A stretch of DNA of 56,619 nt from Spartobacteria bacterium (GTDB lineage Bacteria > Verrucomicrobiota > Verrucomicrobiia > Chthoniobacterales > UBA10450): positions 1-56,619 of the forward strand of contig PNAA01000040.1 of assembly GCA_003169975.1 (NCBI GenBank), in the 5' to 3' direction. Below the pieces are notes generated by a model, which did not search any database, had not been told where the DNA came from, and saw only the letters and a program-made list of their open reading frames with translations. Position numbers and translations under genes: made by a program. This document shows, in pieces, positions 1 through 56,619 of the stretch; positions within the stretch are counted from its first letter, which is position 1, and every line of letters begins with the position of its first letter.

Positions 1-479
1 GCTACTTTTCGGACAGCCTCTAGCACGTTGCCACGATTGACGTAGAGTCCGGAGAAATCCGGCTGCAACTGTATCGCGCGATTGATGTCGGCCATTGCGC
101 GGTCGAATTGCGAGCGGTGCATGAAGAGTCGCGCGCGCGTCTGATAACCTCGAAAATAATTAGGGGCGAGGCGAATGGCTTCTTCTGCATCGGCCATCGC
201 TCTCTCAAAGTCCTCCTTAAGGACGTATTCGCCTCCGCGCTGCCCATACAGTTCGGCTGCCATATGGCGTGACGGTTTCAACAAGAGTGCTTCCGAAAAG
301 TCGAAGATCGCCTGGTCATACTGCTTTCGATACTCGTGAGCGTTGCCCCGGGCGAGCAGAGCCGCAATCGCCGGAGTCGTTTCCAGCTTTGCCGCAGTCG
401 CGCCCTGCAGAAATGCGCCGACGACGCACATCGCCACCAAGGCTACCGGGATTCGAAGCATTAACGCGCGGACAAACAT
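1..479 (-). CDS. Secreted TPR-repeat protein, 3' end cut off by window edge
   Basis: Reading the minus strand from an ATG at 479 gives an open frame of about 159 codons that runs off the left edge without a stop. The N-terminus (MFVRALMLRIPVALVAMCVV, then AFLQGATA) is a clear signal peptide. It is followed by two to three tetratricopeptide-like helical repeats: a segment with EYRKQYDQAIFDFSEALLLK, a second with FERAMADAEEAIRLAPNYF and a third with FDRAMADINRAIQLQPDF. TPR repeats mediate protein-protein contacts; no enzymatic function can be proposed. The C-terminus is outside the window, so any further domain is unseen. Confidence 0.8.
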   Translation of the reverse strand, partial: MFVRALMLRIPVALVAMCVVGAFLQGATAAKLETTPAIAALLARGNAHEYRKQYDQAIFDFSEALLLKPSRHMAAELYGQRGGEYVLKEDFERAMADAEEAIRLAPNYFRGYQTRARLFMHRSQFDRAMADINRAIQLQPDFSGLYVNRGNVLEAVRKV

Positions 480-851
480 AGCTTAACCAGAGCGACTCCG
501 TCGCTCGACCCAGCGACGCTGACGGAGGTGTTGGGGTAGCGCCTCATGCGCAAGTCGGATGGGAGGATTATCCATCGCCTGGCATCGTCATGAGCAGAAA
601 TCTTTTCTGCCTATTTCCTGGGGTTGCCTCAAGTATCGGCGGGAAGTGCGGAAGCGGGGTCGGCATGTTTCGCGGTGATGACGCGGAAAGAATAGCGTTT
701 TCAATCGGAGTGGGAAGCTAATTCGGCGGGCGCGGATCGCGGGCACACCCCTGCGCGTGCGGAGCTTTTAGGCGAGGCGCCAAAAAGAACGGGCGGGGCG
801 CCCGCGCTCTCCGGAAGACAGAATACGGAAGCCGGCAGCGGCCGGCGCCAG
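480..851. other. Intergenic region with one terminator-like repeat
   Basis: No credible coding sequence was found in this 372-bp gap. It holds the first copy of a direct repeat (739-812) described separately, lying just downstream of the minus-strand VOC gene end. The remainder shows no promoter or RNA signature I can support. Confidence 0.5.
739..812. repeat. Intergenic direct repeat, copy 1, with terminator-like hairpin
   Basis: About 74 bp closely matching 2133-2206 in the same orientation. Both contain the block GGAGCTTTT..GGCGAGGCGCC followed by AAAAAG, which folds as a short GC hairpin (GGCG/CGCC) flanked by a T-run on one side and an A-run on the other. That is the layout of a bidirectional intrinsic terminator. 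A GC-rich imperfect palindrome (GGGCGGGGCGCCCGC) follows. Copy 1 lies past the 3' end of the VOC gene. The repeat nature is directly visible; a role in termination is inference. Confidence 0.6.
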
Positions 852-1268
852 CTATTTCGAATCGGAGAACTTAAGCCCGGCTTTTTGCACCTCCTGGTAG
901 GGTAGGAGCCAGACGAGCGATTCGTCGTGCAGGTCGACGACCTGGATGCGGTTGCCGAAGGGGTCGTGGAAATCGCAGCGAAAGCCCGGGATCAACTGGA
1001 GGCCGTATTTCTTGGTCAGCTTTTTGCGCACTTCCTCCAACTGCGCTTCGTCGCGCACGATGAGTCCGAAATGCCTCGTCCGGTCGGGGTGCAGTTTTTC
1101 CACCTCGAAGAGGGCGAGGAATTGGTGCGCGCCGATCTTGAAGAAGGCGTCGCCTTCGCCCTCCTCCATCTTCTCAAGCTGGAAGACGTCCTGGTAAAAC
1201 GCGACCGCCTTGGCGACGTCGTCGACCTCGATCGCGATGTGGTTGATGCCGTAAACTCGGACGCTCAT
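852..1268 (-). CDS. VOC (glyoxalase/dioxygenase) superfamily protein
   Basis: A 138-residue protein, the usual length for a single-module vicinal oxygen chelate protein. It opens with GINHIAIEVDDVAKAVAFYQ, the classic first beta-alpha-beta unit with the early metal-ligand His. HFGLIVRD begins the second half, and FHDPFGNRIQVVDL closes the second unit, with the typical DP.GN turn. Members bind a divalent metal and catalyse isomerisation, epimerisation or ring cleavage of small substrates, or bind drugs. Nothing here tells the substrate. It lies 15 bp upstream of the secreted protein gene on the same strand. Confidence 0.85.
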   Translation of the reverse strand: MSVRVYGINHIAIEVDDVAKAVAFYQDVFQLEKMEEGEGDAFFKIGAHQFLALFEVEKLHPDRTRHFGLIVRDEAQLEEVRKKLTKKYGLQLIPGFRCDFHDPFGNRIQVVDLHDESLVWLLPYQEVQKAGLKFSDSK

Positions 1269-1283
1269 CGGTTGACTAACGAG

Positions 1284-1988
1284 TCAAGGTTGACGGATTA
1301 ACCTTGTGACCCGGGGGTTATCCAGGCCGAGGTCCCAGATCCAAAAGGGATAGAAGTAGCCGGGCTGGCCCAGCTCGACGCCCATGGTTTCCACATCCTG
1401 CATCAGGGCCTGCCAATCGGCGTCGGTGCCGGGCTTGCCGTTGCCCTTGGTCACGACCCAGCCGGACGGGATGGTGGCCGAGGCGGCGTCGACCGGGAAT
1501 TTGTAGGTGTGCCAGCCAACGGGGAGCTTCGAGATGTCGGTGCCGATGTAGTAGGCGTCGACGCCCTTGGTGAAATCGCCGGTGCCGAGGGTGGTGTTGA
1601 GGTCGAGGGTGACGGCGCGGTCGGGGACTTCGAGTCCGCTGAAGATGTCGATGTCGAAGGCAAGGGTGCCGACTCTTTTCTGGGCGAAGTTACCGAGGAA
1701 GTAGGCGGTGCTTGTGCCGAGCGGGACATACCAGGTGGGGACGGCGGCATCGGCGCTGGCGCGAAGGTAGGGGCCGGGGTTTCCGCCGTCGGGCTCGATG
1801 GTGGCGGGGTTGGTGGTCAGGTGCCAGTCGCCGTTGTTGCTGCCGTTGTCGAAGGTCTCGACAAATCCGGCGCACATCGTGGGGATGGTCAGGGAGCAGA
1901 GCAACGGGACGAGTTGCCAAAGCCGGAGGATGCGAGTGGATGAGGGATGGATGACGGCGGGCGCCGGGAAATTTGAAATTTGATGCAT
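1284..1988 (-). CDS. Secreted beta-sandwich protein of unknown function
   Basis: The open frame extends back to 2177, but that extension runs through the repeat at 2133-2206 and has no coding character. I place the start at the ATG at 1988, giving about 234 residues. A hydrophobic signal segment (LWQLVPLLCSLTIPTMCAGF) follows about 23 residues after that start, then FVETFDNGSNNGDWHL, the opening typical of laminin-B or carbohydrate-binding jelly-roll domains. The rest is beta-rich with conserved Trp and Gly residues. It is probably exported to the periplasm or surface. No catalytic motif is evident, so sugar binding is only a guess. Confidence 0.65.
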   Translation of the reverse strand: MHQISNFPAPAVIHPSSTRILRLWQLVPLLCSLTIPTMCAGFVETFDNGSNNGDWHLTTNPATIEPDGGNPGPYLRASADAAVPTWYVPLGTSTAYFLGNFAQKRVGTLAFDIDIFSGLEVPDRAVTLDLNTTLGTGDFTKGVDAYYIGTDISKLPVGWHTYKFPVDAASATIPSGWVVTKGNGKPGTDADWQALMQDVETMGVELGQPGYFYPFWIWDLGLDNPRVTRLIRQP

Positions 1989-2132
1989 GGAAATGAAATC
2001 CGGCTGCCGCGGGAGAATGTCAATCCTCGGGGTGGGGCGGTGGTTTTTGGGACGGGAATTTGCAAAGAATAGCCGCGCATAGTGCAGGACTCCGGGGAAC
2101 GCGGGAGACTCGCCTGCTGTGGCACGCGCCTC

Positions 2133-2206
2133 GCGGGACACACCCCTGGGCGCGCGGAGCTTTTGGCGAGGCGCCAAAAAGAGCAGGCGGGGCGCCTGCG
2201 CTCCCC
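2133..2206. repeat. Intergenic direct repeat, copy 2, with terminator-like hairpin
   Basis: Second copy of the repeat at 739-812, same orientation, with CTTTTGGCG-AG-GCGCCAAAAAG as its core hairpin. It lies between the DDAH-like gene (ending at 2274) and the secreted protein gene, both on the minus strand, where a terminator would be sensible. A third copy was not found in the window. Confidence 0.6.
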
Positions 2207-2273
2207 ATAATTCTGATGGCGCGCCGTCGTCGAAAGAAAGGACGCTAAGCAGGGCCGGGGTCAGCGCCCCCGG

Positions 2274-3146
2274 CTACAGGTGTCGCTGTAAAGGTCGGGT
2301 GAGACAGGTCGGGCCGCCGCCGCCTTTGCGGCTGATTTCGTTTCCTTCATACTCGAGGACGTGGACGCCAGCGGACTCGAGTCGCGCGCGGGTGATCGGG
2401 TTGCCCGCGACCATTACACAGCGGCGCGGCGCGAGCGCGAGGACGTTTGCGCCCATGGTCGCGAACTCTTGCTCAGGGACCTCGACCAGCGTCATGCCTT
2501 GCTCCAATAACCGTTCGCGGAATGGGACTGGCATGAGCGGCGAATAGACGGCGGCCAGGTCGCGATCCACCGGACTAACGATCGACATGAGATGAAAGAC
2601 GTCGCCTTCGCCTCGCCAGTGGGGCAGGGGGACGATGAGCATCTCGTCGATGCTGTCGCCGAGGAAGGCTCGGAGTTGCGCGATGCCGGAATCATTCGTG
2701 CGATAACCGCGGCCGACCGCGATCGTGCGCTCGTCCAGCCAGGCGACATCGCCGCCTTCCAGCCGACCAGGCGGCTGGATCGTGCCAAGGATGTTGTAAC
2801 CGAGCGCGCGCAAGGCCGTTTCCTGCGCGGCAGGCTCGCCCGCGCGTTGCGGCTTGCCCATGCGGCAAGGGATAACTCCGCGATCGTAAACGACCGCGGC
2901 GTCCCGGACGTAGATGGAATCCAACCCGACGCCTTCTGCTTTCGGCAGCATCGCGATTTCGCAACCCGAGGTGCGCAGGAGTGCGAGGAAGTTTTCGTAT
3001 TCATCGATCGCGCGCGCGAAATCCGGCGCGGCGGTAAAGTTCAGGTCCTGCCACTCGGCGGCGATCGCCTTCGGTCCTTGAAACGCGTCGCGCGCGTGTT
3101 TAACCAAGAGGCGCGTGATGGCTCCAAACTCAGACTGGCTGGTCAT
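2274..3146 (-). CDS. Dimethylarginine dimethylaminohydrolase / arginine deiminase family hydrolase
   Basis: About 290 residues from the ATG at 3146; an upstream TTG at 3155 is the alternative. The pentein-fold guanidine-hydrolase features are present: LDSIYVRDAAVV, EGGDVAWLDE (acidic substrate-binding motif), the internal catalytic His region LPHWRGEGDVFHL, and the C-terminal nucleophile motif GGGGPTCLTRPL with the catalytic Cys in the expected place. Family members hydrolyse methylated arginine to citrulline and methylamine, or act on related guanidines. It is likely cytosolic. The exact substrate cannot be assigned. Confidence 0.85.
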   Translation of the reverse strand: MTSQSEFGAITRLLVKHARDAFQGPKAIAAEWQDLNFTAAPDFARAIDEYENFLALLRTSGCEIAMLPKAEGVGLDSIYVRDAAVVYDRGVIPCRMGKPQRAGEPAAQETALRALGYNILGTIQPPGRLEGGDVAWLDERTIAVGRGYRTNDSGIAQLRAFLGDSIDEMLIVPLPHWRGEGDVFHLMSIVSPVDRDLAAVYSPLMPVPFRERLLEQGMTLVEVPEQEFATMGANVLALAPRRCVMVAGNPITRARLESAGVHVLEYEGNEISRKGGGGPTCLTRPLQRHL

Positions 3147-3202
3147 GACCGGCAATCCAGAAGTTGTGCATAACGAATAAAAGAGCGCTGGGTCCGCGCC
3201 GC

Positions 3203-4048
3203 TTATTCAAAATACGGGCGCAATTGCGCGTATCTCTTCGCTCCGATACCTTTGACCCGCTGCAATTCATCCGCGCTTTTGAATGGCCGCGCGTCGATGA
3301 TTCTTTTCGCGAGGACCAAACCGATCCCCGGTACTTCCTGCAACGCTCCAATGCTGGCGTTGTTCACATCGAGCTTCGCTCCTGACGCCGGCATTTTGCC
3401 GGCGGATCTATCCGCGGGTTGCGCTGGTTTCGGGTGAAAGAAAGCGTCGAAATAATCCGAGCTCGCTCCCGGCTGGCTGACTGCGCGGGTATTCAAGCGG
3501 CCGGCGCCGATGCCCCAGCCGCCAATCTTTTCATCCTTCGCCGTTCTTTCGAGCTGTTCCAGCTTGCGCCACTCGACTTCCGGTGTGTTCATGCCGGGCG
3601 CATCGGAAGCCGCTCCGTAAACGCGTGCCAGGCCGTTCGCGACCAATTGCTCGGCGAGGTCCGCGGTGTCGGCCTGCACGAACGCGAAGTAACGCGGCAG
3701 CCGACTGCGGCCGCGAGCGTCCTGTTTGCAGGTGCGGACGGTGAACGGTTGCGCGAGCTTTTGGCGGGTAAAACACTCGCCCTCGAGCCCGATCTGGAGC
3801 GTTTGCGGGAGGGTGACCCCGAAGTATTTCGCCTGCTCGGCGACCCGCTCCGGCAGGCTCGCGTCGGTCTCGGGCGCGTCGACAAAATAAAGTCGGAAGA
3901 TGTATTCCCGACCCGCCGCCCGGACATGAAAGCTGTCGGCATCGTTCGCCGGGTTGGGCAGCAAGCGGCAGTCTTTCAAGGTCACCCAGTGCGTGCTCGC
4001 CTGCGCGACTGCGACTAACGAAAAAAAGAGAATCAGCAGCCGTTTCAT
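3203..4048 (-). CDS. Exported thermonuclease-type nuclease fused to a ComEA-like helix-hairpin-helix domain
   Basis: The ATG at 4048 starts a signal peptide (MKRLLILFFSLVAVAQA); a GTG at 4063 is a possible earlier start. Residues about 40-165 match the staphylococcal nuclease (SNase) fold, with the metal-binding stretch RLYFVDAPETDASLPERVAE and a GLARVYG helix near the end. The C-terminal 65 residues, after a Pro-rich linker, form a DNA-binding helix-hairpin-helix pair (LDVNNASIGALQEVPGIGLV and GIGAKRYAQLRPYF) as in competence protein ComEA. This fits extracytoplasmic DNA cleavage with its own DNA grip. It follows the LolC/E gene closely. Confidence 0.85.
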   Translation of the reverse strand: MKRLLILFFSLVAVAQASTHWVTLKDCRLLPNPANDADSFHVRAAGREYIFRLYFVDAPETDASLPERVAEQAKYFGVTLPQTLQIGLEGECFTRQKLAQPFTVRTCKQDARGRSRLPRYFAFVQADTADLAEQLVANGLARVYGAASDAPGMNTPEVEWRKLEQLERTAKDEKIGGWGIGAGRLNTRAVSQPGASSDYFDAFFHPKPAQPADRSAGKMPASGAKLDVNNASIGALQEVPGIGLVLAKRIIDARPFKSADELQRVKGIGAKRYAQLRPYFE

Positions 4049-4072
4049 GAACGAAGAGTTCACCAGCCGGAG

Positions 4073-5365
4073 TCATTCGTAGCGCAGGGCTTTCACCGGA
4101 TCAACGCGCGCCGCAAAATAAGCGGGGATGAGTGCGGCTAACGAACAAATGATAAAGGCCGCAATGCAGATCTTAACGACGTCGCTCGGGATCACTTCCG
4201 CCGGGATTTGCGAGAACTGATAAACTTCCCGCGGGAAAATCTCGATGTGCAGGGTGTGCGAGAGCCATTGGCTGAATTCATTCCGGAAACGGATCAACGT
4301 CATGCCAAGCCCGAGTCCGGTGAGCGTGCCGAAGACACCGACCACGATCCCCTGGAAAAGAAAAACGCCCATGATCTGCCCGATGGTCGCGCCGACCGCT
4401 TTCATGATGCCGATTTCGCGCCGCTTCTGTACGGTCACGGTGATGAGCGTGTTCATGATGCCGAACGCCGCGACGATGACGATGAAGAAAAGGAGGAACG
4501 CCATCACTGTGCGCTCCAGCCGCACGGCGTCGAAGTATTGCTTGTTCATCTCGATCCAGGTCTGCGCGTACTCCGGCGGCTTGAGGTATTTTTCGATCGC
4601 CTGTTTCACACGATCCACGTCGTAGGGATCGACGGTCTTGACCGTGAGGCCATGGAGTGAATCGCCGAGGCCGTAGAGTTCCTGCCCGACAAAAATCGGC
4701 ACGAGCAGAAACTCCGAGTCGTGCAGATACTGCCCGGTCTCGAAAATGCCGGTGACGGTGAGTTCCTTCGGGAGCACGACTTCGCGCAGATCGTTGACCG
4801 CCTGCTCTTTTTCGTCGCCCTTCTTTTGTTCGAGCGCTTTCAGCTTGTCGAGGACCTCGCCGAGGTTGCCGGGCGAATAGACGGTGATTTTGTCGCCGAC
4901 AGTGACGCCGAGTTTCTGCGCCAGCTCGATGCCGAGCACGGTGGAATCACCCTCGAGATCGAGTTTGCCGAGCTTGATGAATTTGCGCAGCGGAATGACT
5001 TTTTCTTCCTCCTCCGGATCGATGCCGCGGATCATCGGCGCGAGCCGGCGATTCTGGAACTCGACGATCACGGGCCCCTGGATGTAAGGGGCGGTCGCAA
5101 CCACGCCCGGCGTCTGGCGGATTTGCACCGTGAGTTCGCGCCAGTTGCGCATCACGTCGTCGGTCGTGACCAGAATGTGTGCGTCGAAGTCGATCACCTT
5201 TTGCTGCAGCTCGCGATCGAATCCGGTCATGACCGAGATAACGAGGATGAGGACCGTCACCCCCAGCGTCACGCCGAAGACCGAGACGAGAGTGATGATC
5301 GAGATGAAAGTGCGCTTCGGTTTGAGGTAACGCAGCGCGAGGAAAAGGCTGAACGGGAGTTTCAA
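4073..5365 (-). CDS. LolC/LolE-type lipoprotein-releasing ABC permease (FtsX family)
   Basis: 430 residues, normal for LolC/E. It begins at a TTG codon with KLPFSLFLALRYLKPKRTF, the family's characteristic N-terminus. One membrane helix follows at about 20-48, then a large periplasmic MacB-like domain, then three C-terminal helices: MAFLLFFIVIVAAFGIMNTL with TVQKRREIGIMKAVGATIGQ, then VFLFQGIVVGVFGTLTGLGL, then ICIAAFIICSLAALIPAYFA. The coupling-helix motif RREIGIMKAVGA contacts the ATPase LolD. It acts in the inner membrane, sending lipoproteins to the outer membrane, which implies a diderm cell. No LolD gene is adjacent. Confidence 0.9.
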   Translation of the reverse strand: MKLPFSLFLALRYLKPKRTFISIITLVSVFGVTLGVTVLILVISVMTGFDRELQQKVIDFDAHILVTTDDVMRNWRELTVQIRQTPGVVATAPYIQGPVIVEFQNRRLAPMIRGIDPEEEEKVIPLRKFIKLGKLDLEGDSTVLGIELAQKLGVTVGDKITVYSPGNLGEVLDKLKALEQKKGDEKEQAVNDLREVVLPKELTVTGIFETGQYLHDSEFLLVPIFVGQELYGLGDSLHGLTVKTVDPYDVDRVKQAIEKYLKPPEYAQTWIEMNKQYFDAVRLERTVMAFLLFFIVIVAAFGIMNTLITVTVQKRREIGIMKAVGATIGQIMGVFLFQGIVVGVFGTLTGLGLGMTLIRFRNEFSQWLSHTLHIEIFPREVYQFSQIPAEVIPSDVVKICIAAFIICSLAALIPAYFAARVDPVKALRYE

Positions 5366-5478
5366 GGCAGCGATACGGTTGCCGAAATCGCCAATTTGCC
5401 AATGGGAATCGCCGCGGCCCGGTGCGCCCGGCGAAATCTTCGCTTGTCCAGGAGGGCGGCGATGAGCGATAAAGTTGC

Positions 5479-5619
5479 ATGCTTTGGACTATCGTAGTGA
5501 TTCTGCTCGTTCTTTGGCTGATCGGGTGGATCGGTTTTCATATTCTCGGGGCGGCGATTCATATTTTGTTGATCCTCGCGATCGTCTTCGTCGTCGTGGC
5601 GCTGGTGAAGGGCCTCTAG
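5479..5619 (+). CDS. 46-residue Lmo0937/DUF5670-type membrane peptide
   Basis: Too short for most ORF callers. Reading from the ATG at 5479 gives MLWTIVVILLVLWLIGWIGF followed by a second helix (AIHILLILAIVFVVVALVKGL) and a TAG stop. This matches the two-helix Lmo0937 family in length, the opening MLWTI and the ending LLxGL/LVKGL. The function of the family is unknown. The only good Shine-Dalgarno sequence (AGGAGG at about 5450) sits ahead of an out-of-frame ATG at 5463. That ATG opens an 11-codon reading frame ending inside this gene, so coupled translation is possible. Confidence 0.75.
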   Translation: MLWTIVVILLVLWLIGWIGFHILGAAIHILLILAIVFVVVALVKGL

Positions 5620-5695
5620 CGGGCGAGGGCTCGGATTTCTAAATCACGACCGTCCAGTTGAGCCGCCGAGCGACCAAGGCGAGGCTCGGGGCGCG

Positions 5696-7495
5696 ATGAC
5701 GGACGACATTGTCGGGATTGATCTGGGGACGACCAACTCGCTCATCGGCGTGATGGAAGCGGGCTTCCCGATTCTCCTCGCCGATGCGAACGGCGCCCGC
5801 CTCACGCCGTCGGTCGTGCATTTCCCCGAGACTGGCGAACCGGTTGTCGGCGCAGCCGCGAGCCGGATGCGCGCGCGGCAGCCGCAATCGACCGTCTACT
5901 CCGCCAAACGCCTGATCGGATTGCGTGGCGAGGATCTTCCGCCAGAGCACACGCCGGCGGATTATCGGGTCGTTAGGCAAACCGGGCAGCCGCTGCGCAT
6001 CCAGATCCGTGACCGGCAGTATGCTCCGGAGGAAATCTCGACGCTCGTCCTGAAAAAGTTGAAGGCCGATGCCGAGGCGGCGCTGGAGCGGACGGTCGCG
6101 CGCGCGGTCATCACGGTGCCGGCCTACTTCAACGATGCGCAACGTAACGCGACGAAAGCGGCCGGCGAAGCGGCCGGTTTCACGGTCGAGCGCATCATCA
6201 ACGAACCGACCGCGGCGGCGCTCGCCTACGGGCTCGACAAGCTTGAGGCGAAATCGAAGATCGCGGTTTACGATCTCGGCGGCGGCACGTTCGACATTTC
6301 GATTCTCGAATTGGACAACGGCGTTTTCCAGGTGCTCGCGACCAGTGGTGACACGCACCTCGGCGGAGACGACGTGGATGAAGCGCTGGTCGCGGAGTGC
6401 GGATTGCTGATTGCTGATTGGCAGAAACGGGAACTGGTGATCGAAGCCAAGCACCGGCTCTCGACGGAAATGAGCGTGCGGATTGATGTGCCTTTCGTCG
6501 AGGGAAAAAACCTCACCTACGAGCTGACGCGCGACGCGCTGGAGAAGATCGCGCGGCCCATCATCCAGCGGACACGCACCCACTGCCTGCGCGCGCTGAC
6601 CGACTCGAAGCTGGCCGCGGCGGACCTCGACGAGGTCATTCTCGTCGGCGGGATGACGCGCATGCCGCTCGTCAGGCAGCTTGTCGCCGATCTCTTTGGA
6701 CGCGAACCGAACATTTCGCAGAATCCGGACGAAGCAGTTGCGCTCGGCGCTACCATTCAAGCGGGCATTCTTTCCGGCGCGTTACGCGACGTCGTGCTCC
6801 TGGACGTGACGCCGCTGTCGTTAGGCATCGAAACCTTCGGCGGTTTGATGAATGTGATTATTCCGCGCAACTCGACCATTCCGGTGAAAGCCGGCGAGAT
6901 GTTCACCACCGCGGTCAACCAGCAGCGCGCAATGAAAATCAAAGTCCTGCAAGGCGAGCGCGAGATGGCGGCCGACAATTGGACGCTGGGCGAATTCGAG
7001 CTCGAATTCCAGCCGGCGCCGAAAGGGATCGCCCGGGTCGGCGTGCAGTTTGAGATCGACGCGAACGGCATTCTCCAGGTGCTCGCCCGGGACACGAAGA
7101 CCGGCGCGGAAAAGGTCGTGGCCCTAACGAGCGCAGTCGACGCTTCCGACGAAGCGGTCGAGGCGATGATTGCGGATTCGCTCGAACACGCCTTCGAAGA
7201 CATGAGCGAGCGGGTTTGGACCGAGACGCGGCTCAAATCGGAGGAAATGCTGGCCGCGGTCGAGCAGGCTTTACAGCTCGCCGGAAAGCGCCTGACCGCA
7301 GCGGAGCGAGACCGGATCGAGCAGGGGGCGAACGAAGTGCGCCGGGCGATACAGACTCACGAAACGCCCCGGCTGAAAGCCGCGAATGCCGCGCTCAATG
7401 ACGCCACGCAGGTACTCGCCGCGCTGATCGTCGAGCAGGCGATGAAGGAGGCAGCGACGACAGCCTCCCAAGCTACCATGCCTAAGATGCGATAA
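5696..7495 (+). CDS. Hsp70-family chaperone (DnaK/HscA-like)
   Basis: 599 residues. The ATPase domain shows the phosphate-1 motif IVGIDLGTTNSLIGVMEAG, ARAVITVPAYFNDAQRNATK, NEPTAAALAYGLDKL, the phosphate-2 motif AVYDLGGGTFDISILEL and VILVGGMTRMPLVRQLV. The substrate-binding domain follows (LLDVTPLSLGIETFGG, then GILQVLARDTKTG), then a helical lid. It is shorter than a standard DnaK and lacks the acidic EEVD-like end. The stretch after GGDDVDEAL is about 14 residues shorter than in E. coli DnaK and coincides with a simple repeat (ATTGCTG repeated near 6400-6425). No dnaJ or grpE is nearby, so it is likely a second Hsp70 rather than the main one. Confidence 0.9.
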   Translation: MTDDIVGIDLGTTNSLIGVMEAGFPILLADANGARLTPSVVHFPETGEPVVGAAASRMRARQPQSTVYSAKRLIGLRGEDLPPEHTPADYRVVRQTGQPLRIQIRDRQYAPEEISTLVLKKLKADAEAALERTVARAVITVPAYFNDAQRNATKAAGEAAGFTVERIINEPTAAALAYGLDKLEAKSKIAVYDLGGGTFDISILELDNGVFQVLATSGDTHLGGDDVDEALVAECGLLIADWQKRELVIEAKHRLSTEMSVRIDVPFVEGKNLTYELTRDALEKIARPIIQRTRTHCLRALTDSKLAAADLDEVILVGGMTRMPLVRQLVADLFGREPNISQNPDEAVALGATIQAGILSGALRDVVLLDVTPLSLGIETFGGLMNVIIPRNSTIPVKAGEMFTTAVNQQRAMKIKVLQGEREMAADNWTLGEFELEFQPAPKGIARVGVQFEIDANGILQVLARDTKTGAEKVVALTSAVDASDEAVEAMIADSLEHAFEDMSERVWTETRLKSEEMLAAVEQALQLAGKRLTAAERDRIEQGANEVRRAIQTHETPRLKAANAALNDATQVLAALIVEQAMKEAATTASQATMPKMR

Positions 7496-7633
7496 GCGTC
7501 CGGTCTTGCGCGGACGAACGGCGGTCTCCGTTTAGCCGATCCAGTGCGCTTACTAGGCCCTGTCGACGACTGGCCGCCACGCATCCGCCGATTGCCATTG
7601 ACAGTCACGGTGCTTTTGGACCACGATCGCGGC

Positions 7634-7906
7634 ATGATGATTGTTCGCGTGTTGGGAGAGATTTTCGCGCTTTCGGCTCTCGCGTTCTGCACGACCACAG
7701 CGATGGGTGATGGCAGTTACTCGGGCCAGCCGCTTATCCATGCGGACTTTAGCCGGTTGGTTCCGATAACTTATCCTTTGGCAACAACCCGGTTTGATAG
7801 CCTCAAGCCAACGAGCTATCCAGTTATTCATCCTGGCGTCGCACGGGTTCACATTACTGAAAAGCTCGTGCACCCGACGGAGCAGCCGCTGTTGCGCACT
7901 AATTAG
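7634..7906 (+). CDS. Short secreted hypothetical protein
   Basis: From the ATG at 7634 (a second ATG follows directly) the frame gives about 90 residues. A plausible signal peptide (MMIVRVLGEIFALSALAFCT with a following AMG cleavage region) is followed by a Thr/Pro/His-rich tail without recognisable domains. The longer open frame back to 7544 has no coding character. I do not recognise a family, and being in a region with a broken gene it could itself be a remnant. Confidence 0.4.
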   Translation: MMIVRVLGEIFALSALAFCTTTAMGDGSYSGQPLIHADFSRLVPITYPLATTRFDSLKPTSYPVIHPGVARVHITEKLVHPTEQPLLRTN

Positions 7907-8057
7907 TAGCTGGGCACAGCAGGCGAGGGCGACTGGTCGTCGCGGAAAGTTTTGAAAGCGCCAATTATTTGCACCCCCCAACAGTGTCGATAGGAAGCTC
8001 TGCGGCATTTAGACTTCCTTTCGGAGGATACCCGGGCTTTTATTAGCCGGCCTTCAA

Positions 8058-8520
8058 ATGTCAAAAACGCGCTCTGCGGTCTGGTTGACGATCTTAGGTG
8101 CTCTGTGCCTCGTAGCATTAGCGTTATTCGCTCGTTTCATAGCCCGACCCGCATCCTTCGTTGTGGAACTACACCGTTACGTAGACGAGCGAGAAACTCA
8201 GTTAATCTACGACACAGACCACGCGTCGCTCGCTCGGGAAGCAACGGACCTTGCGGTCCAACAAAGGGGAAAGACAAGCGGTTCGCCTTCGGACGAGCCA
8301 GTGATCCTTTGGGCGGGACCCGGCCATTCCAAACGCTCTTAAGTTGCTAAAACCGTCCTCGGTTGCGATCTATACGGACCGTGTTCAAATTGAATTTGGC
8401 GGCGGTTTGATGCACTTCGGTATTCTAGTGTTTGACTCTGGTATTCGAGGTAACGGCACGAAAGATCTAGGGAACGGAGTTTGGTTCTACTCCGACGACG
8501 GTAAATATCCTAACAAATAG
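8058..8520 (+). pseudogene. Membrane-anchored hypothetical protein, split by a frameshift
   Basis: The first frame from the ATG at 8058 gives a signal anchor (WLTILGALCLVALALFARFI), then a soluble part up to ILWAGPGHSKRS and a TAA at 8340-8342. A second frame, open from 8305, continues with convincing protein text (AIPNALKLLKPSSVAIYTDR, FGGGLMHFGILVFDSGI, GVWFYSDDG) to a TAG at 8518-8520. A single-base change near 8305-8320, in the G/C-run GGGCGGGACCCGG, would join them into one protein of about 153 residues. Either a real pseudogene or a sequencing or assembly error. The function is unknown. Confidence 0.65.
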
Positions 8521-8550
8521 CGCCAAAAGTCCAAGCAGAAGGCCGTGGTG

Positions 8551-10350
8551 TTAAGGCGCGTGCGGCGACGGCTCGCTAGGTGAAGGGGACGGGCTCGCGT
8601 TCTGCCGGCGGGTCGCAATCTCATCGAGGAGTTGTTTCTCCTCCGGAAAGATGGAGCCGGCGCGCGCGATCGCGATGTATTGATTGGCGGTCTCGATCTG
8701 GTTGTCGTCGTCGAAGAGGAGCGCAGCGTAGACCGCGGCGTGCGGATCGCGCAGTTGATCGGGCGAGAGCTTCTTGATGATCGCGAGTCCCTCGGCGGTG
8801 CGGCCGGTGCCGTACAAGGCGAAGGCATAGGTGACCGCGGCCGCGGTGTCGTTAGGCACGCTTTCGTAGGCCTGCTTCGCCAGCTCGCGGCCGGCGGCGG
8901 TGTTGCGGTCGACGAGCAGGGCGAGGCGCGCGGCGTCGGCCGCCAAGCCAGGTTCGCCCGGCGAACTCTCGTGCAGGCGCTGCGCGATGAGTCTCAGGTT
9001 GGGCAGGTCGTTCGCCTCGCGATAGATTCGGTAGAGCGCATCGAGCGCTTCGCGTCGCGTCGCGGGTGCCTGCGCGACGCGCAACCAAATGGACTCGGCT
9101 TTCCCGTTCAGGTTCCACTGCGAAGCGAGACGGGCGAGCGTTAGTTCATGTTCCGGATCCGACGCGGCGGCCGCGGCGGCGGAACCCCAGAGGGCATCGA
9201 ACTCAGCCTCGGCGGCCGAGTGCCGGGCCTGCCGGGTGGCATACGCCTGGTAGGCCAGGCGCAGGTAATCGTCCTCGCCCCATGAACCGCCGCGGGTCCA
9301 GCGTTTCAAGCGCGACCAGTTCTTCGACTGGGCGAGCGAGGCTGCGATCGCGCCGGCGGCGGGCGGATGATTCGTCAGGTCATCGGGCAACTTTTCGCTC
9401 CACTGCAAGGCTTCGCCGGCCAGATCGTTCTTGTTCATCCAAACGACCAACTGCGCGAGATCACGACCGTCCCGCGCCGCGACCGGTTTCACCTTGTCGA
9501 GGAGCGCGCCGAACTTTTTCGGGTTGAGTTTCCGGTAAAGCTCGAGGCAGAGAAGATAATCGGCGAAGGCGACCTGCGGACTCATCTGCAGTTCCTGCGC
9601 GAATTCGTTCGCGGCTTCGACCTGGTTTTGCCGGAGCGCGTGGTTGAGCAAGGCGCGCAAGGCCTCAGTGCGGTACTGCGGCACCTTGCTTAAGCGCTCG
9701 AGCTGGTTGCGGGCGGAGGCGCTCTTCTCCGGATCCGGCGAGAGAATCTCGAGCACGGCGAGATTGAACTGGTAAACATCATTTCCCGGTTCGATCGCGA
9801 CGGCGGCGGCGAAATGACGTTCTTCTTCCGCGATGTTCCCTTGGGCGCGCGCGAGCCAGCCGGCGACGACGTGGTAGGCGGCTTTCTCGCGGTCGGCCGG
9901 TTCGACTCGTTCCAGAGCGGCGCGGGCGATATCGAGCTGCCCGAAGCGCAATGCGGCAGAGGCGAGATTGAGCTGGCTATCGAGACCCGGATCCAGGCGC
10001 GCAATTCGGGCGCGCCACGTCACGGTCTCGGAGCGATTCTCCTTTTCGCTGGTGTCGGCAAGGATGCGGCAGGCTTGGAGGGAATTAGGATCGATCTCCA
10101 GGGCGGCGGCCGCCATTTTCTCGGCCGCCGCGAGCTGGTTGTGTTTGAGACCATCAGCCGCCTGGCTCAGGAGGCGGGCTTCGCGCCAGCGGTTCCACCC
10201 TTTGCGCGCGGACGAGAAAGCAAAAAGACCGAGGCCAAAGCCAAGGACAACGAAGAGCGAGATGAGAATCGTGGCGCGCACCTGGGAGTGGCGCTGGCTT
10301 GAAACTCGGCTGCGGTGTTTACGGCGAACACGCTTTGGTTGCCCGGACAT
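8551..10350 (-). CDS. Membrane-anchored TPR protein
   Basis: 599 residues. A basic N-terminus (RVRRKHRSRVSSQR) precedes one membrane helix at about 27-46 (ATILISLFVVLGFGLGLFAF). The long remainder is alpha-helical and Ala/Leu-rich with many degenerate TPR motifs (for example AAEKMAAAALEIDPNSLQAC and AARAALERVEPADREKAAYH). The end is a Pro/Ser tail. The topology suggests a scaffold on the periplasmic side of the inner membrane, possibly in envelope or export assembly. The family is not identifiable from motifs alone. Confidence 0.75.
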   Translation of the reverse strand: MSGQPKRVRRKHRSRVSSQRHSQVRATILISLFVVLGFGLGLFAFSSARKGWNRWREARLLSQAADGLKHNQLAAAEKMAAAALEIDPNSLQACRILADTSEKENRSETVTWRARIARLDPGLDSQLNLASAALRFGQLDIARAALERVEPADREKAAYHVVAGWLARAQGNIAEEERHFAAAVAIEPGNDVYQFNLAVLEILSPDPEKSASARNQLERLSKVPQYRTEALRALLNHALRQNQVEAANEFAQELQMSPQVAFADYLLCLELYRKLNPKKFGALLDKVKPVAARDGRDLAQLVVWMNKNDLAGEALQWSEKLPDDLTNHPPAAGAIAASLAQSKNWSRLKRWTRGGSWGEDDYLRLAYQAYATRQARHSAAEAEFDALWGSAAAAAASDPEHELTLARLASQWNLNGKAESIWLRVAQAPATRREALDALYRIYREANDLPNLRLIAQRLHESSPGEPGLAADAARLALLVDRNTAAGRELAKQAYESVPNDTAAAVTYAFALYGTGRTAEGLAIIKKLSPDQLRDPHAAVYAALLFDDDNQIETANQYIAIARAGSIFPEEKQLLDEIATRRQNASPSPSPSEPSPHAP

Positions 10351-10415
10351 TGTCCTGTTCCCCTAGCATCGCGCCCCGCCGCTTGGCAAACGCCGGCCAG
10401 CCGGCCCGGCCGTGC

Positions 10416-11777
10416 CTAACGAGTAGACTCGGCTTCGGATTCCGTTGCGACCACCGGGACTTCGTCGATGTTTTCCAACATTTCCTCCCGCAGGCGCGGC
10501 CCCCAGACGTAGCGCGCAAGGAGCACCTTGATCGTCGCGGTGAGCGGGATCGCAAGGAGCGGACCGAGCAGACCGCCGATGAGCAAGCCCCAGATGAAAA
10601 TGGACACGATGACCGTCATCGGATGCAGCCCAACGGAGTTCCCGACGATGCGCGGGGCATAGAAAAAGCCCTCCAGATTTTGCACGACGATGAAAATGAC
10701 CGTGACCCAAAATGGATGCCACCAGTCGCCCCACTGCGCGGCGGAGATCAGGACGGCCGGGATCCAGCAGATGACGATACCGAGGTAGGGGATCATCGTT
10801 AGGGGAATGACGAGCAGGCCGATGAGCGGCGCGAAGTTCAATCCGTAAAACGTGAGAGCGGTGCCGATGAGCAGCCCATCCACGAGGCAGACGAGGAGCT
10901 GGCCGCGGAAATATGCGACCACGTAGCTGTTGATCTGGGAAAGGGTGGTCGCGACTTCGTCTTTGAGTGGAGAATTGCGCAGCGGCAGATATTCGCGCCA
11001 GCGGCGCTGGATCGCGGGGCGCTCCTTGAGCAGGAAAAATGAATAGATCGGCACCATCACCAGACTGAGGAGAAAGCCCGTCACGCCGAGGAAGCCGCCC
11101 ACGCTGGTCTTGATCAACGCCCACAGTTTCGTGATCAAATCGGGCAGCTGTTTCTCGAGTGCGGGCAATTGTTTTTGGACCCAATCCTGGATGCGCTGGC
11201 GATCGGCGGAAGTGAGCTTCGTCGGCGCGGGCGAGATGAATTCCCCGTCGCCCGGGGGCGGGGTTGCTTTCGGGGTAGGCTTCGGCGTGGGGCTGCCCGC
11301 CGCGGGCGTCGGTCCGGCGAGAAGCCAGTTCACCAAGCCGGTGGTCGCGCCCGATTTTTCCGTCTTCCCACCCAGGCCGAAGGTGTGCTCGTAGCGATAC
11401 ATGAGATCGACCACGTTATCGCGCACGTGCACAGTGAAGGTGGGCAGTTGCCGCGCGAGACTGGCGCTCTGCACGGAGATCATCGGCACGATCCAAGCAA
11501 CCAGCCCGGCGATGGCGAAGAAGGCGATGGCGAAGATGAGCAGGACCGCCTTGGTCCGGCCGAACCCGCGGCCCGCGAGATAAGTGACAACCGGATCGAG
11601 AAAGTAGGCCAGGATGGCGGCGATCGCGACCGGGATCAGAATCGGCTGGAGGAACCCGATCAGGTTCGCCCCCAGCCAGACGACGGTGCTGACGATTCCC
11701 ACCAGGATGACGACGAAGATCGCGGTGAGCGAGGCCCACATCGTCTTTCGTTGCCAGGGCGTTGGATATTTCTTCAC
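10416..11777 (-). CDS. AI-2E (PerM) family transporter
   Basis: 453 residues from a GTG start whose GTGA overlaps the stop of the upstream TPR gene, so the two are translationally coupled. It shows the eight-helix pattern of the family: two N-terminal helices, a helix before IVPMISVQSASLARQLPTF, a soluble insert holding a Pro/Thr-rich linker (PTPKPTPKATPPP) that is unusual in the family, then C-terminal helices including PLIGLLVIPLTMIPYLGIVI and IVGNSVGLHPMTVIVSIFIW. Members export small molecules or Na+; the AI-2 name is historical. The stop TAG lies inside a TCGTTAGG motif read on the minus strand (10415-10422). Confidence 0.9.
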   Translation of the reverse strand: MKKYPTPWQRKTMWASLTAIFVVILVGIVSTVVWLGANLIGFLQPILIPVAIAAILAYFLDPVVTYLAGRGFGRTKAVLLIFAIAFFAIAGLVAWIVPMISVQSASLARQLPTFTVHVRDNVVDLMYRYEHTFGLGGKTEKSGATTGLVNWLLAGPTPAAGSPTPKPTPKATPPPGDGEFISPAPTKLTSADRQRIQDWVQKQLPALEKQLPDLITKLWALIKTSVGGFLGVTGFLLSLVMVPIYSFFLLKERPAIQRRWREYLPLRNSPLKDEVATTLSQINSYVVAYFRGQLLVCLVDGLLIGTALTFYGLNFAPLIGLLVIPLTMIPYLGIVICWIPAVLISAAQWGDWWHPFWVTVIFIVVQNLEGFFYAPRIVGNSVGLHPMTVIVSIFIWGLLIGGLLGPLLAIPLTATIKVLLARYVWGPRLREEMLENIDEVPVVATESEAESTR

Positions 11778-13606
11778 TTGATCGGGGAAGCGCTGGCCGG
11801 TTCGCCTTTGCTCACTCTGGTTTTAGCCGACTCGATCTTCGCGGCCAGCTTTTTGTTAGTCTGGTCGAGCGCGAGCGACTTCTGCCAGTACTCGAGTGCC
11901 TTGGGCATCTCGTTCAACATGGAATAAGTGTCGCCGATGTGTTCGAAGACGGTGGCATCGCCGATCTTCAGCGTCTGCGCGGCGTTGAGCAGCTCCGCGA
12001 GCGCCTGTTCGTAATTGCCGCGGCGGTAATGGAGCCAGCCGAGGCTGTCGAGATACGCGCCATTCTCCGGATCAGTCGCCAGCGCCCGTTTGATGTAGTC
12101 TTCGGCCTCGTCGAGGTGCGTGTTCTGATCGGCCCACATAAAGCCGAGATAATTGCAGGCCTCGCTCGCGTCCGCCGGATCGAGGTCGATCGATTTCTTG
12201 AAAAGTTCCGCCGCCTTATCATAGAGGCCGGCCCGTTCCGCGGCCGCGCCGTACTCGAAAAAAAAGCGGCCATTGATGACTTCCTGGCCTTCGGCCTCGC
12301 CCTCGTGCCACGCCTCCTCAAACATCGTGACGGCTTCCTGGGTGTGCTTTGCCTCCCGCAGCGCCACCGCGAGCAGATAAGTAATCTGTGGCGCCGTCGG
12401 GAAATGACGGCGCGCCTCTTGCAGGACCTGTACGGCGCGCTCGTTGTCGCGCAGATTCGAGAGGAAAAGCTCGGCCAGATGGAGGTAATTATCCGGTTGC
12501 GCCGGATTGATCAAAAGGCACTGCTCGTAACTCGCCGCCGCTTTGGCGTATTCGGCTTTCGCTTCCTTCGCCTTACCGGCTTGCGCGAGCGCTTTGGCGT
12601 CCTCCTCCAAAACGCGGCCGAGCAGCTCGTAGGTCTGATACTTTTCCGGATGCTGCTGGATGATTTCCTGGAGCATGCCGATCGCTTTGCCGCGCTGATT
12701 GGTCAGAATAAAACCGGTGGCCAATTTTTCGCGCGCGTTAGAATCGTTAGGCTGGAGTTCCAGCACCCGGAGATAAAGCGGGATGGCCTCCTGGACCTGC
12801 TGGGAGGCGGCGAAATAATCAGCCGCATCCTTCAGGATCGAAGCATCGCTCGGTGCCAGGGCGAGCGCCTTGTGAAAGACGGCATTCACCTGGCGCAATT
12901 CCTCTGGTTTGGGGTCCTTGTCCGGCTGCACGATGAGCGCGAGGTAGAGCTTGCCAAGTTGCGTCCAGTAGGAAGGGTCGTTCGTCTCGACCTTTCTCGC
13001 GCGGTCGAGGGTTTTCAGGGCGGCCTTGTGATCGCGCGCGGTTAGCTGCACTTCGGCGAGACGCTGATAACCCTCGATCTCGTTAGGGGCGAGCGCCACC
13101 GCCTGCTCGGCATAACGGATCGCCGGCTCTAGCTTCTTGAGATACTTCGCGTAAATGTAGGCGAGCTGAAGATAAGGACCGGGTGCCTTCGGTTGCGCCT
13201 TGACCGCATCCTTCAGGATATCGATCGCGCGCGGGTAGTCGCCCTGCTGGGTGAGAAGGAAAGCGACCCGCGTGGCGAGATCGACTTCGCCGGGATCGAT
13301 GTCCAGCACGCGCTCGAAGGCGGCGAGCGCGCGTTCACTTTCACCGTTGTCCTGGAGATCCAGCGCCTCGACGTAATCCAGCAGCGCGCGCACTTTGCGC
13401 TCGCCTTCGGGTTCGAGGGCAAGGTCCTTGGGCGCGTGCAGCACGACCGAGTCATCCTGGGCCGGAGTCTTCAAGAGCGGCGGCTGCGGAGTGGGGGAGG
13501 GGCGCCGTTCATCCACCGGCCGCGCGGCCGCGAGCGACAGACACAGAAACCAGCCGCCGGCCATCCAGCAACGGGAGCAGAGATGAGATCGCAGCCTGCG
13601 CGTCAT
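11774..13606 (-). CDS. Exported multi-TPR protein
   Basis: About 610 residues from the ATG at 13606; the frame extends to 13642. The N-terminus (a Cys- and Trp-containing hydrophobic stretch ending LSLAAARP) looks like a signal peptide, followed by a Pro-rich linker. At least ten TPR units follow, such as ALAAFERVLDIDPGEVDLAT, AIRYAEQAVALAPNEIEGYQ and AAELFKKSIDLDPADASEAC. The late repeats (NYLGFMWADQN, YLDSLGWLHYRRGNYEQAL) resemble the widespread secretory-pathway TPR proteins of Gram-negative bacteria. Coupled to the downstream AI-2E gene by a 4-bp overlap. It probably scaffolds an envelope complex. Confidence 0.85.
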   Translation of the reverse strand: MTRRLRSHLCSRCWMAGGWFLCLSLAAARPVDERRPSPTPQPPLLKTPAQDDSVVLHAPKDLALEPEGERKVRALLDYVEALDLQDNGESERALAAFERVLDIDPGEVDLATRVAFLLTQQGDYPRAIDILKDAVKAQPKAPGPYLQLAYIYAKYLKKLEPAIRYAEQAVALAPNEIEGYQRLAEVQLTARDHKAALKTLDRARKVETNDPSYWTQLGKLYLALIVQPDKDPKPEELRQVNAVFHKALALAPSDASILKDAADYFAASQQVQEAIPLYLRVLELQPNDSNAREKLATGFILTNQRGKAIGMLQEIIQQHPEKYQTYELLGRVLEEDAKALAQAGKAKEAKAEYAKAAASYEQCLLINPAQPDNYLHLAELFLSNLRDNERAVQVLQEARRHFPTAPQITYLLAVALREAKHTQEAVTMFEEAWHEGEAEGQEVINGRFFFEYGAAAERAGLYDKAAELFKKSIDLDPADASEACNYLGFMWADQNTHLDEAEDYIKRALATDPENGAYLDSLGWLHYRRGNYEQALAELLNAAQTLKIGDATVFEHIGDTYSMLNEMPKALEYWQKSLALDQTNKKLAAKIESAKTRVSKGEPASASPIK

Positions 13607-13656
13607 GAAACGAATGGTAACGGTGGCGCAGAGGCGGCGCAAACTGGCGGAGGCGG

Positions 13657-15468
13657 CTACAGGGGTTTCGCTCGCTCGATCACGAAGGAACGCGCGGCGA
13701 GAGACTTGTCTCCGCGGGCAAAAGGTTTGTCGCCAAAGTTGACGATCACCCGGTCGCCCGTATCCCAGTCGGTGTATTGCACCGTCCGATCCGGCGTGAG
13801 CCAGCCGTGTCCGGTCATCGCGGCAAATCCGATCCGGGACCGGACCGAAGCGAGCGCGCGGTAACTCGCGACATAGTCGGCCTTATGGCTCTCCCAAAGG
13901 TGCCGGTCGATGTGCCACATCGGCATGGTGCCGTAGAGGATATTGAACAAGTCCTTCTTCCAGGCGAAGGGACGGCTTTGAAAGTTGGTGTCGCGCCAGA
14001 CCCAGGTGCCTGCGACATAGTCGTGGAAGCCTAACTGGTAAAGCGGGATCCTTCTCGTCTCATCCAGGGTGACGGCGGCGTCGTTCGCGTAGCTCTCGCC
14101 CAAATCGGTCCCAAAGCCTCCGGCGGGTATCTTTAAACCGGAATCGCTATAGGTGCGGAGGGACATGACGCCCTCAAAGAAGTCGACTCCCGGCAGCGCC
14201 CAGCTCGGAGAAATGCCTTCCCCGGTGCCGACCACGGTTCCCAGGTCCCGAGTCTTTTGCATGATCTCGAGCCGGGCCTCCATGTTCTGCTCGATGGAGG
14301 AAGGATGACTCGGGCTAAGACAGGGGGCGAGCTGCACCGCGAGGGTGTCGAAGTAAAAGAGTTGAACGCCGTAACTGGCGATCAGGGTCTTGGCTTTCTC
14401 CAACCAGCGCGGCAACTGATATCGGGCGCAGATCCGATCCCAGCCCCTTGGATTGCTCTCGCGCATGAGCTGCTCGGGCTGGAGTTGACCCGTCAGCACG
14501 GCGTCGGGCCAGCCGCGACGGGAGACCTGGAAAAGATTTCCCGTCGGCATGTGATAGGAACCCGCAACCCAACCCAGCCGCTTGATTCCGTCGAAGAGGG
14601 CGCGGTCAATCGGGTGCCGGCCGTAGAAGACGGCGATGCCGCGATCGATCCCGGCCGCTTTCATTTCCGAGACGAGCTGTAAGTCCTCCGCCGGACTGCT
14701 GCCCCAGAGATAGACATAGACGCCGTCCTTTAAGCTGGCCATCGGCGGGCGGCTCGCCACTCGGTCGCGCAAGGGGCGCATCTCTGGATGCGCCTGGAGA
14801 AAGAAATCGCGGTAAGCTTTGGCCTGGGCGACGTAACCACCCTCGGTAAAGAAGGCATAGTTGATCCGCAACGGAAGCGCATAGACCGTCGAGTCGTTAG
14901 GCCCGGTGCGCACGTCGGGGTTGCGGAAGGAATCGAGGCGCACGGCGAGGCCCCGCTGGAGATCAGTCAGCCCCCACCACGGTTGGCTGCCGCTCCAGCC
15001 AAACGCTTTATTGATCCGGGCCGGCTCATCCAGCGGCATGAGCATTCCTTCGCCGCTCGTGTTCTGGACGTAGAACCAACCCTTGCCCGGCGCCACGAAA
15101 CGGAACGGATATACGGGCCGGGTTGCGTAGCCTTCATTCGGTATTGCGGCGGTCAGATCGAAGGACGCCGCCGATTTGCCGCGCAGCGCGATCGTCAGGT
15201 CGCAGGTTTCGCCCGGTCCCGAAACCCGGCAGGAGATTGAATCAGGGGAGACGCGCAGTCTTTCCGGCGCGACATGAAACCCCGGCTGCACGTTTTGCCG
15301 CCAGGTGAGGTCGATGCGTTTGTCGACGACGGTGAGCGAGGCGTCCGCCAGCGAGAGGTCGATGCGCAGGGCGCTGTTTTCCAGGCGTGGCGCGCTGGCC
15401 GGATTCGCCGCCGCGGCCGACCAACCGGCGAGTATCCAAGAGCAGAGCAGCCAGGACGCGGCTTTCAT
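13657..15468 (-). CDS. Secreted glycosidase-like protein (DUF5696/GH101-like)
   Basis: About 603 residues from the ATG at 15468 with a signal peptide (MKAASWLLCSWILAGWSAAA). An N-terminal beta-rich domain (about 25-250) precedes a likely TIM barrel: MASLKDGVYVYLWGSSPAED, GIDRGIAVFYGRHPIDRALF, GYH-type strands with WVAGSYHMPTGN, LFYFDTLAVQLAPCLSPSH with a candidate Asp, and GTVVGTGEGISPSW with a candidate Glu. A C-terminal beta-domain closes the protein. The layout resembles DUF5696 or GH101-type glycosidases, but I cannot assign the family or substrate firmly. It probably degrades polysaccharide outside the cytoplasm. Confidence 0.6.
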   Translation of the reverse strand: MKAASWLLCSWILAGWSAAAANPASAPRLENSALRIDLSLADASLTVVDKRIDLTWRQNVQPGFHVAPERLRVSPDSISCRVSGPGETCDLTIALRGKSAASFDLTAAIPNEGYATRPVYPFRFVAPGKGWFYVQNTSGEGMLMPLDEPARINKAFGWSGSQPWWGLTDLQRGLAVRLDSFRNPDVRTGPNDSTVYALPLRINYAFFTEGGYVAQAKAYRDFFLQAHPEMRPLRDRVASRPPMASLKDGVYVYLWGSSPAEDLQLVSEMKAAGIDRGIAVFYGRHPIDRALFDGIKRLGWVAGSYHMPTGNLFQVSRRGWPDAVLTGQLQPEQLMRESNPRGWDRICARYQLPRWLEKAKTLIASYGVQLFYFDTLAVQLAPCLSPSHPSSIEQNMEARLEIMQKTRDLGTVVGTGEGISPSWALPGVDFFEGVMSLRTYSDSGLKIPAGGFGTDLGESYANDAAVTLDETRRIPLYQLGFHDYVAGTWVWRDTNFQSRPFAWKKDLFNILYGTMPMWHIDRHLWESHKADYVASYRALASVRSRIGFAAMTGHGWLTPDRTVQYTDWDTGDRVIVNFGDKPFARGDKSLAARSFVIERAKPL

Positions 15469-15504
15469 CCGCCGGAACCTGTCATGAAACGCCCTGCGCA
15501 ACAA

Positions 15505-16118
15505 CGCGGATTCGCGCGTCCGCCCTCACAAAATGTCAATCCGCACGGACCGCCCCCTATTCTCTTACCCCAATACTTTGGGACCGTGAGGCGCGCCCGG
15601 AACCTAACCTGTTCCGCCATGCTGCGCGAGCGTCGGCCTAGATTGGGCCGCCTCCAAGTTCCTCTTCCACCGATCGCATTGATCAAATTGCTGCTGTCGC
15701 CTTCACCAAAGTAGGCACACGCACGGATAGGAGTAAGAGCCGCGGAAGGAAACCTCCACGAGCCACCAGAAGAGGAAGCAAGTCCGAAGACCCAATTGAA
15801 ACCTACCAAACCCGCTGCCACGCTTGACTCCCTTCATAGGGGTTAGAAGGTTAGAAACCTTCCCTCTATTTATTGGCGTAGACCTCGGCGATTTTGCCGG
15901 TGACGTGAAATCTCCAAGGATGCGTCAACTTTCACATCGCCCTTACCACTTTTCTTTTCGCTCCTTGTCCTCTCTCGGCATCACTGCCGCCGATTCTTTG
16001 TTCAGCTTCAGCGAAGAACCGCTTTGTCACATTCGCCCCTGTTTGGCCGCGTTCTTCGCAGATTCGGTTCCCGCACCAGCCAAAAAATCTTTCCGCTGAC
16101 AAGGCGGCACTCTAGGGC
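15505..16118. other. Long intergenic gap without a supported gene
   Basis: About 610 bp between the glycosidase-like gene and the next minus-strand gene. Short open frames exist on both strands (for example 15824-16099 plus), but their composition is Arg/Ser/Phe-rich and they have no ribosome binding site or domain. The 16,000 region is less GC-rich than the flanks. No repeat, tRNA or terminator that I can support was seen; it could hold eroded gene remnants. Confidence 0.4.
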
Positions 16119-17123
16119 TTAGGACAGCGGCCCGCAGGTCGGTAACGAGAGCAGGTTGTCGGCCTTCGACGCATCGCGCGTGGTGGCGAGGAAGAGGCCG
16201 GTGGGGTTCTCGGTCGAGATCCAGTGCTTCTCCACCACCAACTGCGAGCGCGACCCATCGCCGCCGGTGACGAAGAACGGGAAGCCGCCCTGGATGGCCC
16301 GGATCACCTCCATATTGCTGAGCCGCCAGTCGACGCCGAACACCGTCCCACCGAGCGTATCGATGTGGTGGGCATCGTCTCGCCCTTCCGGCTTGTGGAT
16401 GCAACTCACTTCCAGTTCGTCGATGACCGCGCCCATGTGGCCCGAAAGCCGCCACTCCCCGGAGTCCTCCCACAGCTGGTCCAGAGCGAAGCCCCAGACC
16501 GGCGCGCGGCAGAGCGCGGTCTGCGACTGATAGAACACCGCCGTGCCGATCTTGTCGTCCATGTTGCCGAACGCCGTAAGCCAGTCCCACACGCTCACGT
16601 TGTTGCTGATCGCGTCCTGCACCTGCGCCCCCACCTTGTCGGTGAGCGCCTGGATGTCGGCGTCGGTGGGCGACTGGTGGTTGATGTTCAGAGTCGGGAT
16701 CAGGTCGTCGAGAGCGCTTTGAAGGGCCTCATTGAGGGCCGCGTGACCAGCTGCCACCGCCTCGTCGGAGGTGTCATCCTGCTCCAGCAACACCACCACG
16801 CACCCCACCACCCCGGCGACGGAAGTCGAAAGGCTTGGGACCGGTATGGGAGTGACCGTGGTCGACCAGTCGCCCAGCCCTGCCGGTATTGAAACCGTGT
16901 CGCCATCGTTGACCCCGCCCGGCCCCAGATCGCCGTGATCGCCGAGGCTCCCAAATACCGTGGCGGTGCCTTGGAGCGTCAGCGTGTCGTCCACGCTAAC
17001 CGTGTCGCCGTCGATCTTAAAAAAAGCGGTCCACATGTAGGGCTCGGCGCTGCCGAGTTCGCCACTGTGGTAACAGGCGACGGTATCGAGCTTGATCCGG
17101 ACAGCGACAGGTTCGAGTGCCAT
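16119..17123 (-). CDS. Hypothetical protein of unknown function
   Basis: 334 residues, no signal peptide, acidic. Residues 1-100 are beta-rich (VAVRIKLDTVACYHSGELGS, then FFKIDGDTVSVDDTLTLQG), with several Asp/Gly loops. The middle is helical (EAVAAGHAALNEALQSALDD) and the last third is again beta-rich with GVDWRLSNMEVIRAIQGGFP. I recognise no domain. The codon usage and Cys content are normal for a bacterial cytosolic protein. It stands alone between long gaps at the edge of a region with decayed genes and no TCGTTAGG motif, so recent acquisition is possible. Confidence 0.6.
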   Translation of the reverse strand: MALEPVAVRIKLDTVACYHSGELGSAEPYMWTAFFKIDGDTVSVDDTLTLQGTATVFGSLGDHGDLGPGGVNDGDTVSIPAGLGDWSTTVTPIPVPSLSTSVAGVVGCVVVLLEQDDTSDEAVAAGHAALNEALQSALDDLIPTLNINHQSPTDADIQALTDKVGAQVQDAISNNVSVWDWLTAFGNMDDKIGTAVFYQSQTALCRAPVWGFALDQLWEDSGEWRLSGHMGAVIDELEVSCIHKPEGRDDAHHIDTLGGTVFGVDWRLSNMEVIRAIQGGFPFFVTGGDGSRSQLVVEKHWISTENPTGLFLATTRDASKADNLLSLPTCGPLS

Positions 17124-17336
17124 AAATTGTGTTTATCAATCCGAAAATTTGCTCACTTTGACAAGTACTATTTATTGGGGCAGGGGGTTGGAGCGGTTCG
17201 TTTAGTTTCTATTTGGCCACCTTTGTGTTGTTCGGGCTAATTTAAAAGGTCTGCCTGAAACTTGGAAAACTTATCGCGAAGGCGCGGTGGAGAAATTCGG
17301 CTGACGGTCGATAGGAACGTTGTCACGCACTCCAAA

Positions 17337-17924
17337 ATGTCAGTTCCTATTAAAGAGTTCGAAGCAGAAATTAATCGCGTTAATCGTGTCCTTCGCGAGA
17401 TTTTCAAAGAGAGCGGTCGTGCAGCCGCGTTAGTCGTCGCCGCTGAAATAGACCGCATCGTCCTCAAGATTCTTGAGTCATTCTTGCTGCCTGCTTCTGC
17501 CGAAAGTTCGCCCTTCCTTGAGCGAACGGGCCCAATCGAAGCGTTGGCAGTCCGAATTGAATTACTCTTCCGGATCGGGTTAATCCCACCGGCGATGCAT
17601 CATGACCTACAATTGATGCGCCGTATCAGGAATGAATTCGCTCACGGTCCGACTGGCTTGGATTTCAACCAATCACGGGTCAAAAAGTGGGCTCTCCAGC
17701 TCATTGTCGGCCGACAACAGCTTCAGAAAATGGGTTCCGCAAGCAAGCCGAATTCTCCGCGTCGAGACTCAAATCCACGTGACGTATTTCGTCTAAGCGC
17801 GTCTATCCTACTCGGACATCTCTCCCTCCTTCAACATCAGATCCCAGCGGTGAAGCCGTTGTGGCCGCAATTCTTCAAGTCCGGTACGTCTCCGCAGAAA
17901 CCCTCGATGCTTGCGGCGGAATAA
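17337..17924 (+). CDS. MltR-family (DUF4145-like) protein
   Basis: About 195 residues from the ATG at 17337; the frame upstream of that lacks coding character. The helical core AALVVAAEIDRIVLKILESF, LERTGPIEALAVRIELLFRI and the signature DLQLMRRIRNEFAHGPTGLD match the mannitol-repressor-like (MltR) fold, where RNxFAH is the hallmark, as in HEPN/MltR helical proteins. Characterised members regulate mannitol genes, but most homologues sit in accessory regions with unknown roles, and no mannitol gene is here. The C-terminal third (PNSPRRDSNPRDVFRLSASI) is less typical. Confidence 0.75.
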   Translation: MSVPIKEFEAEINRVNRVLREIFKESGRAAALVVAAEIDRIVLKILESFLLPASAESSPFLERTGPIEALAVRIELLFRIGLIPPAMHHDLQLMRRIRNEFAHGPTGLDFNQSRVKKWALQLIVGRQQLQKMGSASKPNSPRRDSNPRDVFRLSASILLGHLSLLQHQIPAVKPLWPQFFKSGTSPQKPSMLAAE

Positions 17925-17933
17925 CGCTTCACT

Positions 17934-18436
17934 TTGATCGGAATAGCTCAAAGCCGTTACGCGACTGATTACGAAGCCCTCACTGCGTGGGGGACAGTAA
18001 TTGGCGCCCTTGCCACTTTGCTTGCTGTAGCGGTCGCTCTTTTCTTGGAACCCCTCCGGAGGTGGAGATCTGCGCCCCGTCTCAAAATCGGCTGGCGTGA
18101 TCGCGATTTAGATACGATGAAGCTTGATCGAGGCACGATTTTCAATGCAACTTAGGACAGCTCTTTGAACGACAGGTTGAGCCAAAAGGATGGATATTCG
18201 TCCTCGCAACTGAGATTGAACCAGAGACCGAATATAATGTGCTTGAAGCGGGTGTATATACAGCCCGCATTGTGGCAAGCGCCTTGAACTGTAAGCCTGA
18301 TGTTTTCCTAATGTTGATTGGCGTTGGGCCGCACATACTTTCAACCAGCGAAATACCTTCAGCACTCTCGATCTCGCGAGTTCCGAACCATCTTATTCGG
18401 AAGCTGTTTCCTTCGGAACGGTCCATTGGCAGCTAG
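17934..18436 (+). pseudogene. Remnant of a single-helix membrane protein gene
   Basis: The frame from 17934 to 18155 encodes LTAWGTVIGALATLLAVAVA and LFLEPLRRWRSAPRLKIGWR, the familiar N-terminus of a class of proteins with one membrane helix and a soluble beta-domain, then stops early. After that, another frame reads WIFVLATEIEPETEYNVLEA and GVYTARIVASALNCKPDVFL, which looks like the end of the same kind of beta-domain. The central part (about 150 residues in intact relatives, by my recollection) is missing. I read this as an internally deleted, frameshifted gene. The exact limits are approximate. Confidence 0.5.
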
Positions 18437-19145
18437 CTCAAACATCGAATGGACGGAGGCGACGTGGAATCCAGTGACGGCTTGCACGAAGATCAGCGCC
18501 GGCAGCAAGAGTTGCTACGCGGAGCGGCTGGCTTTGCGGTTGCAGGCGATGGGGAATCACCGTTATCGGCAGGGGTTCCGCATCACGCTGCATGAGGATG
18601 TGATCGATCTGCCGCGCACCTGGAAAAGGTCGCGCCGCGTCTTTGTGAACTCGATGAGCGATTTGTTTCATCGGGACGTGCCGCTCTGGCTTATTCGCCG
18701 CGTCTTCCAAACGATGAAGGAATGTCCGCAGCATACCTTCCAGATGCTGACGAAGCGGAGCGATCGGGTGCAACAGCTCAGCGCGAAGCTTCCCTGGCCA
18801 CCGAATGTCTGGATGGGTGTGAGCGTGGAAGATAGCCGCGTCCTCCATCGCATCGATGATCTGCGGGGGGTGCCAGCTGCCGTCCGCTTTCTTTCCTGCG
18901 AACCGCTTATCGGATCGCTGGCTGGGATCGATTTGCGCGGGATTCATTGGGTGATTGTGGGCGGTGAATCCGGTCCGCATTCCCGGCCGATGCAGATCGA
19001 GTGGGTACGTGAAATCTTCCGCGCCTGCCGAAAGCAAAAGGTGCCGTTCTTCTTTAAGCAATGGGGTGGTGTGCGAAAGGATTTGACGGGACGAGAGCTC
19101 CGCGGGCGCACTTACGACGAAATGCCGCGACAAAAGGCGGCGTGA
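18426..19145 (+). CDS. DUF5131 (phage Gp37/Gp68-type) protein lacking one conserved Cys
   Basis: About 239 residues. The family starts a few residues before SxIEWTxATWNP, so I use the TTG at 18426 although the frame is open from 18318. Diagnostic blocks: [100 protein letters not shown] and PFFFKQWGG. The usual Cys-x6-Cys-x2-Cys cluster reads [11 protein letters not shown] here: the middle Cys is Ser (AGC for TGC). This may affect the presumed radical-SAM-like Fe-S site. Common on phages and mobile elements, it fits the accessory setting. Confidence 0.85.
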
Positions 19146-19296
19146 CCTGTGAGCGGCCGTGGGAATTAAGAACGCTCCGGACCCTCGACCTTATTCTCCG
19201 GCCCCTATTCTCTCCTTTCTGAAATCCGAGTCGCGGAGCGGACGAAGTTCCCGTTCGATGGCTCGTCCGCGTTCCGGTATTTCTAGATATTGCCGG

Positions 19297-19362
19297 TCGT
19301 TAGGCAAGTCAATCCTTGCGCATAACGAGCAGGAGATAATGGCACACACCTTGCTCGTTAGG
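19297..19362. promoter_or_regulatory. Intergenic pair of TCGTTAGGC motifs
   Basis: Two copies of TCGTTAGGC in the same orientation, starting at 19297 and 19355, lie in the gap between the DUF5131 and FnIII genes. They belong to the window-wide over-represented octamer described in the findings. Whether they act as regulatory or uptake sites is unknown. Apart from these and a GGAGG ribosome binding site 8 bp before 19441, the gap 19146-19440 shows nothing else. Confidence 0.4.
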
Positions 19363-19440
19363 CGCACGTTTCCGACATGAACGTCGGGAAGCCTCGGTCG
19401 AATGATGGCCGTGAAGTAAAACCAAACTGGAGGCCACACC

Positions 19441-20470
19441 ATGGCCACAAATAAACTACCAGAAAACCCGGGCCTCCTGAGTGGCCTCGGCGAGAAGATG
19501 AAGGCGGGCTTGAATGCTCTCGGCGTCGCTCTCGGCATCACTCAGATCACAGCAGCAAGCTTCGGGGCGCTCCTCGATGCTTTTAATGCTGCGGAAGGTC
19601 TATAACACCAAACGCAGCAGTCGGCAGTCGGCTTATAATCTGTTCCACTCGGCAGTGGATAATCTAAGCGACTGGTTACGGGTTGTTCGCAACGTGCTAA
19701 TGGGTCCCTTTGGCGACCACTGGAATACGATGTGGGCCCAGGCGGGCTTCGTCCAGCCCAGCATTGGGATCCCGCGCCGGTTGCAAGACCGGATCGCGCT
19801 CGCGCTCAAGCTGGCGCAGTTCTTCACCGATAACCCAAGCTATGAGGTCGCGTCGATGGATGTGACCGCGGCGAAGGGGACGGCGGTGCGCGGTGCAGTC
19901 ATCAAGGCGCAGGACCCGCTCCAGACGGCCAACGTGGATCTGAAGACCGCGTCGGGTGTCTTGAATACGGCGCAGCAGGCGCTGGTGGATAACATGCGTT
20001 TCCTAATCAAGATCCTAACCGGGACGCTCGGGAAGGATGATCCGCGCTGGGAGGCGTTTGGGTTGAACATCCCCGGCACGAATACGACGCCAGCAGCGCC
20101 GACTGGTCTGCGGGCGACGGTGATGGACTCGGAAGTCCTGCTGGAATGCGATGCGACGCCGTTGGCGACGCGTTATCGCTACCGCCGCAAGATCGTGGGC
20201 GTGGATGCCCAGTATGTGCTCGTGGCAAGCTCCCTGACACCGATGGCGGTGCTGGAAGGCGGCGCGGCGGGCATGACGATGGAGTTTATCGCGCAGGCGG
20301 TGAATGGCGGCTCGCAAAGTGTGGCGAGCGACCCGATCACGGTGACGACGGGTGCGGCTGAGAAACCGGCGACGTCGGACGCGGCGGTTGCTCCGCTGGC
20401 GGCGATCGCACCCAACGGGAATGGAAACGGCAACGGCAACGGAACCCTTGCCCTGAGCCGTCTCAGTTAA
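19441..20470 (+). pseudogene. Fibronectin-III-type protein, interrupted by one frameshift
   Basis: The start ATG at 19441 has a good ribosome binding site (CTGGAGGCC). The first frame (MATNKLPENPGLLSGLGEKM onward) ends at a TAA at 19603-19605. A second frame carries on with KRSSRQSAYNLFHSAVDNLS, WLRVVRNVLMGPFGDHWNTM and LQDRIALALKLAQFFTDNPS, then an FnIII domain (PAAPTGLRATVMDSEVLLEC, LATRYRYRRKIVG, MTMEFIAQAVNGGS) and an Asn-Gly tandem before the end. A +1 shift near 19595-19601 (GGTCTATAAC) reunites them into about 342 residues. I associate this architecture with Verrucomicrobiota. Function unknown. Error, decay or programmed shift cannot be told apart here. Confidence 0.75.
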
Positions 20471-20495
20471 AGTCGGGGTTACTGTGAAACAAGGG

Positions 20496-20530
20496 CCCGC
20501 GTCGCCGAAAGGTGGCGCGGGTCTCTTTTC
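20496..20530 (+). terminator. Intrinsic terminator of the FnIII gene
   Basis: An 11-bp stem (CCCGCGTCGCC with GGTGGCGCGGG, including two G-T pairs) closed by a GAAA tetraloop and followed by TCTCTTTTC. It lies 26 bp past the stop of the FnIII gene, as expected for a rho-independent terminator on the plus strand. Confidence 0.8.
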
Positions 20531-20603
20531 TCGGGCAGATGCGGCCTTCTTCGGTCGCAGCTCCTCGCCGCTCGAGACGGGATCGGCGACCCCGGTCGAG
20601 GCA

Positions 20604-20708
20604 CTACGACTTGTAACGCAAGCGCTTCTTGTGGCGGTTTTCTTTCATCCGCTTGCGGCGCTTGTGCTTGGAGATTTTTGCTTTTCGTCGTTTTTTCAGC
20701 GAGCCCAT
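20604..20708 (-). CDS. 34-residue AURKAIP1/COX24-type ribosomal peptide
   Basis: Below usual ORF length limits. The minus strand from the ATG at 20708 encodes MGSLKKRRKAKISKHKRRKR followed by MKENRHKKRLRYKS and a TAG stop. More than half the residues are Lys or Arg. The pattern KKRRKxKISKHKRRKxxxxNRHKKR is the bacterial form of the mitochondrial AURKAIP1/COX24 (mS38) domain, a small-subunit ribosomal protein, found in Verrucomicrobiota and Bacteroidota among others. It likely binds rRNA in the 30S subunit. It faces the FnIII terminator convergently. Confidence 0.85.
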   Translation of the reverse strand: MGSLKKRRKAKISKHKRRKRMKENRHKKRLRYKS

Positions 20709-20832
20709 AGAGGAGAGTTCAGAGGTCAGAGATCGGAGGTCCGATGATCAGCATCTGAAACCAAAACCGTGACCGAACCCGGTCACGCGGAGCGAAGGTA
20801 AATTGAATGGTGCGCTTGGCAACTCATTTCGT

Positions 20833-20909
20833 GTTGTAGCGGCGGTCTGTGACCGCCGTGGATTTTCTTCGTGCGCCTCGCCTCGGCGCTCACAGAGCGC
20901 CGCTACAAC
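20833..20909. repeat. REP-like inverted hairpin pair (copy 1)
   Basis: Both ends read GTTGTAG when followed inward. The left hairpin is TGTAG-CGGCGGTC-TGT-GACCGCCG. The right one, on the minus strand, is TGTAG-CGGCGCTC-TGT-GAGCGCCG. The stems differ in sequence but each is fully self-complementary. The right end covers the last codons of the peroxiredoxin gene, whose stop TAG is the TAG of the TGTAG foot. The layout resembles a BIME (two inverted REPs). Confidence 0.8.
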
Positions 20910-21394
20910 TGCGCAAGCTCCGCCTGCAAGAGCCCGGCGTGTTCCGCCGGCTTCACCTTGCGCAGGATCGCGGCGATCCGCCCGTCGCGGTCGATGACGA
21001 AAGTCGTCCGCTCGGCGCCCATGTATTTCTTGCCGTACAAGCTTTTCTCGACCCAGACGCCGTAGTCGCAGACGATTTTTTTCTCGGGATCGGAGAGCAG
21101 AGGGAAGGGGAGTTGATATTTTCCGATGAACTTCCCGTGACTCGCGGCCGAGTCGATGCTGACGCCGAAGATCGCCGCCTTTCCGTCGAACTCGCTCCAC
21201 GCGTCGCGCAACCCGCAGGCTTGCGCGGTGCAACCCGGCGTGTCGTCTTTCGGATAAAAATAAAGCGCGACCGGTGCGCCGCGGAGTTCTTTCAGCCTAA
21301 CGACCTGGCCGGCGCCGTATTTTCCGCCGATCGCGGTGGCGGTAAAATTCGGCGCCGGATCGCCGATGGCGAGTGGGGCAAATTCAGTGCTCAT
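20903..21394 (-). CDS. Peroxiredoxin (BCP/AhpC-TSA family)
   Basis: About 163 residues from the ATG at 21394, which overlaps the stop of the upstream NicO-like gene by ATGA. Thioredoxin-fold peroxidase motifs: IGDPAPNFTATAIGG, YFYPKDDTPGCTAQACGLRD with the peroxidatic Cys in PGCT and a second Cys five residues later, as in atypical 2-Cys BCP enzymes, and the C-terminal FVIDRDGRIAAIL. It reduces H2O2 and organic hydroperoxides in the cytosol using thioredoxin. Its stop codon lies in the REP-like element. Confidence 0.93.
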   Translation of the reverse strand: MSTEFAPLAIGDPAPNFTATAIGGKYGAGQVVRLKELRGAPVALYFYPKDDTPGCTAQACGLRDAWSEFDGKAAIFGVSIDSAASHGKFIGKYQLPFPLLSDPEKKIVCDYGVWVEKSLYGKKYMGAERTTFVIDRDGRIAAILRKVKPAEHAGLLQAELAQL

Positions 21395-22080
21395 TTCTCG
21401 AAGAAGATAATCAGCACGCCGACGGCGCACAACAGGATGCCCATCACGCCGGCCTCGTATTTCTCAAACGACCGCAACTTGACCTGTTCGATTCCGGTGA
21501 GAGCGAGGGCGGTGAAAGCGACCATCCCGGCGATCGTGGCGACGGTGAGGATGATGGTGAGGAGCGCGAACCCGTGCCAGCCGTAGCGCACACCGGAGAC
21601 GTAGATCGGGACAAACGCTTCACAGGGCGAAAAGGTGAGCAGGGCGAGCAGGCTGGCGATGGCGGCGAGATCGGATTTGGAAAGCGACAGCCGCTTTTCG
21701 CCGTGGTCGTGCCCCTCGTGATGATGATCATGCGAGTGGCCCTGGCCCAGATGCAGATGGGTGTGCGTGTGCCCGGTTAATTGCCGGATGACGTAGAAGA
21801 GTCCGAAAAGAATGAGCGCCCCGCCCGCGATCCGCGGGAACCACATTCCCACGCGATCGCTCAGCGCGATGCCGAGCCAGGCGACGATGAGGCCGAGGGC
21901 GGCGGTAAAAGTGGCGTGCCCGCTGGCCGCGACCGCCGTGATGGCGAGCGTTTTCGGCCGGCTCCATTTTTGGGCGCGGGCGGTGAGCACGAAAGGGAGC
22001 CAATGGGTGGGAATCGCCGCGTGGAAAAACGCGATGGTGAAGCCGGTGACGGCGATCGTGGTGAGAACGGAGTCGGTCAT
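21391..22080 (-). CDS. NicO/RcnA-like metal transporter with His-rich loop
   Basis: 229 residues with about six membrane helices. The first (TTIAVTGFTIAFFHAAIPTH) carries a His-x5-His pair within the helix; a cytoplasmic loop is strongly His-rich (HTHTHLHLGQGHSHDHHHEG). A later helix holds LLTFSPCEAFVPIY, with Ser-Pro-Cys-Glu, a likely metal-path motif. This fits nickel/cobalt exporters of the NicO/RcnA class or related UreH-type transporters. It is translationally coupled to the peroxiredoxin gene, which would suit protection against metal-linked oxidative stress. Metal specificity is not deducible. Confidence 0.65.
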   Translation of the reverse strand: MTDSVLTTIAVTGFTIAFFHAAIPTHWLPFVLTARAQKWSRPKTLAITAVAASGHATFTAALGLIVAWLGIALSDRVGMWFPRIAGGALILFGLFYVIRQLTGHTHTHLHLGQGHSHDHHHEGHDHGEKRLSLSKSDLAAIASLLALLTFSPCEAFVPIYVSGVRYGWHGFALLTIILTVATIAGMVAFTALALTGIEQVKLRSFEKYEAGVMGILLCAVGVLIIFFEK

Positions 22081-22139
22081 CGAAGCAATTGCAGCGGATT
22101 GGTGTGCTTCAATTCGTCGCCGTCAAAAAGCGGGATAAA

Positions 22140-22213
22140 TCGGGCTGCAGGGATTTGAACCCTGGACCTCCTGCACCCGAGGCAGGCGCTCTACCAAGCT
22201 GAGCCACAGCCCG
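22140..22213 (-). tRNA. tRNA-Pro(CGG)
   Basis: The minus strand folds as a full cloverleaf. The acceptor stem is CGGGCTG/CAGCCCG with discriminator A, the D arm GCTCAGCTTGGTAGAGC, the anticodon arm CCTGC-CTCGGGT-GCAGG with anticodon CGG, and the T arm AGGGTTCAAATCCCT. The CCA end is not encoded. 74 nt. Confidence 0.96.
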
Positions 22214-22475
22214 AAGTTTTTTGCCGCGCATTCCTCCCAACCATCGGGCCGGGGGAGACGCAGCGCCCCTACTTCGCGCAATTCGCCGAGCCTGGCAAGT
22301 GATTCAATCGGGACGAGAAATCCGTTGACAACCCTCCGGCTGCACGCATTATCCGAGTCCGCTTGCGGCGACGATGCTTGCTTCGATTTCCACCTCTTCA
22401 GCCCTAACGAACGGGTCGCCGATGATCCTGCAATTTGCGTCGGAACCCGGCCGTTCCGTCCGCTCCTTGAGAAAT
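22214..22475. other. Intergenic region before rpoZ
   Basis: 262 bp that holds a TCGTTAGG-family site (22403-22410, CCTAACGA) and a GAGAAAT stretch before the rpoZ start. No convincing promoter hexamers were picked out by eye. Confidence 0.35.
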
Positions 22476-22691
22476 ATGACCGCCCAACTCCTGCTAGAAG
22501 CAGCCAAAGTGATCCCGAACCAGCAACTCCTGATCAACGTGGTGTCCAAGCGGGTCCGACAGCTCGGCATCGGGCATCGTCCGCTGGTTGAAGCGACCCT
22601 CAAATCCTCCCTCACCGACATCGCCCTGAAGGAAATCATCGCTGGCAAGCTCACCTACGAGGAGCTGAAAGACACGCCCTCCGAGGCGTAA
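22476..22691 (+). CDS. rpoZ: RNA polymerase omega subunit
   Basis: 71 residues from the ATG at 22476; the frame is open further upstream without coding character. The core NVVSKRVRQLGIGHRPLVEA and the following SSLTDIALKEIIAGKLTYEE contain the omega signatures (xxVxxRxxQL and the EIxxGKxxxE helix). Omega stabilises the RNA polymerase core by clamping beta prime. It sits 30 bp before smpB, so the two likely form an operon. Slightly shorter than the E. coli protein (91 residues), which is common outside Proteobacteria. Confidence 0.9.
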   Translation: MTAQLLLEAAKVIPNQQLLINVVSKRVRQLGIGHRPLVEATLKSSLTDIALKEIIAGKLTYEELKDTPSEA

Positions 22692-22721
22692 TCTCGTCTC
22701 GCGTGCCGGTCCGCGCCGACC

Positions 22722-23183
22722 ATGCCCGCTGAGACCATTCTCAATCGTAAGGCGCTGCGCGATTTCCACATCCTCGAGCGCTTCGAGGCGGGGGTCGAAC
22801 TCAAGGGCAGCGAAGTCAAGTCGATCCGCGCCGGCAAGGCGAATATCGGCGACGCCTTCGCCCGGATCGAAAAAGGCGAGGCCTTTCTCTACGGCGCCGA
22901 CATCCAACCGTATGAGCGCGCGAGCCACGAAGTGCCGGCCCCGAAACGCGTGCGCAAACTGCTTTTGCACCGGCGCGAAATCGACAAACTTTACGGCCTA
23001 ACGAATATCGCGGGCCGGACGCTCGTCATCCTGAAGCTCTATTGGAAAAACGGGCGAATCAAAGCCGAGATCGGCGTGGCGCAGGGCAAGGAAGCGCGCG
23101 ACAAGCGGCTCGACCTGAAAAAACGCGCGACCGATCGGGAGACGGCGCGGGAAGTGGCGCGCTTCAATAGGAAACACAGGTGA
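22722..23183 (+). CDS. smpB: SsrA (tmRNA)-binding protein SmpB
   Basis: 153 residues, full length. Diagnostic blocks: LNRKALRDFHILERFEAGVE, LKGSEVKSIRAGKANIGDAF, the GRTLVILKLYWKNGRIKAEI strand and the basic tail GKEARDKRLDLKKRATDRET. SmpB carries tmRNA to stalled ribosomes for trans-translation. It follows rpoZ. A CCTAACGA motif lies within the gene at 22997-23004, encoding Leu-Thr with the rare CTA codon. Confidence 0.97.
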   Translation: MPAETILNRKALRDFHILERFEAGVELKGSEVKSIRAGKANIGDAFARIEKGEAFLYGADIQPYERASHEVPAPKRVRKLLLHRREIDKLYGLTNIAGRTLVILKLYWKNGRIKAEIGVAQGKEARDKRLDLKKRATDRETAREVARFNRKHR

Positions 23184-23257
23184 TGGAGAGTGACGAGTGC
23201 TGAGAGGCGGCAACTTGTCAGTTGGCCTCCTCTGCGGGACACTCGTCACTCTTCTTC

Positions 23258-24472
23258 ATGTCCCCGCTCCTGCTCATCTTCCTCACCGTCTTCATCGACA
23301 TGGTGGGGTTCGGCATCATCATCCCGGTGCTGCCGCTTTACGCGGAGCATTTCCACGCCACCCCGGTGCAGATTGGCTGGCTCACCGGCATTTACTCCGG
23401 GATGCAGATTATCTTCATGCCGCTCCTCGGCCGGCTCTCCGATCGCGTCGGGCGGCGCCCGGTGCTGATCGTTAGTCTGGCCGGCACCGCGATCGGATTT
23501 CTGGTCATGGGTTGGGCGACGTCCCTCCCGCTCCTGTTCATCGCGCGCATCATTGATGGGGCGACCGGCGGCAACATCTCCACTGCCCAGGCTTACATCG
23601 CCGACATCAGCACGCCGGAAAATCGCTCGCGCTCGATGGGCGTGATCGGCGCCGCCTTTGGCCTCGGCTTCACCTTTGGCCCGATGATCGGGGGAATCAT
23701 GAGCCACATTTCCTACGGCGCGCCCTTTTATTTTGCCGCCGCGCTCGCCGCCGCGAACGTGGTCCTGCTCTACTTCATCCTGCCGGAAAGTCTTTCGCCA
23801 GAGTACCGCTCGCAGCCGCATGAGCGGACCCGCCTCGCGGAAGTTTTTCGGCACGGTCGCGGTCGCATGTTCGGCACGATCGTCGCCACTTATTTCTTCA
23901 CCATCACCGGCTTCGCCATCATGACGACGCTCTTCGCCCTGTTTACCGAAAAACATTTCGGCTTCGATGCGCGCCAGACCGGCTACTTGTTTGGTTTCAT
24001 CGGAATCATCAGCGTCATTCTGCAGGGCGGTTTGATCGGCCGGCTGATCCGGATTTTCGGCGAAACCGCGCTTGCCCGCACCGGTCTGCTTTTGCTGGCC
24101 GTCGCGATGGCGTTCCTGCCGTTTGTGCCCACGCTGCCGATGTTGCTCCTCGCTTGTGCCGTGCTCGCCATCGCCAACGGGCTGGCCAACCCGACGCTCA
24201 ACGGGCTCGCTTCGCAGATGATCGATCGCAACTGGCAGGGACGCGCGCTCGGACTCATGCAATCAGCCGGGAGTGCCGGACGGCTCATCGGTCCGCTCAT
24301 CGGCGGCTGGTTGCTCATGTTTGATCTCGGCCGGCCGCTCACTCGTTATGCGCGCACGCCGTTCTTCGCCAGCGCGGTCATTCTGCTGGTGGCGTTCGCC
24401 CTCGCTTTCAGCGTGCGCAAACCGAGCGCCGACCGCACTCCCGAGGCCACGCCAGTCGAAGCCGATGTATAG
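23258..24472 (+). CDS. MFS transporter (TetA/multidrug-like)
   Basis: About 404 residues from the ATG at 23258. Twelve membrane helices are expected. Motif A of the major facilitator family appears in loop 2-3 as GRLSDRVGRRPVLI. The first helix reads LIFLTVFIDMVGFGIIIPVL and the fifth GVIGAAFGLGFTFGPMIGGI (antiporter motif C), typical of the DHA1 group that includes tetracycline efflux pumps. It probably exports drugs or metabolites with proton exchange. No regulator is adjacent, so the substrate is unknown. Confidence 0.88.
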   Translation: MSPLLLIFLTVFIDMVGFGIIIPVLPLYAEHFHATPVQIGWLTGIYSGMQIIFMPLLGRLSDRVGRRPVLIVSLAGTAIGFLVMGWATSLPLLFIARIIDGATGGNISTAQAYIADISTPENRSRSMGVIGAAFGLGFTFGPMIGGIMSHISYGAPFYFAAALAAANVVLLYFILPESLSPEYRSQPHERTRLAEVFRHGRGRMFGTIVATYFFTITGFAIMTTLFALFTEKHFGFDARQTGYLFGFIGIISVILQGGLIGRLIRIFGETALARTGLLLLAVAMAFLPFVPTLPMLLLACAVLAIANGLANPTLNGLASQMIDRNWQGRALGLMQSAGSAGRLIGPLIGGWLLMFDLGRPLTRYARTPFFASAVILLVAFALAFSVRKPSADRTPEATPVEADV

Positions 24473-24478
24473 TCAGGC

Positions 24479-25492
24479 ATGAAGCGCTCTTTGTTGCTCA
24501 CCCTCGGTGGAATCGGTGTCGCGGCCTGGGCCGTCTCGCGTCTCACGCGCCGCGATTTTTCTTTCGCCGGCAAATCCGTCCTCATCACCGGCGGCTCGCG
24601 CGGGCTGGGCCTGACGATCGCCCGCAGGATCGCAGCGGAAGGTGGACGGGTCGCGCTCCTGGCGCGCGATGAAGACGAGCTGGCGCACGCCTGCGCCGAG
24701 CTGCGCGCGCTCGGGGGCGAAGCGCTGGCCGTGCCGTGCGATCTGCTCGACCGTGGACAGTCGTTAGGCGCGATCGAGACCGTGGTCGACCGTTTCGGCG
24801 GGATCGACGTTTTAATCAACAACGCCGGCATCATCGAAGTGGGTCCGCTCGACAACATGCGGCGCCAGGATTTCGAAAAATCGATGCAGCTCCATTTCTG
24901 GGCGCCTTTCAATTTGATCCGGCAGGTCATTCCGCACATGCGCCGGGCCGGAGGCGGTCGCATCGTGAACATCGCGTCGATCGGCGGCAAGGTGGCCGTG
25001 CCGCATCTCGCGCCCTACAGCGCGAGCAAGTTTGCGCTCGTTGGGCTCTCCGATGCGTTCCGGGCCGAGCTCGCGCGCGAGGGGATCCGCATCACCACCG
25101 TCACGCCGGGAATGATGCGGACCGGTTCGCAGGTGAACGCCACCTTCAAGGGCGATCACGGCGCAGAGTTTACCTGGTTCTCGCTCTCGACCGCGTTGCC
25201 CTTCGCCGCGGTGAATGCCGAGCGGGCCGCGGCGAAAATTGTGGCCGCCTGTCGCCGCGGGCAATCGTCCCTCATCATCGGTCTGCCGGCGCGCGTTGCG
25301 ATCATCGGCAACGCCATTTTCCCGAGCCTCACGGGGGAGATGATGAAACTCGTCAACCGGATGCTTCCCGGTCCGGTCGGAGTGGAAGGGGACGAATTGA
25401 AATCCGGCCGCCAGGCGCGCGTTGCGCAGCGGGTCCCCGGCTGGCTCGGTCGTCTGGGCGACGCGGCGATCGGACGCCGCAACGAAACGTGA
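24479..25492 (+). CDS. Membrane-anchored short-chain dehydrogenase/reductase
   Basis: 337 residues. An N-terminal hydrophobic segment (SLLLTLGGIGVAAWAVSRLT) suggests anchoring. The Rossmann fold follows with GKSVLITGGSRGLGLTIARR, the DVLINNAGIIEVGP block, the catalytic Ser region GGRIVNIASIGG and the active-site YSASKFALVGLSDAF (Tyr-x3-Lys). The extended C-terminus (MLPGPVGVEGDELKSGRQAR) is common in related SDRs of soil bacteria. It starts 7 bp after the MFS gene. The substrate is unknown; lipid-like substrates are plausible given the anchor. Confidence 0.88.
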   Translation: MKRSLLLTLGGIGVAAWAVSRLTRRDFSFAGKSVLITGGSRGLGLTIARRIAAEGGRVALLARDEDELAHACAELRALGGEALAVPCDLLDRGQSLGAIETVVDRFGGIDVLINNAGIIEVGPLDNMRRQDFEKSMQLHFWAPFNLIRQVIPHMRRAGGGRIVNIASIGGKVAVPHLAPYSASKFALVGLSDAFRAELAREGIRITTVTPGMMRTGSQVNATFKGDHGAEFTWFSLSTALPFAAVNAERAAAKIVAACRRGQSSLIIGLPARVAIIGNAIFPSLTGEMMKLVNRMLPGPVGVEGDELKSGRQARVAQRVPGWLGRLGDAAIGRRNET

Positions 25493-25502
25493 TTCGGGGG
25501 CG

Positions 25503-26048
25503 GTGCGAGCGAAGCGCCTTTTCGTTAGTCTCGCGCTGCCGGAATCGGTCGCGCAGCTTCTCGTTAGGCTGAATCCGCACCGACGCGGAGTCCGCTGGCT
25601 GAGCGCGGAGCAAATCCACCTGACGCTCGGCTTTCTGGGCGACGTGGCCGCCGACGCGGAGGAAAAACTGCGCACGCAGTTGAGCGTCATCCGCTTTGCC
25701 GCTTTTTTTCTTCCGGTTCGCGGTCTGGGCGTTTTTCCGGGGAAAGGCCGCCCGAAAATCATCTGGATTGGGGTCGGCGCCGGGCATCCGCATCTCTTCC
25801 AACTGCACAAGAGAGTCGCGGACGCGGCGCTGGCGGCCGGACTCGAAGCTGATCTTAGTCCCTGGCATCCGCACATCACGCTGGCCCGTTGCCAGGACGT
25901 TTCGGCAGAGTCGATTCGTCCGTTTCTCCGCGCGCAGGCCGACTTCGACGCCGGTCTTGTGCGGATCGATTCGTTTCAGTTGAAATCCAGCCTGCTCCTG
26001 GCGTCCGGCTCGATTCACACGACGGAGCTGGCGGTGCCGGCGTTGTAG
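25503..26048 (+). CDS. thpR: RNA 2',3'-cyclic phosphodiesterase (LigT/ThpR)
   Basis: About 181 residues from the GTG at 25503 (VRAKRLFVSLALPESVA), preceded by a G-rich stretch; the frame also extends upstream. It has the two HxTx motifs of the 2H phosphoesterase fold, IHLTLGFLGD and HPHITLARC, spaced as in ThpR. Such enzymes hydrolyse 2',3'-cyclic phosphate ends of RNA and ligate tRNA halves in vitro. The stop TAG is part of the TGTAG foot of the next REP-like element. Confidence 0.92.
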   Translation: MRAKRLFVSLALPESVAQLLVRLNPHRRGVRWLSAEQIHLTLGFLGDVAADAEEKLRTQLSVIRFAAFFLPVRGLGVFPGKGRPKIIWIGVGAGHPHLFQLHKRVADAALAAGLEADLSPWHPHITLARCQDVSAESIRPFLRAQADFDAGLVRIDSFQLKSSLLLASGSIHTTELAVPAL

Positions 26049-26147
26049 ACGCTTCGCTGTGCGAAGCGCGCGGCGCGGCGCCGCTCGCTCTCCCTCCCTC
26101 TTTTCTGCCGCACGCACACCCGCGCTTCGCACAGCGAAGCGTCTACA
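26044..26147. repeat. REP-like inverted hairpin pair (copy 2)
   Basis: TGTAG-A-CGCTTCGC-TGT-GCGAAGCG at the left, and the same sequence on the minus strand at the right, around a 50-bp spacer. The left foot provides the thpR stop codon (TTG TAG). The right foot lies 36 bp before the amidohydrolase start. Confidence 0.85.
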
Positions 26148-26183
26148 GTTGCAATCTGCGCACGACCTTCCTATACCGGGCGG

Positions 26184-27515
26184 ATGAAACGTGCCTTTTT
26201 TCTTCTCTGGGCAATCTGCGCGCCTTTTAGCCTAACGAGCACTTTCGCGGCCGACGTGCCGCCGGCCACGATCGCGCTCAAGGCCGCGCGCCTTTTCGAC
26301 GGCAAGACGAAGACGCTCCTGCCTAACGGCGTCGTCATTGTCACGGGCAACACCATCACCGCCGCGGGCAGCAATCTGCCCATCCCGGGCGACGCCCAGA
26401 TCATCGACCTCGGCGACGCGACTCTCTCGCCGGGGTTCATGGACGCGCACACGCATCTCACCTTGGATTATTCCGGTAACTATAACGAGCGCCGCCTCCG
26501 TTCCCTCGATGAGAACGTTTCCCAGATCGCGCTCGAAACGATCCCGCATGCGCGCGCCACGCTCGAAGCCGGCTTCACCAGCGTGCGCGATCTCGGGAGT
26601 TGGATTCCAAACTCGCACGATTTTCCCGATGTCTCGCTCCGCAACGCGATCAACGAGGGCGTCATCCCTGGCCCACGAATGCTTGTCGCCACTCACGGGA
26701 TCGGCGCCACCGGCGGCCATTTCGACGGCACGAACGGATTTCGCGACCTGCTTTTCGGCGCCGAACCGGATTGGTCCAACGGCATTGCGGACGGACCGGA
26801 TGCGATTCGCAAATCGGTCCGTTACGAAGTGAAGAACGGCGCCGATGTGATCAAGGCCGCCGTCTCGGGCGGTGTCCTCTCGTTAGGCGATGAGGTCGAT
26901 GTGCCGCAATTGGATCCGGCGGAAATGGCCGCGCTGGTCGATGAGTCGCATCGGTTGCGGAAAAAAGTGGCGGTCCATTGTCATGGTGACGCCGCTGCCA
27001 AGGAAGCCATCAACGCCGGCGTCGACTCGATCGAGCATGGCTCTTTTCTCAAACCCGACACGCTGGCCTTGATGAAGCAAAAAGGAACCTATCTGACACC
27101 CACTTTGATGGCGTCCGAGTGGGTCATGAGCAAGATCGGCCAGTATCCGCCCGCGATTCAGGCGAAGGGAAAAGCGGCGACCGAAGCACGCTCGGAGATG
27201 TTTCGTAATGCGGTCAGGATCGGCGTGAAGATTTCGTTCGGAACCGATGCCGCCGTCTTCCCTCACGGGATGAATGCGCAGGAGTTCGCGCTCATGGTCG
27301 GTCTCGGGATGAAGCCAATCGACGCGTTGCTCAGCGCGACCTCGGTCGACGCGGAACTCCTCGGCGTCGCGAGCAAGCTCGGCACCCTTGAAAAGGGCAA
27401 GCTCGCCGACGTCATCGCAATGCCCGGCGATCCAACCACCGACATCACCGTCACCGAGCGCGTTTTCTTCGTCATGAAGGACGGCAAGATCGTGAAGAAC
27501 GAGGCTAAGCCGTGA
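26184..27515 (+). CDS. Secreted amidohydrolase (prolidase/imidazolonepropionase-like)
   Basis: 443 residues. The signal peptide (FFLLWAICAPFSLTSTFAAD) directs export. Metal-site motifs are in order: MDAHTHLTLD (HxH), DVIKAAVSGG (bridging Lys), VAVHCHGDA and DSIEHGSFL (two His), and SFGTDAAVFPHG (Asp). The protein ends with the ADVIAMPGDP beta-strand common to the family. Homologues cleave Xaa-Pro or Xaa-Arg dipeptides or related amide rings. The site looks intact, so it is probably an active periplasmic peptidase. A TCGTTAGG motif lies inside at 26880-26887. Confidence 0.9.
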   Translation: MKRAFFLLWAICAPFSLTSTFAADVPPATIALKAARLFDGKTKTLLPNGVVIVTGNTITAAGSNLPIPGDAQIIDLGDATLSPGFMDAHTHLTLDYSGNYNERRLRSLDENVSQIALETIPHARATLEAGFTSVRDLGSWIPNSHDFPDVSLRNAINEGVIPGPRMLVATHGIGATGGHFDGTNGFRDLLFGAEPDWSNGIADGPDAIRKSVRYEVKNGADVIKAAVSGGVLSLGDEVDVPQLDPAEMAALVDESHRLRKKVAVHCHGDAAAKEAINAGVDSIEHGSFLKPDTLALMKQKGTYLTPTLMASEWVMSKIGQYPPAIQAKGKAATEARSEMFRNAVRIGVKISFGTDAAVFPHGMNAQEFALMVGLGMKPIDALLSATSVDAELLGVASKLGTLEKGKLADVIAMPGDPTTDITVTERVFFVMKDGKIVKNEAKP

Positions 27516-27518
27516 TTG

Positions 27519-27598
27519 ATGAATAGTGAATAGTGACTGGTGATATGTGAATAGAACAAAACCATTCACGATTCACTGACCACCATTCACTATTCCCA
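27519..27598. repeat. Imperfect inverted repeat of GAATAGTGAA units between genes
   Basis: The 85-bp gap between the amidohydrolase and fabG carries TGAATAGTGAATAGTGA on the left and the near-complement ACCATTCACTATTCCC on the right, with further ATTCACGATTCAC units between. It can fold as a long imperfect hairpin. It is AT-rich compared with the surroundings. It may be a terminator or a mobile short repeat. Confidence 0.5.
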
Positions 27599-27600
27599 GC

Positions 27601-28344
27601 ATGAGATTCGAGAATCAGGTCGCAGTCGTCACCGGAGCGGGGCGGGGAATCGGCCATGCCATCGCCGTTCGTCTGGCCAGCGAAGGCGCGCGCGTTGCCT
27701 CCGTCAGCCGGAGCGAGGCGAATGCGCAGCGGACCGCCGATGAGATCAACGCCGCCCACGCTGGTGCGGCGAAGGCGTACGCGGTCGATGTTGCCGATCA
27801 CTCCGCCGTGCAGGCGACCGCGGCGCGCATTCTCGAGGACTTCGGGCGCATCGATATCCTGATTAACAACGCTGGGGTGACGCGCGACGGCCTGAGCATG
27901 CGAATGTCGATCGAAGATTGGGAAACCGTCATCGACACAAACTTGAAGGGCGCGTTCAGTTTCACCCAGGCGGTCATGCGTTCGATGATTAAGGAGCGCA
28001 GCGGGCGGATCATCAACATCAGCTCGATCAGCGGCCTGACGGGCAACGCCGGGCAGGCGAATTACGCGGCGAGCAAAGCCGGGCTGATCGGCCTAACGAA
28101 ATCGCTGGCCCGCGAGCTGGCCAGCCGCGGCATCACGGTGAACGCCGTCGCGCCCGGCTTCATCGTGACCGACATGACCGACGTCCTGCCGGAGCAGGTG
28201 AAGGAAGCCATCCTGGCGAAAATCCCGCTCGGGAAATTCGGCGAAGGTGAAGACATCGCCGCGGCGGTCGCGTTCCTCGCCGCGCCGGAAGCGAAGTACA
28301 TCACCGGCCAGGTGCTGGCGGTCGATGGCGGGATGGTGATGTAG
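27601..28344 (+). CDS. fabG: 3-oxoacyl-[acyl-carrier-protein] reductase
   Basis: 247 residues, the normal FabG length. Motifs: VAVVTGAGRGIGHAIAVRLA (NADPH site), DILINNAGVTRDGLSMRM, GRIINISSISGLTGNAGQAN with the catalytic Ser, YAASKAGLIGLTKSLAREL (Tyr-x3-Lys), VNAVAPGFIVTDMTD and the C-terminal YITGQVLAVDGGMVM. It reduces 3-oxoacyl-ACP in fatty-acid synthesis. No other fab gene is next to it, so a role as a general reductase is possible. The TAG stop is followed, in frame, by CTG TAG from the next REP-like element. Confidence 0.92.
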   Translation: MRFENQVAVVTGAGRGIGHAIAVRLASEGARVASVSRSEANAQRTADEINAAHAGAAKAYAVDVADHSAVQATAARILEDFGRIDILINNAGVTRDGLSMRMSIEDWETVIDTNLKGAFSFTQAVMRSMIKERSGRIINISSISGLTGNAGQANYAASKAGLIGLTKSLARELASRGITVNAVAPGFIVTDMTDVLPEQVKEAILAKIPLGKFGEGEDIAAAVAFLAAPEAKYITGQVLAVDGGMVM

Positions 28345-28345
28345 C

Positions 28346-28446
28346 TGTAGACGCTTCGCTCTGTGAAGCGCGGGAGAAATGCCTGCTGCTTCCGCGACGC
28401 CTCGTCGCGAGCCGAGACCCGCGCTTCGCAGAGCGAAGCGTCTACA
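28346..28446. repeat. REP-like inverted hairpin pair (copy 3)
   Basis: TGTAG-A-CGCTTCGC-TCT-GTGAAGCG at the left and TGTAG-A-CGCTTCGC-TCT-GCGAAGCG on the minus strand at the right. It sits directly after fabG; its foot TAG is a second in-frame stop one codon after the fabG stop. Confidence 0.85.
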
Positions 28447-28484
28447 AGCGAGCACCAAATCTGCTTCTCAAAGACTAGCTCTCA

Positions 28485-29084
28485 GTGAAATCCATCTCAT
28501 TTATCGCTCTGGTCGTTGCGGCCTGGTTCGTCTATGGGCGGATCAACGCCCCGCTCACCTATCCACCCGGCGTCCTCATTGCCAGCGAACCACTGCAGAC
28601 GGATGCCACCCCTAACGACACCCCATTCGAGGATGGAAAGTTTCATCTCAAGCCCCTGGCCCATTTCGCGATCGACGCGCGGGTCCTGCATCAAAAAATC
28701 TATCGCTACGATCGCCAGGCGGCCCTCGTGCCGGTGGATCTCGCGGTCGGCTGGGGACCGATGTCAGACCAGGCAGTGCTCAATCAACTGGAGATCAGCC
28801 AAAGCGCGCGTTTTTTCTGGTATCAGTGGCAGCACCAGCCGCCGATCGCGCCCGAAGAGATTATCTCGCACGCGACCAACCTGCATCTGATCCCGTCGAG
28901 CAAAGCGTTGGAGTCCCAATGCAAATCGCTCCATGCCGGTGAGCTGATTCACCTCTCCGGCTTGCTCGTGGAAGCAACCGGGCCGGACATCGGCACCTGG
29001 CGCAGCTCGCTCACTCGTACCGATACGGGGAACGGCGCCTGCGAGCTGGTCTGGGTCGAGGAGATTCACAAGCTGGCGCGCTAA
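28485..29084 (+). CDS. Conserved membrane-anchored hypothetical protein
   Basis: 199 residues from a GTG start (KSISFIALVVAAWFVYGRIN is the anchor). The soluble part has well-conserved-looking blocks: FHLKPLAHFAIDARVLHQKI, PVDLAVGWGPMSDQAVLNQL, ISQSARFFWYQW, ISHATNLHLIPSS, LHAGELIHLSGLLVEA and WRSSLTRTDTGNGACELVWV. I recall similar uncharacterised proteins in other bacteria but know no function. It lies between two REP-like elements, so it is likely transcribed alone. Confidence 0.75.
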   Translation: MKSISFIALVVAAWFVYGRINAPLTYPPGVLIASEPLQTDATPNDTPFEDGKFHLKPLAHFAIDARVLHQKIYRYDRQAALVPVDLAVGWGPMSDQAVLNQLEISQSARFFWYQWQHQPPIAPEEIISHATNLHLIPSSKALESQCKSLHAGELIHLSGLLVEATGPDIGTWRSSLTRTDTGNGACELVWVEEIHKLAR

Positions 29085-29087
29085 GGA

Positions 29088-29183
29088 TGTGGACGCTTCG
29101 CTCAGCGAAGCGTGGACGAAGCATCGCCGTCATCAAGCGAGGTCATCGCGCTGGGCCGCGCTTCGCTCAGCGAAGCGTCTACA
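29088..29183. repeat. REP-like inverted hairpin pair (copy 4)
   Basis: The left end has a changed foot (TGTGG) followed by A-CGCTTCGC-TCA-GCGAAGCG; the right end on the minus strand is TGTAG-A-CGCTTCGC-TGA-GCGAAGCG. It lies 3 bp past the stop of the hypothetical gene and 39 bp before msrA. The upstream gene uses its own TAA here, unlike the other copies. Confidence 0.85.
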
Positions 29184-29222
29184 TCCGGTTGCGAGCGCAG
29201 CCCTTCCGCTTCATCATGCTGC

Positions 29223-29699
29223 ATGAGTATCGAAAAAGCGACTTTTGGCGCCGGTTGTTTTTGGGGCGTCGAGGAATTATTTCGCAACATCAAGGGAGTG
29301 ACCGCAGCGACGAGCGGTTACGCCGGCGGCACAACCAAGAATCCGACTTACGAAGACGTCTGCAGTCACGCCACCGGCCATGCGGAAGTGGTCGAGGTTG
29401 AGTTCGATCCGGCGCAGGTCAGCTACGAGCAACTATTGGATATTTTCTGGAGCAATCACGATCCTACCACTCGTGATCGTCAGGGTCCCGACATCGGTTC
29501 GCAGTATCGGTCGGTTGTTTTTTATCACTCGCCGGAACAGCAAGCGACGGCCGAGGAGAAGAAGGCGGAGCTCGACCGAAGCGGACGTTTTCGTCGCCCG
29601 ATCGTGACGCAGATCGAGCCGGCGCCGCCGTTCTATCGCGCGGAGGAATATCATCAGCGTTATCTGGAGAAGCACGGGCGTTCGCATTGCTCGATCTAG
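29223..29699 (+). CDS. msrA: Peptide methionine sulfoxide reductase MsrA
   Basis: 158 residues from the ATG at 29223; the frame upstream runs through the REP-like element and is not coding. Contains the catalytic [20 protein letters not shown] (Cys of GCFWG), [52 protein letters not shown] and [10 protein letters not shown]. It reduces methionine-S-sulfoxide in oxidised proteins. A C-terminal Cys (RSHCSI) could serve as the resolving residue. No msrB is next to it. Confidence 0.96.
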
Positions 29700-29720
29700 G
29701 GGACGCCGCCTTTTTTCCCG

Positions 29721-30419
29721 ATGCAGCGCGACGTCATTCGAACGAAGAATTTTGTTGCTGCCGCCGCCGGAATCATTCTCGAGGAGGCGCGGGCAGCGCT
29801 GGCCGAGCGGGGCGAATTCCGGGTCGCCCTCTCAGGCGGGAATACGCCGCGACCGGTCTACGCGGAGTTCGGCCGGATTGCGCGCGACCTGTCCTGGGAG
29901 CGCGTTCGGTTCACCTTTGGCGACGAACGTTGCGTGCCGCCGGACGCCGCCACGAGCAATTATCGGATGGCGCGCGAATCATTGTTCGAGGCCTGCGCCA
30001 TTCCGGAGAAATCGATCATGCGAATGCGCGGGGAGATCGATCCGCCGCTCGCGGCACAGGAATATGAGGACGCGCTCGCGCTCCTCGCGTCTCAGCATGG
30101 CGAAACCATCTACCGGCATGATCTCACCCTCCTGGGAATGGGCGACGATGGGCACACCGCCTCGCTTTTCCCAGGAACGGCGGCGCTGGAAGAGCAGGTC
30201 CGGCGGGTGGCGGCAAATTTCGTGCCGAAGTTCGCCGCCTGGCGCCTAACGATGACGCTGCCGCTCCTCAATCAATCGCGGCGAGTCCTGTTTTTGGTCA
30301 GCGGCGACAAGAATCGCCAGTTGCTCGAGCGCATCCTGGCTGGCGACTCCGAGTTTCCCGCCAGCCGGGTGGAGCCGGCCAACGGACAACTGAGTTGGCT
30401 GATCGGCGAACGCGCCTAA
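29721..30419 (+). CDS. pgl: 6-phosphogluconolactonase (DevB type)
   Basis: 232 residues. Family blocks: [52 protein letters not shown] and [20 protein letters not shown], the [10 protein letters not shown] motif being diagnostic. It hydrolyses 6-phosphogluconolactone in the oxidative pentose phosphate pathway. No zwf or gnd is adjacent. Its stop TAA lies inside a CCTAACGA motif (30415-30422), and the next gene starts 4 bp later, so the two are probably co-transcribed. Confidence 0.93.
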
Positions 30420-30423
30420 CGAA

Positions 30424-31476
30424 ATGGCGGCGCGAACTGTCTTGGTCACCGGCTCGGCCGGGTTGATCGGCTCGGAAACGGTCAGACGTTTTGCGGGAGA
30501 GGGCTGCGCCATTGTCGGGATCGACAACGACATGCGGAAGCAATTCTTCGGCGCAGAAGCGTCCACCCGGAAAACGCGCGATGAGTTACTGGCCAGCGTG
30601 CCCAACTATCAGCATCACGAAATCGACATCCGCGATGCCGGCGCGGTGAATAATCTCTTTCAACAGCACGGGCGCGGGCTGGCGGCGATCGTGCATACCG
30701 CCGCGCAGCCGTCGCATGACTGGGCGGCGCGCGATCCGCAGATGGATTTCACGGTCAACGCCAACGGCACGCTCAACCTGCTCGAAGCGGCACGAAACTT
30801 TTGCCCGGAAACACCGTTCGTCTTCACCTCGACGAACAAAGTCTACGGCGATACGCCGAACCAACTGCCACTCCGCGAACTGCCCTTGCGCTGGGAGATC
30901 GAGCCCGGCCACGAATACGAGCCCGGCATCTCGGAGAGCATGAGCATCGACCAGACGAAGCACTCGCTCTTCGGCGCGTCGAAGCTCGCGGCCGACGTGC
31001 TCGTGCAGGAATACGGCCGTTATTTTGGCATGCCGACCGTCTGTTTTCGCGGGGGTTGCCTAACGGGTCCAGCGCACGCCGGCACGGAGCTGCATGGATT
31101 TCTCTCTTACCTGATGAAGTGCACGGTGAGCGGGCGGCCCTATCGCGTCTTCGGCTACAAGGGCAAGCAGGTGCGCGATAACATTCACAGCTTCGACCTG
31201 GTCGAGGCCTTCGCCGCGTTCGTTAGGGCACCGCGGTTGGCGGAGGTTTACAACATCGGCGGGAGCCGCCACTGCCATTGCTCGATGCTGGAGGCGATCG
31301 AGCTCTGCGAGGAAATCAGCGAGCGCAAACTCTCCTGGGAGTACGTCGAAGACCACCGGATCGGCGACCACATCTGGTGGATCAGCGACGTGCGCAAATT
31401 CCAGGAGCATTATCCCGAATGGAAGTTCCGTTACGGTCTGCGCGAAATCCTCGCGGAGATCCACGCCGCATTGTAG
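30424..31476 (+). CDS. NAD-dependent sugar epimerase/dehydratase (CDP-paratose epimerase-like)
   Basis: 350 residues. The extended-SDR NAD site is [19 protein letters not shown]. It continues with [40 protein letters not shown] and [20 protein letters not shown]; the last replaces the usual catalytic Tyr of YxxxK with Phe (FGASK). [17 protein letters not shown] and EVYNIGG are also typical. The closest relatives I can name are CDP-tyvelose/paratose 2-epimerases of nucleotide-sugar metabolism. The missing Tyr, if real, argues for a different mechanism. The stop TAG belongs to a REP-like hairpin. Confidence 0.85.
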
Positions 31477-31500
31477 ACGCTTTGCTTTGCGAAGCGGGGT
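31472..31500 (+). repeat. Solo REP-like hairpin
   Basis: TGTAG-A-CGCTTTGC-TTT-GCGAAGCG, one half only; no inverted partner was seen downstream. The foot TAG is the stop codon of the epimerase gene. Confidence 0.75.
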
Positions 31501-31522
31501 CTCGACAGTGCGCGCCGGGAAG

Positions 31523-31654
31523 ATGATTCGCCGTCGCTCCATCCTAAACGACCGCGGTTTTCGGCCGGACGGCAAGGGCCAATCGCCCACCGCACCGCGC
31601 CGGCGCGACCGCGTCGCCAAGTCGAATCGCCCCAAAGAAGCAGTCGAGCCTTGA
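31523..31654 (+). CDS. Possible 43-residue basic peptide
   Basis: An ATG with GGGAAG just upstream opens a 43-codon frame, MIRRRSILNDRGFRPDGKGQ onward, rich in Arg, Lys and Pro, ending in a TGA at 31652-31654. The spacing and charge would suit a small nucleic-acid-binding protein, but I recognise no family and chance is a fair alternative in GC-rich DNA. It overlaps the -35 box of the kelch promoter by a few bases. Confidence 0.25.
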   Translation: MIRRRSILNDRGFRPDGKGQSPTAPRRRDRVAKSNRPKEAVEP

Positions 31655-31680
31655 CTTTTTTGCGTGCGACCCGGTATAAC
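31651..31680 (+). promoter_or_regulatory. Sigma-70-type promoter of the kelch gene
   Basis: TTGACT at 31651-31656 and TATAAC at 31675-31680 with an 18-bp spacer, 18 to 36 bp ahead of the candidate start codons of the kelch gene. Confidence 0.6.
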
Positions 31681-31715
31681 CTTTATTCGTTGGGCCGATG
31701 CCTCAGCGATCCACT

Positions 31716-32852
31716 ATGATGCAAACAGCACTCCTCAAAAATCCTATCCACTCCCTTAACCTCCTCGCCCTGGCCCTCGGAATCACCCTGACTCTCGCCC
31801 AACCTTGTCCGGCCGCGCAGTTGGTGTTTTCCAGCACGGGCGGACTCGCAGTCGCGCGCGCTTCCCACACCGCAACCTTGTTGCTCGACGGCCGGGTCTT
31901 CGTCGCCGGAGGCGTGAAGGGACTCGGAGCTTCAGTGGGCAGCACAGAACTTTACGACCCCGTGAGCGGGACGTGGTCGTCCGGCCCCAATCTCCCCATC
32001 GCCCTGGCCGCGCACACCGCGACTCTGCTGCCGAGCGGGCAGGTGTTGATCGCCGGCGGGAAAGACAAACGTGGCCAGCTCGTGTCGATCGCGGAACTCT
32101 ACGACCCGGCCACCAATACTTTCACGCCCACCGCCAATCTCAACGGTGCGCGCGCGTATCATACCGCGACTCTCTTGGCCGACGGCAATGTGCTGGTCGC
32201 AGGTGGCGTCGGCGACGGCGGCGCACTCGCGACGGCAGAACTTTACAACCCGACCAACGGCACCTGGATATCCACGGGCAACCTCTTGACCGTTCGATCT
32301 TCCCACACGGCCACTTTGCTCGCCAGCGGTCAGGTGTTGATCGCAGGAGGCCAGGACGCGTCTTATCTCTTTCTTGGGAGCGCCGAACTCTACGACCCGG
32401 CCTCCGGGCGTTGGAGTCCCTCCGGTAATCTCACCTCCTCCCTTGGCTTTGACCGGGCCGTCTTGCTCCGCGATGGCCGAGTTCTCCTCGTGGGCGGAAT
32501 CGATAACCACCATAGTGGTTTCAAGCTCGCGCAAATCTACGACCCGACGAGCGGAACCTGGGCGAACACCGGTCGGCTCGTTGCCACGGAAGCCTTACCC
32601 GGGGCGAACTTGCTCCCCGACGGGACCGTCCTCGAGACCGGCGGTGCGCACAACAACTCTCTGCCCTCCGCTGACGCGCTGATTTACGATCCCGCGACCG
32701 CGACCTGGGCTGTAACTGGCGGATTGATCTCCGCGCGAGTGGCCCACAGCGCGACGCTGCTCCGCAACGGCCAGATCCTTGTCGTGGGTGGCGTGGGCGC
32801 CGGTGGAACTTTTCTCGCGAGCGCAGAGCTAGGCACTCCCCAGATGCACTGA
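31716..32852 (+). CDS. Secreted kelch-repeat beta-propeller protein
   Basis: About 378 residues from the ATG at 31716 (also possible from 31698 or 31719). A signal peptide (LLALALGITLTLAQPCPAA) precedes six to seven kelch units of about 50 residues. Each carries HTATLLxxGxVLIAGG, then AELYDPxxxTWxxTGNL, as in HTATLLPSGQVLIAGG and HTATLLADGNVLVAGG. The units close a propeller. There is no galactose-oxidase copper site visible. It is likely an extracellular binding or adhesion protein, transcribed from its own promoter at 31651. Confidence 0.88.
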   Translation: MMQTALLKNPIHSLNLLALALGITLTLAQPCPAAQLVFSSTGGLAVARASHTATLLLDGRVFVAGGVKGLGASVGSTELYDPVSGTWSSGPNLPIALAAHTATLLPSGQVLIAGGKDKRGQLVSIAELYDPATNTFTPTANLNGARAYHTATLLADGNVLVAGGVGDGGALATAELYNPTNGTWISTGNLLTVRSSHTATLLASGQVLIAGGQDASYLFLGSAELYDPASGRWSPSGNLTSSLGFDRAVLLRDGRVLLVGGIDNHHSGFKLAQIYDPTSGTWANTGRLVATEALPGANLLPDGTVLETGGAHNNSLPSADALIYDPATATWAVTGGLISARVAHSATLLRNGQILVVGGVGAGGTFLASAELGTPQMH

Positions 32853-32953
32853 CACGAAGAAAGCACCCCGCCTCAAAATCCTCTCTGCTTCCTTAGCTCG
32901 TTCGCCTCGGTCCTCCAGCAGCATCCGCGCAGGAGTGTCGCGGTAACCGTGAC

Positions 32954-33304
32954 CTAATACTGTTCGCCTTCGTCCGCGCTGTCCGACTTCACCCGATCCG
33001 GGATCGCCCAGACGTTCACCATGACCGCGATCCAGAAGATGGGGAGAAGGAAGAAACCAAAGCCGGCGGTGAAGGTGGCGACCAAGAGGGCCAGCCCGAC
33101 GGCGATCGGCGTTCCGAAAACCAGCAACATGCCAACCAGTCGATAACCTTTATAGATGTGGCCGAGGCCGGGGACAATGCTGAGCATGACTGCGACCAGA
33201 TCGCTCGCGTGGCCTTCCGCCGTTTCCAAAAGTCCGGTCGCCGCAGTCGGCGAATGGGATGGCTGCTCGGCTTCTTCCGCGACGGGTGTGTCTGTGTATT
33301 CCAA
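32954..33304 (-). CDS. Small two-helix membrane protein
   Basis: I place the start at the TTG at 33304 because GGAGG lies six bases before it; the frame runs back to 33469 but would overlap the divergent Nif3 gene. This gives 116 residues: an acidic N-terminal tail (EYTDTPVAEEAEQPSHSP), then LSIVPGLGHIYKGYRLVGML with VFGTPIAVGLALLVATFTAG and FFLLPIFWIAVMVNVWAIPD. The PGLGxxYxG motif resembles TM2-type membrane proteins. The function is unknown. Confidence 0.7.
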   Translation of the reverse strand: MEYTDTPVAEEAEQPSHSPTAATGLLETAEGHASDLVAVMLSIVPGLGHIYKGYRLVGMLLVFGTPIAVGLALLVATFTAGFGFFLLPIFWIAVMVNVWAIPDRVKSDSADEGEQY

Positions 33305-33461
33305 AGTATTTCCTCCAGCTGGCCTATCGTCACGATCGGGCGCGGCTTCGTCAAGATCGGGTTGCGGTTTTTCGCCCCGGCCAGCGGGCGCGATTTGATG
33401 CTCGCACCTTGCGAAAGTTTTTTTGCACTTCAAATCCGCGCGGAAACTGCAAAGTAGCGGG

Positions 33462-34217
33462 ATGACCACGCTCAGCGGGCTCGTTCGTTATGCCGACAAA
33501 CTTTTGCGCCTGACGGAGATCGAGGATTATCCGAATGCGCTCAACGGACTGCAGATCGAGAACTCGGGCGCGGTGACAAAGATCGGCGCCGCGGTGGACG
33601 CATCGAGTCGCTCGATCGAAATGGCCATCGAGCAGGGGATCGATTTGTTGGTCGTGCATCATGGCTTGTTTTGGCCCGGGTTGCAGCCGGTCACCGGCCC
33701 GCTCTATCGCGCGCTCAAGCTGGCGATGGAACACAACCTCGCGCTCTACAGCGCGCATCTGCCGCTCGACCTCCATCCAAAGATCGGCAACAACGTGCTC
33801 CTGGCCGCGGCGCTTGGTTTCGAAAAGACGGAGCCGTTCCTGGAAATGAAAGGCGAACCGATCGGCCGCAAGGTCGAAGCCACTCTGCGGCGCGCCGATC
33901 TGATCGCGAAACTGGAGGAGTCGTTAGGCGGACCGGTCCGCTGCGTCGGGACCGGGCCAATGGAAAGCAAGGTCATCGGCATCGTGACTGGGGGCGCGGG
34001 CGGGGAGATTTACGCGGCGGCGCGCGAGGGGGTGGACACCTACATTACGGGAGAAGCGCCGCACTGGGCGGCGGTCGCGGCCGAGGAGTTGGGGATGAAC
34101 CTTTTCCTCGGCGGCCATTACGCGACTGAGACTTTCGGGGTCAAGGCGCTCGCCGCCGAATTGTGCAGACAGTTCGACGTCCCGTGGGAATTCCTCGATC
34201 ATCCCACCGGATTGTGA
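33462..34217 (+). CDS. Nif3-like dinuclear metal-centre protein (YbgI family)
   Basis: About 251 residues from the ATG at 33462. Metal-ligand motifs: LLVVHHGLFWPGLQPVTGPL (HH near residue 65), LALYSAHLPLDLHPKIGNNV, VDTYITGEAPHWAAVAAEEL and LFLGGHYATETFGVKALAAE, all typical of the hexameric toroid proteins. Homologues have been linked to GTP cyclohydrolase I type 2, but the role is unsettled. It ends 21 bp before the DUF2339 gene, with a TCGTTAGG motif in the gap (34224-34231). Confidence 0.92.
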   Translation: MTTLSGLVRYADKLLRLTEIEDYPNALNGLQIENSGAVTKIGAAVDASSRSIEMAIEQGIDLLVVHHGLFWPGLQPVTGPLYRALKLAMEHNLALYSAHLPLDLHPKIGNNVLLAAALGFEKTEPFLEMKGEPIGRKVEATLRRADLIAKLEESLGGPVRCVGTGPMESKVIGIVTGGAGGEIYAAAREGVDTYITGEAPHWAAVAAEELGMNLFLGGHYATETFGVKALAAELCRQFDVPWEFLDHPTGL

Positions 34218-34238
34218 GAGCATTCGTTAGGAAAACTG

Positions 34239-36845
34239 ATGTTTACGACGCCTGAGGTTTTTCTTCTTCTTGGCCTGGGTCTCGTTCTGCTCCTGCTGCC
34301 GCTCATTCGCCTCGGAGAGTTGCGTCGGACGATCGACACGCTGACCGAACGGATCGCAGTTCTTGAGCGAAAATTGCAGCGCAGCGAGACTCCGCCAGTT
34401 CCGGAGAAGGCGGCAATTCCGCCGTCGCCATTGCTGGCGCCGCGGACGGACCTGCTTTCGCAGGTCCAGGACGAACGGAAGCTCGTCCCTCCGGGCGCGG
34501 GCAAGCCGCCACCGCTGCCTGTGCCGCCGCCACTGCCGGTTCCCATCCCGGCGACGCCATTCAATTGGGAAGCCTTCATGGGAGTAAAGTTGTTTGCCTG
34601 GTTAGGCGGGCTCGCGCTTTTTCTGGGCGTCGGTTTCATGGTCAAGTATTCCTTCGAAAACAACCTCATCACGCCGCTCGGCCGGCTTGCGATTGGTGGA
34701 GTCGTCGGATCCGGTTTGATTGCGACCGGGTGGTGGCTGGCGCGCGGCCGCTACCGGGCCACGGCCCAAAGTCTTTGCGCCACCGGCATCGTCATTCTCT
34801 ACGCCAACCTTTTTGCGGCGCATTCCTTCTACGGGTTGATTTCCCTAACGACGGCGTTCTTCGCCATGTCCGCGGTCACGCTCTTTTCGTTCATCCTCGC
34901 GGTCAATCTCAGTGCGCAGGTCATCGTGATTCTCGGATTGTTAGGCGGTTTCCTTACGCCGGCGCTGCTCCCGAGCGGCGCGGACAACGCGCCTGCGCTC
35001 TTTCTCTACATCGGATTGCTCGACCTCGGGGTGGCAGCGGTCGCGCTGCGCAAACGCTGGCATTACCTGGTTCTGCTCGCGGCCATCGGGACGGCTCTGA
35101 CTCAACTGGGCTGGGCCATCCAGTTTTTCAACGCCGCCAGGGGCGGTCGCGCATTTTGGATCTTTCTCGTTTTTGAAGCGCTCTTTCTCGCGTTCTACTT
35201 CTGGAGACGTTTCGCTCTGCGAAGCGCGGGGATCGACGTCGATCGTCAGCAGGACCTTCCCGGTAGACATCCGCAGACTCACCCTTCGCATAGCGAAGCG
35301 GCTACAACGGCGGCCGCGGCTGTCGCCGGGCTGACCGCGCTCGGATTCGGTTTCTGGCTCTCGGCCGTTCCCGCGCTCGCGCGTCAGCCGCTTTTTTTCT
35401 TCAGTTTTGTATTTCTGGCGGACGCCGGTTTGCTTGCGCTCCCAGTAATCGGCCGCGCGCATCGGGGGATCGCGCTCGGCGCCGGCGGCCTAACGTTCAT
35501 TCTCGTGGCGGAATGGATCGGATTGTTTGCCTCCCATGCGCCGCTCAGCGTGGCCCTGGCCGCGATCGTTATTTTCGCGCTCCTGCACGCTGCGACCGTT
35601 CCGGCGTCGGCTTGGCGGCCGGGCGTGCTGCCCTTCACCGCCGCCGGCACGGTGACGCCTTTCCTGCTCCTGATTATTTTGCTCGAACGCGTTGCGCTCT
35701 GGAATCCGACGCCGGTTTTTGGCGTCGCGCTCATTCTCGCCGGGATCCTGTTGGCCGCCGCGATCATTAAGCGCGCGGACTGGCTCGCGCTTTCCGCCCT
35801 GCTGGGCGTCGGTCTGGTGGAGCTGACCTGGCAGGGCTTGCGGTTTTCGAATGCGCAGTCGATCCCTGCGCTCGTGTGCTACGGACTGTTTCTGATTTGC
35901 TTTGTCGCCTTCCCATTCTGCTCGGCGCAAAAGGAGAAGACGTGGTCATGGGTGATCAGCGCCTTGGCCCAGGCGCTTCAGTTCTGGCTGTTTTATCGCG
36001 TCATCTCGTCCGCCTTCCCTAACGACTGGATGGGGCTGCTGCCGGCGGCCTTCATCGTTCCGGCCGCGCTCGGCGTGGTCGCGTTGCTGAAGGTTTATCA
36101 AGCCAATCCCGCGAACGGAGATGCCCGGCTCGCCTGGCAGGGTGGGGCGCTCTTGCTTTTCGTTAGTCTGATTTTCCCGCTCCAGTTTCATCACGAATGG
36201 ATCACCCTCGGCTGGGCGCTGGAAGGTTTCGCTCTCCTCTGGCTTTTCCATCGGATCCCGCATCGCGGCCTGCGCCTGGTCGGTGTCGTCCTGCTCGGCG
36301 CCGCTTTTGCCCGGCTCGCGCTCAATCCGGCGGTCTTCGAGTATCACAAGCGGAGCGCGACTCACCTTTGGAATTGGTATCTCTACACCTACGGGATCAC
36401 GACCGTCTGTTTGCTTGGCGGCGCCCGTCTTTTTGGTCGCCCGCCGGAAAATTCCATCGAGCGCGCCGGGCCGCCCCTCCTCGGCTCGTTAGGCACGATT
36501 CTCGCCTTTCTTCTCCTCAACATCGAGATCGCGGATTATTTTTCGATCGGCCCGACGCTGACTTTTTCTTTCAGCGGCAATTTCGCCCGCGACATGAGCT
36601 ATTCGATCGCGTGGGCGCTCTTCGCGCTCGGCCTCATCCTGGTCGGCATGCGGATCAAGCAACGCGCGGCCCGCTATGCCGGCGTCGCGTTGCTCGGCGT
36701 GACCCTGGCCAAACTGTTCCTGCACGACCTGAGCGATCTGGACGAGCTTTACCGAATCGGCGCTTTCGTTAGCGTGGCGTTGATTTTGATTGCGGCCTCT
36801 TTTATCTACCAGCGCTTTCTTGTTCCCGAGCGAGCGGCAATATAA
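34239..36845 (+). CDS. DUF2339 polytopic membrane protein with an in-frame REP-like insert
   Basis: 868 residues. A single N-terminal helix and a coiled-coil-like region (LRRTIDTLTERIAVLERKLQ) precede a Pro-rich linker. Over twenty hydrophobic helices follow from the block WEAFMGVKLFAWLGGLALFL, the DUF2339 signature, through FFVKYSFENN-like turns to the C-terminus. The function of the family is unknown. At residues about 321-357 the DNA is a REP-like inverted pair (35202-35307). The resulting protein segment (RRFALRSAGIDVDRQQDLPG onward) is a hydrophilic loop unlike the family. The gene stays open through it. Confidence 0.85.
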   Translation: MFTTPEVFLLLGLGLVLLLLPLIRLGELRRTIDTLTERIAVLERKLQRSETPPVPEKAAIPPSPLLAPRTDLLSQVQDERKLVPPGAGKPPPLPVPPPLPVPIPATPFNWEAFMGVKLFAWLGGLALFLGVGFMVKYSFENNLITPLGRLAIGGVVGSGLIATGWWLARGRYRATAQSLCATGIVILYANLFAAHSFYGLISLTTAFFAMSAVTLFSFILAVNLSAQVIVILGLLGGFLTPALLPSGADNAPALFLYIGLLDLGVAAVALRKRWHYLVLLAAIGTALTQLGWAIQFFNAARGGRAFWIFLVFEALFLAFYFWRRFALRSAGIDVDRQQDLPGRHPQTHPSHSEAATTAAAAVAGLTALGFGFWLSAVPALARQPLFFFSFVFLADAGLLALPVIGRAHRGIALGAGGLTFILVAEWIGLFASHAPLSVALAAIVIFALLHAATVPASAWRPGVLPFTAAGTVTPFLLLIILLERVALWNPTPVFGVALILAGILLAAAIIKRADWLALSALLGVGLVELTWQGLRFSNAQSIPALVCYGLFLICFVAFPFCSAQKEKTWSWVISALAQALQFWLFYRVISSAFPNDWMGLLPAAFIVPAALGVVALLKVYQANPANGDARLAWQGGALLLFVSLIFPLQFHHEWITLGWALEGFALLWLFHRIPHRGLRLVGVVLLGAAFARLALNPAVFEYHKRSATHLWNWYLYTYGITTVCLLGGARLFGRPPENSIERAGPPLLGSLGTILAFLLLNIEIADYFSIGPTLTFSFSGNFARDMSYSIAWALFALGLILVGMRIKQRAARYAGVALLGVTLAKLFLHDLSDLDELYRIGAFVSVALILIAASFIYQRFLVPERAAI
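35202..35307. repeat. REP-like inverted hairpin pair inside the DUF2339 gene (copy 5)
   Basis: The left half is TGGAG-A-CGTTTCGC-TCT-GCGAAGCG, with a GGAG variant foot; the right half on the minus strand is TGTAG-C-CGCTTCGC-TAT-GCGAAGGG. It is about 105 bp long and read in frame without a stop. Confidence 0.85.
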
Positions 36846-36849
36846 GCCG

Positions 36850-38460
36850 ATGGCCGAGGACCAACGCGTCAGTACCAAGGCGACGAGCGTCGTTGGCCTG
36901 GCGGTTTTGTGCAGTCGCGTGCTGGGACTGATTCGCGAAATGGTGATCGCGTCGCTCTTCGGTGCCTCGAAAAACATGGACGCGTTCCTGACCGCGTTCC
37001 GCGCGCCCAATATGCTGCGCGATCTTTTTGCCGAGGGCGCTCTCTCGACCGCTTTCGTCACCACCTTCTCGCGGCGGATCGCGACCGAAGGCGATCAATC
37101 CGCCTGGCGGCTGGCGAGCAAGGTCGCGACCCTCACCCTCGTTTTCATGAGCGCGCTAACGCTCGTCGGGATTCTTTTCGCGCCGGCCGTGATCGGGATC
37201 CTCGCGCCCGGTTTTCCCGCGGAGAAAGCCGCCCTAACGATTCAGCTCACGCGGATCATGTTCCCCTTTATTCTCCTCGTCTCGCTCGCCGCGCTCGTCA
37301 TGGGAATGCTGAACGCGAAAAACGTTTTCGGGGTTCCGGCGATGGCTTCGAGCTTCTTTAACATCGGCTCGATCGTCGGCGGCGTGGCCTTATGTTACTG
37401 GCTCGATCCGCAGGCCGACTGGCGGCATCCGCACTTCGGCGAGCGCGGTCTGGTCGGGCTCGCGCTCGGCACTTTGCTCGGCGGTCTGTTGCAGTTGCTC
37501 GTGCAGTTTCCTTCCGCATCGCGCGTCGGCTTTCGCTTCCGCTTCGATTTCAAATGGCGCGATCCGGGCGTGCGCACCATTCTCGCCCTCATGGGGCCGG
37601 CGACGATCGCCGCCAGCGCGGTGCAGGTGAACGTGGCGGTCAACAGCGGTTTCGCCTCGACTTTGGGGAACGGTCCGATTACCTGGCTGACGATTGCCTT
37701 TCGCCTCATGCAGTTGCCGCTCGGTGTCTTTGGGGTGGCGGTCGCGACCGTGACGCTGCCGCTCGTATCGCGGAGCGCGGCGCTGGGTAACACGAGGGAA
37801 TTTCGCGGCGCTCTGGCGCACTCCATGCGGCTGGTTATGCTGCTCACGATTCCCTCCGCGATCGGGTTGATCATTCTCGCCGAGCCGATCATCCGCCTGA
37901 TTTATCAACATGGGCGGTTTACCGCGGAGGCAACGACGCAGACGGCGGCGGCGTTGCGCTTCTATGCGATCGGGCTGGCCGGTTATTCCGGGGTGAAGGT
38001 CCTCGCGCCGGCCTTTTACGCGATCAACAAGCGGCACCTGCCGATGGTCGTTAGTCTCATTTCCATTGCGGTCAACTTCTGCCTGAACTGGATCTTCACC
38101 TTCCATCTCGGACTCGGCCACCGCGGGCTCGCCCTCTCGACCAGCTTCGTGGCCATCACCAATTTTCTCCTCCTCTACGCGATGATGCGCCGGCACACCG
38201 GCCGGCTCGAAACGGGCGCGATGCTGGCGACGTTAGGTAAAATTGCGCTCGCGGGCGCGGTCCTCGCCGCCATTTGTCTGGCCGCAGAGCGCTTCCTCTT
38301 GCCGCCGCCGGGAGCGCATGATTCCCAACTCCGATTGATCTTCGACGTGTTCATCACCATCGCGGTGGGGGCGGGGGCGTTCTTCGGCACCGCCTATCTT
38401 TTACATGTGGTCGAAGTGCACGATGTAGTGACGATGGTCCGGCGACGTTTGAAACTGTAG
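36850..38460 (+). CDS. murJ: Lipid II flippase MurJ
   Basis: 536 residues from the ATG at 36850; the frame extends further upstream into the DUF2339 gene. Family features: VVGLAVLCSRVLGLIREMVI, the FLTAFRAPNMLRDLFAEGAL block with the essential RxPN and DLFAEGAL region, and FSRRIATEGDQ, then about 14 membrane helices including LVMGMLNAKNVFGVPAMASS and PLIYQHGRF-type text (IIRLIYQHGRFTAEATTQTA). It moves lipid II across the inner membrane for peptidoglycan synthesis. Its stop TAG is supplied by the TGTAG foot of the element at 38456. Confidence 0.95.
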   Translation: MAEDQRVSTKATSVVGLAVLCSRVLGLIREMVIASLFGASKNMDAFLTAFRAPNMLRDLFAEGALSTAFVTTFSRRIATEGDQSAWRLASKVATLTLVFMSALTLVGILFAPAVIGILAPGFPAEKAALTIQLTRIMFPFILLVSLAALVMGMLNAKNVFGVPAMASSFFNIGSIVGGVALCYWLDPQADWRHPHFGERGLVGLALGTLLGGLLQLLVQFPSASRVGFRFRFDFKWRDPGVRTILALMGPATIAASAVQVNVAVNSGFASTLGNGPITWLTIAFRLMQLPLGVFGVAVATVTLPLVSRSAALGNTREFRGALAHSMRLVMLLTIPSAIGLIILAEPIIRLIYQHGRFTAEATTQTAAALRFYAIGLAGYSGVKVLAPAFYAINKRHLPMVVSLISIAVNFCLNWIFTFHLGLGHRGLALSTSFVAITNFLLLYAMMRRHTGRLETGAMLATLGKIALAGAVLAAICLAAERFLLPPPGAHDSQLRLIFDVFITIAVGAGAFFGTAYLLHVVEVHDVVTMVRRRLKL

Positions 38461-38551
38461 CGGCGTCCGTGCCGGACGCACCGAGCGACGCAGGCGGGCG
38501 CGTAAGGCAGATCGGAGGTCCTTCCCAGCGCCCGACACGGGCGCCTCTACA
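38456..38551. repeat. REP-like inverted hairpin pair between convergent genes (copy 6)
   Basis: The left half is TGTAGCG-GCGTCCG-TGC-CGGACGC; the right half on the minus strand is TGTAGAG-GCGCCCG-TGT-CGGGCGC. The left foot holds the murJ stop (CTG TAG). The right foot holds the stop of the minus-strand PLP enzyme gene (GTG TAG). Stems differ in sequence yet each pairs perfectly. Confidence 0.85.
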
Positions 38552-39686
38552 CCGCTAGCGCTTGCCCGAGATCGGCGATCAGGTCGGCGGGATGTTCGAG
38601 ACCGATCGAGAGGCGGAGCAAAGTCTCGGGCGTGCGCGTGTCGGGACCTTCGATCGACTGTCGGTGTTCGATCAAACTCTCGACCCCGCCGAGGCTGGTC
38701 GCCCGGGTGAAGATCCGGGTGCGATTCGGCAGCGCCATCGCCGCCGCGCGGTCACCGCGCAGCTCGAAAGACAGCATCCCGCCAAACGCGCTCATCTGCC
38801 GCGCGGCGAGTGCGTGCTGCGGATGGGAAGCGAGCCCCGGATAGTGGACACGCGTGACCCGCGGATGCGCCGCGAGAAACTCGGCGACGCGCAACGCATG
38901 CTCGCAATGCGCGCGCATCCGGCACGGCAGTGTTTGCATTCCGCGATGCACCAGCCAGCAATCGAACGGGGCGGGCACGGCCCCGCCGATGGTCTGGATC
39001 TCGCGTAAGCGCTGGAAGAATTCGTCATCCTGCCGCGCGATCAGGGCACCGCCGACGACATCGCTATGGCCGCCAAAATATTTCGTCGTCGAGTACATCA
39101 CCACATCCGCGTCGAGCGCGAACGGTCGCTGGATGCCGGGCGACCAGGTGTTGTCGCAAACCAGGAGCGCGCCGGCCTGATGCGCGATCTCCGCAACCGC
39201 GGCGAGATCGGTCAATTTCACGGTGGGGTTGGAAGGCGTCTCCGCCCAGATCAGCCTGGTCCGTGAGTTGACCGCTTGCTTGATTGCCTCCGGGTCGGGC
39301 ATATCGACGAAATCGACACGCAGCCCCCAGGGCACGAACAAAGTGCGCAAGAGCCGAATGACACCGTGGTAGGCCTCCACCGGGGCGATGACGTGATCGT
39401 TAGGCCCGAGCGCCTGGAAGATTGCCGTGGCGGCCGCGAGACCGGAGGCAAAGGCGGCGGCGGCCGCACCGCCTTCAAAGGTAGCCAGGGCCTTTTCCAA
39501 GGCGCGCCGATTCGGATTGTCGGAGCGCGCATAATCAAAACCGCTGGGATCGTGTCCGTCCACCGGGCGCTGAAAAGTGGTCGAAAGATGAATCGGCTCG
39601 GCGACGGCGCCGGTCGCCGGATCAATCCCACGCCCGGCGTGGACGGCGACGGTTTCCAAATGCGGCTGCGGATCGATCTCGGCCAT
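38547..39686 (-). CDS. Cystathionine gamma-synthase/lyase-type PLP enzyme
   Basis: About 379 residues from the ATG at 39686. Cys/Met-metabolism PLP features: TVAVHAGRGIDPATGAVAEP, IHLSTTFQR, RSDNPNRRALEKALATFEGG, the Asp/Asn block LLVCDNTWSPGIQRPFALDA and the cofactor-Lys motif YSTTKYFGGHSDVVGGALIA, then SLGGVESLIEHR near the end. It acts on cystathionine, O-acylhomoserine or related substrates; synthase versus lyase cannot be told from motifs. The stop lies in the REP-like element shared with murJ. Confidence 0.92.
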   Translation of the reverse strand: MAEIDPQPHLETVAVHAGRGIDPATGAVAEPIHLSTTFQRPVDGHDPSGFDYARSDNPNRRALEKALATFEGGAAAAAFASGLAAATAIFQALGPNDHVIAPVEAYHGVIRLLRTLFVPWGLRVDFVDMPDPEAIKQAVNSRTRLIWAETPSNPTVKLTDLAAVAEIAHQAGALLVCDNTWSPGIQRPFALDADVVMYSTTKYFGGHSDVVGGALIARQDDEFFQRLREIQTIGGAVPAPFDCWLVHRGMQTLPCRMRAHCEHALRVAEFLAAHPRVTRVHYPGLASHPQHALAARQMSAFGGMLSFELRGDRAAAMALPNRTRIFTRATSLGGVESLIEHRQSIEGPDTRTPETLLRLSIGLEHPADLIADLGQALAV

Positions 39687-39827
39687 GGTGATGCGCTGGC
39701 AGAGTAGAACGGAGCGCGTGGGGCTGCCAAACATTCTGTTCGAGCGACGATCTGCCTCAAGCGGATGTCGTCCGTGTTTGCCCGCGCAGACTGCGGCCAC
39801 GATCGAAACCGCTTTAGAAGCACGGAC

Positions 39828-39848
39828 GGGACAGAGCCCGTCCCTTCA
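39828..39848. repeat. Short perfect palindromic hairpin
   Basis: ACGGGACAGAGCCCGT lies within a GGACGGGAC/GTCCC inverted repeat about 90 bp before the glutamate dehydrogenase gene and 140 bp ahead of the PLP enzyme start. It may be a further small repeat or a regulatory hairpin; only one copy is in the window. Confidence 0.4.
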
Positions 39849-39938
39849 GCGCGATTTGCATTTGACGGCTCGATGGTCCCAGCGGAAAAACCAACTGCAC
39901 CTAACGCCGGTTTACCCTAACGTCCGGCTCAGCCTTCT

Positions 39939-41201
39939 ATGCATATTTACGACGACGAAGTTTTTAAAATGGCCTGTGACCAGTTCCAGGTGATTGCCGA
40001 TTACCTGAACATCGATAAAAACGACCGCGACCGGCTGATGTATCCGAAGCGCGCGATGGCCGTCACCCTGCCGGTGCACATGGACGATGGGACCACGCAA
40101 ACTTTCCAAGGATACCGGGTGCAGCACCATCTCACCCTCGGCCCGACTAAGGGCGGGACGCGTTTCGCTCCTAATCTCTCGATGGGCGAGACCGCCGCGC
40201 TCGCCATGTGGATGAGTTGGAAATGCGCGCTCAACGATCTGCCCTACGGCGGCGCGAAGGGCGGGGTGGCCTGCGATCCGACCAAGCTTTCGCACCGGGA
40301 ACTCGAGGCGGTTTCCCGGCGCTACATGCAGGAAATGATCCCCTTTGTCGGCCCGAAGACCGACATCATGGGACCCGACATGGGAACGAACGAACAGGTG
40401 ATGGCTTGGTTCATGGACACCTACTCCGTTTATCAGGGCTACTCGGTGAATGAAATTGTCACCGGCAAACCGGTTTCGGTCGGCGGCACGGTGGGTCGCC
40501 GTGAGTCGACCGGTCGCGGCGTCGTTTACCTCATCGAGCGCGCGATGGACATGCTGAAAATGAACCCGGAGAAATCGACCGCGATCATCCAGGGCTTCGG
40601 CAATGTTGGATCGGTTGCAGCGCTTTCGTTAGGTCTGAAATCCGGAGTGAAAATCGTCGGGATCAGCGACCATACGGCCGCGCTCTACAATCCCAAGGGA
40701 ATCGACGTCAAAGCGGCGGAGTTGCATGTGCAAAAGAAGGGGAACCTGCGCGCTTTCGATCAGGGCGACCGGATTGACCCTAACGAATTACTTGAGATGC
40801 CGTGCGATATCCTCGCGCCCTGCGCGATCGATCGCGTGATCACGGAAAAGAACGCGGACAAGATCAAATGCCGCATTCTGGCGGAGGGCGCGAACGGCCC
40901 GACCAGCCCGGAAGCCGACTTGCATCTGAACAAGCGCTGGGACGAAGTGTTCGTTATTCCGGATATTCTTTGCAACGCCGGCGGCGTGATCGTTTCCTAC
41001 TTCGAATGGGTGCAGGGCTTGCAGGCTTTCCTTTGGACGGAAACGGAAGTAACCGACAAACTTTTTCGCATTCTCGAGAGTTCCTTCACCCGGGTGATCC
41101 GGCGCGCGAAAGAGCACAAGGTCTCGCATCGCACCGCCGCGATGGCGATCGGCGTCGAGCGCGTGATGAAAGCTAAGCACCAGCGCGGATTGTTCCCTTA
41201 A
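39939..41201 (+). CDS. gdhA: Glu/Leu/Phe/Val dehydrogenase
   Basis: 420 residues. Motifs: GYRVQHHLTLGPTKGGTRFA, WMSWKCALNDLPYGGAKGGV with the catalytic Lys, KTDIMGPDMGTNEQVMAWFM, GGTVGRRESTGRGVVYLIER, the NAD(P) site IIQGFGNVGSVAALSLGLKS and ILAEGANGPTSPEADLHLNK. Typical of hexameric glutamate dehydrogenases of bacteria, which interconvert glutamate and 2-oxoglutarate plus ammonium. Two TCGTTAGG/CCTAACGA motifs lie inside (40626, 40779). Two CCTAACG near-matches flank the upstream region at about 39900-39920. Confidence 0.94.
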   Translation: MHIYDDEVFKMACDQFQVIADYLNIDKNDRDRLMYPKRAMAVTLPVHMDDGTTQTFQGYRVQHHLTLGPTKGGTRFAPNLSMGETAALAMWMSWKCALNDLPYGGAKGGVACDPTKLSHRELEAVSRRYMQEMIPFVGPKTDIMGPDMGTNEQVMAWFMDTYSVYQGYSVNEIVTGKPVSVGGTVGRRESTGRGVVYLIERAMDMLKMNPEKSTAIIQGFGNVGSVAALSLGLKSGVKIVGISDHTAALYNPKGIDVKAAELHVQKKGNLRAFDQGDRIDPNELLEMPCDILAPCAIDRVITEKNADKIKCRILAEGANGPTSPEADLHLNKRWDEVFVIPDILCNAGGVIVSYFEWVQGLQAFLWTETEVTDKLFRILESSFTRVIRRAKEHKVSHRTAAMAIGVERVMKAKHQRGLFP

Positions 41202-41264
41202 TCTTTGGCGCGTCGGCGGATTGGAACTTTACGGCCGGAAAACGCCGTTCCATGATCGCAGCGA

Positions 41265-42209
41265 ATGCAATTTTCGCACCGCGAAGAAAAGCGTGACGGT
41301 CGGCTGCTCGATGTGCTGACCGACGAGGAGCGGGGCCTGCGTATCATCATTTCTCGCCTCGGCGCGGAACTTGTTAGTCTGGCGCGGCGGGACGACAGCG
41401 GGAATTGGATCGGTTTCCTCCATCGCGACAACGATCTCAGCAAACCGGTGAGCGGGTGGGGGAATCACGCCACCGTCATGGGCTACTTCCTGCACCGGCT
41501 GAAGGACGAGCACAGCCTTTACCGCGGACGCGAGATCCGGGGCGGAACGCATAGTTTCCTCCGCCACAAACTCTTCACCGATGTGACCGCTGACCTCGGA
41601 GCGGGCGAAGGCGCCGCGCTCACCTACCGCATTTCGCCTTACGAAATCTTGCCCGAGGAATATCCGCTCCTGGTCTCGCTTGCACTCACCTACGCCTTGC
41701 GCGGCGACCAACTGGAAGTGCGCTTCCATTTTCGGAATCATGAACCTGAACTCACCGCCCATCTCGAGTTCGGTTTGCATCCTGGGTTTGCCGCCACCCG
41801 TTTCGACAGTTTTCAGCTCGAAATGCCGCCGGGTCATTACCGCCGGTGGTTCTCCCCGGAGAATTATCTCACCGGCGAGACCGCGGAGATCAATCACGCC
41901 GGCGGCGCGATGCCATTTGATCGCGCGCTACTTCCCGGCTCCTACATTCTGGAGTTCGTCGAGGTGCCTGATCGTAGAATTGTTTATCGTGATTCTCCTA
42001 GTGGGCAGCATGTTACGGTGGATTTTACTGAAGTCCCATATTTCACTATTTGGTCCGATGGCGGTCCATTTCTGTGCCTTGAGCCGTGCTGGGGCCTGAC
42101 CGATCGGCATGAGCAGCGGGCCTTCGAGGACAAGGACGGCATTCAACAAATCGACCCGGGCGGCGAGCTGATCGCCAGCTTCACGATCGTGCCGAGCTTG
42201 CACTCCTAG
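41265..42209 (+). CDS. Aldose 1-epimerase family protein
   Basis: 314 residues. The galactose-mutarotase fold is suggested by RLGAELVSLARRDDSGNWIG, GGTHSFLRHKLFTD (His in the active-site region), LEVRFHFRNHEPELTAHLEF and FGLHPGFAAT (second His). The C-terminal FTIWSDGGPFLCLEPCWGLT includes the Glu-Pro-Cys-Trp motif seen in the proteobacterial-type epimerases. It probably equilibrates anomers of a hexose or acts on a hexose phosphate. The last 29 bp overlap the convergent GNAT gene. A stretch near 41970-42060 is noticeably less GC-rich than its surroundings. Confidence 0.85.
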   Translation: MQFSHREEKRDGRLLDVLTDEERGLRIIISRLGAELVSLARRDDSGNWIGFLHRDNDLSKPVSGWGNHATVMGYFLHRLKDEHSLYRGREIRGGTHSFLRHKLFTDVTADLGAGEGAALTYRISPYEILPEEYPLLVSLALTYALRGDQLEVRFHFRNHEPELTAHLEFGLHPGFAATRFDSFQLEMPPGHYRRWFSPENYLTGETAEINHAGGAMPFDRALLPGSYILEFVEVPDRRIVYRDSPSGQHVTVDFTEVPYFTIWSDGGPFLCLEPCWGLTDRHEQRAFEDKDGIQQIDPGGELIASFTIVPSLHS

Positions 42210-42660
42210 ACGCCGGCGCGAGCCGCCACTCCCACACCGGTCCCTCGTCGGGGTGGTCGACTTGGCGCGCAAATTCAAATCGTAACTTCTTCAGGACGCT
42301 ATTCGAGGCGTTGGGTTCGGGCAGAGTCTGGGCAAAGATCTCGATGTCCGGTTGAACGGACCGGGCCAGGGCAATCAACTCGGTGGCCATGGCCGTAGCG
42401 ATGCCCTGTCCTTCAAACGGAGGGAAGGTAAAGTAAGCGATCTCAACCAGACCTGCGGCCGGGATGGCCGGGAAGGCGCAAGTTCCGACGAGCTCCGAGC
42501 CGCAGAGCGCGAGATAACCGATCCAAGGCGGCGCGAAGCCCGCCTTCCGGTAATGCCCGGCCGTCGACACACACGCTTCCGCGGCAACTTCTGCAAGGTC
42601 GCCCACTGGTTCGGCCGGCACCCCGCTGCTTGTTATCTGGATGAGTCGTATTGCCGGCAT
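42181..42660 (-). CDS. GNAT-family N-acetyltransferase
   Basis: 159 residues. The acetyl-CoA fold is shown by PPWIGYLALCGSELVGTCAF, AGLVEIAYFTFPPFEGQGIA with the pyrophosphate-binding Q/RxxGxA/G variant GQGIATAMATELIALAR, and NASNSVLKKLRFEFARQV. The substrate is unknown; ribosomal-protein or small amine acetylation is typical. It overlaps the 3' end of the aldose epimerase gene by 29 bp, in opposite direction. Confidence 0.85.
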   Translation of the reverse strand: MPAIRLIQITSSGVPAEPVGDLAEVAAEACVSTAGHYRKAGFAPPWIGYLALCGSELVGTCAFPAIPAAGLVEIAYFTFPPFEGQGIATAMATELIALARSVQPDIEIFAQTLPEPNASNSVLKKLRFEFARQVDHPDEGPVWEWRLAPASRSASSARS

Positions 42661-42710
42661 CCGGAGTCAGCCATTGGCGCCCGGCACGGGCGCGGTTGCG
42701 GCCATTGTCG

Positions 42711-43544
42711 TTAGGGGGCCGCAGGGGATTTTTCGATCGTGATAATGTGTGCCTGGATCTTTCCCTCGATCGGTCCCGCCCCGAAGCGCTGGACGAGAGC
42801 TTTCATGGCGACTTCAGTGGCGTCGCCGAGCCGCGAAGGGTCAAGCGCCTCGATCTCGTTCCGGAGCGGTGTCCCCTGGCAGTATGCCATCGCCGGAATC
42901 CGCGGAGAGCGCGCCCGACTACGTGCCGGCATCGTGGTGATTTTGGGCAAGGCAGTAAACCCGCCCGTGGCAAGGTCCCGTTCGATGGTCGCACGTGCAG
43001 CATAACCATGGGGAACGCGCGCATGGAAACGCGGCGGGTTCTCGGGGAAGAGCGACGCCAGGGCCGTCGTCACAGTATTGACGAATTCGTTCTCTTCGAT
43101 TCGGTCCCACACGTTGAAAACAAAAACACCGCCGGGGCGAAGCACTCGATGCACCTCCGAGAATGCCTTCGCCTTGTCGGGGAAGAACATGACTCCGAAC
43201 TGGCAGATGACGGCGTCGAACGTCCCGTCAGCGAAGGGTAGGTCCATGGCATCGGCCAGGCGCCACTCCACCGGGCGCTTCGTCCCGACCTCGGACGCCA
43301 TATCCAGCATGGATTGATTGAGATCCGTCGCGACAATGGAGACGCTTTCCGGCAACGCGGCTGCCAGGGCACGAGTCACGACCCCCGTCCCGGCTGCGAT
43401 CTCGAGGACGCGCTTCAGAGATGCCAAAGGCAGCCGACTGACCAGATCGGCCGCATAGGGCTCGAAAATCAGCGGGACCAAATACTTTTCGTACAGCTTA
43501 GGGATGGATCCGGTGAAGATCTTATTGGTCTCTGGGTTACTCAT
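42711..43544 (-). CDS. Class I SAM-dependent methyltransferase (UbiE-like)
   Basis: About 277 residues from the ATG at 43544; the frame upstream is not coding-like. Motif I is KRVLEIAAGTGVVTRALAAA, motif II AVICQFGVMFFPDKAKAFSE and motif III HRVLRPGGVFVFNVWDRIEE, of the Methyltransf_11/25 type. It methylates a small molecule or lipid of unknown nature. The stop TAA is within the motif at 42708-42715. It lies at the edge of the region that otherwise lacks this motif. Confidence 0.88.
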   Translation of the reverse strand: MSNPETNKIFTGSIPKLYEKYLVPLIFEPYAADLVSRLPLASLKRVLEIAAGTGVVTRALAAALPESVSIVATDLNQSMLDMASEVGTKRPVEWRLADAMDLPFADGTFDAVICQFGVMFFPDKAKAFSEVHRVLRPGGVFVFNVWDRIEENEFVNTVTTALASLFPENPPRFHARVPHGYAARATIERDLATGGFTALPKITTMPARSRARSPRIPAMAYCQGTPLRNEIEALDPSRLGDATEVAMKALVQRFGAGPIEGKIQAHIITIEKSPAAP

Positions 43545-43657
43545 CGTGGTTGCCGGTTTTTTGGTTCTCCTACCTTCAACCGGGACGATAGCACTCCTTG
43601 CAACCGTCGCGTAGCGTACAAACCAATTCGATTTCAGGTGCCAGTGTCGCTCTGCCC

Positions 43658-44779
43658 TCACGGCTTATAAGCGAACCCGTCATTGAACCAGTTGTTACAG
43701 CATTCACCTGAGCCACCCCAGATGATCATTCGCGCGCCGTCCCAGATCGCAGTGTGGGTTGAGCGAGGCGCCGGAGCGCCGGTCAAGGTCGTGGCCATCC
43801 ATTTGTTGGCGACGGGATCGTACTTTGCTCCCGTGCCGATCGGGTTGCCGTCCTGATCCGAGCCACCCCAGACGATAAACTCTTTGCCCGACCACACGAC
43901 GGTCGGGCCAAGTCGCGCGGTGGGAGCGTTGGCTTTCGCGATCGTCCGCCAGACGCCGGTCCGCGTATTAAAGATCTTCCCGTCCGCCAGTGGGCGGAAG
44001 CGCGAATCGGCGCCGCCCCAGATGAACAGGTTGGTGCCGTCCCAGGCGGAGGCGAAGAAGAGCCGGAGCGAAGGGGCATTGTCGCTCGAGATCGGCGTCC
44101 ACACGTCGGTGCGCGGATCGTAGAGCGCGCCGTCGTTGACATCGCTGCCGAGGCTGATCCCGCCCCAGACGAGCATCTGCGATCCGGTCCAAATGGAGGC
44201 TTGGTGGTTGCGCGGAGACGGCGCGCCAATGGTCGTGGTAGGGGACCAGGTATCGGTCACCGGATCGTAGAGCGCGCCGGTGTTGGTATCGCCGGCGAAG
44301 CTGATCGCGCCAGCCCAAACGATGAGTCGATCGCCCGTCCAGACGAACGAATGCCCGAAGCGCGGTGAAGGCGCTCCAGTGAGTGAGGTCGGTCGCCAGA
44401 CATCCTGCACGGGATCGTAACGGCCGCCGGTGTTGAGGAAGTTGAGCCCGTCATCCCCGCCCCAGACGATCATCTCATGTCCCGTCCACACCGCGGGCTG
44501 GCCTTCGCGCCCGGACGGAGCGGCGGTGGTCGTGGTGGCTTCCCACCGGTTTGCCGAGCGCTCCCAGCGACCTCCGGTGTCGGCGAAGGGAACGATATTG
44601 GAGTCCTGGCCGCCCCAGACAATCATCTGGTCGGTCCCATCGATGCGCGTGAAAACCGCCGAGTGCGCCGCGCGCGCAGTGGGAGCACCCAGGATTGAGA
44701 TCGGGGACCAACTATCGGCGAGCACCGCGGAAGCCGTCACCAGCGGAGCGAAACAGAGCACGACCAAACGAAGAATCAT
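43658..44779 (-). CDS. Secreted kelch-type beta-propeller protein
   Basis: 373 residues. The signal peptide is MILRLVVLCFAPLVTASAVL. Seven repeated units follow, each near 48 residues with the pattern GAPxxRxxHxxVWTGxxMIVWGG, then TGGRYDPxxDxWxPTS, for example HEMIVWGGDDGLNFLNTGGR. This is a kelch-like propeller of a different subtype from 31716. No tail module is attached. Its upstream region shares a promoter-leader pattern with the BNR gene at 44953, suggesting co-regulation. Confidence 0.88.
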   Translation of the reverse strand: MILRLVVLCFAPLVTASAVLADSWSPISILGAPTARAAHSAVFTRIDGTDQMIVWGGQDSNIVPFADTGGRWERSANRWEATTTTAAPSGREGQPAVWTGHEMIVWGGDDGLNFLNTGGRYDPVQDVWRPTSLTGAPSPRFGHSFVWTGDRLIVWAGAISFAGDTNTGALYDPVTDTWSPTTTIGAPSPRNHQASIWTGSQMLVWGGISLGSDVNDGALYDPRTDVWTPISSDNAPSLRLFFASAWDGTNLFIWGGADSRFRPLADGKIFNTRTGVWRTIAKANAPTARLGPTVVWSGKEFIVWGGSDQDGNPIGTGAKYDPVANKWMATTLTGAPAPRSTHTAIWDGARMIIWGGSGECCNNWFNDGFAYKP

Positions 44780-44806
44780 AAGCGTCTCCCTTTTTGTGGA
44801 CGCCCC

Positions 44807-44836
44807 GGATTACGGGAAAGGGATGATACGTGTCAA
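44807..44836 (-). promoter_or_regulatory. Promoter of the kelch gene, shared pattern
   Basis: On the minus strand TTGACA (44836-44831) is followed after 17 bp by GTAATCC (44813-44807), then GTCCACA, GGGAG and CTTATG, the start codon. The same order and spacing occur before the BNR gene at 46869, although the spacer sequence differs. Confidence 0.65.
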
Positions 44837-44952
44837 GGGTAATGAGCAGGGGAGTGGCTGGAAAGCCGACAAAGTCTAAATCGGTTTATCCATTTGTCCC
44901 CGTCCGGGAGCTCGGTTTGGACGAACTCCCAGAGAAAAGAGGCCTGCCCGCG

Positions 44953-46869
44953 TTACGGGATCGTGTGGTTCTTGTTGGTCTTAACGATCTGCACGTCGCT
45001 GTTCTTGATGCGACCGTCCGCGTCGAGGTCGTCGCGGAAGTTAGCGCTGGTGACCGTTTGGTTAAGCTGGCCCCGCACCTGGGTCTGGTCAGCCTTGTCC
45101 ACCTTCCGACTGGCGTCCGCATCGCCCGTGAGAAAGCCGAAGGCAACGTCGCCGTGTTGCAGGCCGTCGCCATTGATGTTCTGCGCGCGCAGGGTCACCA
45201 CTTCCGCACTCGTGACGCCGGTGAGCTGCGCAGTCATGCTATTACCGCTAAAGGAGATTGTTCCAACGGTGGCCGTGCCACTCACAACCAGGACCTGGCC
45301 TGATGTAACCGGCGCATCGAACGTAAAAACGGCGTTGTAAGTAACGGAGCTGCGGTCCTCCACTCCTGATGTGCCAGTCAACGGCATTGGGACGTCGAAG
45401 GTGCCGGCAGACCCATGAGTCAAGCGCGACGCCGCACTCAGCAGGGTGATCGCACTGGAGGCGGGAGCGACGCGAACATAGTAAATGTCTTCCTCCAGGT
45501 TAAAGGTGGCAGCGTAGGCCACATTGCCTCCGGTATTGTCGGACACGATGGTGATGTAGTCACCCATCTTGTTCTGGGCAGGATAACCGAGGAAGGGATT
45601 AAAGGAGTTACTCACCGCGACGTTGGGCGACCAGGTATTGCCCGCGTCTGTGCTGTAGGAATAGAAGAGCTGGGAGTCGGTGTTGTTGGCGGCGTTGCGC
45701 GTGTCCAGCCAGACGCTATCGATGCGCCCGTTGGGCGCGACCGAAAGCGTGCCTAGCCAGTGCCATTTGTTGTGATTGATCGGGTCGTCGTTGACCCGGA
45801 CGGGTGCGCTGAAGGTCTTTCCGCCGTCGGCGCTGCGGACGAACATCACGTCGGTTCCGCTCGTGGCGCCGGTCGGTTGCACGCTCGCCATCATGTAAAT
45901 GTTGTTATTGCTGCCGGTACCGGAACGGTCCACCGCCAGGAAAACCTGACCAGCCAATCCGTCGGGATTGATCAAGGCACCGAAATCGATGTCGCCGCCG
46001 AGGTTGACCGCCGTGCTCTGGTCGAAAGTTGGGGTAACTCCGGAGCTCTTGGCATTGGTCGAGCGTTCGCACCAAATCTGGTTCGTGTTCAGATTGACGC
46101 CGCCGATGAAGAGATTGCCGGTCGAGTCCACGTCGGGCGTTCCCCACGAGGGTATATTGGGAATGCTGACTGGATTTAACCAGGTGACCCCGCCGTCGGT
46201 CGACCGGGTGAATTGCCGGCCGCCATAATTGTTGGCGCTACTGCTCCAGGACTGGTATTGGAATCCGTGTCCTGTGCTGGTGGTGTTATCGATCGTGAAC
46301 CACTGCTTGTCGCCACCTTTCGCCGGCGCGATGTTCGTCCAGGACATGCCGCCATCGAGTGAACGCCACATGTTATCAAAGAATGTCTCGAGCAGGCTGA
46401 GATAGAAAAAATTCCCTGTGTCACCGGAGTCCAACACCGGGTCGCTGCGGAAGACATTGTTCTCGAGGACGCCGGGGAAGGTCCACGATGCGCCGCCATT
46501 GGTCGTGTAGCCCCAACCGGCCTGCCGGAAGTTGGAAGCGACGCTGTTAAACTGCCGCCAGCCGATCGTCATCTTGCTGCCGTTGGTCGGGTCCACGCAG
46601 ATCGACGGCTCGTTCGCCGCGTCGCCGGTAATGTTCTGGCCGCTCGCATTCACATTCACCTGAATGCTCGTGAAGGCATCGTGCTGCGAGATCATCCGCG
46701 GCGACAGACCGGTCCGCCAAAGGAGAGCGGGCGGGTTGTCGTATTTTTCGAGTGCCTCGCTCGGCAGCGGCTTGTGTTCCCCGGTCTGGCCTGCAACGAT
46801 GGTTAGGCCGGATAATAAAACCAGAGAAGCGATCAAGCTCGCCTTTGACATTTTAGAACATATCACCAT
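44953..46869 (-). CDS. Secreted BNR/sialidase-like propeller with dockerin-like tail (paralogue 1)
   Basis: 638 residues; the ATG at 46869 has GGGGGAG six bases upstream. A signal peptide (MSKASLIASLVLLSGLTIVA) is followed by a beta-propeller with Asp-box-like units (STDGGVTWLNP, SLDGGMSWTNI, SADGGKTFSAP, STDAGNTWSPN), typical of BNR proteins. Residues 478-638 form the shared C-terminal module: SAASRLTHGSAGTFDVPMPL onward, then a dockerin-like duplication (GDADASRKVDKAD and DLDADGRIKNSDVQIVK) ending HTIP. No sialidase Arg triad is evident. Probably a surface-exposed binding protein or hydrolase. Strongly similar to the next gene. Confidence 0.85.
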   Translation of the reverse strand: MVICSKMSKASLIASLVLLSGLTIVAGQTGEHKPLPSEALEKYDNPPALLWRTGLSPRMISQHDAFTSIQVNVNASGQNITGDAANEPSICVDPTNGSKMTIGWRQFNSVASNFRQAGWGYTTNGGASWTFPGVLENNVFRSDPVLDSGDTGNFFYLSLLETFFDNMWRSLDGGMSWTNIAPAKGGDKQWFTIDNTTSTGHGFQYQSWSSSANNYGGRQFTRSTDGGVTWLNPVSIPNIPSWGTPDVDSTGNLFIGGVNLNTNQIWCERSTNAKSSGVTPTFDQSTAVNLGGDIDFGALINPDGLAGQVFLAVDRSGTGSNNNIYMMASVQPTGATSGTDVMFVRSADGGKTFSAPVRVNDDPINHNKWHWLGTLSVAPNGRIDSVWLDTRNAANNTDSQLFYSYSTDAGNTWSPNVAVSNSFNPFLGYPAQNKMGDYITIVSDNTGGNVAYAATFNLEEDIYYVRVAPASSAITLLSAASRLTHGSAGTFDVPMPLTGTSGVEDRSSVTYNAVFTFDAPVTSGQVLVVSGTATVGTISFSGNSMTAQLTGVTSAEVVTLRAQNINGDGLQHGDVAFGFLTGDADASRKVDKADQTQVRGQLNQTVTSANFRDDLDADGRIKNSDVQIVKTNKNHTIP

Positions 46870-46894
46870 AAGAAACTCCCCCTGTGGACGGACT

Positions 46895-46924
46895 GGATTA
46901 CGTGATACGAGGAGGCGCTGTCAA
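46895..46924 (-). promoter_or_regulatory. Promoter of BNR paralogue 1, shared pattern
   Basis: On the minus strand TTGACA (46924-46919) and GTAATCC (46901-46895) are separated by 17 bp, followed by GTCCACA, GGGGGAG and the start codon, matching the layout before the kelch gene at 44779. Confidence 0.65.
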
Positions 46925-47080
46925 GGCAAAAACAGTGTGGCGCGTTGATGCTGAGCGAAATGTCGCGCGCGGCAGCCTTCGTGGCGACAGCGTCGCGGCC
47001 AGTGCCCAGCTGCCCCCGATGGATGACACGACACCGATGTTCGAAGCCGCTAACTTCGGGGCCCGGATCAACAGCGGGCT

Positions 47081-49012
47081 CTAAGGCAAGGCCGTGCCGG
47101 ATTTCGATTTCACGAGCCCGATATCACCCGCATTGATGCTGCCGTCGACGGTCACGTCTTCGCGGAAGTTGGAAGCGCTGACCGCGTTGCCCGACTGGGA
47201 TTTGGTCTGACCGATGTCGCCGGCATTGACCGAGCCATCGGCCGTCGTGTCGCCGATGAGGAAGCTGAATGGGACCGTTCCATCATTCGGATTACCGTCA
47301 CCGTTGATGTTACTTAGCTGGAGGCTCACACTCTGAGCATTGGCGACTCCCGTCAGAGGCACGCTCATCTCAGTGCCGCTGAAAGTCGGTGCTCCCGCCA
47401 CGGCGGTGCCAGCAACGACCATAACAGTGCCAGAGGTGACCGGAGCGTTGAAGGCGAAGACAGCGTCGTAAGTGCTTGTGCTGCGATCTTCGATTCCCGC
47501 CGTTCCGGTAAGCGGCATGTTGATGTCGAAGGTGCCGGCAGACCCGTGAGTCAGGCGCGACGCCGCACTCAGCAGGGTGATCGCACTGGAGGCGGGAGCG
47601 ACGCGAACATAGTAAATGTCTTCCTCCAGGTTAAAGGTGGCGGCGTAGGCCACATTGCCTCCGGTATTGTCGGACACGATGGTGATGTAATCACCCATCT
47701 TGTTCTGGTTAGGATAACCGAGAAAAGGATTGAATGAGTTGCTCACGGCGACGTTAGGAGCCCAGGTGACGCCTCCATCCGTGCTATACGAGTAAAAGAG
47801 CTGTGAATCGGTATTGTTTGCGGCGTTACGCGTGTCGAGCCAGACGCTATCGATGCGTCCATTGGGCGCGACCGAGAGAGCGCCGAGCCAATGCCACTTA
47901 CTATGGTTGATCGGGTCGTCGTTGACCCGCACCGGCGTGCTAAAGGTATGGCCGGCATCGCTGCTGCGGACAAACATGACGTCACTCCCATTGGTTGCGC
48001 CCGTCGGCTGCACGCTTGCCATCATATAGACATTGTTGTTGGTCGCAGTCCCGGAACGATCCACGGCGAGGAAAATCTGTCCGACCAGTCCGACTGGATT
48101 GATCGCTGCATTGATAACTATTTGGCCGCCGAGGTTCACGGCGGTGTTTTGGTCAAAACTGGGCGTGGCGGCCGCAGTTTTGGCGTTGCTCGAACGCTCG
48201 CACCAAATCTGGTTCGTGTTGGGATTGACGCCGCCAAGGAAAAGGAGGCCGTTTGTATCGACGTCGAGCGTTCCCCAGATGGGAGTGTTGGGAATGCTGA
48301 CCGGATTTAGCCAGGTGAACCCGCCGTCGGTGGAACGCGTAAACTGCCGGGTCCCATAGTTGTCCCCGCTCGTGCTCCAGAACTGGTATTGGAAACCGTG
48401 CCCGGTGCTGTTCGTGTTATCAATCGTGAACCACTGCTTGTCGCCACCGTCCGCGGGCGCGATGTTCGTCCAGGTCATGCCGCCATCGAGTGAACGCCAC
48501 ATGTTATCAAAGAATGTCTCGAGCAGGCTGAGATAGAAAAAGGTCCCCGTGCTGGTGGAGTCCAACACTGGGTCGCTACGAAAGACATTGTTCTCGAGGA
48601 CGCCGGGGAAGGTCCACGACGCGCCCCCGTTGGCCGTGTAACCCCAACCGGCCTGCCGGAAGTTGGAAGCGACGCTGTTAAACTGCCGCCAGCCAATCGC
48701 CATCTTGTTGCCGTTGGTTGGGTCCACGCAGATCGACGGCTCGTTCGCCGCGTCGCCGGTAATGTTCTGGCCGCTCGCATTCACATTCACCTGCATGCTC
48801 GTGAAGGCATCGTGCTGCGAGATCATGCGCGGCGAAAGACCAGTCCGCCAAAGGAGCGCGGGCGGGTTGTCGTATTTTTCGAGGGCCTCGCTAGGGAGTG
48901 GTTTGTGTTCCCCGGTCTGGCCGGACGCAATAGTTAGGAAGGATAACGAAACCAGAAAGGCAAAAAGATTCGCCTTTGAAACTCTGAAACACTCCGAGAA
49001 GATAGGAAGCAT
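47081..49012 (-). CDS. Secreted BNR/sialidase-like propeller with dockerin-like tail (paralogue 2)
   Basis: About 643 residues from the ATG at 49012 (49021 is possible; the longer frame is not coding-like). A signal peptide (LFAFLVSLSFLTIASGQ) then a mature start, TGEHKPLPSEALEKYDNPPA, identical to paralogue 1. The propeller parts are highly similar, with long nearly identical DNA blocks. The C-terminal module differs more: GDTTADGSVNAGDIGQTKSQ and DVTVDGSINAGDIGLVKSK, a more regular dockerin-like pair, ending TALP. A TTGACA (49047-49042) lies upstream, but no good -10 box was seen. The pair probably arose by tandem duplication. Confidence 0.85.
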   Translation of the reverse strand: MLPIFSECFRVSKANLFAFLVSLSFLTIASGQTGEHKPLPSEALEKYDNPPALLWRTGLSPRMISQHDAFTSMQVNVNASGQNITGDAANEPSICVDPTNGNKMAIGWRQFNSVASNFRQAGWGYTANGGASWTFPGVLENNVFRSDPVLDSTSTGTFFYLSLLETFFDNMWRSLDGGMTWTNIAPADGGDKQWFTIDNTNSTGHGFQYQFWSTSGDNYGTRQFTRSTDGGFTWLNPVSIPNTPIWGTLDVDTNGLLFLGGVNPNTNQIWCERSSNAKTAAATPSFDQNTAVNLGGQIVINAAINPVGLVGQIFLAVDRSGTATNNNVYMMASVQPTGATNGSDVMFVRSSDAGHTFSTPVRVNDDPINHSKWHWLGALSVAPNGRIDSVWLDTRNAANNTDSQLFYSYSTDGGVTWAPNVAVSNSFNPFLGYPNQNKMGDYITIVSDNTGGNVAYAATFNLEEDIYYVRVAPASSAITLLSAASRLTHGSAGTFDINMPLTGTAGIEDRSTSTYDAVFAFNAPVTSGTVMVVAGTAVAGAPTFSGTEMSVPLTGVANAQSVSLQLSNINGDGNPNDGTVPFSFLIGDTTADGSVNAGDIGQTKSQSGNAVSASNFREDVTVDGSINAGDIGLVKSKSGTALP

Positions 49013-49139
49013 GCGCGACATTGAAGGGGCGTCCGCCATTTTGTCAATCCAAACCGCTCGGGCGTGGCGCTTTTGACGGCGCCCGGCGGCGACAATCCGC
49101 AGTGGAGTCGAGAGGCGGTCGCTGCTAGGCTGACGGCGA

Positions 49140-50351
49140 ATGGATAACCCGATGCCCACGTTTGAAGCGGTTGACTTTTATCATCTCGATGAACTGCTGA
49201 TGGTCGACGAGCGTCGCCTCCGGGATGCGGTGCGCGACTGGGTGCAGCAACGCTTTCTGCCGATCGTCGCGCAACACTATCGCGACGGCACTTTCCCGAT
49301 GGAACTCGTACCGGAGCTGGCCCATCTCGGTGTCTTCGGTCCGGGCATCAAAGGTCACGGCTGCGCCGGGCTCGGGAGCGTCGCCGCCGGGCTCATCATG
49401 CAGGAGTTGGAACGCGGTGACAGTGGGCTGCGCACCTTCGCCTCGGTGCAGGGCTCGCTCGCCATGATGGCGATCGATCTCTTCGGCTCGGAAGAACAGA
49501 AAAGCCGCTGGCTGCCGGCGATGGCCCAAGGCACAAAGCTTGGATGTTTTGGACTTACCGAGCCCGACTTCGGCTCCAATCCCGGCGGGCTGCGCTGTCG
49601 TGCGCACAAGACCGCTAACGGTTATCGCCTTAGCGGAGCAAAGAAGTGGATTGGCAACGGCACGATCGCAGACTTAGCGGTGGTCTGGGCCAAGGTCGAG
49701 GGCGAAGCCGGTATCGACCCGGACAGCGCCGATGCGATTCGTGGCTTCCTTGTTGAGAAAGGAACGCCGGGTTTCACGTCGTCACTCATCGAGGGCAAGC
49801 TCTCGCTCCGGGCGGCCTTGACGGCCGAGCTGGCATTCAACGATTGCGCCCTGCCGACGAGCGCGTTGTTACCGCAAAGTGACGGGCTACGTTCGCCGCT
49901 CTCCTGTCTCAATCATGCGCGTTACGGGATCGCCTGGGGTGTGCTCGGAGCCGCGATGGCGTGTTACGACGAGGCGCGGCAGTACGCGATGCGCCGCGAG
50001 CAATTCGGTCGTCCCATCGCTGGATTCCAGCTGGTGCAGACGAAGCTCGCGCGCATGCTGACCGAGATTACCAAAGCCCAGTTGCTGGCCCATCGCCTGG
50101 CGCAATTGAAAGACGCCGGCACGGCCAAGCACTACCACATCTCCATGGCCAAGATGAACAACGTCGAAATCGCGCTCGACGCCGCGCGCACCGCGCGCGA
50201 CATCCTTGGCGGCGTCGGCATCCTCGATGAGCACCAGTGCTTCCGCCACTTGTGCAACCTGGAAAGCGTGAAGACCTACGAAGGCACGCACGACATCCAC
50301 TTACTCGTGCTCGGCCAGCAGATTACTGGGTTTCCGGCCTTCGCCGGGTAA
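49140..50351 (+). CDS. Acyl-CoA dehydrogenase (glutaryl-CoA dehydrogenase-like)
   Basis: 403 residues. FAD-dehydrogenase motifs: SGLRTFASVQGSLAMMAIDL, CFGLTEPDFGSNPGGLRCRA, KKWIGNGTIADLAVVWAKVE, ARYGIAWGVLGAAMACYDEA, REQFGRPIAGFQLVQTKLAR and the catalytic-Glu block LESVKTYEGTHDIHLLVLGQ. The Glu within TYEGTHDIH and the EPDFGSNP text point to the glutaryl-CoA dehydrogenase branch, used in lysine/tryptophan breakdown. Divergent from the BNR gene. No electron-transfer genes are nearby. Confidence 0.92.
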   Translation: MDNPMPTFEAVDFYHLDELLMVDERRLRDAVRDWVQQRFLPIVAQHYRDGTFPMELVPELAHLGVFGPGIKGHGCAGLGSVAAGLIMQELERGDSGLRTFASVQGSLAMMAIDLFGSEEQKSRWLPAMAQGTKLGCFGLTEPDFGSNPGGLRCRAHKTANGYRLSGAKKWIGNGTIADLAVVWAKVEGEAGIDPDSADAIRGFLVEKGTPGFTSSLIEGKLSLRAALTAELAFNDCALPTSALLPQSDGLRSPLSCLNHARYGIAWGVLGAAMACYDEARQYAMRREQFGRPIAGFQLVQTKLARMLTEITKAQLLAHRLAQLKDAGTAKHYHISMAKMNNVEIALDAARTARDILGGVGILDEHQCFRHLCNLESVKTYEGTHDIHLLVLGQQITGFPAFAG

Positions 50352-50704
50352 TCGGCGGTAGTTTGAAGGGCCGCCGAGAGGTATGCCCAGATCGAAGACA
50401 TGGGCGGCGCAAAAGCGTGTTTCGCCAGATCCTCCGCCGACGTCGTAGGTGATGACCTTGTAAAAGTGGATCCAAGCGGTGTCTTTTCGGACGAGATCGA
50501 ATGTTCGGCACTCAACGGGGTTCTGTTGTGCGTGTCGGCTTGGAACTGAGATCCGGCCGCGATGACGATCTTCGAGTCGAACCCACTTGGATAATCATTA
50601 GTCGTCACTAAGACATCGAAGCTGTCACGTTTCCTGGTCAACACCGTCAGCCATCTGATCCCGGCTGGGCGAGCGTCGTCACCGCTGTGGGCGACCGGGG
50701 TCAC
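50301..50704 (-). pseudogene. Possible frameshifted hypothetical gene
   Basis: The minus strand from about 50704 reads LTRKRDSFDVLVTTNDYPSG and KIVIAAGSQFQADT, then another frame continues ECRTFDLVRKDTAWIHFYKV, ITYDVGGGSGETRFCAAHVF and DLGIPLGG, with its stop at 50301-50303. Both segments look like real protein and would join with a one-base shift near 50535-50545. The end overlaps the 3' end of the acyl-CoA dehydrogenase gene by about 50 bp. No family recognised. The limits are approximate. Confidence 0.45.
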
Positions 50705-50724
50705 CCGCCTCAGGCGGGCTACAA
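50704..50724 (-). repeat. Solo REP-like hairpin
   Basis: On the minus strand TTGTAG-CCCGCC-TGA-GGCGGG, with the same foot and 3-nt loop as the other copies but a third stem sequence. A second GC hairpin (CGCGGGCTGCCGCGGG) adjoins it. Confidence 0.65.
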
Positions 50725-50825
50725 CCCGCGGCAGCCCGCGACTGATAATTGGCCAACACTACCGGCAACGTACCCCCGCGTTCTCTTTCGTTTCCTCCAG
50801 CGTGGGATCCTGTTAGTCTTCCCGG

Positions 50826-51437
50826 ATGAATGCGAAATATCTGGTGTTTATCTTTTTCCTCGGCCTTTGCTGCGCACCTCTCGTGCCGGCCCAGGATGAC
50901 GCGTTAAAAGATCCCGACCTTCAGCAGATGCTGAAGCAGGCCCAGGAGCTCCAAAAAGAAAGCGGCCCGGCCAAAACGCCCGTCAAAATGTCCGACCTGC
51001 AGAAGCAGGCGGCTGCCATTCAGGCGGAGCAGAAGCAGGAAGAGGAGAAGGAAAAAGCCGCTCTCCAGAAGCAGCTCGCAGCGCCCGGCCCGGTCTCGCT
51101 CCCTGCCTGGACTCCGGCGACTCCTCAATTTCATCAAACCAGTTCGCCCGCCAAAAAAATGGGCGATGACGACGTCAAGGTCGTCATGTCTGGAACCTCG
51201 ACCCTTACTCCGGATGAATTGGGCAAGGCCTGGATCGCGGCGATCGCCGCCAAGGAGATCAATCACGTCCTCAACACCAACACCACGAACGGTGACAAGA
51301 GCATTACTCTGTTCCTCGACACGCGCGAAGGTCCCCGGGAAAAGGTGGAGATGCACGCCAGCCGTCCCGTCGGAGCCAGGATCACGGAGGTTGAAATCTC
51401 GTCGCCTTTGCCCAAGCCCGGCGGAGAGAGCGACTAA
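50826..51437 (+). CDS. Secreted coiled-coil hypothetical protein
   Basis: 203 residues with a signal peptide (YLVFIFFLGLCCAPLVPAQD). Residues about 30-90 are a charged helix rich in Gln, Glu and Lys (LQKQAAAIQAEQKQEEEKEK), likely a coiled coil. The C-terminal half is mixed (VKVVMSGTSTLTPDELGKAW, ITLFLDTREGPREKVEMHAS). No known domain. It is probably periplasmic. A ribosome binding site is weak. Confidence 0.7.
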   Translation: MNAKYLVFIFFLGLCCAPLVPAQDDALKDPDLQQMLKQAQELQKESGPAKTPVKMSDLQKQAAAIQAEQKQEEEKEKAALQKQLAAPGPVSLPAWTPATPQFHQTSSPAKKMGDDDVKVVMSGTSTLTPDELGKAWIAAIAAKEINHVLNTNTTNGDKSITLFLDTREGPREKVEMHASRPVGARITEVEISSPLPKPGGESD

Positions 51438-51594
51438 GGTCCTCTGCCACTCGGTCCGATCTTGGGGGTGGATCTCCCCGCGACAATTTACTGGGTGGGA
51501 AAAATAAGGCCGGTTCGCGAATCCTGTCGCCGGTGTCGGGACGGTCTCCGCAAATTGTCTGTCCGGCGGCCGCCACTTTGGCTAAGGGTGAGCG

Positions 51595-52293
51595 ATGGGG
51601 AGTTGGTGCTATCGTGCGACGCGGGACCTCGGACACTCGCTTTGTTGGCCGTTTTGTCGGCTGCATATCTGGCGCGCCCCCGGCGCCGTGGATCCGGCCG
51701 GAGCCGCAGTGCTGGTGGCCAATCACATTTCGCATTTCGATCCGCTCTTCCTAACGATCGCCTTTAAGCGGACGATCGATTGGATGACGACCGAGGAATT
51801 CTATGCAAACCCGTTGCTGGCGGCCTGGCTGCGGGCGGTCAACACTTTTCCCGTGGATCGTTCGCGGCCGGATCGTCGCGTGCTGCGGCTCGGCCTGGAG
51901 CGGCTGCGCGCTGGACGGATGGTGGGAGTGTTTCCGGAAGGCGGGATTCGCGCGGGCGCTACTTCGATTTTGGAAGGCGTGGCACCCAAAAGCGGCGCGA
52001 CGGCGCTCGCGCGCCTGGCGGGCGCGGCGATCATTCCCTGTGTCATTCTCGGTACGGATCGCCTTTACGCCAAGAGCAGTTGGTGGCCCGGCCCACCGCG
52101 CACTCCCGTCTGGGTGACGATCGGCGCACCCCTTTCTGTGATGGGTCTGAAGAGCGATCAGGCCAAGGTGCTGCTGGCCGGTGCCCTGCGGCAAGTGTAC
52201 GCGGCGACGATCGCGCATTTTTCGCTGCGGCCCGACGATCTGCCGACCACGCCCCAACGACGCAAGGGCCGGGATAGGGAGGCGGTGGCCTAA
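51595..52293 (+). CDS. 1-acyl-sn-glycerol-3-phosphate acyltransferase-like protein (PlsC)
   Basis: 232 residues. Acyltransferase motifs I-III: VLVANHISHFDPLFLTIAFK (NHx4D), VNTFPVDRSRPDRRVLRLGL and MVGVFPEGGIRAGATSILEG, then AGAAIIPCVILGTDRLYAKS. It transfers an acyl chain to lysophosphatidate or a related lipid at the membrane. The stop TAA lies inside CCTAACGA (52289-52296), and the hydrolase gene starts 5 bp after the stop, so the two form an operon likely concerned with lipids. Confidence 0.88.
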   Translation: MGSWCYRATRDLGHSLCWPFCRLHIWRAPGAVDPAGAAVLVANHISHFDPLFLTIAFKRTIDWMTTEEFYANPLLAAWLRAVNTFPVDRSRPDRRVLRLGLERLRAGRMVGVFPEGGIRAGATSILEGVAPKSGATALARLAGAAIIPCVILGTDRLYAKSSWWPGPPRTPVWVTIGAPLSVMGLKSDQAKVLLAGALRQVYAATIAHFSLRPDDLPTTPQRRKGRDREAVA

Positions 52294-52298
52294 CGAGT

Positions 52299-53288
52299 AT
52301 GAGATCGCTCCTGCATCGAGGCTTCGGACTGGGAGTGGACCAGGTGCTTTGCGGCACCCTGGCTTTGCTCCACCGTCGCCACGCCGGGCGCGTCTCGACG
52401 CGCGACGCGGCCGAGAAGTATTTCGTCGCCTGCGAGGGACAGACGCGGGCCGAGCATTTTGCGTTGCCACATAGGATGGAGGGTTTGCGCGAGGAAGCGC
52501 CGAACACCATCAGTTGGTCGAGCCCGGCCACGTCGGCCGCGGAATTTCCGGTCAACGGACGCGCGCGCGCCATCCTTTATCGGGTGCGCCCGGGCGCCCC
52601 GACGGTCATCATGCTGCACGCGCTGATGTCGGTCTCGGTGGCCGGCTACAGGCTCTGGGCACGGCGCTTTAACTCGTTAGGCTGGAACGCGGTCTTTGTT
52701 CATCTCCCTTTTCATTACTCGCGCCGGCCGCGCGGCCATCTGAATGGCGAGCTCTGCTTCACGGCGGATCTTGTCCTGACCGGCGACACGGTGCGCCAGG
52801 CGGTGGTCGAAATCCGGCAGCTTCTGGCGTGGCTGCGGGCGCAGGGTGGGAACGAATTTGGGTTGCTGGGAACGAGTTACGGGGGCTGGGTGGCCGCGTT
52901 GCTCGGTTCGCTGGAGCCGGATCTGCAATTCCTCGCGCTGCTCGCTCCGATGGTGAACAGCGCCCATGCATTGTATGAAGGCCCGACCAGTTGGACGATC
53001 CGGCGGCATCTCGCGCGGGCGGGGTTGGATCGCACCCAGTTGGAACGTCACGCGCACCTTTCCTCGCCGCTGCGGGCGCCACCCGCTGGCGATGTGGCTC
53101 AGCGAACGGTCATCATCGGCGGGGCCTTTGATCGCATCGTTCGGCTGGCCGACCTCGAGGCGTTGCGCGAGCGATGGCCGGGCTCGGAGTTAATCACGGT
53201 GCCGCAGGCGCATTTCGGTTACGGCATGATTCCACAAGCGTTAGAGTGGTTAGGCGCGCGCGGTCTACTGGCGCACGATGGGAGGTAA
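52299..53288 (+). CDS. Alpha/beta hydrolase
   Basis: 329 residues. The fold is shown by PTVIMLHALMSVSVAGYRLW (oxyanion region), VFVHLPFHYSRRPRGHLNGE, the nucleophile elbow EFGLLGTSYGGWVAALLGSL (G-T-S-Y-G, Ser nucleophile) and VIIGGAFDRIVRLADLEALR with the acid Asp, and VPQAHFGYG with the probable catalytic His. The substrate is unknown; pairing with plsC suggests a lipid ester. It converges on the methyltransferase-like gene, ending 9 bp from it. Confidence 0.85.
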   Translation: MRSLLHRGFGLGVDQVLCGTLALLHRRHAGRVSTRDAAEKYFVACEGQTRAEHFALPHRMEGLREEAPNTISWSSPATSAAEFPVNGRARAILYRVRPGAPTVIMLHALMSVSVAGYRLWARRFNSLGWNAVFVHLPFHYSRRPRGHLNGELCFTADLVLTGDTVRQAVVEIRQLLAWLRAQGGNEFGLLGTSYGGWVAALLGSLEPDLQFLALLAPMVNSAHALYEGPTSWTIRRHLARAGLDRTQLERHAHLSSPLRAPPAGDVAQRTVIIGGAFDRIVRLADLEALRERWPGSELITVPQAHFGYGMIPQALEWLGARGLLAHDGR

Positions 53289-53297
53289 TCAGTTTTT

Positions 53298-54278
53298 TTA
53301 CTCCTTGTGATTGTCTAACAGTCCGGAAACCAGGGTCAGTTCCCTTCCCTGTGGAATACCGGCCGCTTGCACGCGCTCCAGGTCAGCACGAGCGGCGGTC
53401 CAGTCCTGGCGGTGGATGTGCATCATGATTCTGGCCGCGTAGACATTTTCTCTGGCCTCGGCCGGAACCAGAGTTAGCGAATACTCAAAGGCGTCGGCGG
53501 CTTCTTCCGCGGAGAAATCATCGAAACCGTAGGGCTTTTCGAGAAGCGCACGCGGTATGGCCTCCCGGTAGGTGAAGATAAACGAACCTTCCGGAACATA
53601 AGTAAGAGGTTCGAAGTAGTTCCGAAACCGGTGCATGATCAGGTGGATCCAAGGTGTATAATAGTGAACAAAATCCTGATGATGCACCAGGGAAAGGCGC
53701 GGTCTGAGTGCGGGAAAGAAATTGCGCACCACACTGTTGGTCAGCTCCCACGATTTCATGGCATCGATCACCAGGTATTCGATCGGTTCGGTGTGATCCC
53801 AGGTTTCCTTGTTGAGGTCCCCGGCGTGAATCGTTACCAGGTCGGCGACGGGCGCGACTTGCTCGACAAAGGCATCCCGGAAGTCATCGCCTTCCTTGTA
53901 TCGACCGGCCCAGCGAGTCTTGGCCAAGCTCTGATTCATCCAATCCTGCCAGCGGAATAAATCGTAGGCGTGCAGGCCAATTTTGCGCCCGCTAAGGCGC
54001 GGATTCTTACGCAGGCCAAACGCCAGCGGAAGGGTGAACGAACCCATCCAGCAACCCAGGTCGACAATCGCGCCCTCACCCGTGAAATCATGAGCGGCGT
54101 AGTGACGAACGAAATCTCGCTCCTGGCGGGACGTCATCCCGACCAGCTCTTCAAATTCGGAAGGAATTCTGCCGGCGGCTGCTTTGCGCTTGCGCCGGCG
54201 CCGCCTCGCGCCGAGGGCAATTCCCAGGACCACAAGAATGAGACCAACGATCGAAAAAAGCGGAAACAAGTGCAGCAT
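53298..54278 (-). CDS. Membrane-anchored methyltransferase-like protein (class I fold)
   Basis: 326 residues. An N-terminal helix (LFPLFSIVGLILVVLGIALG) and a strongly basic stretch (ARRRRRKRKAAAGR) anchor it to the inner membrane. The soluble part has a SAM-fold start, GAIVDLGCWMGSFTLPLAFG, then GLHAYDLFRWQDWMNQS, EPIEYLVIDAMKSWELTNSV and SLVHHQDFVHYYTPWIHL, similar to macrocin-type O-methyltransferases with an Asp-rich metal site. The C-terminal 70 residues are helical and TPR-like. The substrate is unknown. Confidence 0.65.
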   Translation of the reverse strand: MLHLFPLFSIVGLILVVLGIALGARRRRRKRKAAAGRIPSEFEELVGMTSRQERDFVRHYAAHDFTGEGAIVDLGCWMGSFTLPLAFGLRKNPRLSGRKIGLHAYDLFRWQDWMNQSLAKTRWAGRYKEGDDFRDAFVEQVAPVADLVTIHAGDLNKETWDHTEPIEYLVIDAMKSWELTNSVVRNFFPALRPRLSLVHHQDFVHYYTPWIHLIMHRFRNYFEPLTYVPEGSFIFTYREAIPRALLEKPYGFDDFSAEEAADAFEYSLTLVPAEARENVYAARIMMHIHRQDWTAARADLERVQAAGIPQGRELTLVSGLLDNHKE

Positions 54279-54400
54279 ATGATCGTGGAAACGGTATCGG
54301 AGGCGGCAGGCTCGCGTCGATGAATTCCATTGATATTTCTTAGATCAAAACGTCGCGACGTTCGGGTGCACGGCGGAACGCGCGGGCGCGTCAATTTCCT

Positions 54401-54439
54401 GGATAAGAAATCGGCGCGCCCATTGCTGGACGCGCCGAT
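54401..54439 (-). terminator. Intrinsic terminator of the subtilase gene
   Basis: On the minus strand a 12-bp stem (ATCGGCGCGTCC with GGGCGCGCCGAT, one G-T pair) with an AGCAAT loop is followed by TTCTTATCC. It lies about 40 bp past the stop of the subtilase gene. Confidence 0.7.
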
Positions 54440-54476
54440 CAAACCGAACAGGGAGATGGCAACGCCGGTTCTTTGC

Positions 54477-56540
54477 TTACGGCAACGTGTGACCGAGGGC
54501 CCGCCGGACCGCATTCACGTCCTTCGCGTTAATCGTGCCGTCGACTTGCACATCCTCGCGGAAATTGGAACCAGTTATTGGCATGCCGACCTGGCCACGC
54601 GTTAGAGTGACATCGGCGGTCTCGACGGTCTTGTTGCCGTCGGCGTCGCCACTGAGCACGTTCATGCTCACCGCGGTATTGGGGAGCACCTCCCCCGAGC
54701 TACTCGTGACACTCATTAAGGTGACGGTTATCTTTTGCACATCGGTCACTTTTGTCAGGCTCACCGTCATGGTGTTACCCGCGAAGATGGGGCTTCCGGA
54801 GATGCGGCCCGAGCCGCTGGTCAAAGTGGCGGTGCCACTAACCACATTCTCATCAAAGGTAAAGACGAGCGTCTGCCGGTTGCGGTTGCTGCGGCATTCC
54901 ACGCCCGGCTCGCCGGTCAGTGGCAAGGGAACGCCGAAGGTTTGCGTGCCCTGGGTTTTGACCGAAGCGGCCGAGGTGATTGACAGGACTGACTGATTGA
55001 CGGCGGCGAGAATGTCGACCCGGCCGTTGCCAAAGGTGTTATTTGGTGTGGTGGGTGGCCCGGAATCACAGGCGTTCGACAAGAGATGGACGGCCGAACT
55101 ATTGAGCACCGCCTCAGTAGATGTGTCGTCGTTTTTTAACTCGGGATGTGCCGACCAGAGCAAGGCGACCGCGCCGGCGATGTGGGGCGTTGCCATGGAA
55201 GTGCCGCTCAGGAAGGCATAGGAGCTATCCGACGTGTTGTAAGCGGAACGGGTGTTCGTTCCGGGCGCACAGATGTCCGGTTTCAAACGCATGCTGCCGT
55301 CAGAAGTAACCGGCCCGCGACTGCTGAAGGAGGCGATAGTATCGGTGCCGGTATTGAGCGCCCCGACGGTGTAACTTGCATCATAGATTGCCGGTGGATC
55401 GATCACCGTCGAGCAGCTTGGTCCCGAGTTCTCCGCTGCGCACACCATCTCAATTCCGGCGGCGCGCTGTGCTTCAACCCCGGCCTGCAAGGTAGTAGGC
55501 GAGCAGCCTTCAGAGGAAGGGCAGGCCCATGAGTTACTCGTAATGTCGGGCGCTTTGCCCGGGTCACCTTGCCCGGAGTTACCGCCGACTGGGTAGGGAG
55601 CGAGGAACCACTCGAAGCACTCCATGTATCTCGCGGGCGTGCCGTTGCCCTCGTCCATGTTCCGGCAACCGATGCATTGCGCCTGGGGCGCCATGCCGAT
55701 CTGATTGCCCGCTCCATCGTCACCAATCGCCGTTCCCAGGGTGTGACTGCCGTGGCCGAAGTCATCGCACGGTTGCGGCGAGTCGTTACCGCAGGGGTTG
55801 CCGACGCTGTCGTGGATGGAATCATGCCAATTGTAATCGTGGTCCACGGTCGTTCCATTCCAGCCGCGGTAGTGCGGCTTGATCGCGTTATGAGTCCAGC
55901 GAAAACCGGTATCGGCGCCGGCCAGGACAATGCCCTGACCAAAGAAGCCCTCCGCCCAAACAAGCGGAGCATGAGTGTAAGCGATACCCGGCTCAACTGT
56001 CTCTGGACTATTCGGTTGAGGTGCGAGAACTAAGGGGGCGGGAACCGCGGGCGCGGAATCGGGGATGCCACGGACCAGCGGGTTACCTTCGATCCGGGCG
56101 ACATCGGAGCGCATCGCCATCGCGAGCGCATCATCGTAATGACCTTTCACCCAAATCGCGTTGACGATGTAAAAGGCGCGATGCTCAAGCCGGTGCTCAT
56201 CGAGCCACTTAAGGATGGGACCTTGTGTCGCCTGGCTCTTGTTCCACAAGGCGTCGCGAACAAAACGGCCTTTCTCCTTCTTGGTCTTCAAAGCCGCCGC
56301 GCCGCTCAGGTCGGCCTGATCCGCAAGAATGATCATGAATTCGGCTTGCTGGCCGTTTGTGGTGTGCTGAGTCACCCACGGAGCGATCTTGCGCAGCGCG
56401 GCGCTTGGCGCAGGCCCATTCGGACGACTGACCGCGCGCGACGAAGCGACCGCCCCCAGAGTGGCCGCGATCGCGCCGGCAAGGAAAAGAGTGCAGAGAA
56501 TTCGCGGTAGCGGCCCGACTTTGGATAAGGTGTTTTCCAT
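54477..56540 (-). CDS. Secreted subtilisin-like serine protease (S8) with dockerin-like tail
   Basis: 687 residues. A signal peptide (ILCTLFLAGAIAATLGAVAS) and an inhibitor-like propeptide (about 45-160) precede the S8 domain. Catalytic motifs: GIVLAGADTGFRWTHN (Asp), CDDFGHGSHTLGTAIGDDGA (His), DITSNSWACPSSEGC (oxyanion Asn) and FLSGTSMATPHIAGAVALLW (Ser). Several Cys may form disulfides. The last 168 residues are the shared tail: SAASVKTQGTQTFGVPLPLT, then GDADGNKTVETADVTLTRGQ and DVQVDGTINAKDVNAVRRAL, ending HTLP. It is likely an extracellular protease. Confidence 0.93.
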   Translation of the reverse strand: MENTLSKVGPLPRILCTLFLAGAIAATLGAVASSRAVSRPNGPAPSAALRKIAPWVTQHTTNGQQAEFMIILADQADLSGAAALKTKKEKGRFVRDALWNKSQATQGPILKWLDEHRLEHRAFYIVNAIWVKGHYDDALAMAMRSDVARIEGNPLVRGIPDSAPAVPAPLVLAPQPNSPETVEPGIAYTHAPLVWAEGFFGQGIVLAGADTGFRWTHNAIKPHYRGWNGTTVDHDYNWHDSIHDSVGNPCGNDSPQPCDDFGHGSHTLGTAIGDDGAGNQIGMAPQAQCIGCRNMDEGNGTPARYMECFEWFLAPYPVGGNSGQGDPGKAPDITSNSWACPSSEGCSPTTLQAGVEAQRAAGIEMVCAAENSGPSCSTVIDPPAIYDASYTVGALNTGTDTIASFSSRGPVTSDGSMRLKPDICAPGTNTRSAYNTSDSSYAFLSGTSMATPHIAGAVALLWSAHPELKNDDTSTEAVLNSSAVHLLSNACDSGPPTTPNNTFGNGRVDILAAVNQSVLSITSAASVKTQGTQTFGVPLPLTGEPGVECRSNRNRQTLVFTFDENVVSGTATLTSGSGRISGSPIFAGNTMTVSLTKVTDVQKITVTLMSVTSSSGEVLPNTAVSMNVLSGDADGNKTVETADVTLTRGQVGMPITGSNFREDVQVDGTINAKDVNAVRRALGHTLP

Positions 56541-56619
56541 AGATTTGAAACGGTTTAGAGATTTTGGGCGTTGAGATCAAGACAAATCGTCCTGCCTGTG
56601 GTGTTGCACGCAAAGCAGG

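Follow-up and report, generated by a model that had tools for sequence, protein, structure and literature searches.

In a soil bacterium, a gene for a membrane protein contains a palindromic repeat that leaves the reading frame unbroken. This raises the question of how the repeat came to be there and whether the protein tolerates it or has gained a role from it. The gene encodes a DUF2339 protein (34239-36845, + strand; 868 aa; Pfam PF10101, E 3.7e-79) and lies in a window of 56,619 nt, the whole stretch of DNA analysed, which is contig C59 of a source genome of 4.47 Mb and 97% completeness. The protein shares 41-71% identity with 51 homologues. The nearest named relatives of the gene are from Chthoniobacterales MAGs (Verrucomicrobiota), and those relatives that can be named are mostly MAGs.

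The element at 35202-35306 (+ strand) consists of two GTAG-type REP units in inverted orientation (REPIN-like) and leaves the DUF2339 gene, in whose frame it lies, intact. A preliminary description had recognised it as a REP-like pair read in frame without a stop, and its coordinates proved exact to the nucleotide. The 105 nt run from TGGAGACG (35202) to GGCTACA (35306) and form exactly 35 stop-free codons (322-356, translated WRRFALRSAGIDVDRQQDLPGRHPQTHPSHSEAAT), beginning directly after TTC TAC TTC and ending directly before ACG GCG GCC GCG. Its two arms (35202-35224 and 35284-35306) are 23 nt each and 83% complementary. The left unit, TGGAGACGTTTCGCTCTGCGAAGCGCGGG (35202-35230, + strand, 29 nt), matches 28446-28418 at 93% (E 3e-7); its tag, GGAG, is one base from GTAG, the tag of the right unit. 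The right unit, TGTAGCCGCTTCGCTATGCGAAG(GGT), is on the minus strand at 35281-35306. Its first 23 nt are identical to genomic copies at C23:29286 and C23:29549, and together with its flank it matches 26066-26036 over 31 nt at 90% (E 1e-6). The spacer between the units (35231-35280, + strand) contains a 14-nt perfect palindrome, GATCGACGTCGATC (35231-35244; a self-match). At the RNA level, the predicted structure of the element had a z score of -2.1, with 3 of 200 shuffles equally stable, and RNA structure as a selected feature is not needed to account for it.

Both units belong to a family that is repeated through the source genome (consensus TGTAG[AC]CGCTTCGCNNNGCGAAGCG). The window has 22 matches to the core motif where shuffled sequence gives an expectation of 2.8, and none of 100 shuffles reached 22. 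A 25-mer unit pattern allowing up to three mismatches found 152 genome copies, whereas the reversed pattern, used as a control, found none. When the tag base was left free and a single mismatch allowed, the source genome had 100 copies, the four genomes of its genus 2-24 and one genome from a different genus 25. Inverted pairs made up 54 of 64 sampled sites, with lengths of 79-119 nt (median 96, against 105 for the DUF2339 copy) and spacers mostly unrelated to one another. The sampled sites, on which the intragenic count rests, were picked as close consensus matches and are biased accordingly; 62 of the 64 lay outside strong ORFs, the exceptions being the DUF2339 gene and a PbpC-like gene. Within the window, further pairs of the family occur outside strong ORFs at 26044-26147, between an ORF ending at 28344 and one starting at 28485 (28346-28447), and directly after an ORF ending at 29084 (29088-29183). 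A single unit at 31472-31497 (+ strand) supplies, with its TAG, the stop codon of ORF 30424-31476.

A RAYT ORF elsewhere in the source genome (G000:C18:57047-57367; 157 aa, DHIH motif, Y1_Tnp E 1.8e-7) has REP pairs on both sides, which is the usual REPtron arrangement. This linkage suggests that the REP family was spread by a RAYT, an HUH transposase, and most likely by this one. Several ORFs of the source genome (L061, L062, L063, L065 and L066) represent a second, longer type of Y1 transposase, of about 320-390 aa; beside them a scan found essentially no GTAG REPs of the window type.

We compared the element's site with that in 73 other DUF2339 homologues, of which 70 were scored, as three did not reach it. 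The REP-encoded loop was absent from all 70, close relatives included, and a shared loop in homologues, which would have spoken against the preliminary description, was thus not seen. Between fixed flanks there were 22-30 residues in 69 homologues, 40 in the remaining one and 48 in the source genome. Alignments to the proteins of relatives G003 and G005 break at residue 324 and restart at 355-357, the native loops of the four nearest relatives are shorter, and at the element's position relatives have about 10-17 residues of native loop. The net gain is thus 23 residues, against an earlier figure of about 36. Because 35 codons were inserted and only 23 residues gained, about 12 native loop residues are missing, presumably lost at or after insertion. 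A clean insertion without loss would have added 35 residues and is rejected on length; the clean empty site for which a check had been proposed was accordingly not found. Even the nearest homologues reach no more than about 70-80% identity, and the exact pre-insertion allele is absent among them.

The site itself offers an explanation for the survival of the gene. In an AF2 model (52 window and relative proteins; pLDDT 82.8), residues 330-350 belong to a loop that joins helices 299-329 and 351-375, and confidence is lower within the REP-encoded loop. These are predicted to be transmembrane helices, and the modelled position fits tolerance at the membrane surface. In the mechanism we propose, a member of the GTAG-type REP-pair family would have entered a hydrophilic inter-helix loop of DUF2339 in the source lineage, and the element would now be translated as an additional loop segment. 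Three features would have let the protein survive: two of the element's three forward frames are stop-free, the length changed by a net multiple of three, and the loop can accommodate extra length. Among the sampled REP pairs, 85% were open in frame 0 (counted from the pair start) and 77% in frame 1, but 2% in frame 2, where GTAG yields TAG. With two of three frames open in most pairs, an intact frame therefore requires only a fitting length, and the idea that the REP is specially designed for coding was rejected. It is highly probable, in our judgement, that a REP pair was inserted into a tolerant DUF2339 loop with loss of native residues, and that it is tolerated rather than adaptive.

The other intragenic pair lies in the PbpC-like gene of the source genome (L002:1496-1586, residues 499-529), whose product has transglycosylase, transpeptidase and BiPBP_C domains. 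This pair is also in frame, and it shares its reading frame with the DUF2339 pair ([CW][SR]RFA[VL]RSAG). At the same PbpC site, G003, of the same genus, has a different in-frame palindrome (L308), with the G003 match reported to contain one stop.

Transposase domains were also found within genes. A Y1_Tnp search of the source genome gave two matches within long ORFs, one in RecG (909 aa; L069:238-2964, G000:C5) with 27-nt perfect inverted-repeat arms and one in CarB (1380 aa; L070:1-3159, G000:C23) with 58-nt inverted-repeat arms. Across 41 genomes of the family, many Y1 matches fell in frames of 700-1500 aa. All 22 ORFs examined (20 from relatives and these two) were host enzymes with an internal match to NF047646 REP_Tyr_transpos: CarB in eight cases, MetH in six, RecG in four, AlaS in three and ValS in one. 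Another 18 nested ORFs were identified as AlaS, RecG or ThrS. The ORFs of relatives (L195-L214 and L275-L292) come from many families of the class and use recurrent sites. Among the 22 ORFs, long inverted repeats mark the insert ends in many, though not all. The nested domains matched NF047646 at 58-150 bits, only some exceeding the curated cut-off of 80.

The nested RAYTs were of two kinds, one aligned as A2 (MetH, AlaS, RecG) and a longer one as A3 (CarB, ValS). The HUH motif (HVH) was invariant in both, and the catalytic tyrosine was present in 10 of 11 A2 and 7 of 7 A3 domains. When 236 genomes of the class were scanned with A2, all 21 matches above 190 bits lay in frames of 730-1513 aa; at this threshold the A2-type clade was found only nested, and two further genomes from a scan of the phylum also had long frames. 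Relatives of A3 were nested in some cases and free in others. In a tree of 33 A2 domains, several forks of which were weak, MetH domains fell within the RecG group and ThrS domains with AlaS. Such neighbouring of domains from different host genes suggests movement between genes.

CarB provided the fullest series of states. The enzyme was found in 38 of 41 genomes, with a frame of about 1060-1130 aa without the insert and 1318-1388 aa with it (a few were cut by contig ends), and both forms were present within genera. A single CarB loop is empty in G022, G006 and G059, holds one in-frame palindrome in G010 (L295) and G060 (L297) and an in-frame palindrome pair in G020 (L299), and elsewhere holds in-frame RAYT elements. 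That sites of one type can receive both pairs like the DUF2339 one and whole RAYT elements is best supported by this series. A search for another, intact copy of the host enzyme found none for CarB in the 38 genomes; AlaS likewise had one locus in each of 14 genomes, apart from a fragment at a contig edge in G013.

In each of four close pairs of nested RAYTs tested, dN was far below dS (0.068/0.41, 0.13/2.4, 0.060/0.54 and 0.165/2.6, with dS near saturation in the second and fourth). In the CarB pair, the RAYT values (0.060/0.541) equalled the host values (0.065/0.539), which is what joint inheritance should produce. Among the NCBIfam matches listed for 40 nested RAYT ORFs there were host-enzyme and RAYT families but no intein family. 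Rfam gave no group I or II intron at five nested loci, by which RNA introns were rejected as an explanation there.

Several other accounts of the DUF2339 element can be weighed against these data. If the loop were ancestral or of low complexity, and its likeness to REP DNA accidental, this might explain why the RR after the helix, REP-coded in the source genome, is present in homologues too (FQRR, DRRI). Such an origin is nevertheless barely credible, given 29- and 31-nt matches at 90-93% to other copies (E 3e-7 and 1e-6), the inverted arrangement of the units and the lack of any such loop in the 70 homologues, by which an ancestral loop is rejected. The REP-encoded segment might instead have gained a role, for example as an interaction surface, and be maintained by selection. 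The DUF2339 frame is intact and the loop is basic and hydrophilic, lying in the model at the membrane surface between two helices, which speaks in favour of such a role. We nevertheless consider it improbable: the loop occurs in one genome only and in none of the 70 homologues, leaving no conservation; its arms have hardly diverged from other genomic copies, which suggests a recent arrival; and model confidence within it is low. Of the two outcomes put forward in the preliminary description, a tolerated and probably recent insertion remains the best reading, and we found no support for a gained role.

A further possibility concerns the choice of site, namely that the REP/RAYT elements of this lineage are targeted to, or survive best in, certain loops of large proteins, with the DUF2339 pair as one case. 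The empty sites, single palindromes, palindrome pair and RAYT-bearing elements of one CarB loop point in this direction, as do the PbpC pair with a different in-frame palindrome in the same place in G003 and the recurrence of RAYT domains at similar profile positions in AlaS, RecG and MetH. Yet the great majority of copies in the DUF2339 element's family are intergenic (62 of 64 sampled), and the 70 homologues show no repeated use of the DUF2339 site. We therefore regard a preference of this kind as possible but doubtful.

The DUF2339 pair is best read, then, as a tolerated insertion and as a further case of the already known in-frame GTAG REPs. Di Nocera et al. (2013, PMC3733652) reported such REPs from several species, most of them in the verrucomicrobium Opitutus terrae, with over half of the in-ORF inserts being dimers or groups coding for 20-30 residues. 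Their intragenic REPs and ours have in common the GTAG tag, the hairpin, in-frame dimers in ORFs, high copy number and a RAYT in the genome. The likeness is one of kind, and here the hosts are DUF2339 and a PbpC-like gene, with 35 codons and about 12 native residues missing in the former. Quentin et al. (2018, PMC6006769) described REPs in frame within tnpAREP genes of subclass 2.4, likewise read as a tolerated peripheral loop; there the host is the transposase itself, whereas here it is an unrelated membrane protein. In-frame GTAG REPs have thus been reported in other genera. The comparison drawn earlier with the Rickettsia palindromic elements is apt. Those elements (cited in PMC3733652) are in-frame palindromic repeats in ORFs that probably code for functional proteins, and they resemble the DUF2339 pair in being inserted in frame in an otherwise intact gene. 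The resemblance is one of arrangement, and unlike them the REP family of the DUF2339 element is mainly intergenic. REPINs, as outlined by Bertels and Rainey (2011, PMC3116915), also consist of two inverted REPs of about 100 nt in total in a genome with a RAYT; in distinction to that outline, the DUF2339 copy is translated within a gene.

The nested RAYTs have parallels of their own. They share with TIRtrons/TIRYT (PMC3733652) a TIR-flanked Y1 HUH transposase, and differ in lying in frame inside host enzymes, with which they would be translated. With inteins they share placement in conserved enzymes, without an intein family among the matches listed or an intron family at the five loci. No report of palindrome-flanked RAYTs in frame within enzymes was found in the literature, in which subscription journals were thinly covered. 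They may have been missed because the survey in PMC6006769 discarded Y1 proteins that were longer than expected, taking them for fusions or misannotations.

The palindromes of the nested RAYT elements differ from those of the DUF2339 REP family, and the link seen between the two is one of kind. They appear alike in that, in this lineage, both palindromes and RAYT elements occur in tolerant loops through which the host reading frame continues. We lean towards seeing the DUF2339 pair as the small, non-autonomous end of a gene-embedded REP/RAYT life in Verrucomicrobiota. Palindrome-flanked HUH transposases would exist as translated, non-spliced inserts in conserved, often essential enzymes (AlaS, ThrS, ValS, CarB, MetH and RecG), moving between few recurrent sites with their catalytic residues under purifying selection and leaving in-frame palindromes or pairs. 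Their placement would be intein-like without splicing, and they would persist because imprecise loss would kill the host gene.

By itself, the DUF2339 pair is one more well-documented in-frame REP insertion, for which some 70 homologues show the prior state of the loop. Its context outweighs it: RAYTs are described in the literature consulted as free-standing genes beside REPs, and here one clade was found only nested in enzymes, among them genes that the cell is expected to need, such as AlaS. If confirmed at the protein level, a nested transposase would borrow the transcription and translation of its host gene and resist deletion, and the hosts would provide a direct test of the tolerance of enzymes for whole-domain insertions.

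Some nested domains departed from the common form. In RecG of G024 (L214), serine replaces the catalytic tyrosine (FASILRNPW), and this RAYT may be inactive. Two hosts contained two RAYT domains each, namely AlaS of G150 (1398 aa; L279:3309-7502) and MetH of G008 (L212:3-3692), the first domain of the latter being cut by a contig edge.
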